Part shown: one piece after another, positions 1-64,000 of the stretch
Layout: each line of letters starts with the position of its first letter
Position numbering within the stretch: position 1 is the stretch's first letter
NCBI RefSeq assembly: GCF_032854445.1
Contig: NC_088298.1
Coordinates: forward strand, 13,937,504 to 14,001,503
Direction of reading: 5' to 3'
Source: Liolophura sinensis
Taxonomy: Eukaryota > Mollusca > Polyplacophora > Chitonida > Chitonidae
DNA: 64,000 nucleotides
Program-made: the position numbers and the translations under genes
The notes under the pieces: model-generated
Seen by the model: only the letters and a program-made list of their open reading frames with translations
Told to the model about the DNA's origin: nothing
Databases searched by the model: none

Positions 1-93
1 AAAGTCTGAATGAATTTTGTCAGTGGATCACGTTTACTACACAATCAGAATACTCATGAGTGTATTTTTCAACAACTTTACACGGATAACGTC

Positions 94-272
94 TATATAG
101 TACTAAATTTAGAGGTGTACAATTTGATGTCAAGAAGGTTTGGACCCTTATATATTCCTTTTCGCGACATATCACGTCTGACAACACGTCTGTATAGTTC
201 TAAATTTAGAGGTGTACAATTTGATGTCAAGAAGGTTTGGGCCCTGATATGTTCTGTCCTTTTCGCGACATA
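94..272. repeat. Two-copy direct repeat (~80 bp, 97-bp offset)
   Basis: The segment around TAAATTTAGAGGTGTACAAT occurs twice (about 94-176 and 191-272), followed each time by TTTGATGTCAAGAAGGTTTGG and a TTTTCGCGACATAT block. The copies differ at a few bases. No protein similarity is apparent. It is a small local tandem duplication. Confidence 0.8.
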
Positions 273-3200
273 TTAATTGGTGAAACCGAGCCAAGAGTTC
301 CATAAGTTAACTTAAGCGCATTCAGATTGTTTTCATGTACCGTTCGCTAGTCTGATCTATGGCCTCCACGTTGGATAGACAAATAAAGACAAAATACTAA
401 TTTAACGAAATCACTGTAAAATGTTCTGAAATGTAGATAATGATGCCATAGCGGTATACCATTAGACAGGAAGTGGTTAATTTAACTGTTGATCTGCCAA
501 AATAACTTGAAACATGTTTTGTCTTGGAACAAGTTCTACATGCAGTTCGACCTGCATGCTAACAATTATCATCACCTTTGTTCTTGATGTTTAGAATGTT
601 ACAAGATAGTTAATGGGTCTGTTCCTCTTGCCTTAAAGGCAAAGTCAAACACACACAAGAGGAAATCAGGCGTTCATAAAAAATACACAAATCTTTACTT
701 TGCTGCCTGTTTAGAAGTTCTCCTTTACACAATGGGGGCTTCTTTCAAATCTCGTTAAATATCGTGTTCTGAACTGGGATCAGTCGCAGACGAACAATGT
801 GGCCCAACACGTTACATGCGTTAAAAGCTCTCGCGGACATTTACATCCGAGTATTGATAATTTGGGACATCACGTGATCAGTTCAAAGGACTCAGATAAC
901 AAGAGATCGATACGATTGGGTTACAACAGGTAGGGGCGTGTTACTTATGGGATAATACCTTGTTCGCACTGAACATTACATGCTTTCGAAAATGATTTCA
1001 TTGCCCTTTTCCTGAAAGTTGAGGTCGTTGAACGGACGAAAGCGAAATATGATAGCCTAATCAGGCAGTATGGGGCTTTGATGTTCTGAGGGGGGGAGGC
1101 GGGGGGGGGGGGGGGGTGACAATGACACCACTTCTGCCAACATCCCGATGGCGCGTTGTAATGATATGGCGAGGATGTCACAGACAGGTAGTAAGATGCA
1201 TGACTAGCAGGGTAGGAGACATGTTGGCGGATTAATGTCATTTACACAGCGATAATCTGTGAAATTACTATCAGCAGTAATATTCGCTGTTTCAAAATTC
1301 GTTGTTGTAATACATTATGGAAAACATCGCCAGAAACTACATGTTGAGTATTCAAAGGGTGTTTGCATTCGAGTCCAATCAATGTGTTATCCGTGTAAAT
1401 GTTAGGTTTAAAATATTTCCTTATTTTTGACAAAAATCAGTATCAGTTTGAAGGGAAGAAGATTGCGGACGAGATAATTACAACTTGGTTTTTTAGTATG
1501 TCGTCGCGCGCACGTCTCTTAACACTTCCACTTACATGTAGGTTGGCTATGCAGATGGGAGATTTGTGCGTTATTGACTAAAACCTAGTTATAGCGATCA
1601 CCCACTCGGATATTGTCAGTCTTATTCAGAAGTGTTTGCCAATGCTTTACATCTGTAAACATCCGCTTTAACAATGACAAACGGAATCATAGATCAATAT
1701 TGCCGATGTTATATATTTCACAACACTGTGTAAAGCATGGATTGCTTGATTCACTATAAAATACGCCCATACTGAATAGATTATAGGTAAATACTGAATA
1801 AATACTGAATAGATGTACCAGTGTATTTACCTACAAATACAGAGAATCGGATACGCTGGGTTTAGGTATATTCACAGCCCCAAACATAACTTATAACATA
1901 AATTATCGTCAGATTTTTATTTGTTTACTTCCTTGGGAAGTAAATAGAGAGTTATGGCAGTGTCATTACCAGAATCAGAACTTGTTTGGACCAGTAAGAT
2001 GTGAAGGCTAAAGAAAGCATGATGTATCGATGACATTTAGGGCTTCTCTATGTAATGACAATTCTCAATATAATGACATTATTGTTAAAGAAGTTTGTGA
2101 TCGGATCTCTGTGCTAATTGATTTTGTGGTTACACAGGCAAGCCGCAGTCACATAAAAAGCCCTTCGTCGTCATCATGCACCGGATTCACAAAGTTCAAA
2201 GCATTTTTTTTTGTGTTTTTGGTGTCATGAAGACAGCTTATGAGTCTCTAGTACAACCGCTCGGTAGCTTGATCTTATTCCCGCTTTCTATATTGGTCCA
2301 AAATGGTTTTAATCTAACTTTTTCTTTGAGCAAGGACTTTTTTCCTTGAGAATCTAGGTGTCAAGAGATATATTCTGTAAAATCTTCACTACGTTATAAT
2401 TCTGATATTTTCTAAGAAAGTTAAATTCTTCAAACGCCATTTGTGAGCGAGTTATGTACCGATCGTTCCGCATCTATCCTTGCGCTGCAAGAGCGCATCA
2501 AATAAGATGTCGATAAGATTACAATTTGTATGCAAGCCGTCAACCGAAATAGACGATCCGCGTCAATAAATCATTTCTAAAATCAACGTTCTACACAAAT
2601 CACCAAAGACCTAGGAATGTACATTAAACCTAAAATAAGAAATTAAGACAAATTCATGAGTATTATGGACCGGAAATGTCACGAATAAAAAAGCTAATTT
2701 GGTGCTCTTAGGACCGCTTATTATCGCTAATGCAGAATTTGCAAGTAACTTACAGTTATGAAGATGCTGAAGAGCGCGTTGGGTCTTTGGGGATCTTTGT
2801 TATTTGAGTACCGTATTAAAAACTATAATGATGAATTAAAACCGAAGTTCGCGTTGTTGACAATGCAATTTCCCAAGGGCAATGTGTATTTGACATCTAG
2901 GAGAAATCTCGGTGGTTTGGTGTTCAAGATCGCTGAGTATATTTGTCTCAGATCATTCAAGAGCGTAGAAAAGAGTAGCGATGTCAGAAATGTCATGCTC
3001 ACCCAGGAAGTCAGCAAGTACTCGGCTAAACATTGATTCAAGGTCGATTTTATACAATAGCTCCATGTTGTAAAGGTGCTTTTCTGTACGGTGCTATTTA
3101 AGGTCGCGGTATGTATATTTGTTGCACATATATGGCGTGACTATGCTAGGCTAATTTGTATTCCAGTAACAAAGGGTATCACTGAATATATTGTATTGTT

Positions 3201-4577
3201 TGTAAAACCAGACATTATTTCCTGTTTCACATGTGACAGTTGAGAACGTTGCATTCCTGTGATCATTGCCAGCGATAACAATGCTTCCGAAATGACGTTT
3301 TTAAATTCATTGGCACCTTTTGTGTGCTATATGGCAAGCTTGAAAAGAATAACAAGAAAACAAATGTGTGCAAATTTGGTGAGCAGAAAATAATAAGTCT
3401 CTGGATTTACATTTATGGCAAATAATTTCTTTTGTGTCCTAGTCCTGCAAAACTGAACAATTTAAGCGAATGTACAAGAAAATGTTGAAATGCATGAATA
3501 GACGAGTTAATCTGACGAATAATTAATAAACTTAGAACAAAATGATTTTCAAATGGATAAACACATTTTGTAAGAGAAAAAAAATGACGTTTATTTTCAA
3601 CAGATGTATTTCATTAATGGCAAACGTTTTGCGATTATGAGACGTCACAAAAACTGCACGTATCTCTCTTAAAGATCTTCGAAAGTTCTTCGAACGAATT
3701 ATAAAAACCAAAAAGAAAATACGTTTGTTCATTTTTGATATAGAGCAAAAACATTCATCAAATAACAATTTCTGTTATCAGGAAGCTCGTGACTTGGAGT
3801 TCGTGACTTCGTGACTGAAGAGTTACAATCCGAGACTGTCCTTTCCCCATTAATAGACTTATGGATGATTAATGTTTATTATCAGTACAGTTTTACCTTG
3901 TTTTCTGGTAAACAGTCCCTAAAGTTTGTGTCTATGATGTTCGTGTTTAATAAGGTCATGGATCACTACTTGACTTCAAAACATCTCTAATATCTAATAT
4001 CCGTGATGTATGATTTATACAACCTAGCATGCAAGAGCGCCTCTACTGAAAACTGTGACGACGCATGGAGTTATATATTCTGAATATATAAAGCAGTTCA
4101 TTATATTTACGTTAAATGTTCCGGGTTTTCTTTTTTTAAAGTATAGTTAGGTGTGAATCTTGTGTATGCATTTTCCACGTTTAAAGCAACTATATCTGTG
4201 ATCTTCTGTGAGTGACATTTAGACGTTGTTTTCGTCATTAATGACTTAATGACGGTGTCGCCAGTGTTCACTATAGTCAGTTTTCAGTAGAAGAAAGGAG
4301 ATGTATTGTGAGAAGGGGATCAGATGCTGTCGGTGGCGGTGTTGGTGTCCACTTTGGTTAAAGTTTTTTGTCAATCGTGGGGTTGCAGTGGCCACCAATA
4401 GTACACAGATATCACATGACTTGAACATTATCCAGTTTTACGAACTGCTCAGTCAGACTAGCTACCGGGTATTCTCTGAAAGCCTTGATGGATATATCTG
4501 ATTATCAAATGAATATTCTCATGCTCGGAACTATGCCAACTCCTTAAGAAATGAGGCTAAGGGACGTGTAGCTTTCT
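273..4577. other. Noncoding stretch, no gene recognised
   Basis: A+T-rich sequence with only short chance reading frames in all six frames. The only clear local features are a homopolymeric G tract (1090-1116) and short duplications such as TAAATACTGAATA near 1785-1812. I see no exon-like block with splice sites and a recognisable protein. Confidence 0.6.
1090..1116 (+). repeat. G-tract with G-quadruplex potential
   Basis: Seven G, then AGGC, then sixteen G in a row. Such a run can form intramolecular or intermolecular quadruplexes. Length is likely polymorphic and prone to assembly error. Confidence 0.85.
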
Positions 4578-4954
4578 ACTGCTTAACGGAAAAGACCTCT
4601 AAAAATCGAAGTAGGCATCACTAAATATACCACTTATAACTATACACAAGTATACTTTCATTTTATAGATTTTTGTGAAAAGAGTCGAAGGCGCTTAAAC
4701 ATTTAAATTCTAAGGTGAAAGTTGGAATAAATCTTTTTGCTTTTTGTGTGTGTAAAAGATTACTAAAATGATGTTGCCAAGAAGTCCTTCCTTCTGGTGA
4801 ACATCAGGGGAAAAGGTGATGTGACGGCAAAGTTCCAAGATACGGTCAGTATGGCTCATAAAGCCCACCATGGTATTCAAATATTTGAATGCCTTTCATC
4901 ACTCTTGAAAAAATCTATTTTTACGCACAGTTTTCAGTTGTTTGTTTGATGAAC
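4578..4954 (+). repeat. Dispersed repeat R1, copy 1
   Basis: About 380 bp match, with small gaps, the reverse complement of 29,630-30,058. Shared landmarks include TAGGCATCACTAAATA, TTGTGAAAAGAGT, TTTAAATTCTAAGGT, TTCCTTCTGGTGAACA, GGTGATGTGACG and CGCACAGTTTTCAGTTGTTTG. No terminal repeats or coding potential were seen. It is an old interspersed repeat of unknown class. Confidence 0.75.
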
Positions 4955-4984
4955 CTTACCTCATATTTCAACTTTCTTTTACTT

Positions 4985-5115
4985 TAAGTATTTACATGAA
5001 CAGTTTGAATAATACCCCAACTGAGGTAAATTGACAAGAGGCCGTATTTCATCGGTTGCATTCGGACGTTTGCCAACATCATATGTTACTCTTTATGATG
5101 TTAGTCTTTTATATT
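4985..5115 (+). repeat. Dispersed repeat R2, copy 1
   Basis: Core TTTACATGAACAGTTTGAA, then ACTGAGGTAAATTGACAAG, then AGGCCGTATTTCATCGGTTGC. Related sequence recurs near 5335, 6705, 16,965 and 47,940 in this window. It is an unclassified short interspersed repeat that abuts R1 here. Confidence 0.65.
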
Positions 5116-5334
5116 GTTTCCGAAATTTTGGTTGTGGACTCAGCATTCCGAGGCATGGTCGCTTGGCATAATTTTAATGTGTTTATATATTAAACATGAT
5201 GACAGCATTTTGAGTATTTTTAGGCCTGTGACATTTAATATACTGCAATTCACATCACAGCATCACAGCTAGGGAGCGTGCAAGTTGTTACTGTTTAACC
5301 CTTTACATTCCAAAGAATTTCACCCAGATTCAGA

Positions 5335-5400
5335 TATATTAAGGCCGTATTTCACCGATTGCATATGACAATTTGCCAACTGTCGAACTGTCGTCGCTGC
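5335..5400 (+). repeat. Dispersed repeat R2, fragment
   Basis: AAGGCCGTATTTCACCGATTGCAT followed by TTTGCCAACTGTC repeats the second half of the R2 unit at 4985-5115. Confidence 0.5.
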
Positions 5401-5936
5401 TCTGATTTTCCTGTCCATGGTGTAGTCCTGTGTAGCAATAGCATCGTAAATATCGTCAAGATCAGAATGATTAGCGACAGCAGAATAATAAGTACACGAC
5501 TACAATGATTGAAATCAGGAACAGACTAATAACCTGAAAAATGAAGAATGATTTGTACCACGTATAAAATAATATAGGTTTTCCAAAGAATGCTGTGTAT
5601 CACTGTTGAATACCAACATTTAAGTAAGTGTTATGTGCATAATGATAACATGTATTACCATGTCCGGAGTTAGAACATATCTAAATAGATTGTATCCAAG
5701 TGTACACGTACAACTGACCCCCTGCTGGCAAACATCAGTGTTCATGTAACAAGGACAGTGATAATCATAGGTCGTCGTGCTGAGCTTCAGTCAAATATTC
5801 ATTTCGTCGCACTTTTTTACCATACTCGAGAAACATTTCACCTGTGCACTGTCCAGTACTTTTTAAGGAAGAAGGAAACCGTATACTTTCCCAGGTACAG
5901 ACTTGCAGGTCATACCGCTAAAAAATACATGAGGCC

Positions 5937-6072
5937 TTCATCGAGCGTAAGACTGCGACAAGGCCCTTCATCGAGCGTAAGGCTGCGCCAAGGCCTTTCA
6001 TCGAGCGTAAGAAATTGCGTCAAGGCCTTTCATCGAGTGTAAGACTGCGCCAAGGCCCTTCATCGAGCGTAA
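5937..6072 (+). repeat. 30-bp minisatellite, left part
   Basis: Tandem copies of a 30-bp unit built around CCTTCATCGAGCGTAAGACT and GCGCCAAGGC. The array continues at 6438-6665 after a SINE insertion. Because 30 is a multiple of 3 the array stays open in several frames and gives repetitive Arg-Gln-Gly-Pro-Ser-Ser peptides; this is an artefact of the period, not evidence of a gene. Confidence 0.9.
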
Positions 6073-6437
6073 CCGGCCCGAATAGCACAGTTGGTAGAGC
6101 GTCCGCTTAGGGACCGGTAGATCCAGGATCAATCCTAGATCGAGTCACACCTAAGACTTTAAAAGAGGAAGTTGTAACTTCCTCGCTTGGTGTTCAGCAT
6201 GAAGGAGATAGTGCAACGACTGGTTGACCCGTATCAGTATAATGGCTCAGGCGGGGCGGCTTACTTGCCTTCGGTAAGTCGTCTCAGTGATGCAGCACTA
6301 AATAAAAGAGCGGTGGAAATCCGTCCTGCAACAAGGAGGCACATTACACGTACATGCACCCTAATGATTCCTTCGTCGTCATATGACTGAAAAATTGTTG
6401 AGTACGACGTTAAACCCCAAGCACTCACTCACTCACT
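6073..6437 (+). mobile_element. SINE family B, near full length
   Basis: The head is tRNA-like, with an A box TAGCACAGTTGG and a B box GGATCAATCC, which together form an internal RNA polymerase III promoter. A ~230-bp body follows, and the 3' end reads TTGAGTACGACGTTAAACCCC plus a CACT repeat tail. It is flanked by CATCGAGCGTAA on both sides (6061-6072 and 6438-6449), consistent with a target-site duplication, but that string is also part of the host minisatellite so it is not independent proof. The copy at 42,808-43,181 is very similar over its whole length, so the family was recently active. Confidence 0.88.
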
Positions 6438-6665
6438 CATCGAGCGTAAGACTGTGCCATCCAGCGTAAGACTGCGCTAAGGCCCTTTATTGAGCGTAAG
6501 ACTGCGCCAAGGCCCTTCATCGAGCGTAAGACTGCGCCAAGGCCCTTCATCGAGCGCAAGACTGCGCCAAGGCTCTTCATCGAGGGTAAGACTGCGCCAA
6601 GTCCCTTCATCGGGCCTAAGACTGCGCCAAGGCCCTTCATCGAACGAAAGACTGTGCCAAGGCCC
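6438..6665 (+). repeat. 30-bp minisatellite, right part
   Basis: About seven to eight further copies of the 30-bp unit seen at 5937-6072, more diverged at the 3' end (ATCGGGCCTAAG, ATCGAACGAAAG). Confidence 0.9.
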
Positions 6666-6704
6666 TTTCAGTCATATCATCATTTTATTTTTGTTTTGAG
6701 GTTG

Positions 6705-6855
6705 CACATGTACTTGAAAATCATCGTGTCAAAATCTAAATCTGAGCAGCTGAGATAAATTGACAAGAGGCCTGAATTCACCACTTACGTGTGGCCGTTT
6801 TCACCCACCTTCGCTACTCTAGCTTTTCCATCTATACAGTAGGTTTGCATAGGGT
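6705..6855 (+). repeat. Dispersed repeat R2, copy
   Basis: ACATGTACTTGAAAA, GAGATAAATTGACAAGAGGC and a following CACTTACGTGTGGCCGTTT segment match the R2 unit at 4985-5115. Confidence 0.55.
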
Positions 6856-6859
6856 GAAT

Positions 6860-8045
6860 AACATGGCGTTTTGGTCGACATCATAGGGTACACCACTAGG
6901 TATCGATGCAAGCCTTTGTATAACTACTGTATTGAGGCTCTCGTAGGAATTGTAAAAGTACGAATATTGTTTAAATCCGGAAAAAATGAAAATGTTTCCC
7001 ACAGCTGTGCGCGCTATTGGACACCATTGTTATCGATTTGTATCGTCAGTAGGCAGCATTAAGGTGTTTCTAGAATTGATTATGTCCGAAAGGCTATTCA
7101 TTTGTCCTAGACAACAAGTTCTGAAATATGAGATAAAATGTTCAGCAACCAAAGTGGTGTGCAAACAGAACGAATGTACGTTCTCCTGTACAGTTATAGT
7201 TTGGCATTTCACCGAAACATCAAAAGGGCAGAGCCCATTATCCAGTTTAGACCAATGCTAATATTTGTCATTGTAAAGCAATAAAAACTGCCGAAGCTCT
7301 GAATTAAATGTGTCGACTTATGTTATGTCGGTCGGCAAACGTTGTTTTCCCCATTAGTTTGCTGGTTAATGAAGAGCCGAAACAGTGTAAATAATATATT
7401 GGCATTAAAGCGATTGTATTTCAATATTGTTTGTAAATTCTGCGATATTTCGTCGGGTAAAAATACCTAAAATTTCAATTGGAAACGTTTTCTTATAACC
7501 TGATGTGCTAAATGAAAATTGGGCAGATAGGGGTATTGAGACGTAATGACATCTGTTTAAAAGTTCATGGTTTTAATGAACAACCATTTGTGAAAATGAA
7601 ATAAGAAATAAACGATGTACAAAATAAATTCAAGGTGCGCATTCAATGAGAGAATAGAACAAATGTACAATATATTCATAGCCGTTTGTTAGGAACTGTA
7701 AATATATACGACTATGGAATATCCTAAATAAATAATAAATAGCAAACACTGATCTTAAAGGAAGAAATGTGTCATAAAATAATATGTCATACATTCATAA
7801 AAACAAGACATGACCTTATGGTAAGGAACTAAAATCGAAATTGATTTATGAACACCGCTTTCCCTTTAAAATTCGATGAGTTCTGTTTTATCCATCTAAC
7901 TGGCGTTTAACGCCATTTTAAAGAATTTTTCACTTTCAACGAAACACGAAGTTTGAAAAAAATCTCTCGCGTGATGTTATTGAACCGTTTAACGGAGCCA
8001 AAGCTTGATTCACACAACTATTGACATAATACTTATTATGTGCAT
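6860..8045. other. Noncoding stretch, no gene recognised
   Basis: A+T-rich with only chance reading frames. No tandem structure, terminal repeats or recognisable protein similarity seen. Confidence 0.55.
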
Positions 8046-8896
8046 TCCACCAGAGGGTCTGAGGAGGATAGAGAATGTTATCTGATCCACCAGAGGATCT
8101 GAGGGGGATAGAGAATGTCATCTGATCCACCGGAGGGACTGAGGAGGATAGAGAATGTTATCTGATCCACCAGAGGGTCTGAGGGGGATAGAGAATGTTA
8201 TCTGATCCACCGGAGGGACTGAGGAGGATAGAGAATGTTATCTGATCCACCAGAGGGTCTGAGGGGGATAGAGAATGTTATCTGATCCACCAGAGGGTCT
8301 GAGGGGGATAGAGAATGTTATCTGATCCACCGGAGGGACTGAGGAGGACAGAGAATGTTATCTGATCCACCAGAGGGTCTGAGGAGGATAGAGAATGTTA
8401 TCTGATCCACCAGAGGGTCTGAGGGGGATAGAGAATGTTATCTGATCCACCGGAGGGACTGAGGAGGATAGAGAATGTTACCTGATCCATCAGAGTGTCT
8501 GAAGAGGATAGAGAATGTTATCTAGATCCAACAGAGGATCTGGGGAGGATAGAGAATGTTATCTGATCCACCGGAGGGTCTGAACAGGATAGAGAATGAT
8601 ATCTGCTGCACCAGAGGGTCTGATGAGGATAGAGAATGTTATCTAGACCCAACAGAGGATCAGGGGAGGATAGAGAATGTTATCTGATCCACCAGAGGAT
8701 CTGAGGAGGATAGAGAATGTTATTTAGATCCACCAGAGGGTCTGAGGAGGACAGAGAATGTTGTCTGGTCAACCAGAGGGTACGAGGAGGATAGATATTG
8801 TTATCTGCTTCACCAGAGGGTCTGAGGAGGATAGATAATGTTATCTGCTTCACCAGAGGGTCTGAGGAGGATAGAGAATGTTATCTAGATCCACCA
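8046..8896 (+). repeat. 40-bp minisatellite (~21 copies)
   Basis: The unit runs GATCCACCAGAGGGTCTGAG, then GGGGATAGAGAATGTTATCT. Two subtypes alternate in the first half: CCAGAGGGTCTGAGGGGG and CCGGAGGGACTGAGGAGG. The 3' third is degenerate, with GATCCAACAGAGGATC and GCTTCACCAGAGGG variants and single-base length changes. Confidence 0.95.
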
Positions 8897-9755
8897 AAAT
8901 GAAACCAAACTTGAAAGTTGCTCTTGTGCTAAATCTCTTCCAAAGTAATTAAAAACGTTTCTTCGGGAGTTGATATAGTGCTCTTAGTCACGTGGACAGA
9001 TGTGCCTTTTTGTTTTTTATTATTTGTTTATTTATTTATTTTTTCTTTGGCGAGAGCTTCATATTACCAACATATATGACTTATCGATATCAGATATCTT
9101 TGGAGATTTCTCTTCTATTTCACGAACTGAGATACAGTTAGTTTTTAAAGCTCATTAGTCTTGAAATCAGAGGAGCTCTTCTGTATTCATTTCCCAGCAA
9201 CATCGTCTGCTTCAAAATGACACGATATTCGGCTAAGCTGACAAAATTGAAGCCCGATTAATACAATGATCGCGCGTAAACGATAACCTCACATCGAAAG
9301 AGCGTCACCCAGTCGCTCAGATGATTGTGAAGGTTTGTCTGTGACGTAAAACTCGAAATTTCGGTTTCCACAAAACTGACAGTTAGACAGTTTCTTCCAC
9401 AGAAATTAATGCTGCGCTATTTTGACTCCATTTTCAGCCGAAAAACGAAGCTTTCGTGTTGTTCGCTGTTAATATATCCACAATTTTCCACGTTATAATA
9501 ACTTTAAATTCTACAGTATTCTACATTAAAATCCAATTCAATAAATATTTGTTTTAGGCCTTAATCATTTCTAAGAGAAAGATGAGGTAAAAAAACTCTT
9601 GGAGTCTTTTTTGGATAGGTTGCCACTTCACAAGCGCCATATGTTAATGCAACAGGAATAAAGCGTTCAACAGAAGCTTGTCCTTAGACAAAACATTAGT
9701 GAAAACTGACTGAACAAGTTATTACTATGAGCAAATTATCACATGCGACGCATCT
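8897..9755. other. Noncoding stretch, no gene recognised
   Basis: Contains a short TTTATT run near 9025-9045 and otherwise unique-looking A+T-rich sequence. No exon-like block identified. Confidence 0.5.
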
Positions 9756-9759
9756 CAGT

Positions 9760-10128
9760 GGTTTAGTACTTACAGCACAGCCAGACTAGAACATAACATC
9801 AACTAGATGTTACCTGAGTAATGGTACATGCTGTGTGGTCCGCCTCGCAGGCGGGAGACCTAGGATGAAAGCCAGGTCGGGTCATACCTAAGACTGAAAT
9901 GGTACTTGTTGCTGCTTTGCTTAGCGCTCAGCGCTGAGAAGTTTAGGCAAGGAAACACCACTGGTTGGCCCAGTGTTCGTAAAATGTGAATGGGTGGGGT
10001 GTTATGTTTGATGTTTTCTGCATGATACTTCAGTGGTAGGAGCACATTGGCGGCATGGACTCTCGCAAAAAGTCACTGTATATGTACACACACTTAATGA
10101 CTCCTCGTCGTCATATGGCTGAAAAATG
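9760..10128 (+). mobile_element. SINE family C, full-length or nearly so
   Basis: The head contains GCCTCGCAGGCGGGAGACCT and a B-box-like GGTCGGGTCATACC. The body (ACTTGTTGCTGC, GCGCTCAGCGCTGAG, TTGGCCCAGTG, GGGTGGGGTGTTAT, GCATGATACTTCAGTGG) matches the minus-strand element at 40,981-41,281. The 3' end CGTCGTCATATGGCTGAAAAAT resembles the family B tail, so families B and C share a 3' region. The A-box side seems interrupted by about 60 bp of extra sequence. Confidence 0.75.
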
Positions 10129-10223
10129 ATTCATACATACATACATACATACATACATACATACATACATACATACATACATACACACACGCACACGCGC
10201 ACACGCGCGCACACGCGCGCACA

Positions 10224-10297
<74 letters not shown>

Positions 10298-10328
10298 TAC
10301 ATACATACATACATACATACATACATAC
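10129..10328 (+). repeat. Compound microsatellite (CATA)n-(CA/CG)n-(CA)n-(CATA)n
   Basis: About 14 CATA units, then an alternating CA/CG tract (10,184-10,226), about 32 CA units, then about 9 CATA units. It abuts the 3' end of a family C SINE and probably grew from its tail. The long alternating purine-pyrimidine tract has Z-DNA potential. All long reading frames over it, on either strand, are repeat artefacts. Confidence 0.97.
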
Positions 10329-10339
10329 ACGTTGTGTCC

Positions 10340-11199
10340 AGTGGACCTTAAGAAGAAGATAGATGATTAGTTATTCAGCGTTTAATAGCAAGATTGGCAT
10401 GAAGAGTGCCCAGTAGTTGTTAATTAGGTAGGTTAGATAGTTTGGTTGCGTAAAATGTGTTCGCAAGCTAGTTGGTTGTTTAGGCTGCCCAATTGGTGTA
10501 AATAGCTCAGGTGGTTCAAGGATGTGAGGATGATACTTGTGCGTTCAATCTGCTATAACAAACCAGATAAGATTGTCACTAATGTGTCCAGTCTGCGTTT
10601 ACTGGTTAGATGTGTTTGTCTACATTTACCTAATTACACATTAACTGATTGAAAATTCTGAAGTTCTGAAATGAAATTGAAATTCTGCCATCACTGAAAA
10701 CTGTTGATTGCTTCTCTTTGCATGGATCCATCCTTATTTCTTATTTTATATGCTGTCTTAGTCCTTTGTGTTAAATGTTACTTTGGAAACAGATGTTACG
10801 ATTACTGACCTATGACGTCCTTTTTTATTGACGTCTGGTATAAGACTATCTGTTTCAACACTTCCATTCACAATAATTTTTTCTGATTTGTTTTTTGTTT
10901 TATCTTAATGGGTTTTTTACAGCAGCGCGAAGGAATTTTACGGAGACGTTGTTAGACAGTTTTCCAGGAAGAAAAAACCCAATATATGCTGTTTACATTA
11001 GCCGATACAACGAACACATTAGGGACTTTCGAAATACAGTGTTATTATTTTGAAATACCGAGATCAGGTTATATGTTCTTTTGCGCGTGCGCATTAAAAC
11101 TGCCCTTGAGTAACATGATCTTTTACGATAAATTGCCTCTGACTAACTGATGCTAGGATTTCGACCGCGTTTATTTATCTTTATGTCTATCTTTCTGTT
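10340..11199. other. Noncoding stretch, no gene recognised
   Basis: Includes small duplications of TTAGTTGGTTGTTTAGG type near 10,420-10,490. No coding or RNA feature recognised. Confidence 0.5.
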
Positions 11200-11214
11200 T
11201 GTCACTGGCTCCGT

Positions 11215-11479
11215 CGCCTTCGTGGCTCAGTTGGTTAACGTGCTAGCGCCGCGCAATAAACCAGGAGTCTCTCACCAATGCGGTCGCTGTGAGTTCAAGT
11301 CCAGCTCATGCTGGCTTCCTCTCCGGCTATAAGTGGGAAGATCTTCCAGCAACCTGCGGATGGTCGTGGGTTTCCCCTGGGCTGTGCCCGGTTTCCTCCC
11401 ACCATAATGCGGGCCGCCGTCCTATAATTGAAATATTCTTGAGTATGCGTAAAACACCAAATCAAATAAATAAATAAAT
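11215..11479 (+). mobile_element. SINE family A, full-length
   Basis: The tRNA-like head has an A box GTGGCTCAGTTGG and a B box GAGTTCAAGTCC. The body contains CAACCTGCGGATGGTCGTGG, a GGTTTCCTCCCACCATAATG block and GAAATATTCTTGAGTA. The 3' end reads CGTAAAACACCAAATCAAAT plus an AAAT tail. ATCTTTCTG lies just after the tail and again near 11,188, which may be the target duplication. Confidence 0.92.
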
Positions 11480-13271
11480 CTTTCTGATTCTCTTTACCAT
11501 TTTTGGGTTTATTAGGGTATTTTAAAACGGTAATCTTCACTGTTACAAAGTAGGGCAGAAATGTAAAGTATTATCTCTTTGTCTGCAATGACCATATGGA
11601 ATTGCACGCTTTGTTAAAGACGAGGTGTGCACTTGTGGAATTCATTATGTCATTAAATGATTTATTTATTTGGTTAATTCTAACAACATACGTATTTACG
11701 GACGTAATATTTAATTCAGACCTAGGAATGTTTAAAGTGCACCACAGTCATGTTTTTGGACGGAGCGAATCGTGTTGATTTGCACAGGAATCTGCTGAAG
11801 CTGACCAGACACGCCGCCAAGTCGACTAAATGTGAACCCGCCTCCTAGTAGATTAAGGGCTCGACTGTTTTCTAATTGCCCTTGAAATGGTCATTCACCA
11901 ACGTAAGTAATGGATCTGAAACCATTGAGTATAATTTAATGTGGAAACATTATTTGAAAGGGGAAAAAAGGACCCCAAGTAGCAAAAGTTTTATACAGAA
12001 ATGTCAGTGTTAAATACATACACCCCACCACCATCTTCCCCACTCCCAACTCTCCACACTAATCCCTATAAAGAGATACGTTTGAGACTCGTATCAATAA
12101 ACCATCCCTACACCAGTTGAATATTTATTTGTTTTGTTTCAGATTTAATGATTATAACCAACATCTACGTTCAAATTTGTTGATAAGATATAAAACGGAC
12201 TGTGGGACAATTTCATCACGTAGTATTCGCAAGAAGCAAAGCTTTTATTGTAACGAGATCAGCATGACTCTAGTCAAAGAACTCTCACGCAAAAGTCCCA
12301 TGCAAATCGTATGAGGATAAAAATCGTATTTTGGGATCAATCACCTGCGTCAGCTTTTCAGGACAAGCTGGTTTAAAGGTGCTTTTAAAGCGAATGTCGT
12401 GTAAAAATCCTGTTGACACCTATCAAGGTTGAAAAAATGTCCATTTTCTGGCGAAGTAATGTTTTGAAACTTGGAGAAGTAATCGGCCAATATCGATTAA
12501 GGATTATATTTGATATAATGACTTCCAAATAACCATTTGCCGTGGTAAGGTTTTTTTGAGTTTCAAAATGTGAATTAAAATTCTGTAAGTTCTGAGGATT
12601 ACTTTGAAAATATAAATTTGGCTGCGAACATTTCCTCCAATTATTCGATACACAAGAATGCTCTCACAAAATTGTACAATTTAAAAGGGATTCACAAAAG
12701 ATTGTGTGGCGAATGTAATTTATGCCTGAGAAAACTTGATTGTCCAAACTGCGAAAGATACTTTGGTCTAGTTGTGTCAGATCATTTCCACTAAACTTAA
12801 GTCAGGAGACTCTCGCGAAATGGCGTAACTTTAGGGCAACAGAAGATGTTCTGAAAAATCAGAAATTCTTTTGACAATATGTTGTATTATTACATATATT
12901 ATGGTTATTCTTTTATTATCCTCTTATTACCCACAACGCCTTTTCTGTCGCCCACTGTAATTTTCTCCAAGAACGAACGCTATACCATTCAGTGCCCTGA
13001 GGCGGCTCTCACACAACACCCTGACATAGATACTTAAATCGAAACATTTAGAATGTGAAGTGGCTGTCCGGTGTCAAGCGCAATAGCTGGAGAGCACGAA
13101 TAAAACATTTCAAAGTACGTTTCTCTGTAAAAAGAGACGCAACCACGTTTGTGATAATGAAAAGAATAATACGTAAAGCTTGTGCTACAAACAGAGACTG
13201 TTCGTTTCATATACTACAAGTCACAAGGCTTTTATTTGACACTAACATCCCAGTTACTAATGTCGCTTACC
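11480..13271. other. Noncoding stretch, no gene recognised
   Basis: Only chance reading frames (the longest are about 60-80 residues and match nothing I know). No tandem or inverted structure of note. Confidence 0.5.
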
Positions 13272-13282
13272 TCTATATATTA

Positions 13283-13541
13283 GTCGGTTAAAGCGCTAGC
13301 GCAGCGTAATGACCCAGGAGTCTCTCACCAATGCGGTCGCTGTGAGTTCAAGTCCAGCTCATGCTGGCTTCCTCTCCGGCCGTACGTGAGAAGGTCTGTC
13401 AGCAACCTGCGGATGGTCGTGGGTTTCCCCCGGGCTCTGCCCGGTTTCCACCCACCATAATGCTGGCCGCCGTCGTATAAGTGAAATATTCTTGAGTACG
13501 GCGTAAAACACCAATCAAAAAAAAAAAAAAAAAAAAAAAAA
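13283..13541 (+). mobile_element. SINE family A, 5'-truncated, with poly(A) end
   Basis: It starts inside the tRNA head (GTCGGTTAAAGCGCTAGCGC), so the A box is largely lost, and ends in CACCAATC followed by about 25 A. An exact 11-bp target-site duplication TCTATATATTA flanks it (13,272-13,282 and 13,542-13,552), proving retrotransposition. The pure A tail, instead of AAAT repeats, is unusual for the family here. Confidence 0.95.
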
Positions 13542-13559
13542 TCTATATATTATGGTGTA

Positions 13560-14440
13560 TCCTAGCAGAAATGCATGAAGGCTTAAGTAATCAGTCATTA
13601 AATCATACTGCTATTCATGCGGTCCACCAAACAACAACCGGTTTTTCAATGGGGATATGTGTCAACTTGTTAAAAACAAGTCACTGGCTATGTATGTGTT
13701 GGTGCGCTTCACTCTTTTGGTGTCGTCGTACATGAACAGGAATCAGTAGACCCTTATAGGTGGAGAAAACATAAAACTTACGGAAAGTTCAGATGAAAGA
13801 GTGCGAATAGTTAGTTGTTAATGTGGTCTTCAATATTTCTTTTTCGGATTTTTCTTAAAGAGAAAAAGACATTAGATAATAGTTTTTGTATGATGGGTAT
13901 TTGGGACCAGCTTTTGGTATATATAGTTTTTGTGTAATAATGTTATAAATGAGGATGTAACACAGGTTTAATCAATATTTTTGGACTAGAATTTGGACTT
14001 TTCAACTAACAAATGTGTTAAACCCGGATTTTGGTCATCATTTTTAATATATTCATAAATATTATCATAATTCAGATAAAATGCATATGTTTCGATATAA
14101 GCTGCAAATTTACATTCAAATTAATTCATTAGACATGCATCACATCCTTATTTAGAACATTATCATACAAGGACAATAAGTGCCAAAGTCATCCCAACTA
14201 CCCACCATACAAAAACATTCTCAAATACCCTTTTGTCCTAAAAAAAATATCAAAAAAAATATTAACGACCATATGTGCGAATAAGTTTTGACGCTCTTTC
14301 ATTTGATTTCAGTAACTTTTTATGTTTTCTTCTCCTTTAAACATGATTGCGCCACAAAAAAGAATACTGCAAACATCAAACTAGAACTAATCCAGTATTA
14401 GGCCAAATATTCAAGGGATGGATAAACCAGGTCTTAGATC
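13560..14440. other. Noncoding stretch, no gene recognised
   Basis: Very A+T-rich; nothing recognised. Confidence 0.5.
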
Positions 14441-14444
14441 AGCA

Positions 14445-14744
14445 TCAATTAGTAACTCTTCCATTTGCCCCATGATATCTGCCCCGTGTTTTGTCGTGGG
14501 TACTGTCCCATGCTGCTGATGATCTAAGCTCTTCAAATTGTCTTTCACAAAATTGGAAGAGCATCCCGTCACACAGCTCTCTCAAATTGGCGAGAACTGT
14601 CGCTAACTTTAAAAAAAAAGGTAGGGTTGTACAATCCCCAGAGCCAATCGGAATTGTGGAAAGGTTTTCAAAGTAAGTATGATTGGACTGATATAATGAT
14701 TCTGGATTAACACCAACATTGCGAAGGAGAGTTGAAAAAGACAA
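14445..14744 (-). other. Coding-like block of unknown identity
   Basis: A minus-strand frame of 99 codons has more balanced composition than its surroundings. It contains a protein-like stretch (NLRELCDGMLFQFCERQF, then EELRSSAAWDSTHDKTRG). A run of nine T (minus strand) in the middle is a likely site of slippage. I do not recognise the family. It could be an exon, a fragment of a mobile-element protein, or chance. No convincing splice sites were established. Confidence 0.25.
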
Positions 14745-14801
14745 GTCATATAAATCTGACTAATTCTGTGAGGCGGGGGGTTGGCTGGGGGAGGGGTGTG
14801 C

Positions 14802-15012
14802 TCCGTGGCCGGGGTGGTCAGCTTGCCAGCACGCCGCAATGATCCAGCAGCCTCTCACCAATGTGGCCTTTGTGAGTTCAAGTCCACATCATGCTGGGTT
14901 CCTCTTCGGCCCTAAGTGGGAAGGTCGTCCAGCAATCTGCGGATCGTCGTGGGTGGTATAAGTGGTATAAGCTTGAGCACGGCGTAAAACACCAATCAAA
15001 TAAATAAATAAG
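14802..15012 (+). mobile_element. SINE family A, internally deleted
   Basis: The tRNA head is degenerate (CCGGGGTGGTCAGC). The body CACCAATGTGGCCTTTGTGAG and the 3' end GGCGTAAAACACCAATCAAA are intact. About 55 bp between GGATCGTCGTGGG and TATAAG are missing, removing the GGTTTCC..CCACCATAATG block. Confidence 0.85.
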
Positions 15013-15446
15013 ATAAATGAAATCTGTTAGGGAATCCATATTAAAACATACTCAAAATATGAAATAGTTTGACTCCTTGTTAATGTGTATGCTGACGTAA
15101 AATTTCCAATAAAATATGCAAATCTGTATTTGATCATCCTAGTCTAAATTACCCTGGCTATGACATAAATGTTATACAGCTATCGACTAATTCCTGCCAA
15201 CATTTTGAAAATTATCTGACAACAGCAGTGCTAAATGAATTGTTCGAAGTTTGCTATTTACGTCAGTTACATTTTTTTAGCTGTTTAATGGTGTAAAATA
15301 CAAGATTTTGAAACCCTCAAACCCAATTGGGGTTCTCTGCATGGACAAGCCCAAGTATTTTTATGTCTCCGATAGTGCACAACAGACCTCATTCCGCCCT
15401 AGCAAACGACAGGTTAACGCCGCTGTCTCTCCTCATAAGTCGAGTT

Positions 15447-15628
15447 TCATTCATTCATTTGATTGGTGGTTTACGCCGTACTCAAGAATATTTCACTTAC
15501 GCCACGGCGGCCAGCATTATGGTGGGCGGAAACCGGACAGAGCCCGGGGGAAACACACGACCATCCGCTGGTTGCTGGCAGACCTTCCCACGTACGGCCG
15601 AAGAGGGAGCCAGCATGAGCTGAGAGCG
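15447..15628 (-). mobile_element. SINE family A, 5'-truncated
   Basis: Reverse orientation: the tail TCATTCATTTGATTGGTGG, then TTTACGCCGTACTCAAGAAT, then the CACCATAATGCTGGCC block as its complement, ending at GCCAGCATGAGCTGA. The tRNA head is missing. Confidence 0.9.
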
Positions 15629-15639
15629 AAATTAGACGA

Positions 15640-16585
15640 TGTCCCGTTTCTAGCTTATCAGAAACTTAAATGTAAGGAGATTTTATAGCAATTAACCATC
15701 CAGCTGTAGACAATAACCGCAAATAGAGTACCTTCATACTAGATGCTGGGTAAACAAAATCTACTTTTCTTATCTCCACTCTTGTCGATAAAAATTGTTC
15801 ATGTGTAGAGTTTAATATGTCTTTTGACAGGTCTATGTCAGGAAATTCAGGCTGCAATGACTGTGAACATCTCCAGATATTTAATTATAGCCGCTTGGCA
15901 TATCAATAATATTTGACAATATTTTATTAACTCAGTACTATACTTGTCAGTATTTGATATCGATTAATTACTTGTGTGTGTACAACTCCTAAAGTTATGA
16001 TACATGCCACTTCACGACTGTTTCACCACACTTCTTTGTAAATGCTATAAGAACCGCCTAATATAGCAAATATATTGCAACATATTGCTACCAAGCTTAA
16101 CTTTCACATCTTTCGATCTCTCCTTGCAACAGGCCAGTCACAGTGGCGACAAGCTATACTTTCACTGGGCCGATCAGTTCTTGGTCTATCGCCTTACGCT
16201 AAGCAACAAGGAATGAAATGCCAAAATTCCCGAGTTTAAGATCTAAGATATTCCCCAGCCCGGGATTAATCTCGGTTCTACAGTTCGCAATGTCGAGTAT
16301 ACGTTGGGTGTACGATTGCATATAGGTCATAGCCTTCCAATTATGCATTTCAAAACTACACTCACTTTGCCTGAGCTCGGCCAGAAACTTTGCTGGCTGA
16401 CATGTTTAAAGCCCTTCGCTTCGGCTCTCCTTGACCCTTTGTGGCTCTCGCTGCTTCAGTTGCGACTTTAAATCAGGAGCTTTTATGATACCTGGCAAAG
16501 GTAGATGGTTTACTCCACCCATAAACCTGGACTTGGTTGTTCAAAACAAATCTTGACCATGGCATTAAACACTAATCAGAAATAT
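15640..16585. other. Noncoding stretch, no gene recognised
   Basis: No coding or repeat feature recognised between two SINE fragments. Confidence 0.45.
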
Positions 16586-16712
16586 TTTTTTATTTGATTG
16601 GTGTTTTATGCCGTACTCAAGAATATTTCACTTATACGACCGCGGGCAGCATTATGGTGGGAGGAAACCGGGGGAAACCCACGACCATCCGCAGGTTGTT
16701 GACAGACCTTAC
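16586..16712 (-). mobile_element. SINE family A, 5'-truncated
   Basis: Begins with a T-rich tail and ATTTGATTGGTGTTTTATGC. It continues with AAGAATATTTCACTTATACG and GCAGGTTGTTGACAGACC, and stops before the tRNA-like head. Confidence 0.88.
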
Positions 16713-16964
16713 CACTTATTAATCAAAAATAGAATTCACGTTGTCATGAATTACAGCAATATGTATGAACCCAACTGACTGATTTTCTTCCAAATATCCA
16801 AACATTTGTGATCGTTGCATCAAATCCCTGGTATATTTTTACAGCAAATAATGCCTTAGGAACAGCAAGAAACATACCTTTCCCTATAGTGAGGTATGTG
16901 GTAACGTCGTTTTAAAAATGATAAAAGTGTTTTGTTGAGAAATAAGGCATTTTTCACTTGTACA

Positions 16965-17115
16965 ACAGCGATTAGCTTCATGGCTGTCAGCAGAGCATAT
17001 AAGTTGCAAGTATCGAAGCATTTACATGAACAGTGAAACTAAAACCTCAGATAAATTACCGTGAAGCCGAATCTTACTGGTTAAGTGAAACCATTTGTCA
17101 CATTGTCCTCATATT
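16965..17115 (+). repeat. Dispersed repeat R2, copy
   Basis: AAGCATTTACATGAACAGTG, CCTCAGATAAATTACCG and the following CTTACTGGTTAAGTG match R2 at 4985 with divergence. A family A SINE lies immediately downstream. Confidence 0.55.
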
Positions 17116-17150
17116 GGTGAAGTTTTAGTCTTCATGTGACAATCTTTTAT

Positions 17151-17421
17151 TTATTTATTTATTTATTTGATTGGTGTTTTACGCCGAACTTAAGAATATT
17201 TCACTTATACGACGGCGGTCAGCATTATGGTGGGTGGAAACCGTGCAGAGCCCCGGGGGAAACCCACGATCTTCCGCAGGTTGCTGTAAGACCTTCCCAC
17301 GTACGACCGGAGAGGAAGCCAGCATGAGCTGGACTTGAATTCACAGCGACCGCATTGGTGAGAGACCCCAGGGTCATTAAGCTGCGCTAGCGCGCTAACA
17401 AACTGAGCCACGGAGGCCCCA
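17151..17421 (-). mobile_element. SINE family A, full-length
   Basis: A complete element in reverse orientation, from the (TTTA) tail to CTGAGCCACGGAGGCCCC. It is flanked by an exact 12-bp target-site duplication ACAATCTTTTAT (17,139-17,150 and 17,422-17,433). The A and B boxes are intact on the minus strand. It is the best-preserved family A copy together with 23,222-23,490. Confidence 0.96.
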
Positions 17422-17439
17422 ACAATCTTTTATACTGGT

Positions 17440-18530
17440 GAGATGTAGTATCAATTGCCAGGTATAGCTAATGTGTGTAATGCGCTGTACGAGTGTAGGT
17501 CAATAAATGAACATACATCAATAAAGTAGGGCAAATTAAAACGCCTGGAAATATGTCCGGAAGGTTCGCTGAACAGTTCTCATGTGTAAGTCTAGACAGT
17601 CCATCTTCAGAAATTCTAATAAAAACTAATCGTTACCATCGATTTGCCCAATCTAATTATCTGTCTGCAAAATTAAAACCTTGACAATGTCACGAACTGG
17701 ATTCCATTTTGGACAGCCGGCAGATGTTGTCCGGATTTGTCCTTTCACATGGTATCCACTTCCTGAGAAAGTTCATCCATGTGTGAAACAAAATTCACTG
17801 GACTGATGTATACTAGAATACTAGCTTTGAAAGATTCATAAAACACCAGAAGGTTTCTCCGTGGTCCGCGCTTTAATTGGACAGCGCTTCCAGCAAAAAC
17901 GGCCAACACTGTTTGTTTTACTGATGATTGAATGCTCAGTGTGATAATATACACGTATTATTTATTCACTCCGTGATGCACCCATTTCCAGATGACAAAG
18001 AGGGAGAGCTCAAAACGTAAAGAAACAAACTGATACATCTAGCTGGTTTGAAAAACTAACTTTCAAATATCAAGAACGGGTAAAAATCTTAAAGGTTATG
18101 AAATCTTAATTTTAGGATTGTCTCACACTGCTGAGTAACACATGAACGTTTCCTAAATACCTTATTAGTAACTTCTCAATTATGTAAATACTTTATCTAT
18201 TCCGAAATTCAGTTTTCTAGTTGACTTTCTCGCTCTGAGGTGATTGTTATCTTTCTTTGTTCGTTCTGTGAAACTTTTGTGTGAACGGTTGGCCGGAATG
18301 ATATAACAACAATTTTATATGCCGTGATATAAGGTGATAATTCTTAGTGGGAAACTATCTTAAGTAATGAACTAATTTGTTAGTATCCTATCCAATGATA
18401 AAATTTGTTTGGTCATACAGTGCCGACATTTTTGGGTAACATTTTGTGAAAAAAATAAATAAAATTATTTTTTCATGGCTAAGTCACAATGTGCCATTAT
18501 TTTTGGCATATTTTTTTTTATAATATGTAA
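17440..18530. other. Noncoding stretch, no gene recognised
   Basis: Nothing recognised. Confidence 0.5.
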
Positions 18531-18534
18531 TGGC

Positions 18535-18645
18535 CACACACACTCACACCCACACCCACACCCACACCCCCACACCCCCACACTGCACACACACGCACTC
18601 AACCCCCACGCACAAACACACATGCAAGCATACACTCGTGCGCAC
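18535..18645 (+). repeat. CA/CACACC-rich simple sequence
   Basis: A degenerate tract of CACA and CACACC units (CACACCCACACCCACACC), rich in C on the plus strand. The overlapping His/Thr-rich reading frames are artefacts. Confidence 0.9.
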
Positions 18646-18659
18646 ACTCCCCTCCCGTC

Positions 18660-19918
18660 CTAAATATACCTCCCGTTCCTTTTTACTCGCGGTACAGTTA
18701 ATTGATCATCTTCTATGTGCCGGTTTTCTCATTGGCTCTATTTAGCTCTCGCACCGGGAGTGGAAAAAAAATAACCTCAGGACAAAAGTTCGCTTAATTA
18801 TTTGTGTCACGCATGTTCAGCGCACGATGGTTAATCTGCTCGGAAGCTGCTCTCGCACAGGTCCGCGCTGATAAGCGTCACGTTCAGCATGACGTATTGA
18901 GCCATGGCCTTTCCGGTACGTTCTCCCTTTGGTAATACAGTTCAAGTTAGTGTTGGCTGCTGTCATACCGACCAAATTTCGGTGCCTTTAATTACGACAA
19001 ATATCACATGGACAAGTTGAAAACAGCTGCTTTTCGGGCATCCCTGAATACTTTGAAATACTTCGTTCAGGTAACACGCTTTCTCTTATTTAATGGATGA
19101 CTATAACTGGATGTTACAGATAGATGTTTCTTGAGAAATGTTCGGTTGTTTTTGTCTAATAGATGACAATTTTATCAGCTTTGATACTTCACTTACTCTT
19201 AAGAAGCAGTCATCTTTTGTCCTCCGTCTACGGAGGGTTGTCTGCATTCATTTCCGTAACAATTCTTTTCAGCTTCTATGGGGATAGAAGATAATGTGCA
19301 ATGTACATTAATTAGGCTATGAGCATTCCATGATCGTTTGAAATTAATTTGTTTAATAGCTGTAACACCATGGCAGTGATTTGGTCCAGACCGAATTATA
19401 GCCTTCTATGGATAATTGGCATTCTTGAACAATTTTAGACGACAAAGTTTTTGTACGGAAGTTGACAGATATAAACATAATTGTCGTGTCCATTAACGAA
19501 GTATCGGACAACGATAACAGTAGCAAGCGAGGCATGTCATTTGGTGACCATTGTCTGAAAGTGGCTGCTTAAAAATGACACTATGGTTACCATACGTATT
19601 ATATGTATACTTTGTTCTTCTCGGATAAAGGAAATGTGTTACGGTCTCTCTATTTCCGATCGGAAAAAAATGTTGTTGCAAACGTAAATTAGAGTGCTGT
19701 GGCAAATCATTTTTTTTATTCATTCAGACATGAAACTAATGACATGGGACAGAATTCGCTTGATTTGGGATTTGATAGTGGTGTTCGTTTTACAAGTTGA
19801 TTGACACTAATACGGCCGGAGAATGAGAGAGAAGTTGAAATAGGACTGTACTTGTGTCATTCGAATTGCTTTGATTCAATTACTGAAAAAGCGCAACAAT
19901 ATCTGGCATATCTTTTTT
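18660..19918. other. Noncoding stretch, no gene recognised
   Basis: Nothing recognised; no convincing promoter or exon. Confidence 0.5.
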
Positions 19919-19919
19919 C

Positions 19920-20000
19920 GTAGCGAGGATTTTGGTGGGAGGAAACCGGACACAGCCCGGGGGAACCTACGCCCATCCGTAGGTTGCTACAAGACCCATC
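19920..20000 (-). mobile_element. SINE family A fragment
   Basis: GGTGGGAGGAAACCGGACACAGCCCGGGGG followed by CATCCGTAGGTTGCTACAAGACC is the internal part of family A in reverse orientation; both ends are missing. Confidence 0.8.
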
Positions 20001-20004
20001 TGAA

Positions 20005-21040
20005 TATAAGCGTTAAATAAAAACTGTCAAATTGTAATTGTGACTTAATAAAACTCTGCATGAACAGACTTCGGGGGTTTCACGTAAACAGAAATTACAG
20101 CATTATTCAGCCTGACATAACGACAAAGAACTAGGTTTCGTAAGTAGCATATTATTGTATTTGCGGTTGCTCAGTCATTTATTTTTCCATTATTAAATAT
20201 GGTGGTAATTAGTAGACTCGAGGCGATATTATTATAAATGTTGCTTTATAATGATTTTGCCTCACGCGAGAATTCTTCCAAATTGCCTGAAATGAGGATT
20301 ATTTTTACACATTAAAGTTTGGAGGCATTTGAAGCCTCTGTTTTCACACAATTACCGCGTCTTCCTCATAACATGGAGTTAATTTGCTTCCTAGTGATAA
20401 AAAACAGAAGTTTTTCAGAAATATTTTTCATAATAAGCTGAAATAATGCAGAGCGTATTTCTGGGGCTGTTCTTTTCTGATATTTGACTGGTACTTAGCT
20501 GAGCATTTTCCTCATATCACGTAGGTTGGGCATTGTGTGAATCGTTTTCCTATGGCATTTCAGTGAGGCAATGCTGTAAGCTGAACGCCCTTAAGATATC
20601 ACAGCCATATGACCGAATTAATGCTGAAACAAACGTTAAATCTCAGTGAAACATACACATACTCAAGTGAGGGATATAGAGGTGTTTTAAAATTACAAAT
20701 GTATTGAATAAGAACAGCTCGAGTTCCCTCCTGTTTTTAGTGAAAAACCGACAAATACATACTGGATGTGGTTGTATTCTAACTTTGTTTTACACAAGTA
20801 AACACACATAGCTATAAATGCATAGATATTATAAAATAATACAAAACATCTCCTTAAAGATAAAACTCCAGATAACTTCATTCCTCCGGCATTGATTTAT
20901 TATATCGCTTATAACGAGGAGCATTTTCTGAAATGTAGTGACACACTAATAGATTTCAGTTAAAAAAATAAAACTCAGAGTAATGCAACATTTTGAATAT
21001 ACAGGTTTTAGATGGATTCGAGCTCACCCTAACCGGACTC
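20005..21040. other. Noncoding stretch upstream of the GPCR gene
   Basis: A+T-rich, no gene recognised. Any promoter or untranslated first exon of the downstream receptor could lie here or in 21,320-21,840, but I cannot point to one. Confidence 0.45.
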
Positions 21041-21049
21041 ACTAGGCTC

Positions 21050-21316
21050 CGAGGAAATGACATGGAGGGGTCTCCGGGGCAGAGTAGCTAGCGAACTGAC
21101 GTGGCACAATACCTCTGGAGACTCAACACTGCGGTCGCGACGAGTCTACCGTTGTACATGGGAATGTCTGGCAGCAACCCGCGTATGTTCGTGGGTTTCA
21201 CCCCTGGTCTGCCTGGGATCTGACCGGTTTCCTTCCACTGTAACGTTTGTCGCGATCATATAAGTGAAATATTCTTGAGTACCGGTACGGCGTAAAACAC
21301 AGATGTAATAAATAAA
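21050..21316 (+). mobile_element. SINE family A, old diverged copy
   Basis: The order of landmarks is that of family A (CTGCGGTCGCGACGAGT, GGCAGCAACCCGCGTATGTTC, GTGGGTTTCACCC, TATAAGTGAAATATTCTTGAG, CGGCGTAAAACAC) with many substitutions. The 3' end lacks CCAATCAAA. Confidence 0.75.
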
Positions 21317-21840
21317 CGAATGCCGTAAACAAATGCCCTGGATAATTCTCCGCCTAATGTTATCATGTGTGCGTTGGGCGATTCTGTCGAGCTTATCTGT
21401 CAAGAAGCCATTTTTGTTAATGTAAATGCCGTTAATAGTGTTATTCAGAACGAAGTTTGGGAGCTATCAATCACCATCGATGTGCCTTACAGTGAGTCGA
21501 AACTCTTTCGCTCTTAGCATCTTTAAAATTTGAATGGGGAGAATTTCACCACTGAAATGAAGAAAGTTAATTCTTATGAAAGAAAAGATGAAGTACTGGA
21601 GAATGAACACTTACGATTATATTTTTTGTCCGTTGTCTTGCTTTCATGATTTTCTGTTCTATATTTCAGTTTCGAAATGCCTTGTGAGGATATCAGCAAG
21701 GGGGAAACATTTCCCGATGAAAAACATTGCTCTGTGGGATAGAATGGTGCAATTAGACGCAAGAGGAATGCGGCTGAGAAGCCAACAAACCCCGCTACTT
21801 TAGATAAAGAGAAGGGGTTATTTGTCGCTAACCTATTAGA

Positions 21841-22825
21841 ATGGACGTAACATACTCACCATCAGATGTCGTTTGGCAGAAAGATGTTCACTGGTGGAAT
21901 GGAAGCACGTGGCTGAATAACACGTTGAAGAACGTCACAAAACACAAGACAAGGGATGAAGAGTTGGCCAAAATAGAAATTGCGGTACTGGCAATTATTT
22001 TGGTGCTGGCAATTTTCGGCAATACTTGTGTCCTCTTAGCTCTGAGCAGAAAACGAACGAATGTGTCTCGGATGCATATATTCATTATGCACCTCAGCAT
22101 TGCGGACCTACTGGTCGCCATCTTTAACGTCTTGCCTCAGATGCTTAATGATATCACATTCCGATTTCAAGGAAACGACTCTTTGTGTCGATTTGTAAAG
22201 TACATGCAAGTCGTAGTAATATATCTCTCTACATATGTGTTAGTCATGACGGCAGTGGATCGCTACAGGGCAATCTGCTTCCCGTTGTCGAACCACTCAT
22301 GGACTGCTAGGCGAGTGCACTTGATGGTTGTTGGAGCTTATTTTATTGCTTTCACTCTGAGTACGCCGCAATTATTCTTGTTCCACTATGGACGTACAGT
22401 TACCGGCGAAATGGATTGCTTGGCAAACTTCGACCCCTTTTGGTTGGTTAACGTTTACGTCACGTGGTTTACGGCAGCCGTGTACATCGTTCCTTTACTC
22501 ATTTTGACGTTTGCATATGGCTCAATTTGCTACACGGTATGGTTGCGCTCCAGACAACAAAAGTCCGCCAGCCACCCTGCCAAAGTCATCCACGAGGTAC
22601 AGTACAAAAGTACGGCAAGCACGTTGAATTCTGCTGCTGAAATTTCCAACCGTGTCCACAGGAAAGATGTCCATCCCAGAAGCCATTCATGCAGGGGATT
22701 CTCACGTGCGAAAATCAAAACAATCAAGTTGACTTTCGTTGTCATTTTGGCCTACGTTATCTGCTGGTCGCCGTTTTTCATTTCTCAGTTATGGTGGCTG
22801 TACGACGAATCCGTCGCTGAAAAGC
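21841..22825 (+). CDS. Vasopressin/oxytocin (conopressin)-type GPCR, coding exon 1
   Basis: Class A receptor for a nonapeptide of the vasopressin/oxytocin family, at the plasma membrane; family members signal through heterotrimeric G proteins. The exon encodes residues 1-328 plus one base. The ATG has A at -3 and G at +4, and an in-frame TAA lies 12 bp upstream. Extracellular N-glycosylation sequons are N20, N26 and N31. TM1 holds N61 (1.50), TM2 D89, TM3 ends in DRY (140-142), TM6 holds CWSP (308-311); C116 and C193 form the usual disulfide. Positions known to contact peptide in this family are kept: E46 (1.35), Q100 (2.61), D104 (2.65), K120 (3.29), Q123 (3.32), Q177 (4.60), Q316 (6.55). 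Oddities: the near-invariant W4.50 is Tyr167, and the family's CW before DIT is LN. The exon ends at a strong donor GTAAGT, in phase 1. CCAP/NPS-type receptors are the nearest alternative but lack the TM7 signature found in exon 2. Confidence 0.95.
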
Positions 22826-22904
22826 GTAAGTGGTAGAGACAGCACGGCTAGGCCGCTCTGGTCCATATTTTGTGGTCAATTTTACCAACACATCATTGCA
22901 TAGT

Positions 22905-22955
22905 TACGGTGTTTTTCGACGTACTCAAGAATATTTCTCTTAGATGAAGCAGGTC
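22905..22955 (-). mobile_element. SINE family A, short 3' remnant
   Basis: GTTTTTCGACGTACTCAAGAAT followed by ATTTCTCTTAGATGA resembles the complement of the family A 3' end. Too short and diverged for certainty. Confidence 0.4.
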
Positions 22956-23221
22956 AGATTCATGCGTGGGGGAATTAGGTAAAGGCAGAGAAAATAATCG
23001 CATCTTATGAGGTACCGGATGAACCATAATATAACATCGGAGTAACACAAGAATATCGACAGCAACAGCTCGGTTCTAAGATGCAGAAACTCGGGTGGTA
23101 CATAATATTTGGGTGGAAAATGGCTCAATCTTGAACTGGTCCTCCCAGTTCAGACTCATGAAGGCGCTCCTAAAAACGACTCTAAAGGGCCCACTGCAAA
23201 GTTGGCGAATATCTCATGGTG

Positions 23222-23490
23222 AGAGGCCTCCGTGGCTCAGTTGGTTAGCGCGCAAGGGCAGCGTAATGACCCAGGAGTCTCACACCAATGAGGTCGCCGT
23301 GGGTTCAAGTTCAGCTAATGCTGGCTTCCTCTCCGGCCATACGAGGGAAGGTCTGTTAGCAACCTGCGGAGGGTCGTAGGTTTCCCCCGGGCTCTGCTCT
23401 TTTTCCACCCACCATGATGCTGGCCGCCGTCGTATAAGTGAAATATTCTTGAGTTCGGCGTAAAACACCAATCAAATAAATAAATAAATA
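23222..23490 (+). mobile_element. SINE family A, full-length, intronic
   Basis: Complete head GGCCTCCGTGGCTCAGTTGG to tail CACCAATCAAATAAATAAAT. It is flanked by an exact 14-bp target-site duplication AATATCTCATGGTG (23,208-23,221 and 23,491-23,504), which makes it one of the youngest copies in the window. It lies in the sense orientation in the GPCR intron. Confidence 0.97.
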
Positions 23491-23509
23491 AATATCTCAT
23501 GGTGCACAC

Positions 23510-24110
23510 GTTTTTGTCCTCACCCATCTAAACTCCTTGCCCATAAGTAAAGCGACACAGATCAGGTTAAATTACTTGGCCATTCTTCATTTAATCAAGC
23601 TAGCGATGTCCAACATGATCTCCCCTGATTTACTCAGCCTCTTCAAAGCCCTGAACTTTCCTTCATAAATATGCACGACTCATGGCCCAATCAGATTCCA
23701 CGACCGGCACCATAGTTGCTGACGATGATAGGAGTTAAAAAAAACATGGGATGTATCTGTAGTTACAAATATGCCGTGAATGGAATAAATTTATTTCACA
23801 GTAGACATAGAAAACTACTAGAACAAAAAATAACTCCCTGCACATAGACTTGTCAAAGGTTATCCTTGGGACGGTCATTTTAAAGCAACACAGGCATGAC
23901 AGAAATTAGTGGCGAAATGACAACAACATACGCTGCATTGGTTGTTCGACCGCTTTTAATGTCACCGGTAATGAGTGATAGCAGAGTGGTTTTCCTCTGC
24001 CTGTTCCTTTCGATAAAGGGACATTACCGTTCATAGCACTGTTTATTTCTGGTGTATAATGTTGTGTCAAGGAATGAATCAGAACTTAGATGCATTTGCT
24101 TCGAAGAAAG
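23510..24110. other. Intronic sequence, nothing recognised
   Basis: Part of the GPCR intron with no repeat or exon signature seen. Confidence 0.5.
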
Positions 24111-24116
24111 AAAACC

Positions 24117-24196
24117 GCTTCGGTGGCTTAATGGTTAGAGTGTGCGCCTCGAAGTCGGGAGACCCGGAAACAAACCCGGGTCGAGTAATAACAATT
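24117..24196 (+). mobile_element. tRNA-like SINE head fragment (family C type)
   Basis: CGCTTCGGTGGCTTAATGGT (A-box side) with GCCTCGAAGTCGGGAGACCC and CCCGGGTCGAGTAATA (B-box side). The first 20 bases match the head of the minus-strand element ending at 41,281. The sequence does not fold into a clean acceptor stem and lacks a body, so it is a SINE fragment rather than a tRNA gene. Confidence 0.65.
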
Positions 24197-24698
24197 TTAA
24201 ACATTACATACATTTGTTTTGTTTTGTTTTTTGAAGGAAGCAGCTGTAATTAACAAAAAATACGTGGGTTTTGTTAGCATGGGTGTACATATGAACCTAT
24301 ATCTGAAATACTTGGAGTAAAGTAAACTGAAATTAAGCATTTTAACATCAGTTTTAGAGCATTCGTTCTTGAAGTAATCGTACAAGATCCCTGTGGGAGA
24401 CAGGTTCAGTTTTCTGTCTATAATTCCTGAAAACCAATGAATTTGACAAGAGAAATAGTCTTTTGTCTTTGGGAGTTATCCCCCTTTGAATCAGGACATG
24501 AGGGGAAAATCAAGCAATGAACTCTTGTTTGACAGTCAGATGTATGTCATACCGTACGTTGATAATTTCATGACACGAAATTATATCTCAACAAAAGGTC
24601 ATCTTCTCGAATTGCGAAAAGTTGCAATTTCTGCTCAATTAGAATTACGTAAAACACTTACGTATATAAATACTCGATTATATTCATATGAGTGTATA

Positions 24699-24719
24699 TT
24701 TATTTATTTATTGATTGAT

Positions 24720-24790
<71 letters not shown>

Positions 24791-24921
24791 TTTCATTGGT
24801 GTTTTACGCCGTACTCAAGAATATTTCACTTATACAACGGCAGCCAGCATTATGGTGGGTGGAAACCGGGCAGAGCCCGGGGGAAACCCACGACCATCCG
24901 CAGGTTGCCGACAGACCACAC
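24699..24921 (-). mobile_element. SINE family A, 5'-truncated, expanded (TTTA)n tail
   Basis: About 95 bp of TTTA repeats (24,699-24,793) lead into CATTGGTGTTTTACGCCGTAC and the family A body, which stops at GGTTGCCGACAGACCA. A 9-bp target duplication GAGTGTATA flanks it (24,690-24,698 and 24,922-24,930). The long tail shows microsatellite growth after insertion. Confidence 0.94.
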
Positions 24922-24934
24922 GAGTGTATAGATT

Positions 24935-25400
24935 GATACATTTACTGGATATCATCGCATTACAAGGATTACGGCGACTTGTTAACTGGACGGGAAAGAC
25001 GTCGGTGTAGAAGACATTGGGCAAATATTTGTTGGTCATTGGGTGATTTCCGATTGATACCTGTTTTCCATTACTTCTCTTTTATTCACATTTATCAGTA
25101 GATGGAACAGTGCATCTATACTGAGTTACCAGTAACTATTGAAGGCGATAATTTTGGATGGCTGAATGAAACTCCCAAACCACCGGTTGCTGATTTGTAT
25201 CATTATGAGAATGTCGTAGCATAAACCCAGCATATCTGCAATACAACAGAAAAGACTACAGTACAGGAAGTAAAGCTTGAGAAGCAACGAAATGACCACA
25301 CGTAATCGATGAAATCTGGTTTCATGTCAGTTTGTCTCAGTTAGGTGTTTATTCTAACTGCTCTACTTTAAATAGTACTAACTCAGCCGTTATTACTACT
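24935..25400. other. 3' part of the GPCR intron
   Basis: No repeat recognised. A short frame runs through the acceptor into exon 2, but its upstream part has no receptor similarity and is intronic. Confidence 0.6.
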
Positions 25401-25410
25401 GTCTTTGCAG

Positions 25411-25928
25411 AGTACGCCGTCATCATGATGCTGCTGGCAAGTCTTAACAGTTGTTGTAACCCATGGATATACCTGGCATTCAGTGGAAATCTTCTCTATC
25501 ATATCATACCTTGTAAATCCTTAAAACCACAACGGAAATCGACCCAGTTCACCACGCAGCCAACGGGACAATCCAAATCCAGGAAAGACGGTGATTCCAT
25601 TGAAATGCCAATTCTGGAGGGCCGGGGATCGCTCACGGGGCAGTCTAGTCGATTCACTCGCTTAACGTCTTTAAAATGGGAAGTGAATTCCATCGAATCT
25701 TCTTCCCCGAAAAAGAGTCCCTCTCCTCGAAGTTCTTCTCTAAAGAGCCTCGTGTCTCCGCATGTGAACCGAAAGTTCCAAGTGAGGGAGTTGAACGCCG
25801 ACAGGGAAGCCACATCGGGGATGATGATATCCGAGAACACGGCAGTTTTACCCATGAGAAACGGACAAAAACAATGTTTGCTTGGGGAAACGGATTCTTT
25901 AGAATCTGTGCATTCTGCTGCCGTTTAA
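25411..25928 (+). CDS. Vasopressin/oxytocin (conopressin)-type GPCR, coding exon 2
   Basis: Encodes residue 329 (shared codon) to 499 or 500 and the TAA stop. It supplies TM7 with the family signature ASLNSCCNPWIY (about 338-349, NPxxY motif included) and a ~150-residue cytoplasmic tail. Cys363 just after helix 8 is a candidate palmitoylation site. The tail is rich in Ser, Lys and Arg with several SP sites (SPKKSPSPRSSS), suitable for kinase and arrestin control, and is longer than in most family members. The last residues SAAV do not make a class I PDZ ligand. Splicing at this loop matches the intron position known in vertebrate oxytocin and V1 receptors. No canonical AATAAA was seen shortly downstream, so the 3' end is open. 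Confidence 0.93.
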
Positions 25929-27090
25929 ATTTTGTATAGATTTCCCTAAAACATCGGCTTGACATTTCCATATGGATACATACTGATGGATTACCTTTGT
26001 CATAAATATTCATTAATAGTGTGAGTGGCCTATGCTACTAATCCTCCCCTGATCGCACGACGATTAGGAATATTGTTTTCATTTGCTGACACATTATCCT
26101 CTAAAAAGCGGAAGTGAATTCTCCCGTCAGAAGCGTTACAATGATATTATACGTATGTTAAAGGAGACGAAAACTTAAAATTGTGAAACTACAGGCTGAA
26201 AAGAGCACATTTTTTTCTATCTGGTGCTGCCTGCTGCATAATTTTGCGATTTTTCCTCGCCACACACGTACAGCCTGAAAACGGCAAAGCTGGCATAAAT
26301 CGCTGAGTCCATCGCGTCCTCCATCTTTAAAACCCTGTAATTTATACTGGGGGTGTGTTGCCTCTGTTCCAATGAGAGTCGTTAAAACTGCCGGCTTGTT
26401 CGTGTAAACTCGGAACCTACGTCCAACATTCCGGTGTCCCGATCGTTAATCGGAAAACGAACTGTACTTTTCGCTACCTCCTGGGAAGAAGAGCTCTACC
26501 CGAAATGTACGAACTGCACATTGGCGGTTTCCAACGGCAATTCTCCTCCTAACACAGAAGACTTCAGGACTAGTTCTTAGGCAAAATGGAGTCGCCCACA
26601 GCGGATTTTGGCGCTGACTTTATTTATAAGTTATCAACTTGAGGTACATATTAGAACTTTTTATGGCATGCACCTGCGAAGAAATGCATACTCTTTTCAA
26701 TGGTATTTGTTTAATATTTAAGTTTTCTTCTTCTTTAAGAGTGTGCACCTCGGTTACACAGGAGAATAATTCCTTCTTTCTGGTTAGGTATGCGTTTCTT
26801 GCTTCGTTGTTATTTTTTTCTTTCTGTGCTCGATAAGTTCAAGACAAGGACGAGTGTTTCTGACAGTGATGATAGTCGTAGAAGTGCAGTTATCACGGTA
26901 GTCAGAGATTCCTTTGGCCTTCATCTATAAATAGCTGACCAGATTTATGAATAATCAGTGAGAAAAACGATTAAAGCGGCAAAGAATGGAATGTCACTTG
27001 ACTTGCGTTCAGCATCTGATCTACTGGTACGTCTTATGAATTCCACATGTACCATGATTTTTATCACAAGACAAAAAAAAGACTAGCCAA
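25929..27090. other. Sequence downstream of the GPCR gene
   Basis: Includes a higher-G+C block about 26,270-26,610 (TCCATCTTTAAAACCCTG, GAGCTCTACCCGAAATGTAC) that differs from its A+T-rich flanks. It may be an unclassified repeat or 3' untranslated sequence. No coding feature recognised. Confidence 0.4.
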
Positions 27091-27094
27091 TTAT

Positions 27095-27185
27095 ATATTT
27101 GACCGGTGTTGTATGCCTCATTCAGGAAGGATTCAATTATACCTCACCTGCCAGGCTTATGTTTGGAGGAAACCACTGATCAAGT
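27095..27185 (-). mobile_element. Old SINE-like remnant
   Basis: TTTGACCGGTGTTGTATGCC, then CCTGCCAGGCTTATGTTTGG and AGGAAACCACTGATCA follow the order of the family A complement with heavy divergence. Confidence 0.4.
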
Positions 27186-27439
27186 AAAGACATTCGCCTA
27201 AGTTTTCACTGTGTCATTTTAATTCTTCAGAAGTCATAATAATAAAAAGGCTCAATGTTGAAAAGTAAATGTACCGCGTACAACCTTTATTGTCTGAAAT
27301 CTTCCAAATGTGTTACTGCAAATATGTACAGGTCTCACACTTTGGCATATAGATACAAAATTGAGTAAATCTGTGCACAACTTCAACAATCCTGGCACTG
27401 CTGATGAGTTGCTGGTACTTTAATCATCGGTGAATGTCG

Positions 27440-28385
27440 ACAAAGCATTAAAAACGCACCAGAGGTAAAATGTGGAACTGATGCTAATCCAAATTTTATT
27501 TGGTGTTGGCGGTGTATTACATTCACACTCGGATAAGTCATATATGCATTAGTAATAACAAGTGGCGTTGGAAGTGCACAATTTTAATACACAGGAAGTG
27601 GAACATACAAGAGGTCCGATGGGATCACCCCTGTTTGCAATGCATGCCACATAACACCTTCTCGTGGACACTAACAGTCTCTGGATAACAGCTTGTGGGA
27701 TCCTACGTCACTCATGTTGTAGCCTAGGACAAACTCTGGATCTCTAACGTTGGCGATTTGGGGTTGACGTCCGATTCGCGCTCGATGGGAGATTGATTGG
27801 GAGATAAGGCAGGTCATATCATTGTCTGTTGTACATTATTCTGGATCAGGAAATCCATAGAAGCACATGCTGTATGTGCTCTGGTATTGTCCTGTTGCAG
27901 CTAGCCCAGTTGACGGAAACGGAGGACAACGCGATGTCTTAAAATGGCGTCTCTGTAGTAAACTGCATTAACACGACCAATGATACAGGTGATGAAAAGT
28001 GATACTCTCCCATACCATCACACTTCCACCACCACGCCGATCACACAATCAAGATAACGTTCACCACCACAGGCCAGAGAACGCTATGCCAGTGTCGAAG
28101 TAGCAGTTGTCTGTTCTGTCTTGTGATGGCACTGTGGTGACATCCAAACCTTGCTGCTATGACCCTTGTAGTCAGGCCAGCTTCAGTCAACGCAATGGCT
28201 CATTCCCGATCCTCACGTGTTCCCGCTACACGGATTGTGCGGATAGCCTTTGAATGTCTTCCCTTTATACCCCATTTCTGCACCCAAAGGTAATGTCTAT
28301 TTGAAATTGTTGTGCTTTTATTGTGTAAAAACGTGCTTTTCAGTCCTGTTCCCTTTTGCGTTTTGGTGACGACTCACACAAAGGC
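27440..28385 (-). mobile_element. Tc1/mariner-like element, deleted copy 1
   Basis: The reverse complement matches 30,776-31,738 (+) over nearly its whole length. Both contain GCAGAAATGGGGTATAAAGG near one end and CAACACCAAATAA near the other. The decayed frame keeps a helix-turn-helix-like part (LTEAGLTTRVIAARFG) and traces of the DDE catalytic part, with stops and frameshifts. It has the same internal deletion as copy 2: the DNA-binding part runs directly into the segment that normally precedes the catalytic Asp. Not functional. Confidence 0.82.
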
Positions 28386-28389
28386 TATC

Positions 28390-29625
28390 AAACGTGACAA
28401 TACCTTTGGAGCACCATTAACCATTATTTCCGTTGTTATTCTCAAACTATCATGATATTTTCATAGATTCATGTTGGTGCGTTTTTAAAGCGAGTCAGTA
28501 TATTATGTGTCTGTGTCATCAGAATAAATTTGCGAAGTGTGTGATAAAAGTCCCAACAGAGGTTGATTTTCTCATAAATAGCAATGAACGACACTTATTC
28601 GTAAAAACCAAATATCACGTGTTCTGTAAATGCTATTTTCCTTTTTCGTTATTGGGTCCGGCCGTTATAAGCGATTAAGAACCCATATTGTTGTTGCATT
28701 TTATTTAATTTTATGCCTAATGTGAAAATAGATAACCAAATCGACAAGGTTTTCTTTTTCAAAAGTGTATTAGCATACTGACATTAGGTTAGGTTTTATT
28801 GTCAGACTTTGAGCGAAACCCAGCAGCCAATCACAGGAGCTGTAGTTCAGTTTGACCCCACATATGATACAGTGAGGAGAGACCAGATTGGTTGACGGGT
28901 CGATCGTCATCAGAGAGTTAGCCTCGCCCACTAGTTGGTTTTCCAGGCCTTCTTGGAAAAAGGGAAATAACTTTTATTAGATCCGAGTCAGAATGTGGCT
29001 GAAAACTTTAGCTTGAAAGAACAACCTGATAACATTTCTCCCTTCTTTTTGCTTATAACATTGCAGCAAAACATATAATGGCGGCGTTTTTCAAAGGTCT
29101 AATTAGAATCAGTGAAATGAAAATATCATTTATATTTTCGCCAAAGCGTACAGATGGAAAAGGAAATAATCTTGATTCTACATCGGCCTACATTTCTCTG
29201 GCAAAGCAGAATGTATTTCCAAAAGCGTTTCTTTTATGGGTATAGAATGCCCATAACCTTTGACTTTTATGTTGATACTAACAAATATGCACCGTTCACG
29301 GCATAAAGTGTAGGCATGTACACTATGTATAGTGTAGTTATTTTAATTTCATTTTTGTTCTCTTTGTTTTTCACATAATTTTGTTGCGTTGTATACCTGA
29401 ATGTGAGGGTCAGTTAAGCTTTTCATGCGAAATTGTAGTTTTAGGTGTTATTTCGGTAACAAAATGATGCACAACTGTATGCCAGTAGTGTGTCATACAT
29501 ACAGGTAAATGTGAGTTCCTACCTTTATCTATATTGTGTAAACACAGGTTATACAAATAAAGGCCCTGTGTTACGATGGATATCAATCGAGACCATTAAA
29601 GTAGAAGAAAGCTAAAATATGAAGT
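28390..29625. other. Noncoding stretch between the Tc1-like copies
   Basis: No gene or repeat recognised. 28,790-29,000 is slightly more G+C-rich. Confidence 0.45.
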
Positions 29626-29629
29626 AATC

Positions 29630-30058
29630 TTCATCATACAAACAACTGAAAACTGTGCGTAAGAATACTTTCATTTAGATTTTTTTTAGACTTTTTTAAG
29701 AGTGTGGGCTTTATGAGCCAAACTGCCGGTATCTAAGAACTCTGACGTCACATCACCTTTTTTCGCTGTTGTTCACCAGAAGGAAGGAATTTTGGGGAAT
29801 CTTCTATCCGTAATCTTTTACTCATAGGTAAAAAGAGTTATTCCAACATTCAGTGTTGTGATTAGAGTTGGAAAAACTCCCAGAGTTCCTACCCTCTGAT
29901 AGTATGGTCCATAAACCTACCTTAGAATTCAAATCTTTGAGCGCATTTAACTCTTTTCACAAAATTTTTTAAAAATAAATAGAAGTATATTTATACATAG
30001 TTTAATGTGGTCTATTTAGTGATGCCTACTTTGATCTTTAGATGTCTTTTCCTTTAAT
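29630..30058 (-). repeat. Dispersed repeat R1, copy 2
   Basis: Reverse-complement match to 4578-4954; see that entry for the shared landmarks. This copy is about 50 bp longer because of small insertions. Confidence 0.75.
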
Positions 30059-30059
30059 A

Positions 30060-30775
30060 GACGAGTGATACCCCCAGTAACAGGGTCGAGAGATGTATAA
30101 TCTTTTCTCACACTACGGAAACTTTTCACATTTTAAGTCGTTTAAACACAACCAGATCAGATTTAAACACCACGAGTTTCGCTACCTTTTTCATAGTCCT
30201 AAAAATCTATAAGATCAGAAGCTTTTTTACCGTTTGAAAATGAGGCATGAACATTACGAAACACAACACAGGCCACACAAAATAAGCCTCTTGATGACTA
30301 ATACTTACAGGTGAAGTAAAACAAATGTACCGTTTTATTCGAAAAGATATTATTTACACCTAGAAAAACTATCTGCAAAAAGCAGCCTTTTAATTTTCTG
30401 CGAAGATCATTCCCGCAGTTGTGTATATGTGCACCCCCTGACCAAGTTTGCACTGGAATTTCGTAGCAGTCTGAGGTGGAGCCAGTGAAGGCGAGTATTT
30501 GTCGGGTGATATCATCAGTTTTACAAAACACAATGGCAATAAATTTGAGAAATCGCTAAGGAAGTCAAAGAAGACAACTGCAAGTGACAAAGAACTTTCA
30601 CGAGGAAAGCTTACTATTGATAAAATCGTATAACACTGACAGATTTGTTGAAAAGACGCACGTGAAAACGTCGACCAACAGCAACACGTCTTTATTTAAT
30701 AAATCCGTGTCTGGTTACGTGGTTGTAAACTTTGTAGATTTAGATATGCTAACCCGACACATGAATACATAAAAA
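30060..30775. other. Noncoding stretch, no gene recognised
   Basis: Short chance frames only. Confidence 0.45.
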
Positions 30776-31738
30776 TATCATGATAGTTTAAGAATAAGAA
30801 TTTGTGTGCGCCGTCATCAAAACGCATCAGGACACACTAGTGAAAAACACGTTTTTACACAAGAAAAGCACGAAAAATTCAAAGAGTATACTTTTGGGTG
30901 CAGAAATGGGGTATAAAGGGAAGACATTCAAAGGCTATCCGCAAAATCGCTATAGCAGTGGAACAGTATGGAAGATACAGTACCGTGAATAACATCTGAG
31001 GAACCGGAACGCGCCATTGCCTTGACTGAAGTTGGTCTAACTACAAGGGCCATAGCAGCAAGGTTTGAATGATACCACTGTACCATCAAAGGACAGAACA
31101 GACAATTGCTACTTCGACACTGGCATGGCGTTTTCTTCTCTGACGAATTCGTCTCAGGAACGCTGACGGCGGTGGTGAACGTTATCTTGATGATTGTGTT
31201 GTGCAGACTTGATCGGTGGGACGGCGGAAGCGTGATGGTTTGGGGCGGTATCACTTTTCATCACAAAAGTGATGTATGCACTGGTCGTGTTAATGCAGTT
31301 TACTCCAGGGACGCCATTTTAATACGTCACGTGGTCCCCTGTTTCCGCCAACATGGACCAGCTGAATACTTTCCAACAGGACAACGTCACAGCACAAACA
31401 GCACGTGCTTCTATGGACTTCCTGTCACAGAATAATATACATGTTACGACATGGCCTGCCTTATCTCCCGATCTAACGTCCATCGAGCACTTGTGGGACT
31501 TAACAAGGGACAACGCGGTCTTAAATCGCCAGCGTTAGAGATCTCGTACTTGTCCTACAAGTAGGATACCACAAGCTGTTATTCAGAAACTGTTAGTGCC
31601 CATGAGAAGGCGTTGTGTGGCATGCATTGTAAACACTTGTCATTACTCATGCGCAATTTGAATGCAATAAGCCGTCAACACCAAATAATATATTGTTTAG
31701 CATCAATTCCACTTTTTACCTCTGCATTTTTAATGTAT
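30776..31738 (+). mobile_element. Tc1/mariner-like element, deleted copy 2
   Basis: The decayed transposase of the IS630-Tc1-mariner superfamily is readable in pieces. 31,010-31,080 carries a helix-turn-helix-like part (LTEVGLTTRAIAARF). About 31,106-31,340 holds the first catalytic region (FFSDEF, then MVWGGITFHHKSD). 31,353-31,538 holds the end, with FQQDNVTAQTAR and WPALSPDLTSIEHLWD, the usual Tc1 C-terminal signatures. The pieces are in different frames and roughly 100 codons between the DNA-binding part and FFSDEF are missing. Target duplications and clean terminal inverted repeats were not found. Confidence 0.88.
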
Positions 31739-31739
31739 T

Positions 31740-32395
31740 TCAGTATATAAGAAATAAACAATTTATCACATTCTTGATAGGAATCTCACTGGAAATAAGA
31801 ATTGCTACATTACTAGAGACATTAAATCGCCGTCTGCAAAAAACTTATATATTACTATGTTCAAAAAAAGCCAGATTTAGGGCTATAAATAGCCGATTTA
31901 TTTAGTGATCCCTACAAATGGTTGAAGTTGTTTCTGGACTAACAGAGGGCCTTTACTACACACTTTGATCACAACTAGAATGATTATTATCACTATCTGA
32001 TAAATCAGGGCGTGAACAATTAACAATACATGAACATCACTGAAAAGCAGTTTTTGATTAACCAGCTGAGTGAAACACTGAGTTTTACATCGTTGTAGTT
32101 CGTCCATGATTTGCTCAATCCCTGGATTGTCTCAGAGTAATTGTTTTGGTTTAACTTCTGCATTACATGTTTTCTATCTGAGCAAAGAAATAACATAAGT
32201 TATATGTATGCACAATGTATTTGCGGCATGCCTTTCTTAATATTTGTGACATTGCTCAATTTTGACTCCGTTAATTGCTTCATTCATTCAGACTTCAAAA
32301 GTGACAAGAATAGAATCCACAATCACCTGTTGAGATACACATACATTTGAACTTTGTATTGGTATGTGAGATTTTTGGAGTGAAAGATAGTTATT
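31740..32395. other. Noncoding stretch, no gene recognised
   Basis: Nothing recognised apart from TTTATTTAGTGATCCCTAC at 31,896, which resembles one end of repeat R1. Confidence 0.4.
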
Positions 32396-32399
32396 CATT

Positions 32400-32790
32400 C
32401 TTTAAAACTAATTAAATTGTAAAGTTACTACATTAATGTGATTTTTATCTTGTTCCCCGGTACATACATTAAAATGCATGAATGAACTGCTTGAATGTCC
32501 GTGTAGCAGATAAATGTTTTATTTAAGATATTTTAATTCTGACCGCCGTCGTATAAATGAAATATTCTTGAGGACGGAGTAAAACACCAATCAAATAAAT
32601 AGATTTATGGTAACGGTAATAATATACAATGCATACTGTATTTAGTCAGTTGTGAATGTTTTGATCGCAACAAATTAAATTGTAACAATACTAGGTTGTT
32701 TTTTATTCGGTTCCCCCTATACATACATGTACATGCATGATTGTCCATGCAGCAGATAAATATTTTATTTAAAGTGTTTTCGTAAAAAAA
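32400..32790 (+). repeat. Two-copy ~110-bp direct repeat with a SINE end between
   Basis: Segments at about 32,412-32,530 and 32,672-32,782 both read AAATTGTAA..., a TTATC/TTATTC-TTGTTCCCC/GGTTCCCCC block, ACATACAT, GCATGA, TGTCC, and GCAGATAAAT followed by TTTATTTAA. A truncated family A SINE end (32,538-32,604) sits between them. Confidence 0.7.
32538..32604 (+). mobile_element. SINE family A, 3' end only
   Basis: GACCGCCGTCGTATAAATGA, ATATTCTTGAGGACGGAG and TAAAACACCAATCAAATAAA: the last ~65 bp of family A, strongly 5'-truncated as expected from incomplete reverse transcription. Confidence 0.9.
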
Positions 32791-32829
32791 AATTGAAAAT
32801 ATTATCGATATTAACATGACATAAATTTA

Positions 32830-34020
32830 TTCACAACTTAACGTTCGATACTAAAAGCACACATCTAAATTATAATTCAGACATCATGCATAAATGTATC
32901 AATTATTTAAAAAAAACAGTAGTGATTGTAAATTTACAATTTATACATTGTTTCATCATACATCATCATCATACACCTGTTTTATCAAACATCTACATCC
33001 CATGGTAATAATATACCAGACTTACTGTCAGTTGTGAACATTTTATTTGGAATAATTTAAATACGATTAAAAGCAAAAAAAAATTTTTCTGTCCTCAAAA
33101 TACTGAATGAGGTTCACTTCTTTTTCATGAAATCTGTTACTTTTGAGTTACCTTTGAGTTGCTTTTAGCTGTATAATGTTTGTAAATAGTGCTTTGAATC
33201 ATTCCTTTAAAATTGACAGTAACCAAATTCTAAGGTGAAGTATTTCTGTAAATTTGCTGTTTCACTTCACACAAACTGATTGTTCTAAAGACGGATCTTG
33301 CGGCACCTTAGTGCTGTCTAAAGAAATATGAATACTAATACAGTCTTAATGCATTTTTATGCAAAGAACATCCCTTCAAAGGGTATATCTGCATCTTTTA
33401 TTTCTTAAGATTTTTTGTTGTTGTTGAAAATAGTTTTACCCTAAATCACGGAATAACACACCAGTTATTATTAACCAAGAAGTTCTTTTTCGTCTGTATA
33501 ATTTTTTCTTTGTTGACCTATTGCTGCCTGTCACAGAGGTTTGTTGTCTTCTTGAACTTTCTTTTTTAAAATCCACAATTAGATGTAATAAGTAGTGTTT
33601 TCAGACCTCGAACTCAGTGGAGGACAAACAAACGTTTACGTGACAGCGTTACACTCGCTGTCACAGAAGTAATACAGCGTGTGAAACCGTTCGCCAGAAA
33701 AGGAATCGCCGAGTTCGTGACTCTGAGTAGAAGGGTTATGGCTTGCCCTTTAGCATAAAAATAATTCCAGTTTGTAAACGTGATTATCATTGGTTAACAC
33801 TTTATGACGTTGACCATGCAGTTAAAATTGCTTTATGGAATTTAGGGCATTAACTAGGTCCGAATATTACTATAAGAAATGAATGATTCTTATATTCTGT
33901 GCATTTCGTGACAATAAAAAGGCCTTTCTCTTCCACAACGTTGCCCGTTCCTAGGGCGTTATTTGTGGTCAATTCTTTATTTATCAAGTTTATGAAACAT
34001 AAGTTTATTTGGCTGCTGAG
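32830..34020. other. Noncoding stretch, no gene recognised
   Basis: A+T-rich. Contains a short ATCATCAT run near 32,955-32,975 but no gene. Confidence 0.5.
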
Positions 34021-34025
34021 AATGA

Positions 34026-34300
<275 letters not shown>

Positions 34301-34392
34301 AAACTACTTGCCAATATAAATAAACAGCACAAAGAGAAGAGCCAGAGCAGCGAAGACAGTGTGATAGAAGTACAGCTTAGAGAGAAAAACGG

Positions 34393-34606
34393 GGCCTCCG
34401 TGGCTCAGTTGCTTAGCGCGCTAGCGCAGCGTATTGACCCAGAAGCCTCTCACCAATGCGGTTTCTGTGAGTTGAAGTCCAACTCATGCTGGCTTCCTCT
34501 GTATGTGGGCAGGTCTGTCAGCAACCTGCGAATGGTCGTGTGTTTCCCCCGGGCTATGCCAGGTTTCCTCCCACCATAATGCTTGCCGCCGTCGTACAAG
34601 TGAAAT
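34393..34606 (+). mobile_element. SINE family A, 3'-truncated
   Basis: Head GGGGCCTCCGTGGCTCAGTTG to GCCGTCGTACAAGTGAAAT; the ATTCTTGAGTA..AATCAAAT end is missing. A 23-bp direct repeat with one mismatch, GAGCAGCGAAGACAGTGTGA plus TAG, lies at 34,345-34,367 and 34,607-34,629. It is longer than the other target duplications here and separated from the SINE head by 25 bp. Confidence 0.88.
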
Positions 34607-34796
34607 GAGCAGCGATGACAGTGTGATAGCTGGCAAACGGTGACACGTAACCGGTGAAATATCAATTTACTTCAGTTCAGATTTTATTCTAACTGTTCAA
34701 GTAAATGCATAAATAATAGCAAATTACACGCTCCCTAGCTCCATGGCTAGAGCAGAATTAGGTTTAAAAAATGCAGTAAGGTTAATTGCAATTGAG

Positions 34797-35022
34797 AGGC
34801 CTCCGTGGCTCAGTTGGTTAGCACGCTAGCGCAACGTAATGACCCAGGAGCCTCCCACCAATGCGGTCGATTTGAGTTCAAGTCCAGCTCATGCCGGATT
34901 CCTCTCTGGCCGTACGTGGGAAAGACTGCCAGCAATGCTCGTGGGTTTCCACTCACCATGCTGGCCGCCGTCGTATAAGTGAAATATTCTTGAGTACCAA
35001 TCAAATAAATAAATAAATAAAA
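34797..35022 (+). mobile_element. SINE family A, internally deleted
   Basis: Complete head (GAGGCCTCCGTGGCTCAGTT) and AAAT-type tail, with small losses in the body (CAGCAATGCTCGTGGG, and AGTACCAATC in place of AGTACGGCGTAAAACACCAATC). Confidence 0.9.
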
Positions 35023-35084
35023 AAATAATGGAAATTTATTAGGCGTCACTGATCTAAAATTACTCAAAATGCTGTGTTGTCATC

Positions 35085-35580
35085 ACATTTAATATATACA
35101 ATAACATTAAAATAATGCAAGCCCTACAAAGCTGCGTTAAGTGTACTACATCTGACGCCAGGTGACCTCACACTGAATTGTTAACCGAACTGTAAACTGA
35201 AATGTTAAATGATGCTTACGTCTTAACCAAAACACGTACAGATTTCATATTTAATACACAAACATTACTTGGCACAGCCGACAAAGCGGCACTCAAAGTT
35301 TTGGCCTCTGACGTCAGGTAACGTCACACTGAATTGTTAACCGAAATGGTAACCGAACTGTTAACTGGCTCTTACACCTGAACCAAAACATGCACAGACT
35401 TTAAATTTGGTATACAAACACTATTTGGCTCACCCTACAAAACGGCACTAAGCGTTCTGGCGTCAGTGTGAAGTCATGCTGCAGTTTTAAATGTTGACTG
35501 AACTGTTAACTTGCGCTTACGTCTTAACCAAAACACGTATAGACTTTATACTTGGTACATAAACATTTGAACTTCTTCTT
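35085..35580 (+). repeat. ~160-bp tandem repeat, units 2-4
   Basis: Three degenerate copies with anchors TTGTTAACCGAACTG near 35,173, 35,330 and 35,490 (spacing about 157-160 bp). Common parts are CTACAAAGC/AAACGGCACT, TCTGACGTCAGGT, TTAACTG, CGTCTTAACCAAAACACGTA and ACTTTA.TTGGTACA. TGACGTCA-like strings recur in the units. No coding potential. Confidence 0.85.
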
Positions 35581-35769
35581 GAGACGGATGTAAGACATAG
35601 TTACATATGTTCGTCGGTAAAAGGAAACAATTAAAACTGTGAGAAAACATCTTAATTGTAAACTTTTTTAGAAGACAATTAACATTTCTTCGTTTTGAAG
35701 CAATATAAGAGTATTGAAAATCAAACGTTTACACAAGCTCTAAAACATAATAAAACACGTCCTTTCAAT

Positions 35770-35990
35770 AACAGATATTTTAAATATATTTATTTTTATG
35801 AAGAGTACATGCAGGCAATTTTGTACTCTGAGCAAGCTTATATGATATGGCATCTAATTCTCAACAGAATAAGAACGGGGATTGAAAACATTTTCATCTT
35901 GTAGATCAGTATATTTTCAAAAGAGTATATGCAGGAAATAATTTATTCTGTGCCTGGCTACTATATGGCATTTATTGCTCAACGTATTGT
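35770..35990 (+). repeat. Two-copy ~100-bp repeat
   Basis: ATGAAGAGTACATGCAGGCA, then TTTTGTACTCTGAGC and ATATGGCATCTAATTCTCAAC is repeated at 35,920 as AAAAGAGTATATGCAGGAAA, TTTATTCTGTGCC and ATATGGCATTTATTGCTCAAC. Confidence 0.65.
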
Positions 35991-36317
35991 CCTATAGAGG
36001 GATGTAGGTTGCATCCTGGATAAAACTGACATTTTTATCCTTTTGTTTTCTTGCCAAGCAGTGTTTGTTTATTAAATATTCCAGAACAGAAACTAGTAAC
36101 TTCCTACCGAAGCAGGTATGGTCTACTTCCCTTATAAGACATAATGTAATCAGAAACCGGCCATCGCAACGAACTGTTCCTTAAGAATTCAATTCCTGTA
36201 GGATAACACTAAGACTTTATAATACCTGGAAGGGATTAGAGCCTCAATCTGGTGTTGAACTTGGAATCCCTGTCTTGTTTGGGTTAGAGAGGATCCAACA
36301 CTTTACTTTACTTTACC

Positions 36318-36590
36318 AGTTCTTTATTTACTGGTTTTGTCATTCTCAAAACAAGTTTCACATATACGATGGTGGTCAGTTTTAGGGAAGGAGAAATCCG
36401 GGGTATGAAAGGTGAACCACCAACCTTTGGCAATTTACTGCCAAACACTCCACATACAGATATGCACGGTATATTTGGTGGAAAACAAGCTGTCATCAAT
36501 CAAGGTTTTAGACTGTGTAAATGGCCACATGAGTGGGGTCGACCAGTTATTTTTACCAACACCACATGAACAAGGTCAAGATAATCGAGG
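36318..36590 (-). mobile_element. Old SINE-like element
   Basis: TACTGGTTTTGTCATTCTCA, AAACAAGTTTCACATATACG and ATGGTGGTCAGTTTTAGGGA follow the order of the family A complement but with a distinct body. CCTTTGGCAATTTACTGCC has a counterpart in 41,690-41,800. It is probably an older, related SINE family. Confidence 0.5.
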
Positions 36591-36597
36591 TTTGAAC

Positions 36598-37145
36598 TAA
36601 CGCCCTTCCAAAGACACCAGACATGCGCTGGAATTAACGACATTCCAAAGACACCAGACATGCGCTGAAATTAACGCCCTTCCAAAGACACCAGACATGC
36701 GCTGAAATTAACGCCATGACAAAGACACCAGACATGCGCTAGAATTAACGCCATGACAATGACATCAGACATGCGCTGGAATTAACACCATGAGAAAGAC
36801 ACCAGACATTCGCTGGAATTAACACCATGACAAAGACACCAGACATGCGCTGGAATTAACGCCATGACCAAGGCACCAGACATGCGCTGGAATTAACGCC
36901 ATGACAAAGACACCAGACATGCGCTGGAATTAACGCCATGACAAAGACACCAGACATGCGCTGGAAATAACGTCGTTCCAAAGGCACCAGACATGCGCTG
37001 GAATTAACGCCATGACAAAGACATCAGACATGCACTGGAATTAACGCCGTTCCAAAGGCACCAGACATGCGCTGGAATTAACGCCATGACCAAGGCACCA
37101 GACATGCGATCGAATTAACGCCATGACAAAGACACCAGATATGCA
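36598..37145 (+). repeat. 37-bp minisatellite (~15 copies)
   Basis: The unit reads GAATTAACGCCATGACAAAG, then ACACCAGACATGCGCTG. Two subtypes occur, CCATGACAAAG and CC(C/G)TTCCAAAG. Single-base variants are scattered and copy 1 is adjacent to the old SINE-like element. Confidence 0.95.
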
Positions 37146-37149
37146 CCAC

Positions 37150-37458
37150 ATCCAGGCCTTCCCGTTACATTACATACTAACACTGGTGTGACCAGTATAT
37201 GATCAATCCCGAAAACTGGCAAAATTTGTGTAATCCAGATTGTATTTTCTGACTTAAAAGATTTAGCGTATACAAATCGAGTTTCTTGGAATCGGCCTTC
37301 TTTCTAAACGGATAAGCACTGAAGCTGAAACTACATGTAATTAATTGAATAAAATATATATGTATATATGTATCACATAAATAAATATTAAAATGTGTAA
37401 CGCAATAAAATGAACACAATAATGTTAAAAACAAGTGTTAGCGGTTTATTAGTCAATA
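37150..37458. other. Noncoding stretch, no gene recognised
   Basis: Spacer between the 37-bp minisatellite and the Harbinger-like element. Confidence 0.5.
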
Positions 37459-37461
37459 TAA

Positions 37462-38179
37462 AGCCCCGTTTACACTACCGCTTTTCAACCGGGCTCGGCC
37501 CTGATGGGGCACGGCCCGGCAAAAAATTGAGTAGTCTAAACGGGTTAAGCGTACTCGGCACCGTGCCAGATTTGACCGGGCCGAACCCCTCAACGAGAGG
37601 TAGGCTCGGCCCAGCTGAAGCTCGGCTCGGCTAGCCAAACGTGTAGTGTAAACGCGCCACCGTGCCTGGCCCGCTCAGAGGACTTAACTGCGCATGCTTA
37701 AAGGCAACTTCCTCTGACCTTCCACTTCCGGCTTTTCAGTTGGCGCACTTTTTTTCGAACAATAAGAATTTAAATATGTCAACAAATCGTGGCGCTACTT
37801 GGACAAAAGAGGAGACAGAACAGCTATTAGCTATTTGGGGCGAGGAAAACGTGCAGGCGCAACTTGAGAGCGCTCGTCACAACGAGAACATCATACAGGT
37901 GGATGTATATGAGTTTCGAAAAGGCCGTCTGTATCTTTGCCTTACAACTACTGGCAGCGCCATTTTCGCAGCTGAATAAAGTGTTTGTACCTCCAATGTC
38001 TGAAGAGTGCCACAAATAAATAGCCCAACTCAACCTGAGTTGTCGTTCCTGTTTGTGATAATGGATTTGGCCCGCCAGCGAGGCGTGTAATGTAAACGGT
38101 ACTTGTCAAGGGGGCTCGGCCCTGATCAAGCGCGACCCTGCTAAAATGGGCCCGGCCCGGCTGTAGTCTAAACGCGGCT
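37462..38179 (+). mobile_element. PIF/Harbinger-like non-autonomous element (718 bp)
   Basis: Terminal inverted repeats AGCCCCGTTTACACTAC and its counterpart AGCCGCGTTTAGACTAC (15 of 17 identical) are flanked by TAA at 37,459-37,461 and 38,180-38,182. This is the 3-bp TWA duplication typical of PIF/Harbinger. Both ends also carry GGGCTCGGCCCTGAT. Further internal copies of the GTAGTSTAAACG motif occur near 37,530, 37,640 and 38,088. These suggest that two short TIR-bounded units flank a central 430-bp part with a Myb/SANT-like frame. No DDE transposase is present, so movement would need help in trans. Confidence 0.82.
37776..37979 (+). pseudogene. Myb/SANT-like DNA-binding fragment of the Harbinger element
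   Basis: A 67-codon frame. Residues 5-36 (RGATWTKEETEQLLAIWG and the following EENVQAQLESARHN) match the first helices of the Myb/SANT-like domain encoded beside PIF/Harbinger transposases, where it helps bind the terminal repeats. The family's IYEEIA and WQQC parts that should follow are absent; the sequence diverges after NENI at CATACAGGTGGATG, which could be an old splice donor. It is therefore a truncated or one-exon remnant. AATAAA overlaps the stop codon. Confidence 0.7.
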
Positions 38180-38189
38180 TAAGACTATA

Positions 38190-38480
38190 GTAACATATAT
38201 ATGTATAAAAATAGATCTTTACTTGAAGTATACATGTATATATTCTAGTAATATTGTGGCCTTTTAAAGACACTTGAAATAAGCGAAATAAACATTAACA
38301 TCGAATCCAGAAAAAAATGAAAGCCATATAAACATATATCAGGATGATCAAAAGAGATACTGTCCTCCCCGCAGGTAGTAAAATATACATAGATAAAAAT
38401 AGCACTTTACTTAAAGTATACATGTATACATACTAGTAAAATGTAAAACCATGAAAGTATCAGGATGATCAAAAGAGATA
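38190..38480 (+). repeat. Two-copy ~190-bp-spaced repeat
   Basis: ATAAAAATAGATCTTTACTT and GAAGTATACATGTATA at 38,202 recur at 38,390 as ATAAAAATAGCACTTTACTT and AAAGTATACATGTATA. ATCAGGATGATCAAAAGAGA occurs at 38,338 and 38,459. Confidence 0.75.
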
Positions 38481-38589
38481 CATACATATACACGTATCAC
38501 ATTAAAGGTTATATAGACACTATAATTAAATGTATAATAGAATTTTTCCACCGAGTAAAACAGAATTAAAACATCAGAATTTACGGTGG

Positions 38590-39125
38590 TCTGTAAGGTG
38601 AAACATGGGAGAGTACTGTACAGATGACGAGGTGAAACATGGTTGTTTAATGAACACACAACGAGGTTAAAAATAACATGAGAAGGTAATGAACATACGG
38701 CGAGGTGAAACATGGGCGAGTACTGAACGGACGACGAGATGAGACATGGGAAAGTAATGAACAGACGACGAGGTGAAACATGGCAGGGTAATGAACAGAC
38801 GACGAGGTGAAACATGGGAGAGTAATGTACAGACGACGAGGTGAAACATGGCAGGGTAATGAACAGACGACGAGGTGAAACATGGGAGAGTAATGTACAG
38901 ACGACGAGGTGAAACATGGGGGGTAATGAACTTACGACGAGGTGAAACATGTGAGGGTAATGAACAGACGACGAGGTGAAACATGGGATGGTAATTAACA
39001 GACGTCCAAGTGAAAGATAACAGGGGAGGGTAATGAACAGACGACGAGGTGAAAGATAACATATGAGGGTAATGAACAGACGACGACGTGAAAGATAACA
39101 TGTGAGGGTAATGAACAGACGATAT
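38590..39125 (+). repeat. ~34-bp minisatellite (~16 copies)
   Basis: The unit reads GACGACGAGGTGAAACATGG, then GAGAGTAATGAACA, with 33- and 34-bp length forms and a diverged 3' third (GAAAGATAACATGTGAGGG). It stays open over long stretches on the minus strand, giving a false frame of up to 288 codons. Confidence 0.95.
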
Positions 39126-39129
39126 TCAG

Positions 39130-39420
39130 AGAAGAATATGGCTGATAATAACCAGAAATTATAGTATGTATGACAACAGAACATGCAATGTGCACAGCAT
39201 GTATAATTCATGAACGTCAACACAGCATGGTTTTCGATTCCTGGGGCTGTGGAGCGGAGTTTTGTATTAACTTTCATGTTATTTAAACAATGTTGTCACC
39301 GTAATGTGTGAGAGAGTATGCGTGTGACGTGAGTAAAGCCACAAATACCCGGGTGGCCGATGTACGCCTCCCATCCCTCCTTCTAACGCCCATAGTCCAT
39401 TAGAATACAGGTAATCGTCC
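39130..39420 (-). other. Probable 3' untranslated region of the receptor gene
   Basis: Lies directly downstream (minus strand) of the TAA stop at 39,421-39,423. No canonical polyadenylation signal was found before the minisatellite, so the transcript end is unknown. Confidence 0.35.
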
Positions 39421-39857
39421 TTAGACTGCCGTGTCATGGTCAATGTAAACGTGATCATAGTCGGCTCGTGTCACGCCAATTGAACCACTCTGTCCTGTGA
39501 CTTTCTGATGACTGAGATTGTCATACTTCGTATTTTGACCTGCGCGCACATCAGCGGAAGTGGCTGTAGCTTCCAAGTTGTAATAATCACTGGTCTCGTT
39601 TTCAGTCTGTGTCTCGTGGAAATCTTGGAGATGCCCGTATGTATTCGTGGCCAATTCACCACCGCTTTGTAGGTTATCGGCTTCCCGCAAGTGATTGTAA
39701 GAGTACACGGTCTGGTCTAGGCCAGTCACGTGACCATCAGACTCATTTTTATTGTATGATAAGTTGGCTGCATCTTGATTGGCCTCTCGCTGCCTTCGCT
39801 TCCGTTCTCTGATCACTTCCGGTGACTCATAGTAAACATCCGCTCCAGCAGAATTTT
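39421..39857 (-). CDS. Single-pass receptor, last coding exon (tyrosine-rich tail)
   Basis: Encodes the 144-residue C-terminal cytoplasmic tail and stop. The acceptor is TTTTTCTCTTCTAG. The first two bases AA complete a Glu codon with the G left by the 44-bp exon. It has 11 tyrosines, many in YxxL/V settings (YNHL, YGHL, YYNL, YDNL, YDHV). YYNL and YDNL also fit the Grb2 SH2 preference YxN. The basic stretch RERKRRQR sits near the start, and the protein ends in TAV, a class I PDZ-binding pattern. Similar TYxHL-type tails are known in large lophotrochozoan families of EGF, lectin or discoidin receptors. The function, probably phosphotyrosine signalling, is inferred. Confidence 0.85.
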
Positions 39858-39869
39858 CTAGAAGAGAAA

Positions 39870-40580
39870 AATAATATTCACTGAATATATCTTACTGTTT
39901 ATCTATTCTAAATGTCTAAATACAGGGCCAACACTAAATTATAGTGTAGACCTCTGTGTAAACTAGAGCAATAATTTGCACATACATATCGATAGACTGA
40001 CATGACAGAAATGATTGAATGGGTAAGCCGCACTTAGAGCTCAAATGGAGTATATGCTCAAGGCCAACAATGCCAAATATACAAGTATATGTACGAGTTA
40101 CTGCACATGTCAAGTATTTAATATAATGTATTAAGACATGCAACTGTTTCGTGTACCGGTATGGTTGACAATCTAAGTGTATGCTTAAGTCTACCCTTAT
40201 CCCGAGCCCATGTGTGAAAACCGCGCAAAGGACGCAGTCAGGACGATATTAATTCTCTTGAATACCTGCTAGACTGCTATCTCTGGCAAGACAGACTCTT
40301 GCATATAACCTGAACGTGTACGACCGCTCGGGATTTTAGTAAAGTTGTGTTTGAGGACATTAAAGGGATCATATCTCAATTACACAACGATGAATCCCAA
40401 CATTCTACAGTTTATGTTTTAGGTGTCACATAGATCACTGTTTCTGTAAGGCATAGACCGATATATCACTCGATAAAGCATAGTTTTGTACTGAACCTAT
40501 TCTATCAGACCCGCATTTGACGAGTGCCGGGGCACGTAGGCAAGCCTTCAGCCTCACATACACTGTAGGGGATGGATCTT
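39870..40580. other. Intron of the receptor gene
   Basis: Noncoding; no repeat recognised. Confidence 0.6.
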
Positions 40581-40588
40581 ATACTCAC

Positions 40589-40632
40589 CGGACGGCGAAG
40601 GTGTTTGTTTGTTTGATTTCCCGGAGAAAGGG
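40589..40632 (-). CDS. Single-pass receptor, 44-bp coding exon
   Basis: Acceptor CTGTTTTGCCACAG and donor GTGAGTAT bound a 44-bp exon. With AG from the previous exon and G passed on, it reads SPFSGKSNKQTPSPS without a stop. It is a Ser/Pro/Lys linker between the transmembrane segment and the tyrosine-rich tail. Phases fit on both sides. A micro-exon of this kind is easily missed and may be alternatively spliced. Confidence 0.75.
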
Positions 40633-40980
40633 CTGTGGCAAAACAGAAAAATATATTACATCAGCATTTTATCAATACTGGTAGATTTGACGCGGACACA
40701 TATGCAACCAGACCTTTCGTATTGTCGTAAATATTTTAAACTCTTTGTGTTTCTTGCCACGTAACGCATGTCGTTACCGCCTGTACGGAATCATCGCTTT
40801 CCTTAACATAGGTAGGCCCAACTAGGGAAAGCATGCTGGATTCAGGCTCCCCTGTCTCATACCTTACACAACTGTAAATCTATATAAGACGTAAATGTTT
40901 GATAATTTGTAAGAAGTTTGCAACTTAAACTTGTAACGTAGTAGCCGTTCAAACTTTGACAGTGTAACATGAATGGCTAG

Positions 40981-41281
40981 ATGCTTGTGTTTAACGTCGT
41001 ACAAAGAGTCATTAGGTGTGCGTACATAAGTCGTGTCTTCTTGTGGCAGGGTGAGTCCTTGCCGCCAAACTGTTGTGTCCACTGAAGTATCATGCCGAAG
41101 ATACCAGATATGACACCCCACCCAGTCACATTATACTGCCACCGGGCCAACTAGTCCTGCTCTAACAATTCAGTGCTGAACGCCAAGCGAGGCAGCAACA
41201 AGTATCATTCTTTGTACCAAGTACCACGTCTTTGATTTGACCCCACCATGATGTTCTAACCATTAAGCCACCGAAGCGTTC
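40981..41281 (-). mobile_element. SINE family C, intronic
   Basis: Read on the minus strand it starts CGCTTCGGTGGCTTAATGGT (A box), has GGGGTCAAATCAAAGACG in the B-box place, and shares ACTTGTTGCTGCCTCGCTTG, CTAGTTGGCCCGGTGG, GACTGGGTGGGGTGTCAT and GCATGATACTTCAGTGG with 9760-10,128. The 3' end is GTACGACGTTAAACACAAGC. Confidence 0.88.
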
Positions 41282-41416
41282 CGTAATGTGTTAGTCTTGC
41301 TAAAACAAAGACTTGGAAGTGAATCCAAGACATGGAAAATAGAACTGCAAACAAAATGCCGCCTACTGGAAAAGAAAGCCAATAAATTGAAAAGAGCATG
41401 AAGTCAAGGTACTGAC

Positions 41417-41597
41417 CTTTGTTTTCTCTGTCTTCTTCGTCGGATAAACTTAACAGCAACAACGACGATAACAACCACAACGGTTACTATGGCGATGACC
41501 CCGATGATGAAACCAGCCATTTGCCCGGATGACGGTTGTCCATCTTGCTGACCTTGCAGATCGGCAGTACCATTGGATATACTCGACTCGTTGACTG
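41417..41597 (-). CDS. Single-pass receptor, transmembrane exon
   Basis: Bounded by acceptor CGTTTGTATAG and donor GTCAGTAC. The first part is a Ser/Gln/Asn-rich juxtamembrane stalk (NESSISNGTADLQGQQDG) with two N-glycosylation sequons. The transmembrane helix follows: MAGFIIGVIAIVTVVVVIVV plus VAV. It is followed by KFIRRRRQRK, a strong stop-transfer signal that places the C-terminus in the cytoplasm. The two bases CA complete Ala with the G of the upstream exon, and AG is carried to the 44-bp exon. Confidence 0.88.
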
Positions 41598-41689
41598 CTA
41601 TACAAACGAATCATAAGGACACGAAAATTATTATAAATATTTACACTGTTTTCAATTAAAGGGTCCAATGGCCAACATAAATTGTAGTT

Positions 41690-41805
41690 TTGTCATAGTT
41701 TGCATGTCTTCCACCATGTCACACGTGGGAAAGTTCGCCAGTAACTTGCCAAAGGTCGGTGTATGATTCTTGAGTTCATATGGCGTTAAACAACAAATCT
41801 GAGTG
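41690..41805 (+). mobile_element. Old SINE-like remnant
   Basis: ACACGTGGGAAAGTTCGCCA, GTAACTTGCCAAAGGTCGGTG and TTCTTGAGTTCATATGGCGTTAAAC follow the 3' half of the SINE order; it shares CTTGCCAAAGG with the element at 36,318. Confidence 0.5.
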
Positions 41806-41809
41806 AATT

Positions 41810-42800
41810 CTGGGTTTAGCATGGACAGTGAAGGCGATGTCCACAATCACCTCAATATACCTGCGATATATAGATACTCCGAAAAAAAACTGAGGAATCG
41901 CATACGTGACATTTCAATATTTCGACGAAATTTTACTTATCATCTTCAGGAAACATATAAAGTCATACAAGTAGCTGGTAAATATACACAGTTCCGTTCT
42001 ACACGCAAACAGTAGAAGGCTCAACAGGTTTAGACTGATGGATGATTAGACAGCCTTCCCTTCCACTCAACCACCAGTGAGTGAGCGCGCGTGCGTGCGT
42101 GTGTTTAATTATAGATGGTAGGCCAAAGCTGCAAGTCATGCAGTGTAGAGAAAGGCTCCTACATGTAGATCTGACTTCAATCAGCTGTATTTCTAGCAAG
42201 ATACAAGTCATACAGAGGCAAATGTATCTGACTGTAGTCTCTTGGTTTCTCCCCGAGACCATCTGGACACAGACCCCCATTAAAACTTCCGTTTTTCGGG
42301 ACGAAAGTAATTCTGTGTATTTTAGGGTGTAAAGTCTTTTCATGCTGACAGACTGCCGTTTTTGGTGTAGAGGTGCATGCTTGGTATCAAAATGATGGAA
42401 ACTGTCTAACTTTTGGGCAGGTGATGAAAGTTGTGAAATTCTGGGCGAGAGGACACAAGGGGAAAGGTGGTGATGAGGCTGCAAGTGACGTCCCCTTGGC
42501 GTTGCTAGGCACCCCTACCAGCCACCGGCATAGAAAGGTCTAGATTTTGACGGTCAACCTATGTCAAGATGTTTATGGCTTCTTTCTTACAGGCTGGACC
42601 AGGTATGCACCAAAGTTTATTGGCCACGGAATGTTTGGGGCTGAACTATAGCGCTAAACGTTAACATTGTCACTTATGGGAAACTACTGGGGGTCTGTGA
42701 CCAGGTTTATAATATCATCTTTGTCAGGTTTTAGTAACGTGCATTGGGAAGAGAAATTATGGAGCTCATTCAACTAAGGTAGATAAAAGCAAAACATTAG
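41810..42800. other. Intron of the receptor gene
   Basis: No exon recognised. A 161-codon minus-strand frame (41,999-42,484) lacks domain features and splice context and is not called. Confidence 0.5.
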
Positions 42801-42807
42801 TTATTGA

Positions 42808-43181
42808 GTGAGTGAGTGAGTGAGTGAGTGCTTGGGGTTTAACGTCGTACTCAACAATTTTTCAGTCAAATGACGACGACGGAATCCTTAGGGTGCATGT
42901 ACGTGTAATGTGCCTCCTTGTTGCATGACGGATTTCCACCGCTCTTTTATTTAGTGCTGCTTTACTGAGACGACTTACCGAAGGCAAGTAAGCCGTCCCG
43001 CCTGAGCCATTATACTGATACGGGTCAACCAGTCGTTGCACTATCCCCTTCATGCTGAACGCCAAGCGAAGAAGTTACAACTTCCTCTTTTAAAGTCTTA
43101 GGTGTGACTCGATCAAGGATTGATCCTGGATCTACTGGTCCGAAAGCGGACGCTCTACCAACTGTGCTATCCGGGACGGTT
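42808..43181 (-). mobile_element. SINE family B, full-length, intronic
   Basis: Complete element in reverse orientation: a GAGT repeat tail, TTTAACGTCGTACTCAACAA, the body, and the tRNA-like head CCAACTGTGCTATCCGGGAC. An exact 12-bp target duplication ATTAGTTATTGA flanks it (42,796-42,807 and 43,182-43,193). It is very similar to 6073-6437. Confidence 0.96.
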
Positions 43182-43350
43182 ATTAGTTATTGAAGTCAGA
43201 TGTATAACAATTTGGACTTCAGGCATACATGTAACAAACAAAAGGTCAGTTAAATTTTGTCCCCATTCGAAAATGGATGCGGAATTGACCATGAACACGT
43301 GGTGCTTCGTAATTTCAATTTTTTTGCCTACTCGTGAAAATGTAACATAC

Positions 43351-43536
43351 CTGTTGTTGAAGGTTGAGTTTGTATCTCCTTTGAATTTCCGATGGTGCTC
43401 GTATTACATGGTAGTCGTACGTCATTGGTGTCTGTGACAGTCCTTGTGAGCTTCTTAATCCTGTACAAGCGCATGGAATTAGGATAATGCATATAAGTAG
43501 TAACCCAGTCTCGCTCGAAGGACCGGCGATAGTTTA
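43351..43536 (-). CDS. Single-pass receptor, extracellular exon
   Basis: Acceptor GTATGTTTTTTAG and donor GTATGTTAC. It encodes 61 full codons beginning NYRRSFERDWVTTYMH and passing through LTRTVTDTNDVRLPCNTS to a Thr/Gln-rich end before the stalk. Phase 1 at both ends, like most exons of extracellular modules. I do not recognise the domain; the spacing could suit the C-terminal part of a beta-sandwich module. A decayed copy of the first 45 bp lies inverted at 47,442. Confidence 0.7.
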
Positions 43537-43559
43537 CTAAAAAACATACTAACAATTAA

Positions 43560-45640
43560 GTAATAACGTAATCCGAAAAGTTGCTGCGGCCATCGTCAAT
43601 GTTTAATGCGTGTGGGGTGTTGAGAGCTAGTATATGAAGTATATTCATTTGACGAGTCAGTCAGCAGCATAACTGTTTACCTCCCTGCGACCAATCAAAC
43701 ATCCGTGACAAAATGCCATGGATCGCCTACAAGCCTTTGTCCACAGGCAAAACCTACCCTGTCTCTTCTAAGAGTCTAAGAAACCTGTCTCTTCCACGTA
43801 TCCCCAAAGGTTCATAAACCACAACAGATAGATGATCTGCATATCTATAAGCTGGGGACTGATAAGTGTTGTGTGGAGAGCGTTTCAGGCTGTATGGCCT
43901 CTAAGTCGTTGATACCAGCCTTATGATCGAGGTTTATACCGTCACTTAATATGTTTAATTACATGCTAAAACATCACGGAAACTTTGAACGAAGACAAGA
44001 GGCAAGACCCGACTCTTATGTGAAACATCTCGGCGAAGAAATATGTATCTAAATCTACCAGATATCTGCTATTAACAAATATAAAAACTGTCTGAGTTTG
44101 GTACTAACATTTTAATCTCACTACTTGTACACTTATACCTATATCGTGAAACAGCCTGTAACGGATTCTGCACCATTCACCATAGAGTCCGACTCTTAAG
44201 AACATTCTGCTGCTTACCGCCGATGTGACGTCACTTAATACCAGTCTGCCATTCGAAGAAATATTGGTTGAAATAAATAATTAATGGTAAAACTACTGTT
44301 GAATTAGCTGAATTATCAGCATACGTATCATTAGCAAAGATTACAATGCCTTTCGGTACCTTACAATGACAGCCTTATCTCTGCTATGTGCAAAACAAGC
44401 TTGTTTGTCTTGAAATTTTACAATGGTTTAAACATATGGGATTAATGCGCCACTAATAAGCATTTAGCACTTCCAACCAACATATCGTTTTTCCTTTGGG
44501 AAAAGTTAGAAATACAACGCACATATAAATGTATTATAGAATGAAAGTTATAACTATTCTGTCTGCCTCTACTCTCTTTGTCTGCTGTTGCAATACATTG
44601 CCCATAGTACAGTGTAAAGTAGGTATATGTATGTTTGAGGTATTAAGTACAGTAGGTCTAAATTTATGCACTGTTTACTGGTAGGGTCTAACTTGCACCT
44701 TAGTAAGTCGTCTTACTTTGCTACCAAAAGTTTGAATCTTTATCAAATTGAATTGTATTCTGTCAAAATAAAGTATTTAACCTTCCAAATTCTGTCATGC
44801 ATGTTGATCGTGGATTTCATCTACAGTGCATCTCCATTTTCTGGTAATTAACTCTATTGTCACATCCTGACAACAACATGAAATTAAAACTTATTCTTGA
44901 ATTTAGAATTTGTATATTAGTTGATTGTATGTGTGTCAAATCTACCCCCGCAATTAATGAGCTAAACACAAAAGCATAGCCTGTGACATACATACGGTCA
45001 AAACATTGAATTTTTTACTTACAAAAAACAAAAAACAAAATAATCACACACTCACATTAAAGATTTCCCTTTCATTTAATACTAAACCTCGTGATTATTA
45101 GATCGACACAGATGCTCAACCATGCGATACCTCGATTGGCATAGATGCCTTTATTCTTTGTAAAAGGTGGCTACAGTTATACATGTACAGTGCCTACAGT
45201 ATGTATAAAATAGCACTGTCTGTCCCTAAAGACCACAAAACATATATATGAATGCCTTTATGTAATCCGAATATACGTGTTTTCATTAAAAATGTTTTTA
45301 ATAGCAACAATTCTGCAAGTCATGATTCGCCAGGCTAGGATGTTCCTTTTAAATGCTCGATGAATTAGTCTAAAATGTTACAATTAACTCTGAAAACAGG
45401 GAGATTGTGTTTTATCTGTGGTGGAAATTCATTCAAGAATACTCTGATTAAACCAGTTCACGATCGCAAAATTTACAGACAGACGTTCTACGTATTATTT
45501 AGATCTCAGTTTAGAACTATTTATTTAGTTTTTCTTCTTAGTCATTCTTATACATTCAAAGGGCATGTAATCAGATGATAAACGGTGGTGCTGAGGCTGA
45601 AATGACAACTTGACACTGTAGGAACAACCGAGCACAATAG
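43560..45640. other. Noncoding stretch, probably intron of the receptor gene
   Basis: No exon recognised. Whether the receptor gene continues across it depends on the candidate exon at 45,648. Confidence 0.45.
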
Positions 45641-45647
45641 AACTTAC

Positions 45648-45827
45648 ACGACCGCGAAGTGGCTGCTTTCCAGGGCTTTCGACTTTGCTTTGTCGCCGAA
45701 ACGATCAATGTCACAGTGCTATCAGTCTGTGTGGTAATTAAATTTTCCAGTTTGATTAAGTTGTAATCTTTGGTTTTGTTTATAGGCGTTTTTACATTTT
45801 CACAGAATAAGTCGGAACGGCCTTTCA
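45648..45827 (-). CDS. Candidate upstream exon of the receptor gene
   Basis: Acceptor GTAGGCACACAG and strong donor GTAAGTTC enclose an open 180-bp block, phase 1 at both ends. It joins in frame to the exon at 43,351-43,536 (T plus TA gives Leu). The translation contains KGRSDLFCENVKTPINKT and TDSTVTLIVSATKQSRKP. The alternating hydrophobic run VTLIVSA suggests a beta strand. Not recognised as a named domain; supported only by splice sites, openness and phase. Confidence 0.45.
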
Positions 45828-45834
45828 CTGTGTG

Positions 45835-47435
45835 CCTACATAATATTCAATGCCTATAAGTATGTTCAGTCTGCGGTTCTTTGTGGTTAGTTGAAGGGGA
45901 AACGCCTTGCGGGTTCAGTTTTATAGATAATGTCGATAAAGACGAATACTCAGCATTATCAGTGTGTCATTGACGGAGTTTGTTGTATTGGTAGACAGAT
46001 TCTCCTGTAAATATATGTTTGCCTATGTATGAGTATTTCATCGCACGTCTGAGCAGACTGGATATGCATCAAACACCTAGACCCTGACCACATTCACCTA
46101 AACACGGCTCATGTAGCCACCTAAGAGTTCAAAAAATTTCCTTTTTCTGTTATCTGGACAGATCCCTTTGTGGTAACTATCTCCAATGTCACATCGTATT
46201 TAATAGAAAATCATTCCAAAAGAGAAGGAATCTCCACACCGCTCCGATGACCTTAACTAACCCACGCCGCGCTCAGTTCCGTCAAAGTAACACACCGTTA
46301 CAACTCTTATCTTATCGCTTTGTAGTATTCAACTGATTTCGCACATTGGCCATTCAACACACAGCAAGACCTACCAATAACATATGGCAAGATTGGAATT
46401 TACAGACACAAAAAAAAAAAAAAAACATTCTCGCCCAAACTTGACTATACAGGTCAAAATTACACGATTAGTCATGTTCTTGCTAACTTACACAGCATTT
46501 CAAATAAAAATTATTACTCAATCAACAAAAAAATCTGCATGGGCATGTAGCCTTCAAAATTAAAAAAAAAGATTATAATCTATACGCCACTGTTGCATGG
46601 TTTACACCTGACAGCTTCATTGTTTTGTTGAACATTCGTACTATCACCAATCTGAAACAGTTTATAAGTTAATATTGCTGTTTGAAAACCACTCGTCTTA
46701 TTTAAAATCTATAGGTTGCAGCCTCATAGGTCAGCGTTCCGAGGGCAAGACTCATGCCCGAACCGAGTATTTCGACAGTATTCACGGTATTCAGAAAGTA
46801 CTTAATGTCTGCAAAAACAATTGCTCGACCCACAGTGTACTAGTTGAAGCTCTTTTTTTGTTCAAACATGCACAGTTATCTTTTTTTCCATCTTTTGATT
46901 TTTATCTTTTGTTTCCCTACGTAAGTGATTTCTTTCCTCTATTAGACCTACCAGCACTATACACTATAGCTATCTACATGTTTTTACAAAGTGTTTGATA
47001 TGTATCCTATGTGAAAACCCTTGTAGTTATCCATCCGTATAGTCCTGGGTAAAGGTTTAGGCACCGACATTTTTGATACAGATATATACACAAAATCATG
47101 AAGTTTGTTTTCAGCCTTGTAAGATTTGATCGTATTGGTAGACATGTTTTCCTCCCGACTGCATAAAATGTATTTGTCCACGCGCATATATAGGCTGTTT
47201 TAACCCGTGGTTATCAGGGCGTCAAAACGTATACACTAATCAGTAAGGCCGGTGTGGTATAGACACACCTCAGCGCTCGATATTATCCGAAGGCCATCTG
47301 ACATAATGAACAAGAGAGCGGACGCTCGCACATCGTCTCCAAGCAAGGTTAATGAACAACCAACACCTCCACATGCACAAAACACTGAAGATGGCCACCG
47401 CAACTTTTCGGATTATGTTATTACTTTAATTTTTT
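45835..47435. other. Noncoding stretch, no gene recognised
   Basis: Includes an A-run near 46,411-46,426. No convincing exon. Confidence 0.45.
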
Positions 47436-47441
47436 TTTTTT

Positions 47442-47492
47442 ACAAACTATCGCCGGTCGTTCGGGCGAGACTACGTTATTACTCATATATGT
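47442..47492 (+). pseudogene. Inverted decayed copy of a receptor exon
   Basis: ACAAACTATCGCCGGTCGTT, then CGGGCGAGACTACGTTATTAC matches the start of the minus-strand exon at 43,536 downward at about 40 of 50 positions. In the matching frame it reads NYRRSFGRDYVITHI and soon meets a stop. The acceptor AG is changed to AC (TTTTTTTTACAAAC). It is a remnant of an inverted duplication, about 4 kb away and on the opposite strand. Confidence 0.7.
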
Positions 47493-47499
47493 TCATATT

Positions 47500-47935
47500 A
47501 GTGCGTATATATGTTTTTCTTAAACATTTCCATTTCTTAAAGCATTTCCACTGTATTTTAAAGTGCAAAATACATCACTTGTTATACAATTCAATATATA
47601 CCGATATATAATCGTCGTCTTTTTCCAGAACCACCATCCCGAGTGTGCCTTCTTATGAACAGTCATGGTATAGACATCTTGGCGCGTACTGAAACAGATA
47701 AAAAAAATAAGTGACGTACATCCTTTTTAATCCATGTAAACCAAACATATAATACACTTTCCATGTAACAATTTGCAAAGCCTGTACATAAATAGTGATG
47801 ACAACAGAGCATTTGAGTCATTCTTGACCAGTGACGTCAAACATATTCTAATTTACATCACTATATACTTTATTTAACTATAATTCTGCTTAAGTTATGG
47901 TGATGAGAAGGGCGGGGAGTAAGTTGCTACTATTT
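47500..47935. other. Noncoding stretch, no gene recognised
   Basis: Nothing recognised beyond the exon remnant upstream. Confidence 0.45.
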
Positions 47936-47939
47936 AAAC

Positions 47940-48062
47940 ATTACATGAACTGTTATAATATAACTTCGTAACTGAGGCCATTTGACAAGAGGTTGGATAT
48001 CATCAGTTCTACATGTGGATACATTTTCCAAATATCGCTACTTTTACTCTGCATGCCATAGT
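47940..48062 (+). repeat. Dispersed repeat R2, copy
   Basis: TTACATGAACTGTTATAATA, AACTGAGGCCATTTGACAAG and AGGTTGGATATCATCAGTTC align with R2 at 4985. Confidence 0.55.
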
Positions 48063-48069
48063 TTTTATG

Positions 48070-48525
48070 TCCCATAAAGACTTAGGGCACTGCATTTGGC
48101 TCAACCGTATAAAGTGCTATTTTCAACCAAGCAAATCAGCCCTGACCAACCAAATTACATTCAGGCTCCAATCCAGCTATCGCTATAGTTCACGGTTTGG
48201 TTGCTTCCTACTTCAGAACGGATGTTAGTGTCTACCTGGTGAAGGGTGGTTGTTTACTTCTTCCATTCATGCTAGAAGCCTCAGTGAAAAAAACCTTTAG
48301 CTATATGCCGTTAACCAATATTCAAATAAATAAATAAATAAGTCAACCGATACAATACAAGTGTGTAAATCAACGTGACATCCTAGTATATGCTATAACA
48401 GAATATTTATTTTATTTTTACATTACACTGTATTCAAGAAGACTTCATAGGCCCATGTCATTAATGTGGGAGAAAAACGGGCAGACAAGGCTGGGTATCA
48501 ATTTTTCCAGATTATGTCTATAATA
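48070..48525. other. Noncoding stretch, no gene recognised
   Basis: Ends with a short AAATAAAT run near 48,325, possibly a SINE tail remnant. Confidence 0.4.
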
Positions 48526-48533
48526 TTTTCTTT

Positions 48534-48752
48534 AGTGGTGTTTTACGCTGTTCTCAATAATATTTCGTGGAACAACTACCAGCGTTATGGTATGAGGAAA
48601 CCGGTAAAATCACGACCATCCGCAGAATGCTGGCAGAACTTCCAAGACACGAGCCAGCATGAACTGCACTTGAACTCACAGCGATAGTACTGGTGAGACT
48701 AATTTTAATATTGTGCTGCGCCAGCACGCTAACCATTCGGAAACGCGGAAAG
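48534..48752 (-). mobile_element. SINE family A, diverged nearly full-length copy
   Basis: TTAGTGGTGTTTTACGCTGT, TCTCAATAATATTTCG, CAGCGTTATGGTATGAGG, ACGACCATCCGCAGAATGCT, GAGCCAGCATGAACTGC and GCTGCGCCAGCACGCTAACC keep the full order of the family A complement, with many substitutions and small gaps. Confidence 0.82.
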
Positions 48753-48759
48753 CCCTGTC

Positions 48760-49220
48760 CTATCAGAGTAAACAGCACATCATAAATTACACACAAATGC
48801 CCACATTTATTTTGATTAAAAAGTACAATAATAAAGAAATAACATAATAAACGAGACAAGTTGTTATATGAGGGGTATAGCTTTCACCGGTTTCAGAGGA
48901 CAGCTAGTTCGATTCGGAATGCTCTTTATCCTTAACAGCAATCAGAGGCAGAAAGCTTTATTAAAAAAAGACAGTGAGATATAGCACCTAATCCAATCCC
49001 CTCAAGTAAATAAATAAGCAAAAGAATAAATAAATACATGTAAATAAACAATGGCTTCACCTGACATTCTTGAAGCACCCCCCGTCAGTCGGGCTCACTG
49101 TTGTCATGTGAATCTGGTGAAATGACATCAGAAATAAAACCACTGGCCAACAGTCCATCCCTCCAGGCAACATGGCTTTAGAAGATCTGAAAAATGGACC
49201 GAAGTTAACAAAAACAATAA
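48760..49220. other. Noncoding stretch, no gene recognised
   Basis: Contains AAATAAATA runs (about 49,010-49,045). Nothing else recognised. Confidence 0.45.
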
Positions 49221-49225
49221 TGAAT

Positions 49226-49605
49226 CTGACATGACCGCATGGCTACTGAGTGGCAGAGAAGCTCACGGTCTAACCCGCGAAACTGACTTGAGTGACTGAG
49301 AAATTGACATGACTGCATTTGTGACTGAATGACAGAGAAACTGATGGTTTAACTCGAGAAATTTACCCGGGTGATTTGAGAAATTGACATGACTGCATGT
49401 GTGACTGAGTGACAGAGAAACCCACAGTCTAACCCGAGAAACTGAGTGAGTGATTGAGAAGTTGACATGACTGCACGGGTGACTGACTGGCACAGAAACT
49501 CACGGTCTAACCAGAGATATTGACCGAGTGGCTTAGAAATTGACATGACTGCACTGGTGGCAGACCGCAGTGGCAGAGAAACTGGTCTAACCCAAAAAAG
49601 TGACG
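49226..49605 (+). repeat. ~79-bp degenerate tandem repeat (5 copies)
   Basis: The unit begins GAGAAATTGACATGACTGCA, with GTGACTGAGTGACAGAGAAA, then CTCACGGTCTAACCCGAGAA, and ends ACTGAGTGAGTGATT. Copies start near 49,226, 49,300, 49,378, 49,457 and 49,536. Ser/His-rich minus-strand frames over it are artefacts. Confidence 0.9.
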
Positions 49606-50080
49606 GTTGGAGCTGGAATTTATCAAGTTTCCACTGTAGTTTTATGCTTGTGTTGATTTACCATGGAAACACCTGGGAACACGTACTTACCTTAAATTGA
49701 TAGCTCACACGACTGGTACAACGGACAGATAAACTAATTGGTATCCAGCAGTAGTACAGAGATATTCAATGTAAGCTTATGGAAGAAGACAGGGCTGTGA
49801 CAGTATACGTGATCGCAGCCCTACAGAGCTATAAGTGGGGTACCACTGTAAATCGAAGTCATCCACATCACATAATTAGATGCTTATGTATGTAAGCATA
49901 CATACTTACCTCACGGATGGGACACTGGGATGACAGAGAGGAAACCATACAACATACTCATAATTTTGACATTTTCAGCATTTCTGAATTAAATTCTGAA
50001 CATATTTTCTGAAGTATTTTTTTGTATAAAGAGGAATTCCTCCAAAAAGAGGACAAATCTCATGCCTGTAACCTGCTTAC

Positions 50081-50177
50081 CAGTGTTTACGCGTCTTGTC
50101 ATACAACGCGACCAACCAAGCAGTTGTCTGTCATAGGTGACAATCCCACCAGCAGTATTACGCAGCGGTACATGAAT
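50081..50177 (-). CDS. Candidate exon, possibly PAN-like
   Basis: Acceptor CTAACCCTTATACAG and donor GTAAGCAGG enclose an open 97-bp block. It reads RNTAGGIVTYDRQLLGWS then RCMTRRVNT. The SRCMTR..VNT pattern resembles the first helix of PAN/apple modules, which occur in lophotrochozoan surface receptors, but the second helix Cys is Arg. It ends in phase 1, compatible with the exon at 45,648. Weak evidence; it may be chance. Confidence 0.25.
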
Positions 50178-50179
50178 CT

Positions 50180-50825
50180 GTATAAGGGTTAGAGGTATGC
50201 GCTGTAGGCTTATCACTGTATGGCGTACAGCCTCAATAGGCTTCAAATACATATAGGGCCGGATGAAATGTATACGCACTTTTCAGTGTGCAGGTCAATC
50301 CGGATGTTTGAGGCACACGATTGACGCAAGTACACATGGGTAAAGATCCGAAGTCCGCATAGACATAAGCACTGTATAGGCCTACAGTACATACATATAC
50401 AGTACACTCTTGACAAGCAAACTTTGGTGTTTATCACAGTGGCGGGACATATACATAAATTACCATGTAACCAATGAATACCGGTCTGCATGTGTCGTTG
50501 CCAAACGAGACAGGCGTACAGGCCTTTAACAGTTCATCATACGTCATGTATTCATGTATGTTTGGGAGATTTTAAGGTGAATGGAAGGACGGTAACAGCG
50601 TGTAGGCGATGTATTTTTTGAATACCCTATATATTAAAGCTTTATTGAATCACGTGTAAACATCGTTAAGCTGTTATTGATTCGGATAAAAATATGCTTC
50701 CTTAAATGTTTCGGTAGGCCTATGTAGGACACTGCTGCAAACAAAAAGGCTATCCTTTCAAGCAATATACGTTTAGCAGACTGAACGTATATCCACACAG
50801 TTACAGAAGCCCTTATCATATATAG
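50180..50825. other. Noncoding stretch, no gene recognised
   Basis: Rich in TACATACAT-type short motifs but no tandem array. Confidence 0.45.
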
Positions 50826-50828
50826 TAT

Positions 50829-50990
50829 TTATTTATTTGATTGGTGCTTCCTGCTTGAGACAACATGTGGAAATCTGTCATTAACTTGTCATGTTGCGTG
50901 TAATAAGTAGTAGAATTGTAAGGCTGAAAGTTATATTTGTTTTATATTTATTTGATTGGTTTTTAACACCGTGCTCGAGAAGTTTTCTGA
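50829..50990 (-). mobile_element. Two short family A SINE 3' remnants
   Basis: TTTATTTATTTGATTGGTGC at 50,829 and TATTTATTTGATTGGTTTTT plus AACACCGTGCTCGAGAAG at 50,946 are the tail ends of two reverse-oriented copies; bodies are missing or decayed. Confidence 0.65.
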
Positions 50991-50999
50991 GAGTTACAA

Positions 51000-51435
51000 T
51001 TGTGGTACAGTAATTTTCCCCACTCTACGTACAATGTGTAATACTACAGACAAATATATTTGAGTTTGTATCGAGTAGGTTAATCATTTCCTGACATATA
51101 ATCAGTTGGTTATCTAACAGCAGTTTTTCTGTTTCCTCTTACCTACAGCATTACACAAGGGAACTGGGTGGCCACTCAAGATACTGACCCCGATACTGTT
51201 GCACGACGTGACTTGCAAGTCTCTAGTTCATGCCTACATCACAGACAGTATACATACAAGCTTAATACATGTGTATGCTGTATTTATCCCAAAATTCGCT
51301 TGAAAAAAAGTGCCTGTTTAGAGGCATATAGAAAAGGTCATAAAATATTACTTCTGGCGGTGTAACATACATTTTTCCACAATATCATTCTACATCCAAC
51401 TTTCTAAAATCAATATAGTCAGGCAAATGAGTAAC
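51000..51435. other. Noncoding stretch, no gene recognised
   Basis: Nothing recognised. Confidence 0.45.
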
Positions 51436-51437
51436 TC

Positions 51438-51536
51438 AGTCATGGACAAAATTTGAGGTCAAATACAGTAAGTCACGGACAAAATTTGAGGTCAAATACA
51501 GTAAGTCATGGACAAAATTTGAGGTCAAATACAGTA
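51438..51536 (+). repeat. 33-bp tandem repeat, 3 copies
   Basis: AGTCATGGACAAAATTTGAG, then GTCAAATACAGTA three times, with one C/T difference (CATGG/CACGG) in the middle copy, so it is a very recent expansion. Confidence 0.96.
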
Positions 51537-51539
51537 GGT

Positions 51540-51903
51540 TTGAAGACGACTTCTCTCCATTTACCGCAGACTCCTGCACTCTTTCCCTCTAGTATGCAAA
51601 CAATATTTACACAGACTACGAGACCAGAGCACCTTGAAAATCAATCTATTTCTGCTGTACAGCGTAAATGGCATGACTTGGTATAGTATTCATTCCGTAG
51701 CTAGGGAAAGTTTGCAGGCAAAAGAGAATGCAAACTTATGAATGCCTAATTTGCATACTGAACTATGCAATTTATGAAATACTCGACAATGCACTTACTT
51801 GGGTCCTCTACAACAATAGTGGAGGAAATCAGACAGTACGGACACAAACGTTATACATACATGTACTGATCCCCTCCTTCATAGTTACATGGATATTTCT
51901 AGA
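51540..51903. other. Spacer before the satellite array
   Basis: No repeat or gene recognised. It marks the left boundary of the 76-bp satellite. Confidence 0.6.
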
Positions 51904-52429
51904 GTGAAGAGTGTGCATACTGAGACAGTTTGGGCAATCACGGGAAGTGGCTGTCTTCTGTGACAGGTTGTGTCGTCATGTGAAGAGTGTGTATACTGAG
52001 ACAGTTTGGGCAATCACGTGAAGTGGCTGTCTTCTGTGACAGGTTGTGTCCTCATGTGAAGAGTGTGTATACCGAGACAGTTTGGGCAGTCACGTGAAGT
52101 GGCTGTCTTCTGTGACAGGTTGTGTCGTCATGTGAAGAGTGTGTATACTGAGACAGTTTGGGCAATCACGTGAAGTGGCTGTCTTCTGTGACAGGTTGTG
52201 TCGTCATGTGAAGAGTGTGTATACTGAGACAGTTTGGGCAATCACGTGAAGTGGCTGTCTTCTGTGACAGGTTGTGTCCTCATGTGAAGAGTGTGTATAC
52301 CGAGACAGTTTGGGCAGTCACGTGAAGTGGCTGTCTTCTGTGACAGGTTGTGTCGTCATGTGAAGAGTGTGTATACTGAGACAGTTTGGGCAATCACGCG
52401 AAGTGGCTGTCTTCTGTGACAGGTTGTGT

Positions 52430-55400
52430 CCTCATGTGAAGAGTGTGTATACTGAGACAGTTTGGGCAGTCACGGGAAGTGGCTGTCTTCTGTGACAGGT
52501 TGTGTCGTCATGTGAAGAGTGTGTATATCGAGACAGTTTGGGCAGTCACGTGAAGTGGCTGTCTTCTGTGACAGGTTGTGTCGTCATGTGAAGAGTGTGT
52601 ATACTGAGACAGTTTGGGCAGTCACGTGAAGTGGCTGTCTTCTGTGACAGGTTGTGTCGTCATGTGAAGAGTGTGTATACTGAGACAGTTTGGGCAATCA
52701 CGTGAAGTGGCTGTCTTCTGTGACAGGTTGTGTCGTCATGTGAAGAGTGTGTATACTGAGACTGTTTGGGTAGTCACGTGAAGTGGCTGTCTTCTGTGAC
52801 AAGTTGTGTCGTCATGTGAAGAGTGTGTATACCGAGACAGTTTGGGCAGTCACGTGAAGTGGCTGTCTTCTGTGACAGGTTGTGTCCTCATGTGAAGAGT
52901 GTGTATACTGAGACAGTTTGGGCAATCACGTGAAGTGGCTGTCTTCTGTGACAGGTTGTGTCGTCATGTGAAGAGTGTGTATACTGAGACAGTTTGGGCA
53001 ATCACGTGAAGTGGCTGTCTTCTGTGACAAGTTGTGTCGTCATGTGAAGAGTGTGCATACTGAGACAGTTTGGGCAGTCACGGGAAGTGGCTGTCTTCTG
53101 TGACAGGTTGTGTCGTCATGTGAAGAGTGTGTATACCGAGACAGTTTGGGCAGTCACGTGAAGTGGCTGTCTTCTAAGACAGGTTGTGTCGTCATGTGAA
53201 GAGTGTGTATACTGAGACAGTTTGGGCAATCACGTGAAGTGGCTGTCTTCTGTGACAGGTTGTGTCGTCATGTGAAGAGTGTGTATACTGAGACTGTTTG
53301 GGTAGTCACGTGAAGTGGCTGTCTTCTGTGACAAGTTGTGTCGTCATGTGAAGAGTGTGTATACCGAGACAGTTTGGGCAGTCACGTGAAGTGGCTGTCT
53401 TCTGTGACAGGTTTGTGTCGTCATGTGAAGAGTGTGTATACCGAGACAGTTTGGGCAATCACGTGAAGTGGCTGTCTTCTGTGACAGGTTATGTCCTCAT
53501 GTGAAGAGTGTGTATACCGAGACAGTTTGGGTAGTCACGTGAAGTGGCTGTCTTCTGTGACAGGTTGTGTCCTCATGTGAAAAGTGTGTATACTGAGACA
53601 GTTTGGGCAGTCACGTGAAGTGGCTGTCTTCTGTGACAGGTTGTGTCGTCATGTGAAGAGTGTGTATACTGAGACAGTTTGGGCAATCACGTGAAGTGGC
53701 TGTCTTCTGTGACAACTTGTGTCGTCATGTGAAGAGTGTGTATATCGAGACAGTTTGGGTAGGCACGTGAAGTGGCTGTCTTCTGTGACAGGTTGTGTCG
53801 TCATGTGAAGAGTGTGTATACTGAGACAGTTTGGGCAGTTACGCGAAGTGGCTGTCTTCTGTGACAGGTTGTGTCGTCATGTGAGAAGTGTGTATACCAA
53901 GACAGTTTGGGCAGTCACGTGAAGTAGCTGTCTTCTGTGACAGGTTGTGTCCTCATGTGAAGAGTGTGTATACCGAGACAGCTTGGACAATCACGCGAAG
54001 TGGCTGTCTTCTGTGACAGGTTGTGTCGTCATGTGAAGAGTGTGTATACCGAGACAGTTTGGGCAGTCACGCGAAGTGGCTGTCTTCTGTGACAGGTTGT
54101 GTCGTCATGTGAAGAGTGTGTATACCGAGACAGTTTGGGCAATCACATGAAGTGGCTGTCTTCTGTGACAAGTTGTGTCGTCATGTGAAGAGTGTGCATA
54201 CTGAAACAATTTGAGCAATCACGTGCAGTGGCTGTCTTCTGTGACAGGTTGTGTCCTCATGTGAAGAGTGTGTATACCGAGACAGTTTGGGCAGTCACGT
54301 GAAGTGGCTGTCTTCTGTGACAACTTGTGTCGTCATGTGAAGAGTGTGTATACCAAGACAGTTTGGGCAGTCACGTGAAGTGGCTGTCTTCTGTGACAGG
54401 TTGTGTCCTCATGTGAAGAGTGTGTATACCGAGACAGTTTGGGCAGTCACGTGAAGTGGCTGTCTTCTGTGACAGGTTGTGTCCTCATGTGAAGAGTGTG
54501 TATACCGAGACAGTTTGGGCAGTCACGTGAAGTGGCTGTCTTCTGTGACAACTTGTGTCGTCATGTGAAGAGTGTGTATACCAAGACAGTTTGGGCAATC
54601 ACGTGAAGTGGCTGTCTTCTGTGACAGGTTGTTTCGTCATGTGAAGAGTGTGTATACCGAGACAGTTTGGGCAATCACGTGAAGTGGCTGTCTTCTGTGA
54701 CAGGTTGTGTCGTCATGTGAAGAGTGTGTATACTGAGACAGTTTGGGCAATCACGCGAATTGGCTGTCTTCTGTGACAGGTTGTGTCCTCATGTGAAGAG
54801 TGTGTATACCGAGACAGTTTGGGCAATCACGTGAAGTGGCTGTCTTCTGTGACAAGTTGTGTCCTCATGTGAAGAGTGTGTATACTGAGATAGTTTGGGC
54901 AATCACGGGAAGTGGCTGTCTTCTGTGACAAGTTGTGTCCTCATGTGAAGAGTGTGTATACTGAGACAGTTTGGGCAGTCACGTGAAGTGGCTGTCTTCT
55001 GTGACAGGTTGTGTCCTCATGTGAAGAGTGTGTATACCGAGACAGTTTGGGCAATCACGTGAAGTGGCTGTCTTCTGTGACAAGTTGTGTCGTCATGTGA
55101 AGAGTGTGTATACCAAGACAGTTTGGGCAGTCACGTGAAGTGGCTGTCTTCTGTGACAGGTTGTGTCCTCATGTGAAGAGTGTGTATACCGAGACAGTTT
55201 GGGCAGTCACGTGAAGTGGCTGTCTTCTGTGACAGGTTGTGTCCTCATGTGAAGAGTGTGTATACCGAGACAGTTTGGGCAGTCACGTGAAGTGGCTGTC
55301 TTCTGTGACAACTTGTGTCGTCATGTGAAGAGTGTGTATACCGAGACAGTTTGGGCAATCACGTGAAGTGGCTGTCTTCTGTGACAGGTTGTTTCGTCAT

Positions 55401-58130
55401 GTGAAGAGTGTGTATACCGAGACAGTTTGGGCAATCACGTGAAGTGGCTGTCTTCTGTGACAGGTTGTGTCGTCATGTGAAGAGTGTGTATACTGAGACA
55501 GTTTGGGCAATCACGCGAATTGGCTGTCTTCTGTGACAGGTTGTGTCCTCATGTGAAGAGTGTGTATACTGAGACAGTTTGGGCAATCACGTGAAGTGGC
55601 TGTCTTCTGTGACAAGTTGTGTCCTCATGTGAAGAGTGTGTATACTGAGATAGTTTGGGCAATCACGGGAAGTGGCTGTCTTCTGTGACAAGTTGTGTCA
55701 TCATGTGAAGAGTGTGTATACTGAGACAGTTTGGGCAGTCACGTGAAGTGGCTGTCTTCTGTGACAGGTTGTGTCCTCATGTGAAGAGTGTGTATACCGA
55801 GACAGTTTGGGCAATCACGTTAAGTGGCTGTCTTCTGTGACAAGTTGTGTCCTCATGTGAAGAGTGTGTATACCGAGACAGTTTGGGTAGTCACGTGAAG
55901 TGGCTGTCTTCTGTGACAAGTTGTGTCCTCATGTGAAGAGTGTGTATACCGAGACAGTTTGGGCAGTCACGCGAAGTGGCTGTCTTCTGTGACAGGTTGT
56001 GTCATCATGTGAAGAGTGTGTATACTGAGACAGTTTGGGCAATCACGCGAAGTGGCTGTCTTCTGTGACAAGTTATGTCCTCATGTGAAGAGTGTGTATA
56101 CTGAGACAGTTTGGGCAGTCACGTGAAGTGGCTGTCTTCTGTGACAGGTTGTGTCGTCATGTGAAGAGTGTGTATACCAAGACAGTTTGGGCAATCACGT
56201 GAAGTGGCTGTCTTCTGTGACAAGTTGTGTCCTCATGTGAAGAGTGTGTATACTGAGACAGTTTGGGCAATCACGTGAAGTGGCTGTCTTCTGTGACAGG
56301 TTGTGTCGTCATGTGAAGAGTGTGTATACCGAGACAGTTTGGGTAGTCACGTGAAGTGGCTGTCTTCTGTGACAGGTTGTGTCGTCATGTGAAAAGTGTG
56401 TATACTGAGACAGTTTGGGCAGTCACGCGAAGTGGCTGTCTTCTGTGACAGGTTGTGTCGTCATGTGAGAAGTGTGTATACCAAGACAGCTTGGGCAATC
56501 ACGTGAAGTGGCTGTTTTCTGTGACAGGTTGTGTCCTCATGTGAAGAGTGTGTATACCGAGACAGTTTGGGCAATCACGTGAAGTGGCTGTCTTCTGTGA
56601 CAGGTTGTGTCGTCATGTGAAGAGTGTGTATACCGAGACAGTTTGGGCAGTCACGCGAAGTGGCTGTCTTCTGTGACAAGTTGTGTCCTCATGTGAAGAG
56701 TGTGTATACTGAGACAGTTTGGGCAATCACGCGAAGTGGCTGTCTTCTGTGACAGGTTGTGTCGTCATGTGAGAAGTGTGTATACCGAGACAGTTTGGGC
56801 AGTCACGCGAAGTAGCTGTCTTCTGTGACAGGTTGTGTCCTCATGTGAAGAGTGTGTATACCGAGACAGTTTGGGCAATCACGTGAAGTGGCTGTCTTTT
56901 GTGACAGGTTGTGTCGTCATGTGAAGAGTGTGTATACTGAGACAGTTTGGGCAATCACGTGAAGTGGCTGTCTTCTGTGACAAGTTGTGTCGTCATGTGA
57001 GAAGTGTGTATACCAAGACAGTTTGGGCAGTCACGTGAAGTGGCTGTCTTCTGTGACAGGTTGTGTCCTCATGTGAAGAGTGTGTATACTGAGACAGTTT
57101 GGGCAATCACGTGAAGTGGCTGTCTTCTGTGACAGGTTGTGTCGTCATGTGAAAAGTGTGTATACCGAGACAGTTTGGGCAGTCACGCGAAGTGGCTGTC
57201 TTCTGTGACAGGTTGTGTCGTCATGTGAAGAGTGTGTATACTGAGACAGTTTGGGCAATCACGGGAAGTGGCTGTCTTCTGTGACAACTTGTGTCGTCAT
57301 GTGAAGAGTGTGTATACCGAGACAGTTTGGGCAGTCACGTGAAGTGGCTGTCTTCTGTGACAGGTTGTGTCATCATGTGAAGAGTGTGTATACTGAGACA
57401 GTTTGGGCAATCACGCGAAGTGGCTGTCTTCTGTGACAAGTTATGTCCTCATGTGAAGAGTGTGTATACTGAGACAGTTTGGGCAGTCACGTGAAGTGGC
57501 TGTCTTCTGTGACAGGTTGTGTCGTCATGTGAAGAGTGTGTATACCAAGACAGTTTGGGCAATCACGTGAAGTGGCTGTCTTCTGTGACAAGTTGTGTCC
57601 TCATGTGAAGAGTGTGTATACTGAGACAGTTTGGGCAATCACGTGAAGTGGCTGTCTTCTGTGACAGGTTGTGTCGTCATGTGAAGAGTGTGTATACCGA
57701 GACAGTTTGGGTAGTCACGTGAAGTGGCTGTCTTCTGTGACAGGTTGTGTCGTCATGTGAAAAGTGTGTATACTGAGACAGTTTGGGCAGTCACGCGAAG
57801 TGGCTGTCTTCTGTGACAGGTTGTGTCGTCATGTGAGAAGTGTGTATACCAAGACAGCTTGGGCAATCACGGGAAGTGGCTGTTTTCTGTGACAGGTTGT
57901 GTCCTCATGTGAAGAGTGTGTATACCGAGACAGTTTGGGCAATCACGTGAAGTGGCTGTCTTCTGTGACAGGTTGTGTCGTCATGTGAAGAGTGTGTATA
58001 CCGAGACAGTTTGGGCAGTCACGTGAAGTGGCTGTCTTCTGTGACAAGTTGTGTCCTCATGTGAAGAGTGTGTATACTGAGACAGTTTGGGCAATCACGC
58101 GAAGTGGCTGTCTTCTGTGACAGGTTGTGT
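52430..58130 (+). repeat. Higher-order satellite block, copy 1 (75 monomers)
   Basis: Monomer-specific variants recur 5,700 bp downstream. Examples are GTGAGAAGTG at 53,881 and 59,581, GTTTCGTCAT near 54,630 and 60,330, CACGCGAATTGG near 54,754 and 60,454, and GCAGTTACGCG near 53,835 and 59,535. The offset is 5,701 before, and 5,700 after, the single extra T near 53,411. Confidence 0.92.
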
Positions 58131-61100
58131 CCTCATGTGAAGAGTGTGTATACTGAGACAGTTTGGGCAGTCACGGGAAGTGGCTGTCTTCTGTGACAGG
58201 TTGTGTCGTCATGTGAAGAGTGTGTATATCGAGACAGTTTGGGCAGTCACGTGAAGTGGCTGTCTTCTGTGACAGGTTGTGTCGTCATGTGAAGAGTGTG
58301 TATACTGAGACAGTTTGGGCAGTCACGTGAAGTGGCTGTCTTCTGTGACAGGTTGTGTCGTCATGTGAAGAGTGTGTATACTGAGACAGTTTGGGCAATC
58401 ACGTGAAGTGGCTGTCTTCTGTGACAGGTTGTGTCGTCATGTGAAGAGTGTGTATACTGAGACTGTTTGGGTAGTCACGTGAAGTGGCTGTCTTCTGTGA
58501 CAAGTTGTGTCGTCATGTGAAGAGTGTGTATACCGAGACAGTTTGGGCAGTCACGTGAAGTGGCTGTCTTCTGTGACAGGTTGTGTCCTCATGTGAAGAG
58601 TGTGTATACTGAGACAGTTTGGGCAATCACGTGAAGTGGCTGTCTTCTGTGACAGGTTGTGTCGTCATGTGAAGAGTGTGTATACTGAGACAGTTTGGGC
58701 AATCACGTGAAGTGGCTGTCTTCTGTGACAAGTTGTGTCGTCATGTGAAGAGTGTGCATACTGAGACAGTTTGGGCAGTCACGGGAAGTGGCTGTCTTCT
58801 GTGACAGGTTGTGTCGTCATGTGAAGAGTGTGTATACCGAGACAGTTTGGGCAGTCACGTGAAGTGGCTGTCTTCTAAGACAGGTTGTGTCGTCATGTGA
58901 AGAGTGTGTATACTGAGACAGTTTGGGCAATCACGTGAAGTGGCTGTCTTCTGTGACAGGTTGTGTCGTCATGTGAAGAGTGTGTATACTGAGACTGTTT
59001 GGGTAGTCACGTGAAGTGGCTGTCTTCTGTGACAAGTTGTGTCGTCATGTGAAGAGTGTGTATACCGAGACAGTTTGGGCAGTCACGTGAAGTGGCTGTC
59101 TTCTGTGACAGGTTGTGTCGTCATGTGAAGAGTGTGTATACCGAGACAGTTTGGGCAATCACGTGAAGTGGCTGTCTTCTGTGACAGGTTATGTCCTCAT
59201 GTGAAGAGTGTGTATACCGAGACAGTTTGGGTAGTCACGTGAAGTGGCTGTCTTCTGTGACAGGTTGTGTCCTCATGTGAAAAGTGTGTATACTGAGACA
59301 GTTTGGGCAGTCACGTGAAGTGGCTGTCTTCTGTGACAGGTTGTGTCGTCATGTGAAGAGTGTGTATACTGAGACAGTTTGGGCAATCACGTGAAGTGGC
59401 TGTCTTCTGTGACAACTTGTGTCGTCATGTGAAGAGTGTGTATATCGAGACAGTTTGGGTAGGCACGTGAAGTGGCTGTCTTCTGTGACAGGTTGTGTCG
59501 TCATGTGAAGAGTGTGTATACTGAGACAGTTTGGGCAGTTACGCGAAGTGGCTGTCTTCTGTGACAGGTTGTGTCGTCATGTGAGAAGTGTGTATACCAA
59601 GACAGTTTGGGCAGTCACGTGAAGTAGCTGTCTTCTGTGACAGGTTGTGTCCTCATGTGAAGAGTGTGTATACCGAGACAGCTTGGACAATCACGCGAAG
59701 TGGCTGTCTTCTGTGACAGGTTGTGTCGTCATGTGAAGAGTGTGTATACCGAGACAGTTTGGGCAGTCACGCGAAGTGGCTGTCTTCTGTGACAGGTTGT
59801 GTCGTCATGTGAAGAGTGTGTATACCGAGACAGTTTGGGCAATCACATGAAGTGGCTGTCTTCTGTGACAAGTTGTGTCGTCATGTGAAGAGTGTGCATA
59901 CTGAAACAATTTGAGCAATCACGTGCAGTGGCTGTCTTCTGTGACAGGTTGTGTCCTCATGTGAAGAGTGTGTATACCGAGACAGTTTGGGCAGTCACGT
60001 GAAGTGGCTGTCTTCTGTGACAACTTGTGTCGTCATGTGAAGAGTGTGTATACCAAGACAGTTTGGGCAGTCACGTGAAGTGGCTGTCTTCTGTGACAGG
60101 TTGTGTCCTCATGTGAAGAGTGTGTATACCGAGACAGTTTGGGCAGTCACGTGAAGTGGCTGTCTTCTGTGACAGGTTGTGTCCTCATGTGAAGAGTGTG
60201 TATACCGAGACAGTTTGGGCAGTCACGTGAAGTGGCTGTCTTCTGTGACAACTTGTGTCGTCATGTGAAGAGTGTGTATACCAAGACAGTTTGGGCAATC
60301 ACGTGAAGTGGCTGTCTTCTGTGACAGGTTGTTTCGTCATGTGAAGAGTGTGTATACCGAGACAGTTTGGGCAATCACGTGAAGTGGCTGTCTTCTGTGA
60401 CAGGTTGTGTCGTCATGTGAAGAGTGTGTATACTGAGACAGTTTGGGCAATCACGCGAATTGGCTGTCTTCTGTGACAGGTTGTGTCCTCATGTGAAGAG
60501 TGTGTATACCGAGACAGTTTGGGCAATCACGTGAAGTGGCTGTCTTCTGTGACAAGTTGTGTCCTCATGTGAAGAGTGTGTATACTGAGATAGTTTGGGC
60601 AATCACGGGAAGTGGCTGTCTTCTGTGACAAGTTGTGTCCTCATGTGAAGAGTGTGTATACTGAGACAGTTTGGGCAGTCACGTGAAGTGGCTGTCTTCT
60701 GTGACAGGTTGTGTCCTCATGTGAAGAGTGTGTATACCGAGACAGTTTGGGCAATCACGTGAAGTGGCTGTCTTCTGTGACAAGTTGTGTCGTCATGTGA
60801 AGAGTGTGTATACCAAGACAGTTTGGGCAGTCACGTGAAGTGGCTGTCTTCTGTGACAGGTTGTGTCCTCATGTGAAGAGTGTGTATACCGAGACAGTTT
60901 GGGCAGTCACGTGAAGTGGCTGTCTTCTGTGACAGGTTGTGTCCTCATGTGAAGAGTGTGTATACCGAGACAGTTTGGGCAGTCACGTGAAGTGGCTGTC
61001 TTCTGTGACAACTTGTGTCGTCATGTGAAGAGTGTGTATACCGAGACAGTTTGGGCAATCACGTGAAGTGGCTGTCTTCTGTGACAGGTTGTTTCGTCAT

Positions 61101-63830
61101 GTGAAGAGTGTGTATACCGAGACAGTTTGGGCAATCACGTGAAGTGGCTGTCTTCTGTGACAGGTTGTGTCGTCATGTGAAGAGTGTGTATACTGAGACA
61201 GTTTGGGCAATCACGCGAATTGGCTGTCTTCTGTGACAGGTTGTGTCCTCATGTGAAGAGTGTGTATACTGAGACAGTTTGGGCAATCACGTGAAGTGGC
61301 TGTCTTCTGTGACAAGTTGTGTCCTCATGTGAAGAGTGTGTATACTGAGATAGTTTGGGCAATCACGGGAAGTGGCTGTCTTCTGTGACAAGTTGTGTCA
61401 TCATGTGAAGAGTGTGTATACTGAGACAGTTTGGGCAGTCACGTGAAGTGGCTGTCTTCTGTGACAGGTTGTGTCCTCATGTGAAGAGTGTGTATACCGA
61501 GACAGTTTGGGCAATCACGTTAAGTGGCTGTCTTCTGTGACAAGTTGTGTCCTCATGTGAAGAGTGTGTATACCGAGACAGTTTGGGTAGTCACGTGAAG
61601 TGGCTGTCTTCTGTGACAAGTTGTGTCCTCATGTGAAGAGTGTGTATACCGAGACAGTTTGGGCAGTCACGCGAAGTGGCTGTCTTCTGTGACAGGTTGT
61701 GTCATCATGTGAAGAGTGTGTATACTGAGACAGTTTGGGCAATCACGCGAAGTGGCTGTCTTCTGTGACAAGTTATGTCCTCATGTGAAGAGTGTGTATA
61801 CTGAGACAGTTTGGGCAGTCACGTGAAGTGGCTGTCTTCTGTGACAGGTTGTGTCGTCATGTGAAGAGTGTGTATACCAAGACAGTTTGGGCAATCACGT
61901 GAAGTGGCTGTCTTCTGTGACAAGTTGTGTCCTCATGTGAAGAGTGTGTATACTGAGACAGTTTGGGCAATCACGTGAAGTGGCTGTCTTCTGTGACAGG
62001 TTGTGTCGTCATGTGAAGAGTGTGTATACCGAGACAGTTTGGGTAGTCACGTGAAGTGGCTGTCTTCTGTGACAGGTTGTGTCGTCATGTGAAAAGTGTG
62101 TATACTGAGACAGTTTGGGCAGTCACGCGAAGTGGCTGTCTTCTGTGACAGGTTGTGTCGTCATGTGAGAAGTGTGTATACCAAGACAGCTTGGGCAATC
62201 ACGTGAAGTGGCTGTTTTCTGTGACAGGTTGTGTCCTCATGTGAAGAGTGTGTATACCGAGACAGTTTGGGCAATCACGTGAAGTGGCTGTCTTCTGTGA
62301 CAGGTTGTGTCGTCATGTGAAGAGTGTGTATACCGAGACAGTTTGGGCAGTCACGCGAAGTGGCTGTCTTCTGTGACAAGTTGTGTCCTCATGTGAAGAG
62401 TGTGTATACTGAGACAGTTTGGGCAATCACGCGAAGTGGCTGTCTTCTGTGACAGGTTGTGTCGTCATGTGAGAAGTGTGTATACCGAGACAGTTTGGGC
62501 AGTCACGCGAAGTAGCTGTCTTCTGTGACAGGTTGTGTCCTCATGTGAAGAGTGTGTATACCGAGACAGTTTGGGCAATCACGTGAAGTGGCTGTCTTTT
62601 GTGACAGGTTGTGTCGTCATGTGAAGAGTGTGTATACTGAGACAGTTTGGGCAATCACGTGAAGTGGCTGTCTTCTGTGACAAGTTGTGTCGTCATGTGA
62701 GAAGTGTGTATACCAAGACAGTTTGGGCAGTCACGTGAAGTGGCTGTCTTCTGTGACAGGTTGTGTCCTCATGTGAAGAGTGTGTATACTGAGACAGTTT
62801 GGGCAATCACGTGAAGTGGCTGTCTTCTGTGACAGGTTGTGTCGTCATGTGAAAAGTGTGTATACCGAGACAGTTTGGGCAGTCACGCGAAGTGGCTGTC
62901 TTCTGTGACAGGTTGTGTCGTCATGTGAAGAGTGTGTATACTGAGACAGTTTGGGCAATCACGGGAAGTGGCTGTCTTCTGTGACAACTTGTGTCGTCAT
63001 GTGAAGAGTGTGTATACCGAGACAGTTTGGGCAGTCACGTGAAGTGGCTGTCTTCTGTGACAGGTTGTGTCATCATGTGAAGAGTGTGTATACTGAGATA
63101 GTTTGGGCAATCACGCGAAGTGGCTGTCTTCTGTGACAAGTTATGTCCTCATGTGAAGAGTGTGTATACTGAGACAGTTTGGGCAGTCACGTGAAGTGGC
63201 TGTCTTCTGTGACAGGTTGTGTCGTCATGTGAAGAGTGTGTATACCAAGACAGTTTGGGCAATCACGTGAAATGGCTGTCTTCTGTGACAAGTTGTGTCC
63301 TCATGTGAAGAGTGTGTATACTGAGACAGTTTGGGCAATCACGTGAAGTGGCTGTCTTCTGTGACAGGTTGTGTCGTCATGTGAAGAGTGTGTATACCGA
63401 GACAGTTTGGGTAGTCACGTGAAGTGGCTGTCTTCTGTGACAGGTTGTGTCGTCATGTGAAAAGTGTGTATACTGAGACAGTTTGGGCAGTCACGCGAAG
63501 TGGCTGTCTTCTGTGACAGGTTGTGTCGTCATGTGAGAAGTGTGTATACCAAGACAGCTTGGGCAATCACGGGAAGTGGCTGTTTTCTGTGACAGGTTGT
63601 GTCCTCATGTGAAGAGTGTGTATACCGAGACAGTTTGGGCAATCACGTGAAGTGGCTGTCTTCTGTGACAGGTTGTGTCGTCATGTGAAGAGTGTGTATA
63701 CCGAGACAGTTTGGGCAGTCACGCGAAGTGGCTGTCTTCTGTGACAAGTTGTGTCCTCATGTGAAGAGTGTGTATACTGAGACAGTTTGGGCAATCACGC
63801 GAAGTGGCTGTCTTCTGTGACAGGTTGTGT
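58131..63830 (+). repeat. Higher-order satellite block, copy 2 (75 monomers)
   Basis: Tandem repeat of 52,430-58,130. Differences I could find are few: GACAG/GATAG near 57,398/63,098, AGTGG/AATGG near 57,571/63,271, and CACGTG/CACGCG at 58,023/63,723. After about 63,830 the sequence instead continues like 62,461 onward, an offset of 1,368 bp (18 monomers). Confidence 0.92.
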
Positions 63831-64000
63831 CGTCATGTGAGAAGTGTGTATACCGAGACAGTTTGGGCAGTCACGCGAAGTAGCTGTCTTCTGTGACAGG
63901 TTGTGTCCTCATGTGAAGAGTGTGTATACCGAGACAGTTTGGGCAATCACGTGAAGTGGCTGTCTTTTGTGACAGGTTGTGTCGTCATGTGAAGAGTGTG

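Follow-up and report, generated by a model that had tools for sequence, protein, structure and literature searches.

A 14.3-kb tandem array in the genome of the chiton Liolophura sinensis is very probably a noncoding minisatellite at one locus that grew from a dispersed 38-bp repeat family by dimerization, expansion, and in-register block duplication. The window, by which we mean the whole 64,000-bp stretch that was analyzed, is C4:13937504-14001503 of an assembly of 609 Mb in 632 sequences; coordinates above 64000 are counted on past its end. TRF reports a 76-bp array that starts at 51904 and is cut off by the window end; once 60 kb of downstream sequence is added, it extends to about 66183. 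It consists of 188 tandem 76-bp monomers of 67 variant types; the window takes in monomers 0 to 158 and the first part of 159 (51904..64000, + strand). The mean pairwise identity of the 188 monomers is 94.7%, a T at 53412 is the single inserted base in the whole array, and no N bases occur in the 124 kb examined (the window plus 60 kb downstream).

Pattern searches place the 76-bp form at one locus only. All 167 genome-wide matches to an exact 20-mer of this form fall in the array, as do all 186 matches to a 30-mer pattern with ≤3 mismatches, which has 0 matches on the other strand and 0 elsewhere in the assembly. Minisatellites consist of tandem units of roughly 10 to 100 bp in arrays of kilobases, and an array of 76 bp × 188, on the kilobase scale, has this size. 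The label “satellite,” used in an earlier reading made from the sequence without database searches (here, the sequence-only reading), is too grand for a single 14-kb locus between genes. A classical, centromeric, or shared satellite was rejected, given that the 76-mer occurs at one locus, spans 14.3 kb, and has gene exons on both sides.

Nested block duplications

The hierarchy proposed in the sequence-only reading, nested in-register duplication at 38, 76, 760/1,368, and 5,700 bp, holds up. At its top, a block of 75 monomers is present in two tandem copies, as had been claimed, at 52360..58060 (monomers 6 to 80; 5,701 bp including the extra T at 53412) and 58061..63760 (monomers 81 to 155; 5,700 bp), both on the + strand. 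The block shows up as exact repeats, one of 3,986 bp at offset 5,700 and one of 1,058 bp at offset 5,701, and the two copies show 4 differences in 5,700 bp (99.93% identity), with copy-specific variants at 53412, 63099, and 63272. A block of 3 monomers is found at 51904..52131, with its second copy at 52132-52359 (+ strand; types 56-23-12 and 0-23-12); monomers 0 to 2 and 3 to 5 show 2 differences in 228 bp.

Smaller blocks are nested within the 75-mer copies. Two copies of a 10-monomer block lie at 54261-55020 and 55021-55780 (+ strand; monomers 31 to 40 and 41 to 50), and the duplication is repeated within the second 75-mer copy at 59961-61480; the 10-block copies show 5 differences in 760 bp, the identical five in both 75-mer copies. 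An 18-monomer block lies at 56009-57376 (+ strand) in the first 75-mer copy, with a partial second copy at 57377-58060 (monomers 54 to 61 versus 72 to 79, 1 difference in 608 bp). Its counterpart in the second 75-mer copy, at 61709-63076 (+ strand), has a full second copy that runs past the window end (63077-64444; monomers 129 to 146 versus 147 to 164, 6 differences in 1,368 bp). At the right end of the array, outside the window, monomers 168 to 177 and 178 to 187 form a second duplicated 10-monomer block with 6 differences, a count that leaves out the incomplete last 9 bases.

Variants singled out in the sequence-only reading mark these offsets, and its coordinates for them were correct to within 2 bases. 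Occurrences of GTTTCGTCAT (54631/55391), CACGCGAAT (54752/55512), and GAGATAGTTTGGG (54887/55647) are 760 bp apart, and those of GTCATCATG (56001/57369) and CAAGTTATGTCC (56069/57437) are 1,368 bp apart. The recurrence of 62461 at 63829 was borne out, with 121 surrounding bases identical, and four other recurrence pairs tested agreed at 120/121. Two claims needed narrowing: every offset was said to be an exact multiple of 76, which is true of all but the one inserted T at 53412, and the 10- and 18-monomer blocks were said to repeat, which they do as one-off duplications but without a long block series.

The block periodicity of the variants was checked by shuffling the monomer order. The fraction of monomers of the same type was 0.118 at lag 10, 0.112 at lag 18, and 0.628 at lag 75, versus ~0.02 in shuffles, and the observed fractions at lags 10, 18, 75, and 93 (that is, 75 + 18) were each reached by 0/2,000 shuffles. 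Removing one or the other 75-mer copy left lags 10 and 18 at 0/2,000. Lag 3 (reached by 7/2,000 shuffles), lag 7 (24/2,000), and lag 57 (30/2,000; 75 − 18) were weaker, and lags 1, 2, 5, 13, and 20 showed no same-type excess over 2,000 shuffles. Runs of identical types reached 52 in length but no more than 4 in 200 shuffles. Like higher-order repeats, the 75-mers are more alike (99.93%) than the monomers (94.7%); many serial blocks are absent, each block occurring twice in series.

A probable 38-bp ancestor and its dispersed family

Within the 76-mer consensus, the left and right halves are identical at 25/38 positions, a value reached by 0/2,000 shuffles (maximum 21), and the halves within individual monomers agree at 64.7% on average. 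Offset identity in the array is 0.65 at 38 bp versus 0.37 at 19 bp, and a 19-bp sublevel is not claimed. The 38-bp level, which the sequence-only reading had derived from the monomer, gains independent backing from the right-edge units and from a dispersed family that matches both halves. Directly past the array end at ~66183 and up to about 66360-66380, outside the window, lie four family-like 38-bp units and one intermediate; one right-edge unit scores 31 and 29 of 38 in the family comparison. The left array edge yielded no relic 38-bp units.

When the right edge was searched against the genome, 61 matches came back, at the edge itself and at 27 further places on 10 scaffolds, with E values down to 8e-28. 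The DNA was read at 18 of these 27 places (the ten best scoring, seven from the lower list, and one more). A 31-base family pattern with ≤3 mismatches has 883 matches genome-wide (523 forward and 360 reverse), and its reversed control has 0 forward and 0 reverse matches. Among the matches listed, 100 of 883, family copies occur on both strands and on many scaffolds. The family consensus, drawn from 427 units at 17 loci, is GTGTCAGTATACTGTGACTGGGTGGGGCGTCATGTCTG. Compared with a working family unit, the left half of the 76-mer agrees at 25/38 positions (shuffle maximum, 21) and the right half at 27/38 (shuffle maximum, 23), each reached by 0/2,000 shuffles; compared with the 427-unit consensus, the agreement is 23/38 and 27/38, values that carry no shuffle control. 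Both half-monomers align to the family in one rotation and register. The array is thus tied to the family by in-register alignment above chance and by relic units at an edge, the right one only.

Unit similarity is 0.766 within loci versus 0.672 between them (16 arrays of 8 or more units), and 0.776 versus 0.649 when the window's doubtful 37-bp array is added; likeness that is higher within than between loci is the usual sign of local homogenization and would indicate it here. The unit of the 37-bp array (36594-37144) holds GACACCAGACATG, the reverse complement of a core of the 38-bp family. The overall similarity is weak (consensus, 0.58), and kinship with the family is only possible. The left flank of the 76-bp array (51500-51903) has weak partial matches (69 to 81%) at four other places, as well as a nearby match of 36 bp. 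The four loci contain no family units clearly above shuffles (scores of 22 to 26 versus maxima of 23 to 28; one 26 versus 23), and these matches, rejected as kin of the 38-bp family, look like unrelated repeats.

Block formation recurs elsewhere, since a clear multiunit period is present in 3 of the 19 other arrays examined for one (18 family loci and the window's own 37-bp array). The periods are 4 units (0.88 versus 0.60 to 0.64 at lags 1 to 3), 6 units (0.90 versus about 0.78), and 2 units (0.85 versus about 0.76); the remaining 16 arrays show none, two of these being too short to tell. Among the other arrays with visible ends, none is near 14 kb. The array at C11:3254500-3257600 (L070) fills the entire 3.1 kb read and is at least 3.1 kb long.

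One explanation for the dispersal is that a transposable element, such as a Helitron or Helentron with central repeats, carried the 38-bp units and that the array is the overgrown core of one insertion. The presence of the family on both strands and many scaffolds, among the matches listed, fits such a carrier, and in the oyster Crassostrea gigas, short satellite arrays lie mainly in Helitron elements, according to two reports (PMC10048060, PMC11136912). However, the window array and 17 others share no sequence at a fixed place in their 600-bp flanks, words in the 150-bp flanks show no excess over random windows of those loci, and rolling-circle elements are annotated at only 0.15% of the genome in the main text of the genome paper (PMC11068029). 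Flanks of some of these 18 arrays do share pieces within 600 bp, at differing distances, sides, and orientations, and neither 600-bp flank of the window array matches the flanks of the 17 others. These observations weaken the carrier element, which we consider unlikely, if still plausible: old flanks could have decayed while the arrays stayed homogenized, and the flank results would argue against a recent carrier, not an old one. A ~147-bp interspersed element, probably a common short interspersed repeat, is found near several 38-bp arrays (e.g., L037:2584-2726) at varying distance and orientation.

The 38-bp family might instead spread as bare tandem DNA, for example, as excised, reinserting circles, with each landing homogenizing itself and sometimes entering runaway block duplication; the array would then be the most advanced case among arrays with visible ends. 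We hold this to be a distinctly unlikely scenario.

Order of events and the assembly

In the reading that we prefer, the array grew from the 38-bp family in steps. Sequence comparison shows that two diverged 38-bp units gave rise to the 76-bp unit, which multiplied; as the assembly shows, blocks of 3, 10, 18, and finally 75 monomers were then duplicated in register. The most likely cause of block duplication would be unequal homologous exchange between misaligned sister chromatids or homologs, with slippage or break-induced copying as alternatives. Hairpin-driven slippage was rejected, as the 76-mer folds no better than shuffles (z of 0.24 and 0.18); a dimer of the 38-bp family folds weakly better than shuffles (z of −1.99, with 10/200 shuffles as good).

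Both 75-mer copies carry the T40G mark of the second 18-block, in monomers 78 and 153. Because the variants of the 10- and 18-block duplications are common to both 75-mer copies, these duplications predate that of the 75-mer, which can be read as the youngest of the blocks. The divergences of the 10- and 18-blocks (5/760 and 6/1,368) are too close to rank them by age by themselves. The 75-mer copies diverge by 0.07%, versus a genome-wide heterozygosity of 1.24% in the main text of the paper on the Liolophura japonica assembly GCA_032854445.1 (PMC11068029); this low divergence suggests that the 75-mer duplication is a young change, possibly still varying between individuals.

Junction monomer 71 (57301..57376, + strand) is readable as a hybrid, its left part from monomer 164 and its right part from monomer 53. 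Monomer 71 carries A34G G72A, monomer 164 carries A34G G72C, and monomer 53 carries A34G T40C G72A, and a crossover of the latter two yields monomer 71 with zero mutations. Frequent change at position 40, where the C form creates a CpG, is one reason to put little weight on it. Junction monomers 3, 41, and 80 are, by eye, imperfect hybrids, each with at least one further change, and for this reason exchange is not proven; as signs of unequal exchange, the junction monomers are suggestive only.

Since the 14.3-kb array is longer than the mean read of 8,347 bp, monomer order and copy number rest on the assembly, for which the main text of the genome paper describes HiFi reads at 14x, hifiasm, and purge_dups (PMC11068029). 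The 75-mer duplication, the top nesting level, could be an assembly artifact that arose when a pair of alleles, or a single repeated path, was joined in tandem: a typical read does not reach across the array, the copies hardly differ, and one of their 4 differences is an extra T in a short T run. We consider this quite improbable. At the reported heterozygosity, misjoined alleles should differ at ~71 sites per 5,700 bp, but only 4 differences are seen. The copy junction holds monomer type 58, found once in the array, and the 63-bp junction stretch (58018..58080, + strand) is found once in the 124 kb examined; given this once-only monomer type and unique stretch, the junction should exist in real molecules. 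Moreover, the 124 kb contains no N, and the 76-mer pattern is absent elsewhere in the assembly. The number of 75-mer copies could nevertheless be wrong in the assembly.

Genomic setting and comparison with known repeats

With a receptor exon on its left and MutS-family exons on its right, the array sits between genes, not in a gene-free block. The left-hand exon, of a vasopressin/oxytocin-type receptor, is at 21841-22836 (+ strand; Pfam 7tm_1, E of 7.6e-42; PDB, E of 8.4e-73), and a candidate last exon of that receptor, without a Pfam match, is at 25296-25928 (+ strand). An open reading frame (ORF) of 156 amino acids at 39421-39891 (− strand) has repeated tyrosine motifs, looks receptor-tail-like by eye, and has no Pfam match. 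Pfam gave no match for 5 of the 6 window ORFs tried.

Among 8 right-side ORFs scanned with Pfam, 4 are MutS family, one is a C2H2 zinc-finger protein (~108.5-109.3 kb; L005:4505-5314, − strand), and three have nothing above the cutoff. The MutS-family exons, all on the − strand, correspond to domain V (76325-76540; L002:2325-2540), domain IV (82310-82558; L002:8310-8558; just below the cutoff), and domain III (86639-87025; L003:2639-3025; below the cutoff; and 87782-88081; L003:3782-4081; above the cutoff). They belong to a gene that is perhaps MSH4. The ORF at 66860-67090 (L001:2860-3090), for which Pfam gives only CHASE3, below the cutoff, may be the putative last exon of the MutS-family gene; if so, the array lies ~0.5 kb beyond the gene end.

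The array has no evident function. A coding role was rejected, as the part of the array within the window has no closed ORF of 100 amino acids or more and 76 is not a multiple of 3; a structured RNA was rejected, as no Rfam family reaches the gathering score in the window. No function is indicated, and the structure would be the outcome of recombination acting on a tandem array. That selection keeps the array, for example, as an E-box (CACGTG) cluster or as the 3′ region of the MutS-family gene, is very improbable indeed: CACGTG occurs in 127/188 monomers, and MutS-family exons run on the − strand from ~76 kb outwards with a possible last exon at 66860-67090, but a count of this size follows automatically from one motif in the founder monomer, position 40, which lies within CACGTG, ranks among the more variable (57/187 monomers differ), the 38-bp family consensus lacks CACGTG, and tandem arrays abound in the surroundings, where another 28 TRF arrays with periods of at least 10 make up 10.4% of the remaining 109.5 kb. 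Further arrays in the window lie at 5932-6667 (30-bp unit), 8046-8896 (40 bp), 38596-39122 (34 bp), 49227-49605 (78 bp), and 51438-51536 (33 bp).

Minisatellites and VNTR arrays with variant-repeat maps resemble the chiton array in their unit of tens of bases, in occupying one kilobase-scale locus in gene-containing DNA, and in a variant monomer order that records duplication; the chiton array differs in preserving larger blocks, of up to 75 monomers. In alpha satellite higher-order repeats, too, multimonomer blocks are duplicated as units and are far more alike than their monomers. However, alpha satellite extends over megabases and is shared by chromosomes, whereas each chiton block occurs only twice in series at one 14-kb intergenic locus. 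The oyster Cg170/HindIII family, as described in PMC10048060 and PMC11136912, is likewise a molluscan family of many short scattered arrays; its unit is about 164 to 166 bp versus 38 bp in the chiton, in which no shared flanking element was found.

The chiton repeat goes unmentioned in the titles and abstract openings among the matches listed from the open-license literature, and the main text of the genome paper (PMC11068029) contains no word starting with “tandem” or “satellite.” The explanation of the array, in-register block duplication of a minisatellite, is already known and reveals no new mechanism. What is new is the 38-bp founder family, the fossil edge, the occurrence of the array at a single locus, and the order of events. 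How the 38-bp family came to be scattered with no flanks in common is something that chiton genomes could answer. In the array itself, the stages of growth can still be followed, from the scattered 38-bp founder through the 76-bp dimer to the nested blocks, and units resembling the founder persist at one edge; models of tandem-repeat evolution could be tested cleanly on such a record.
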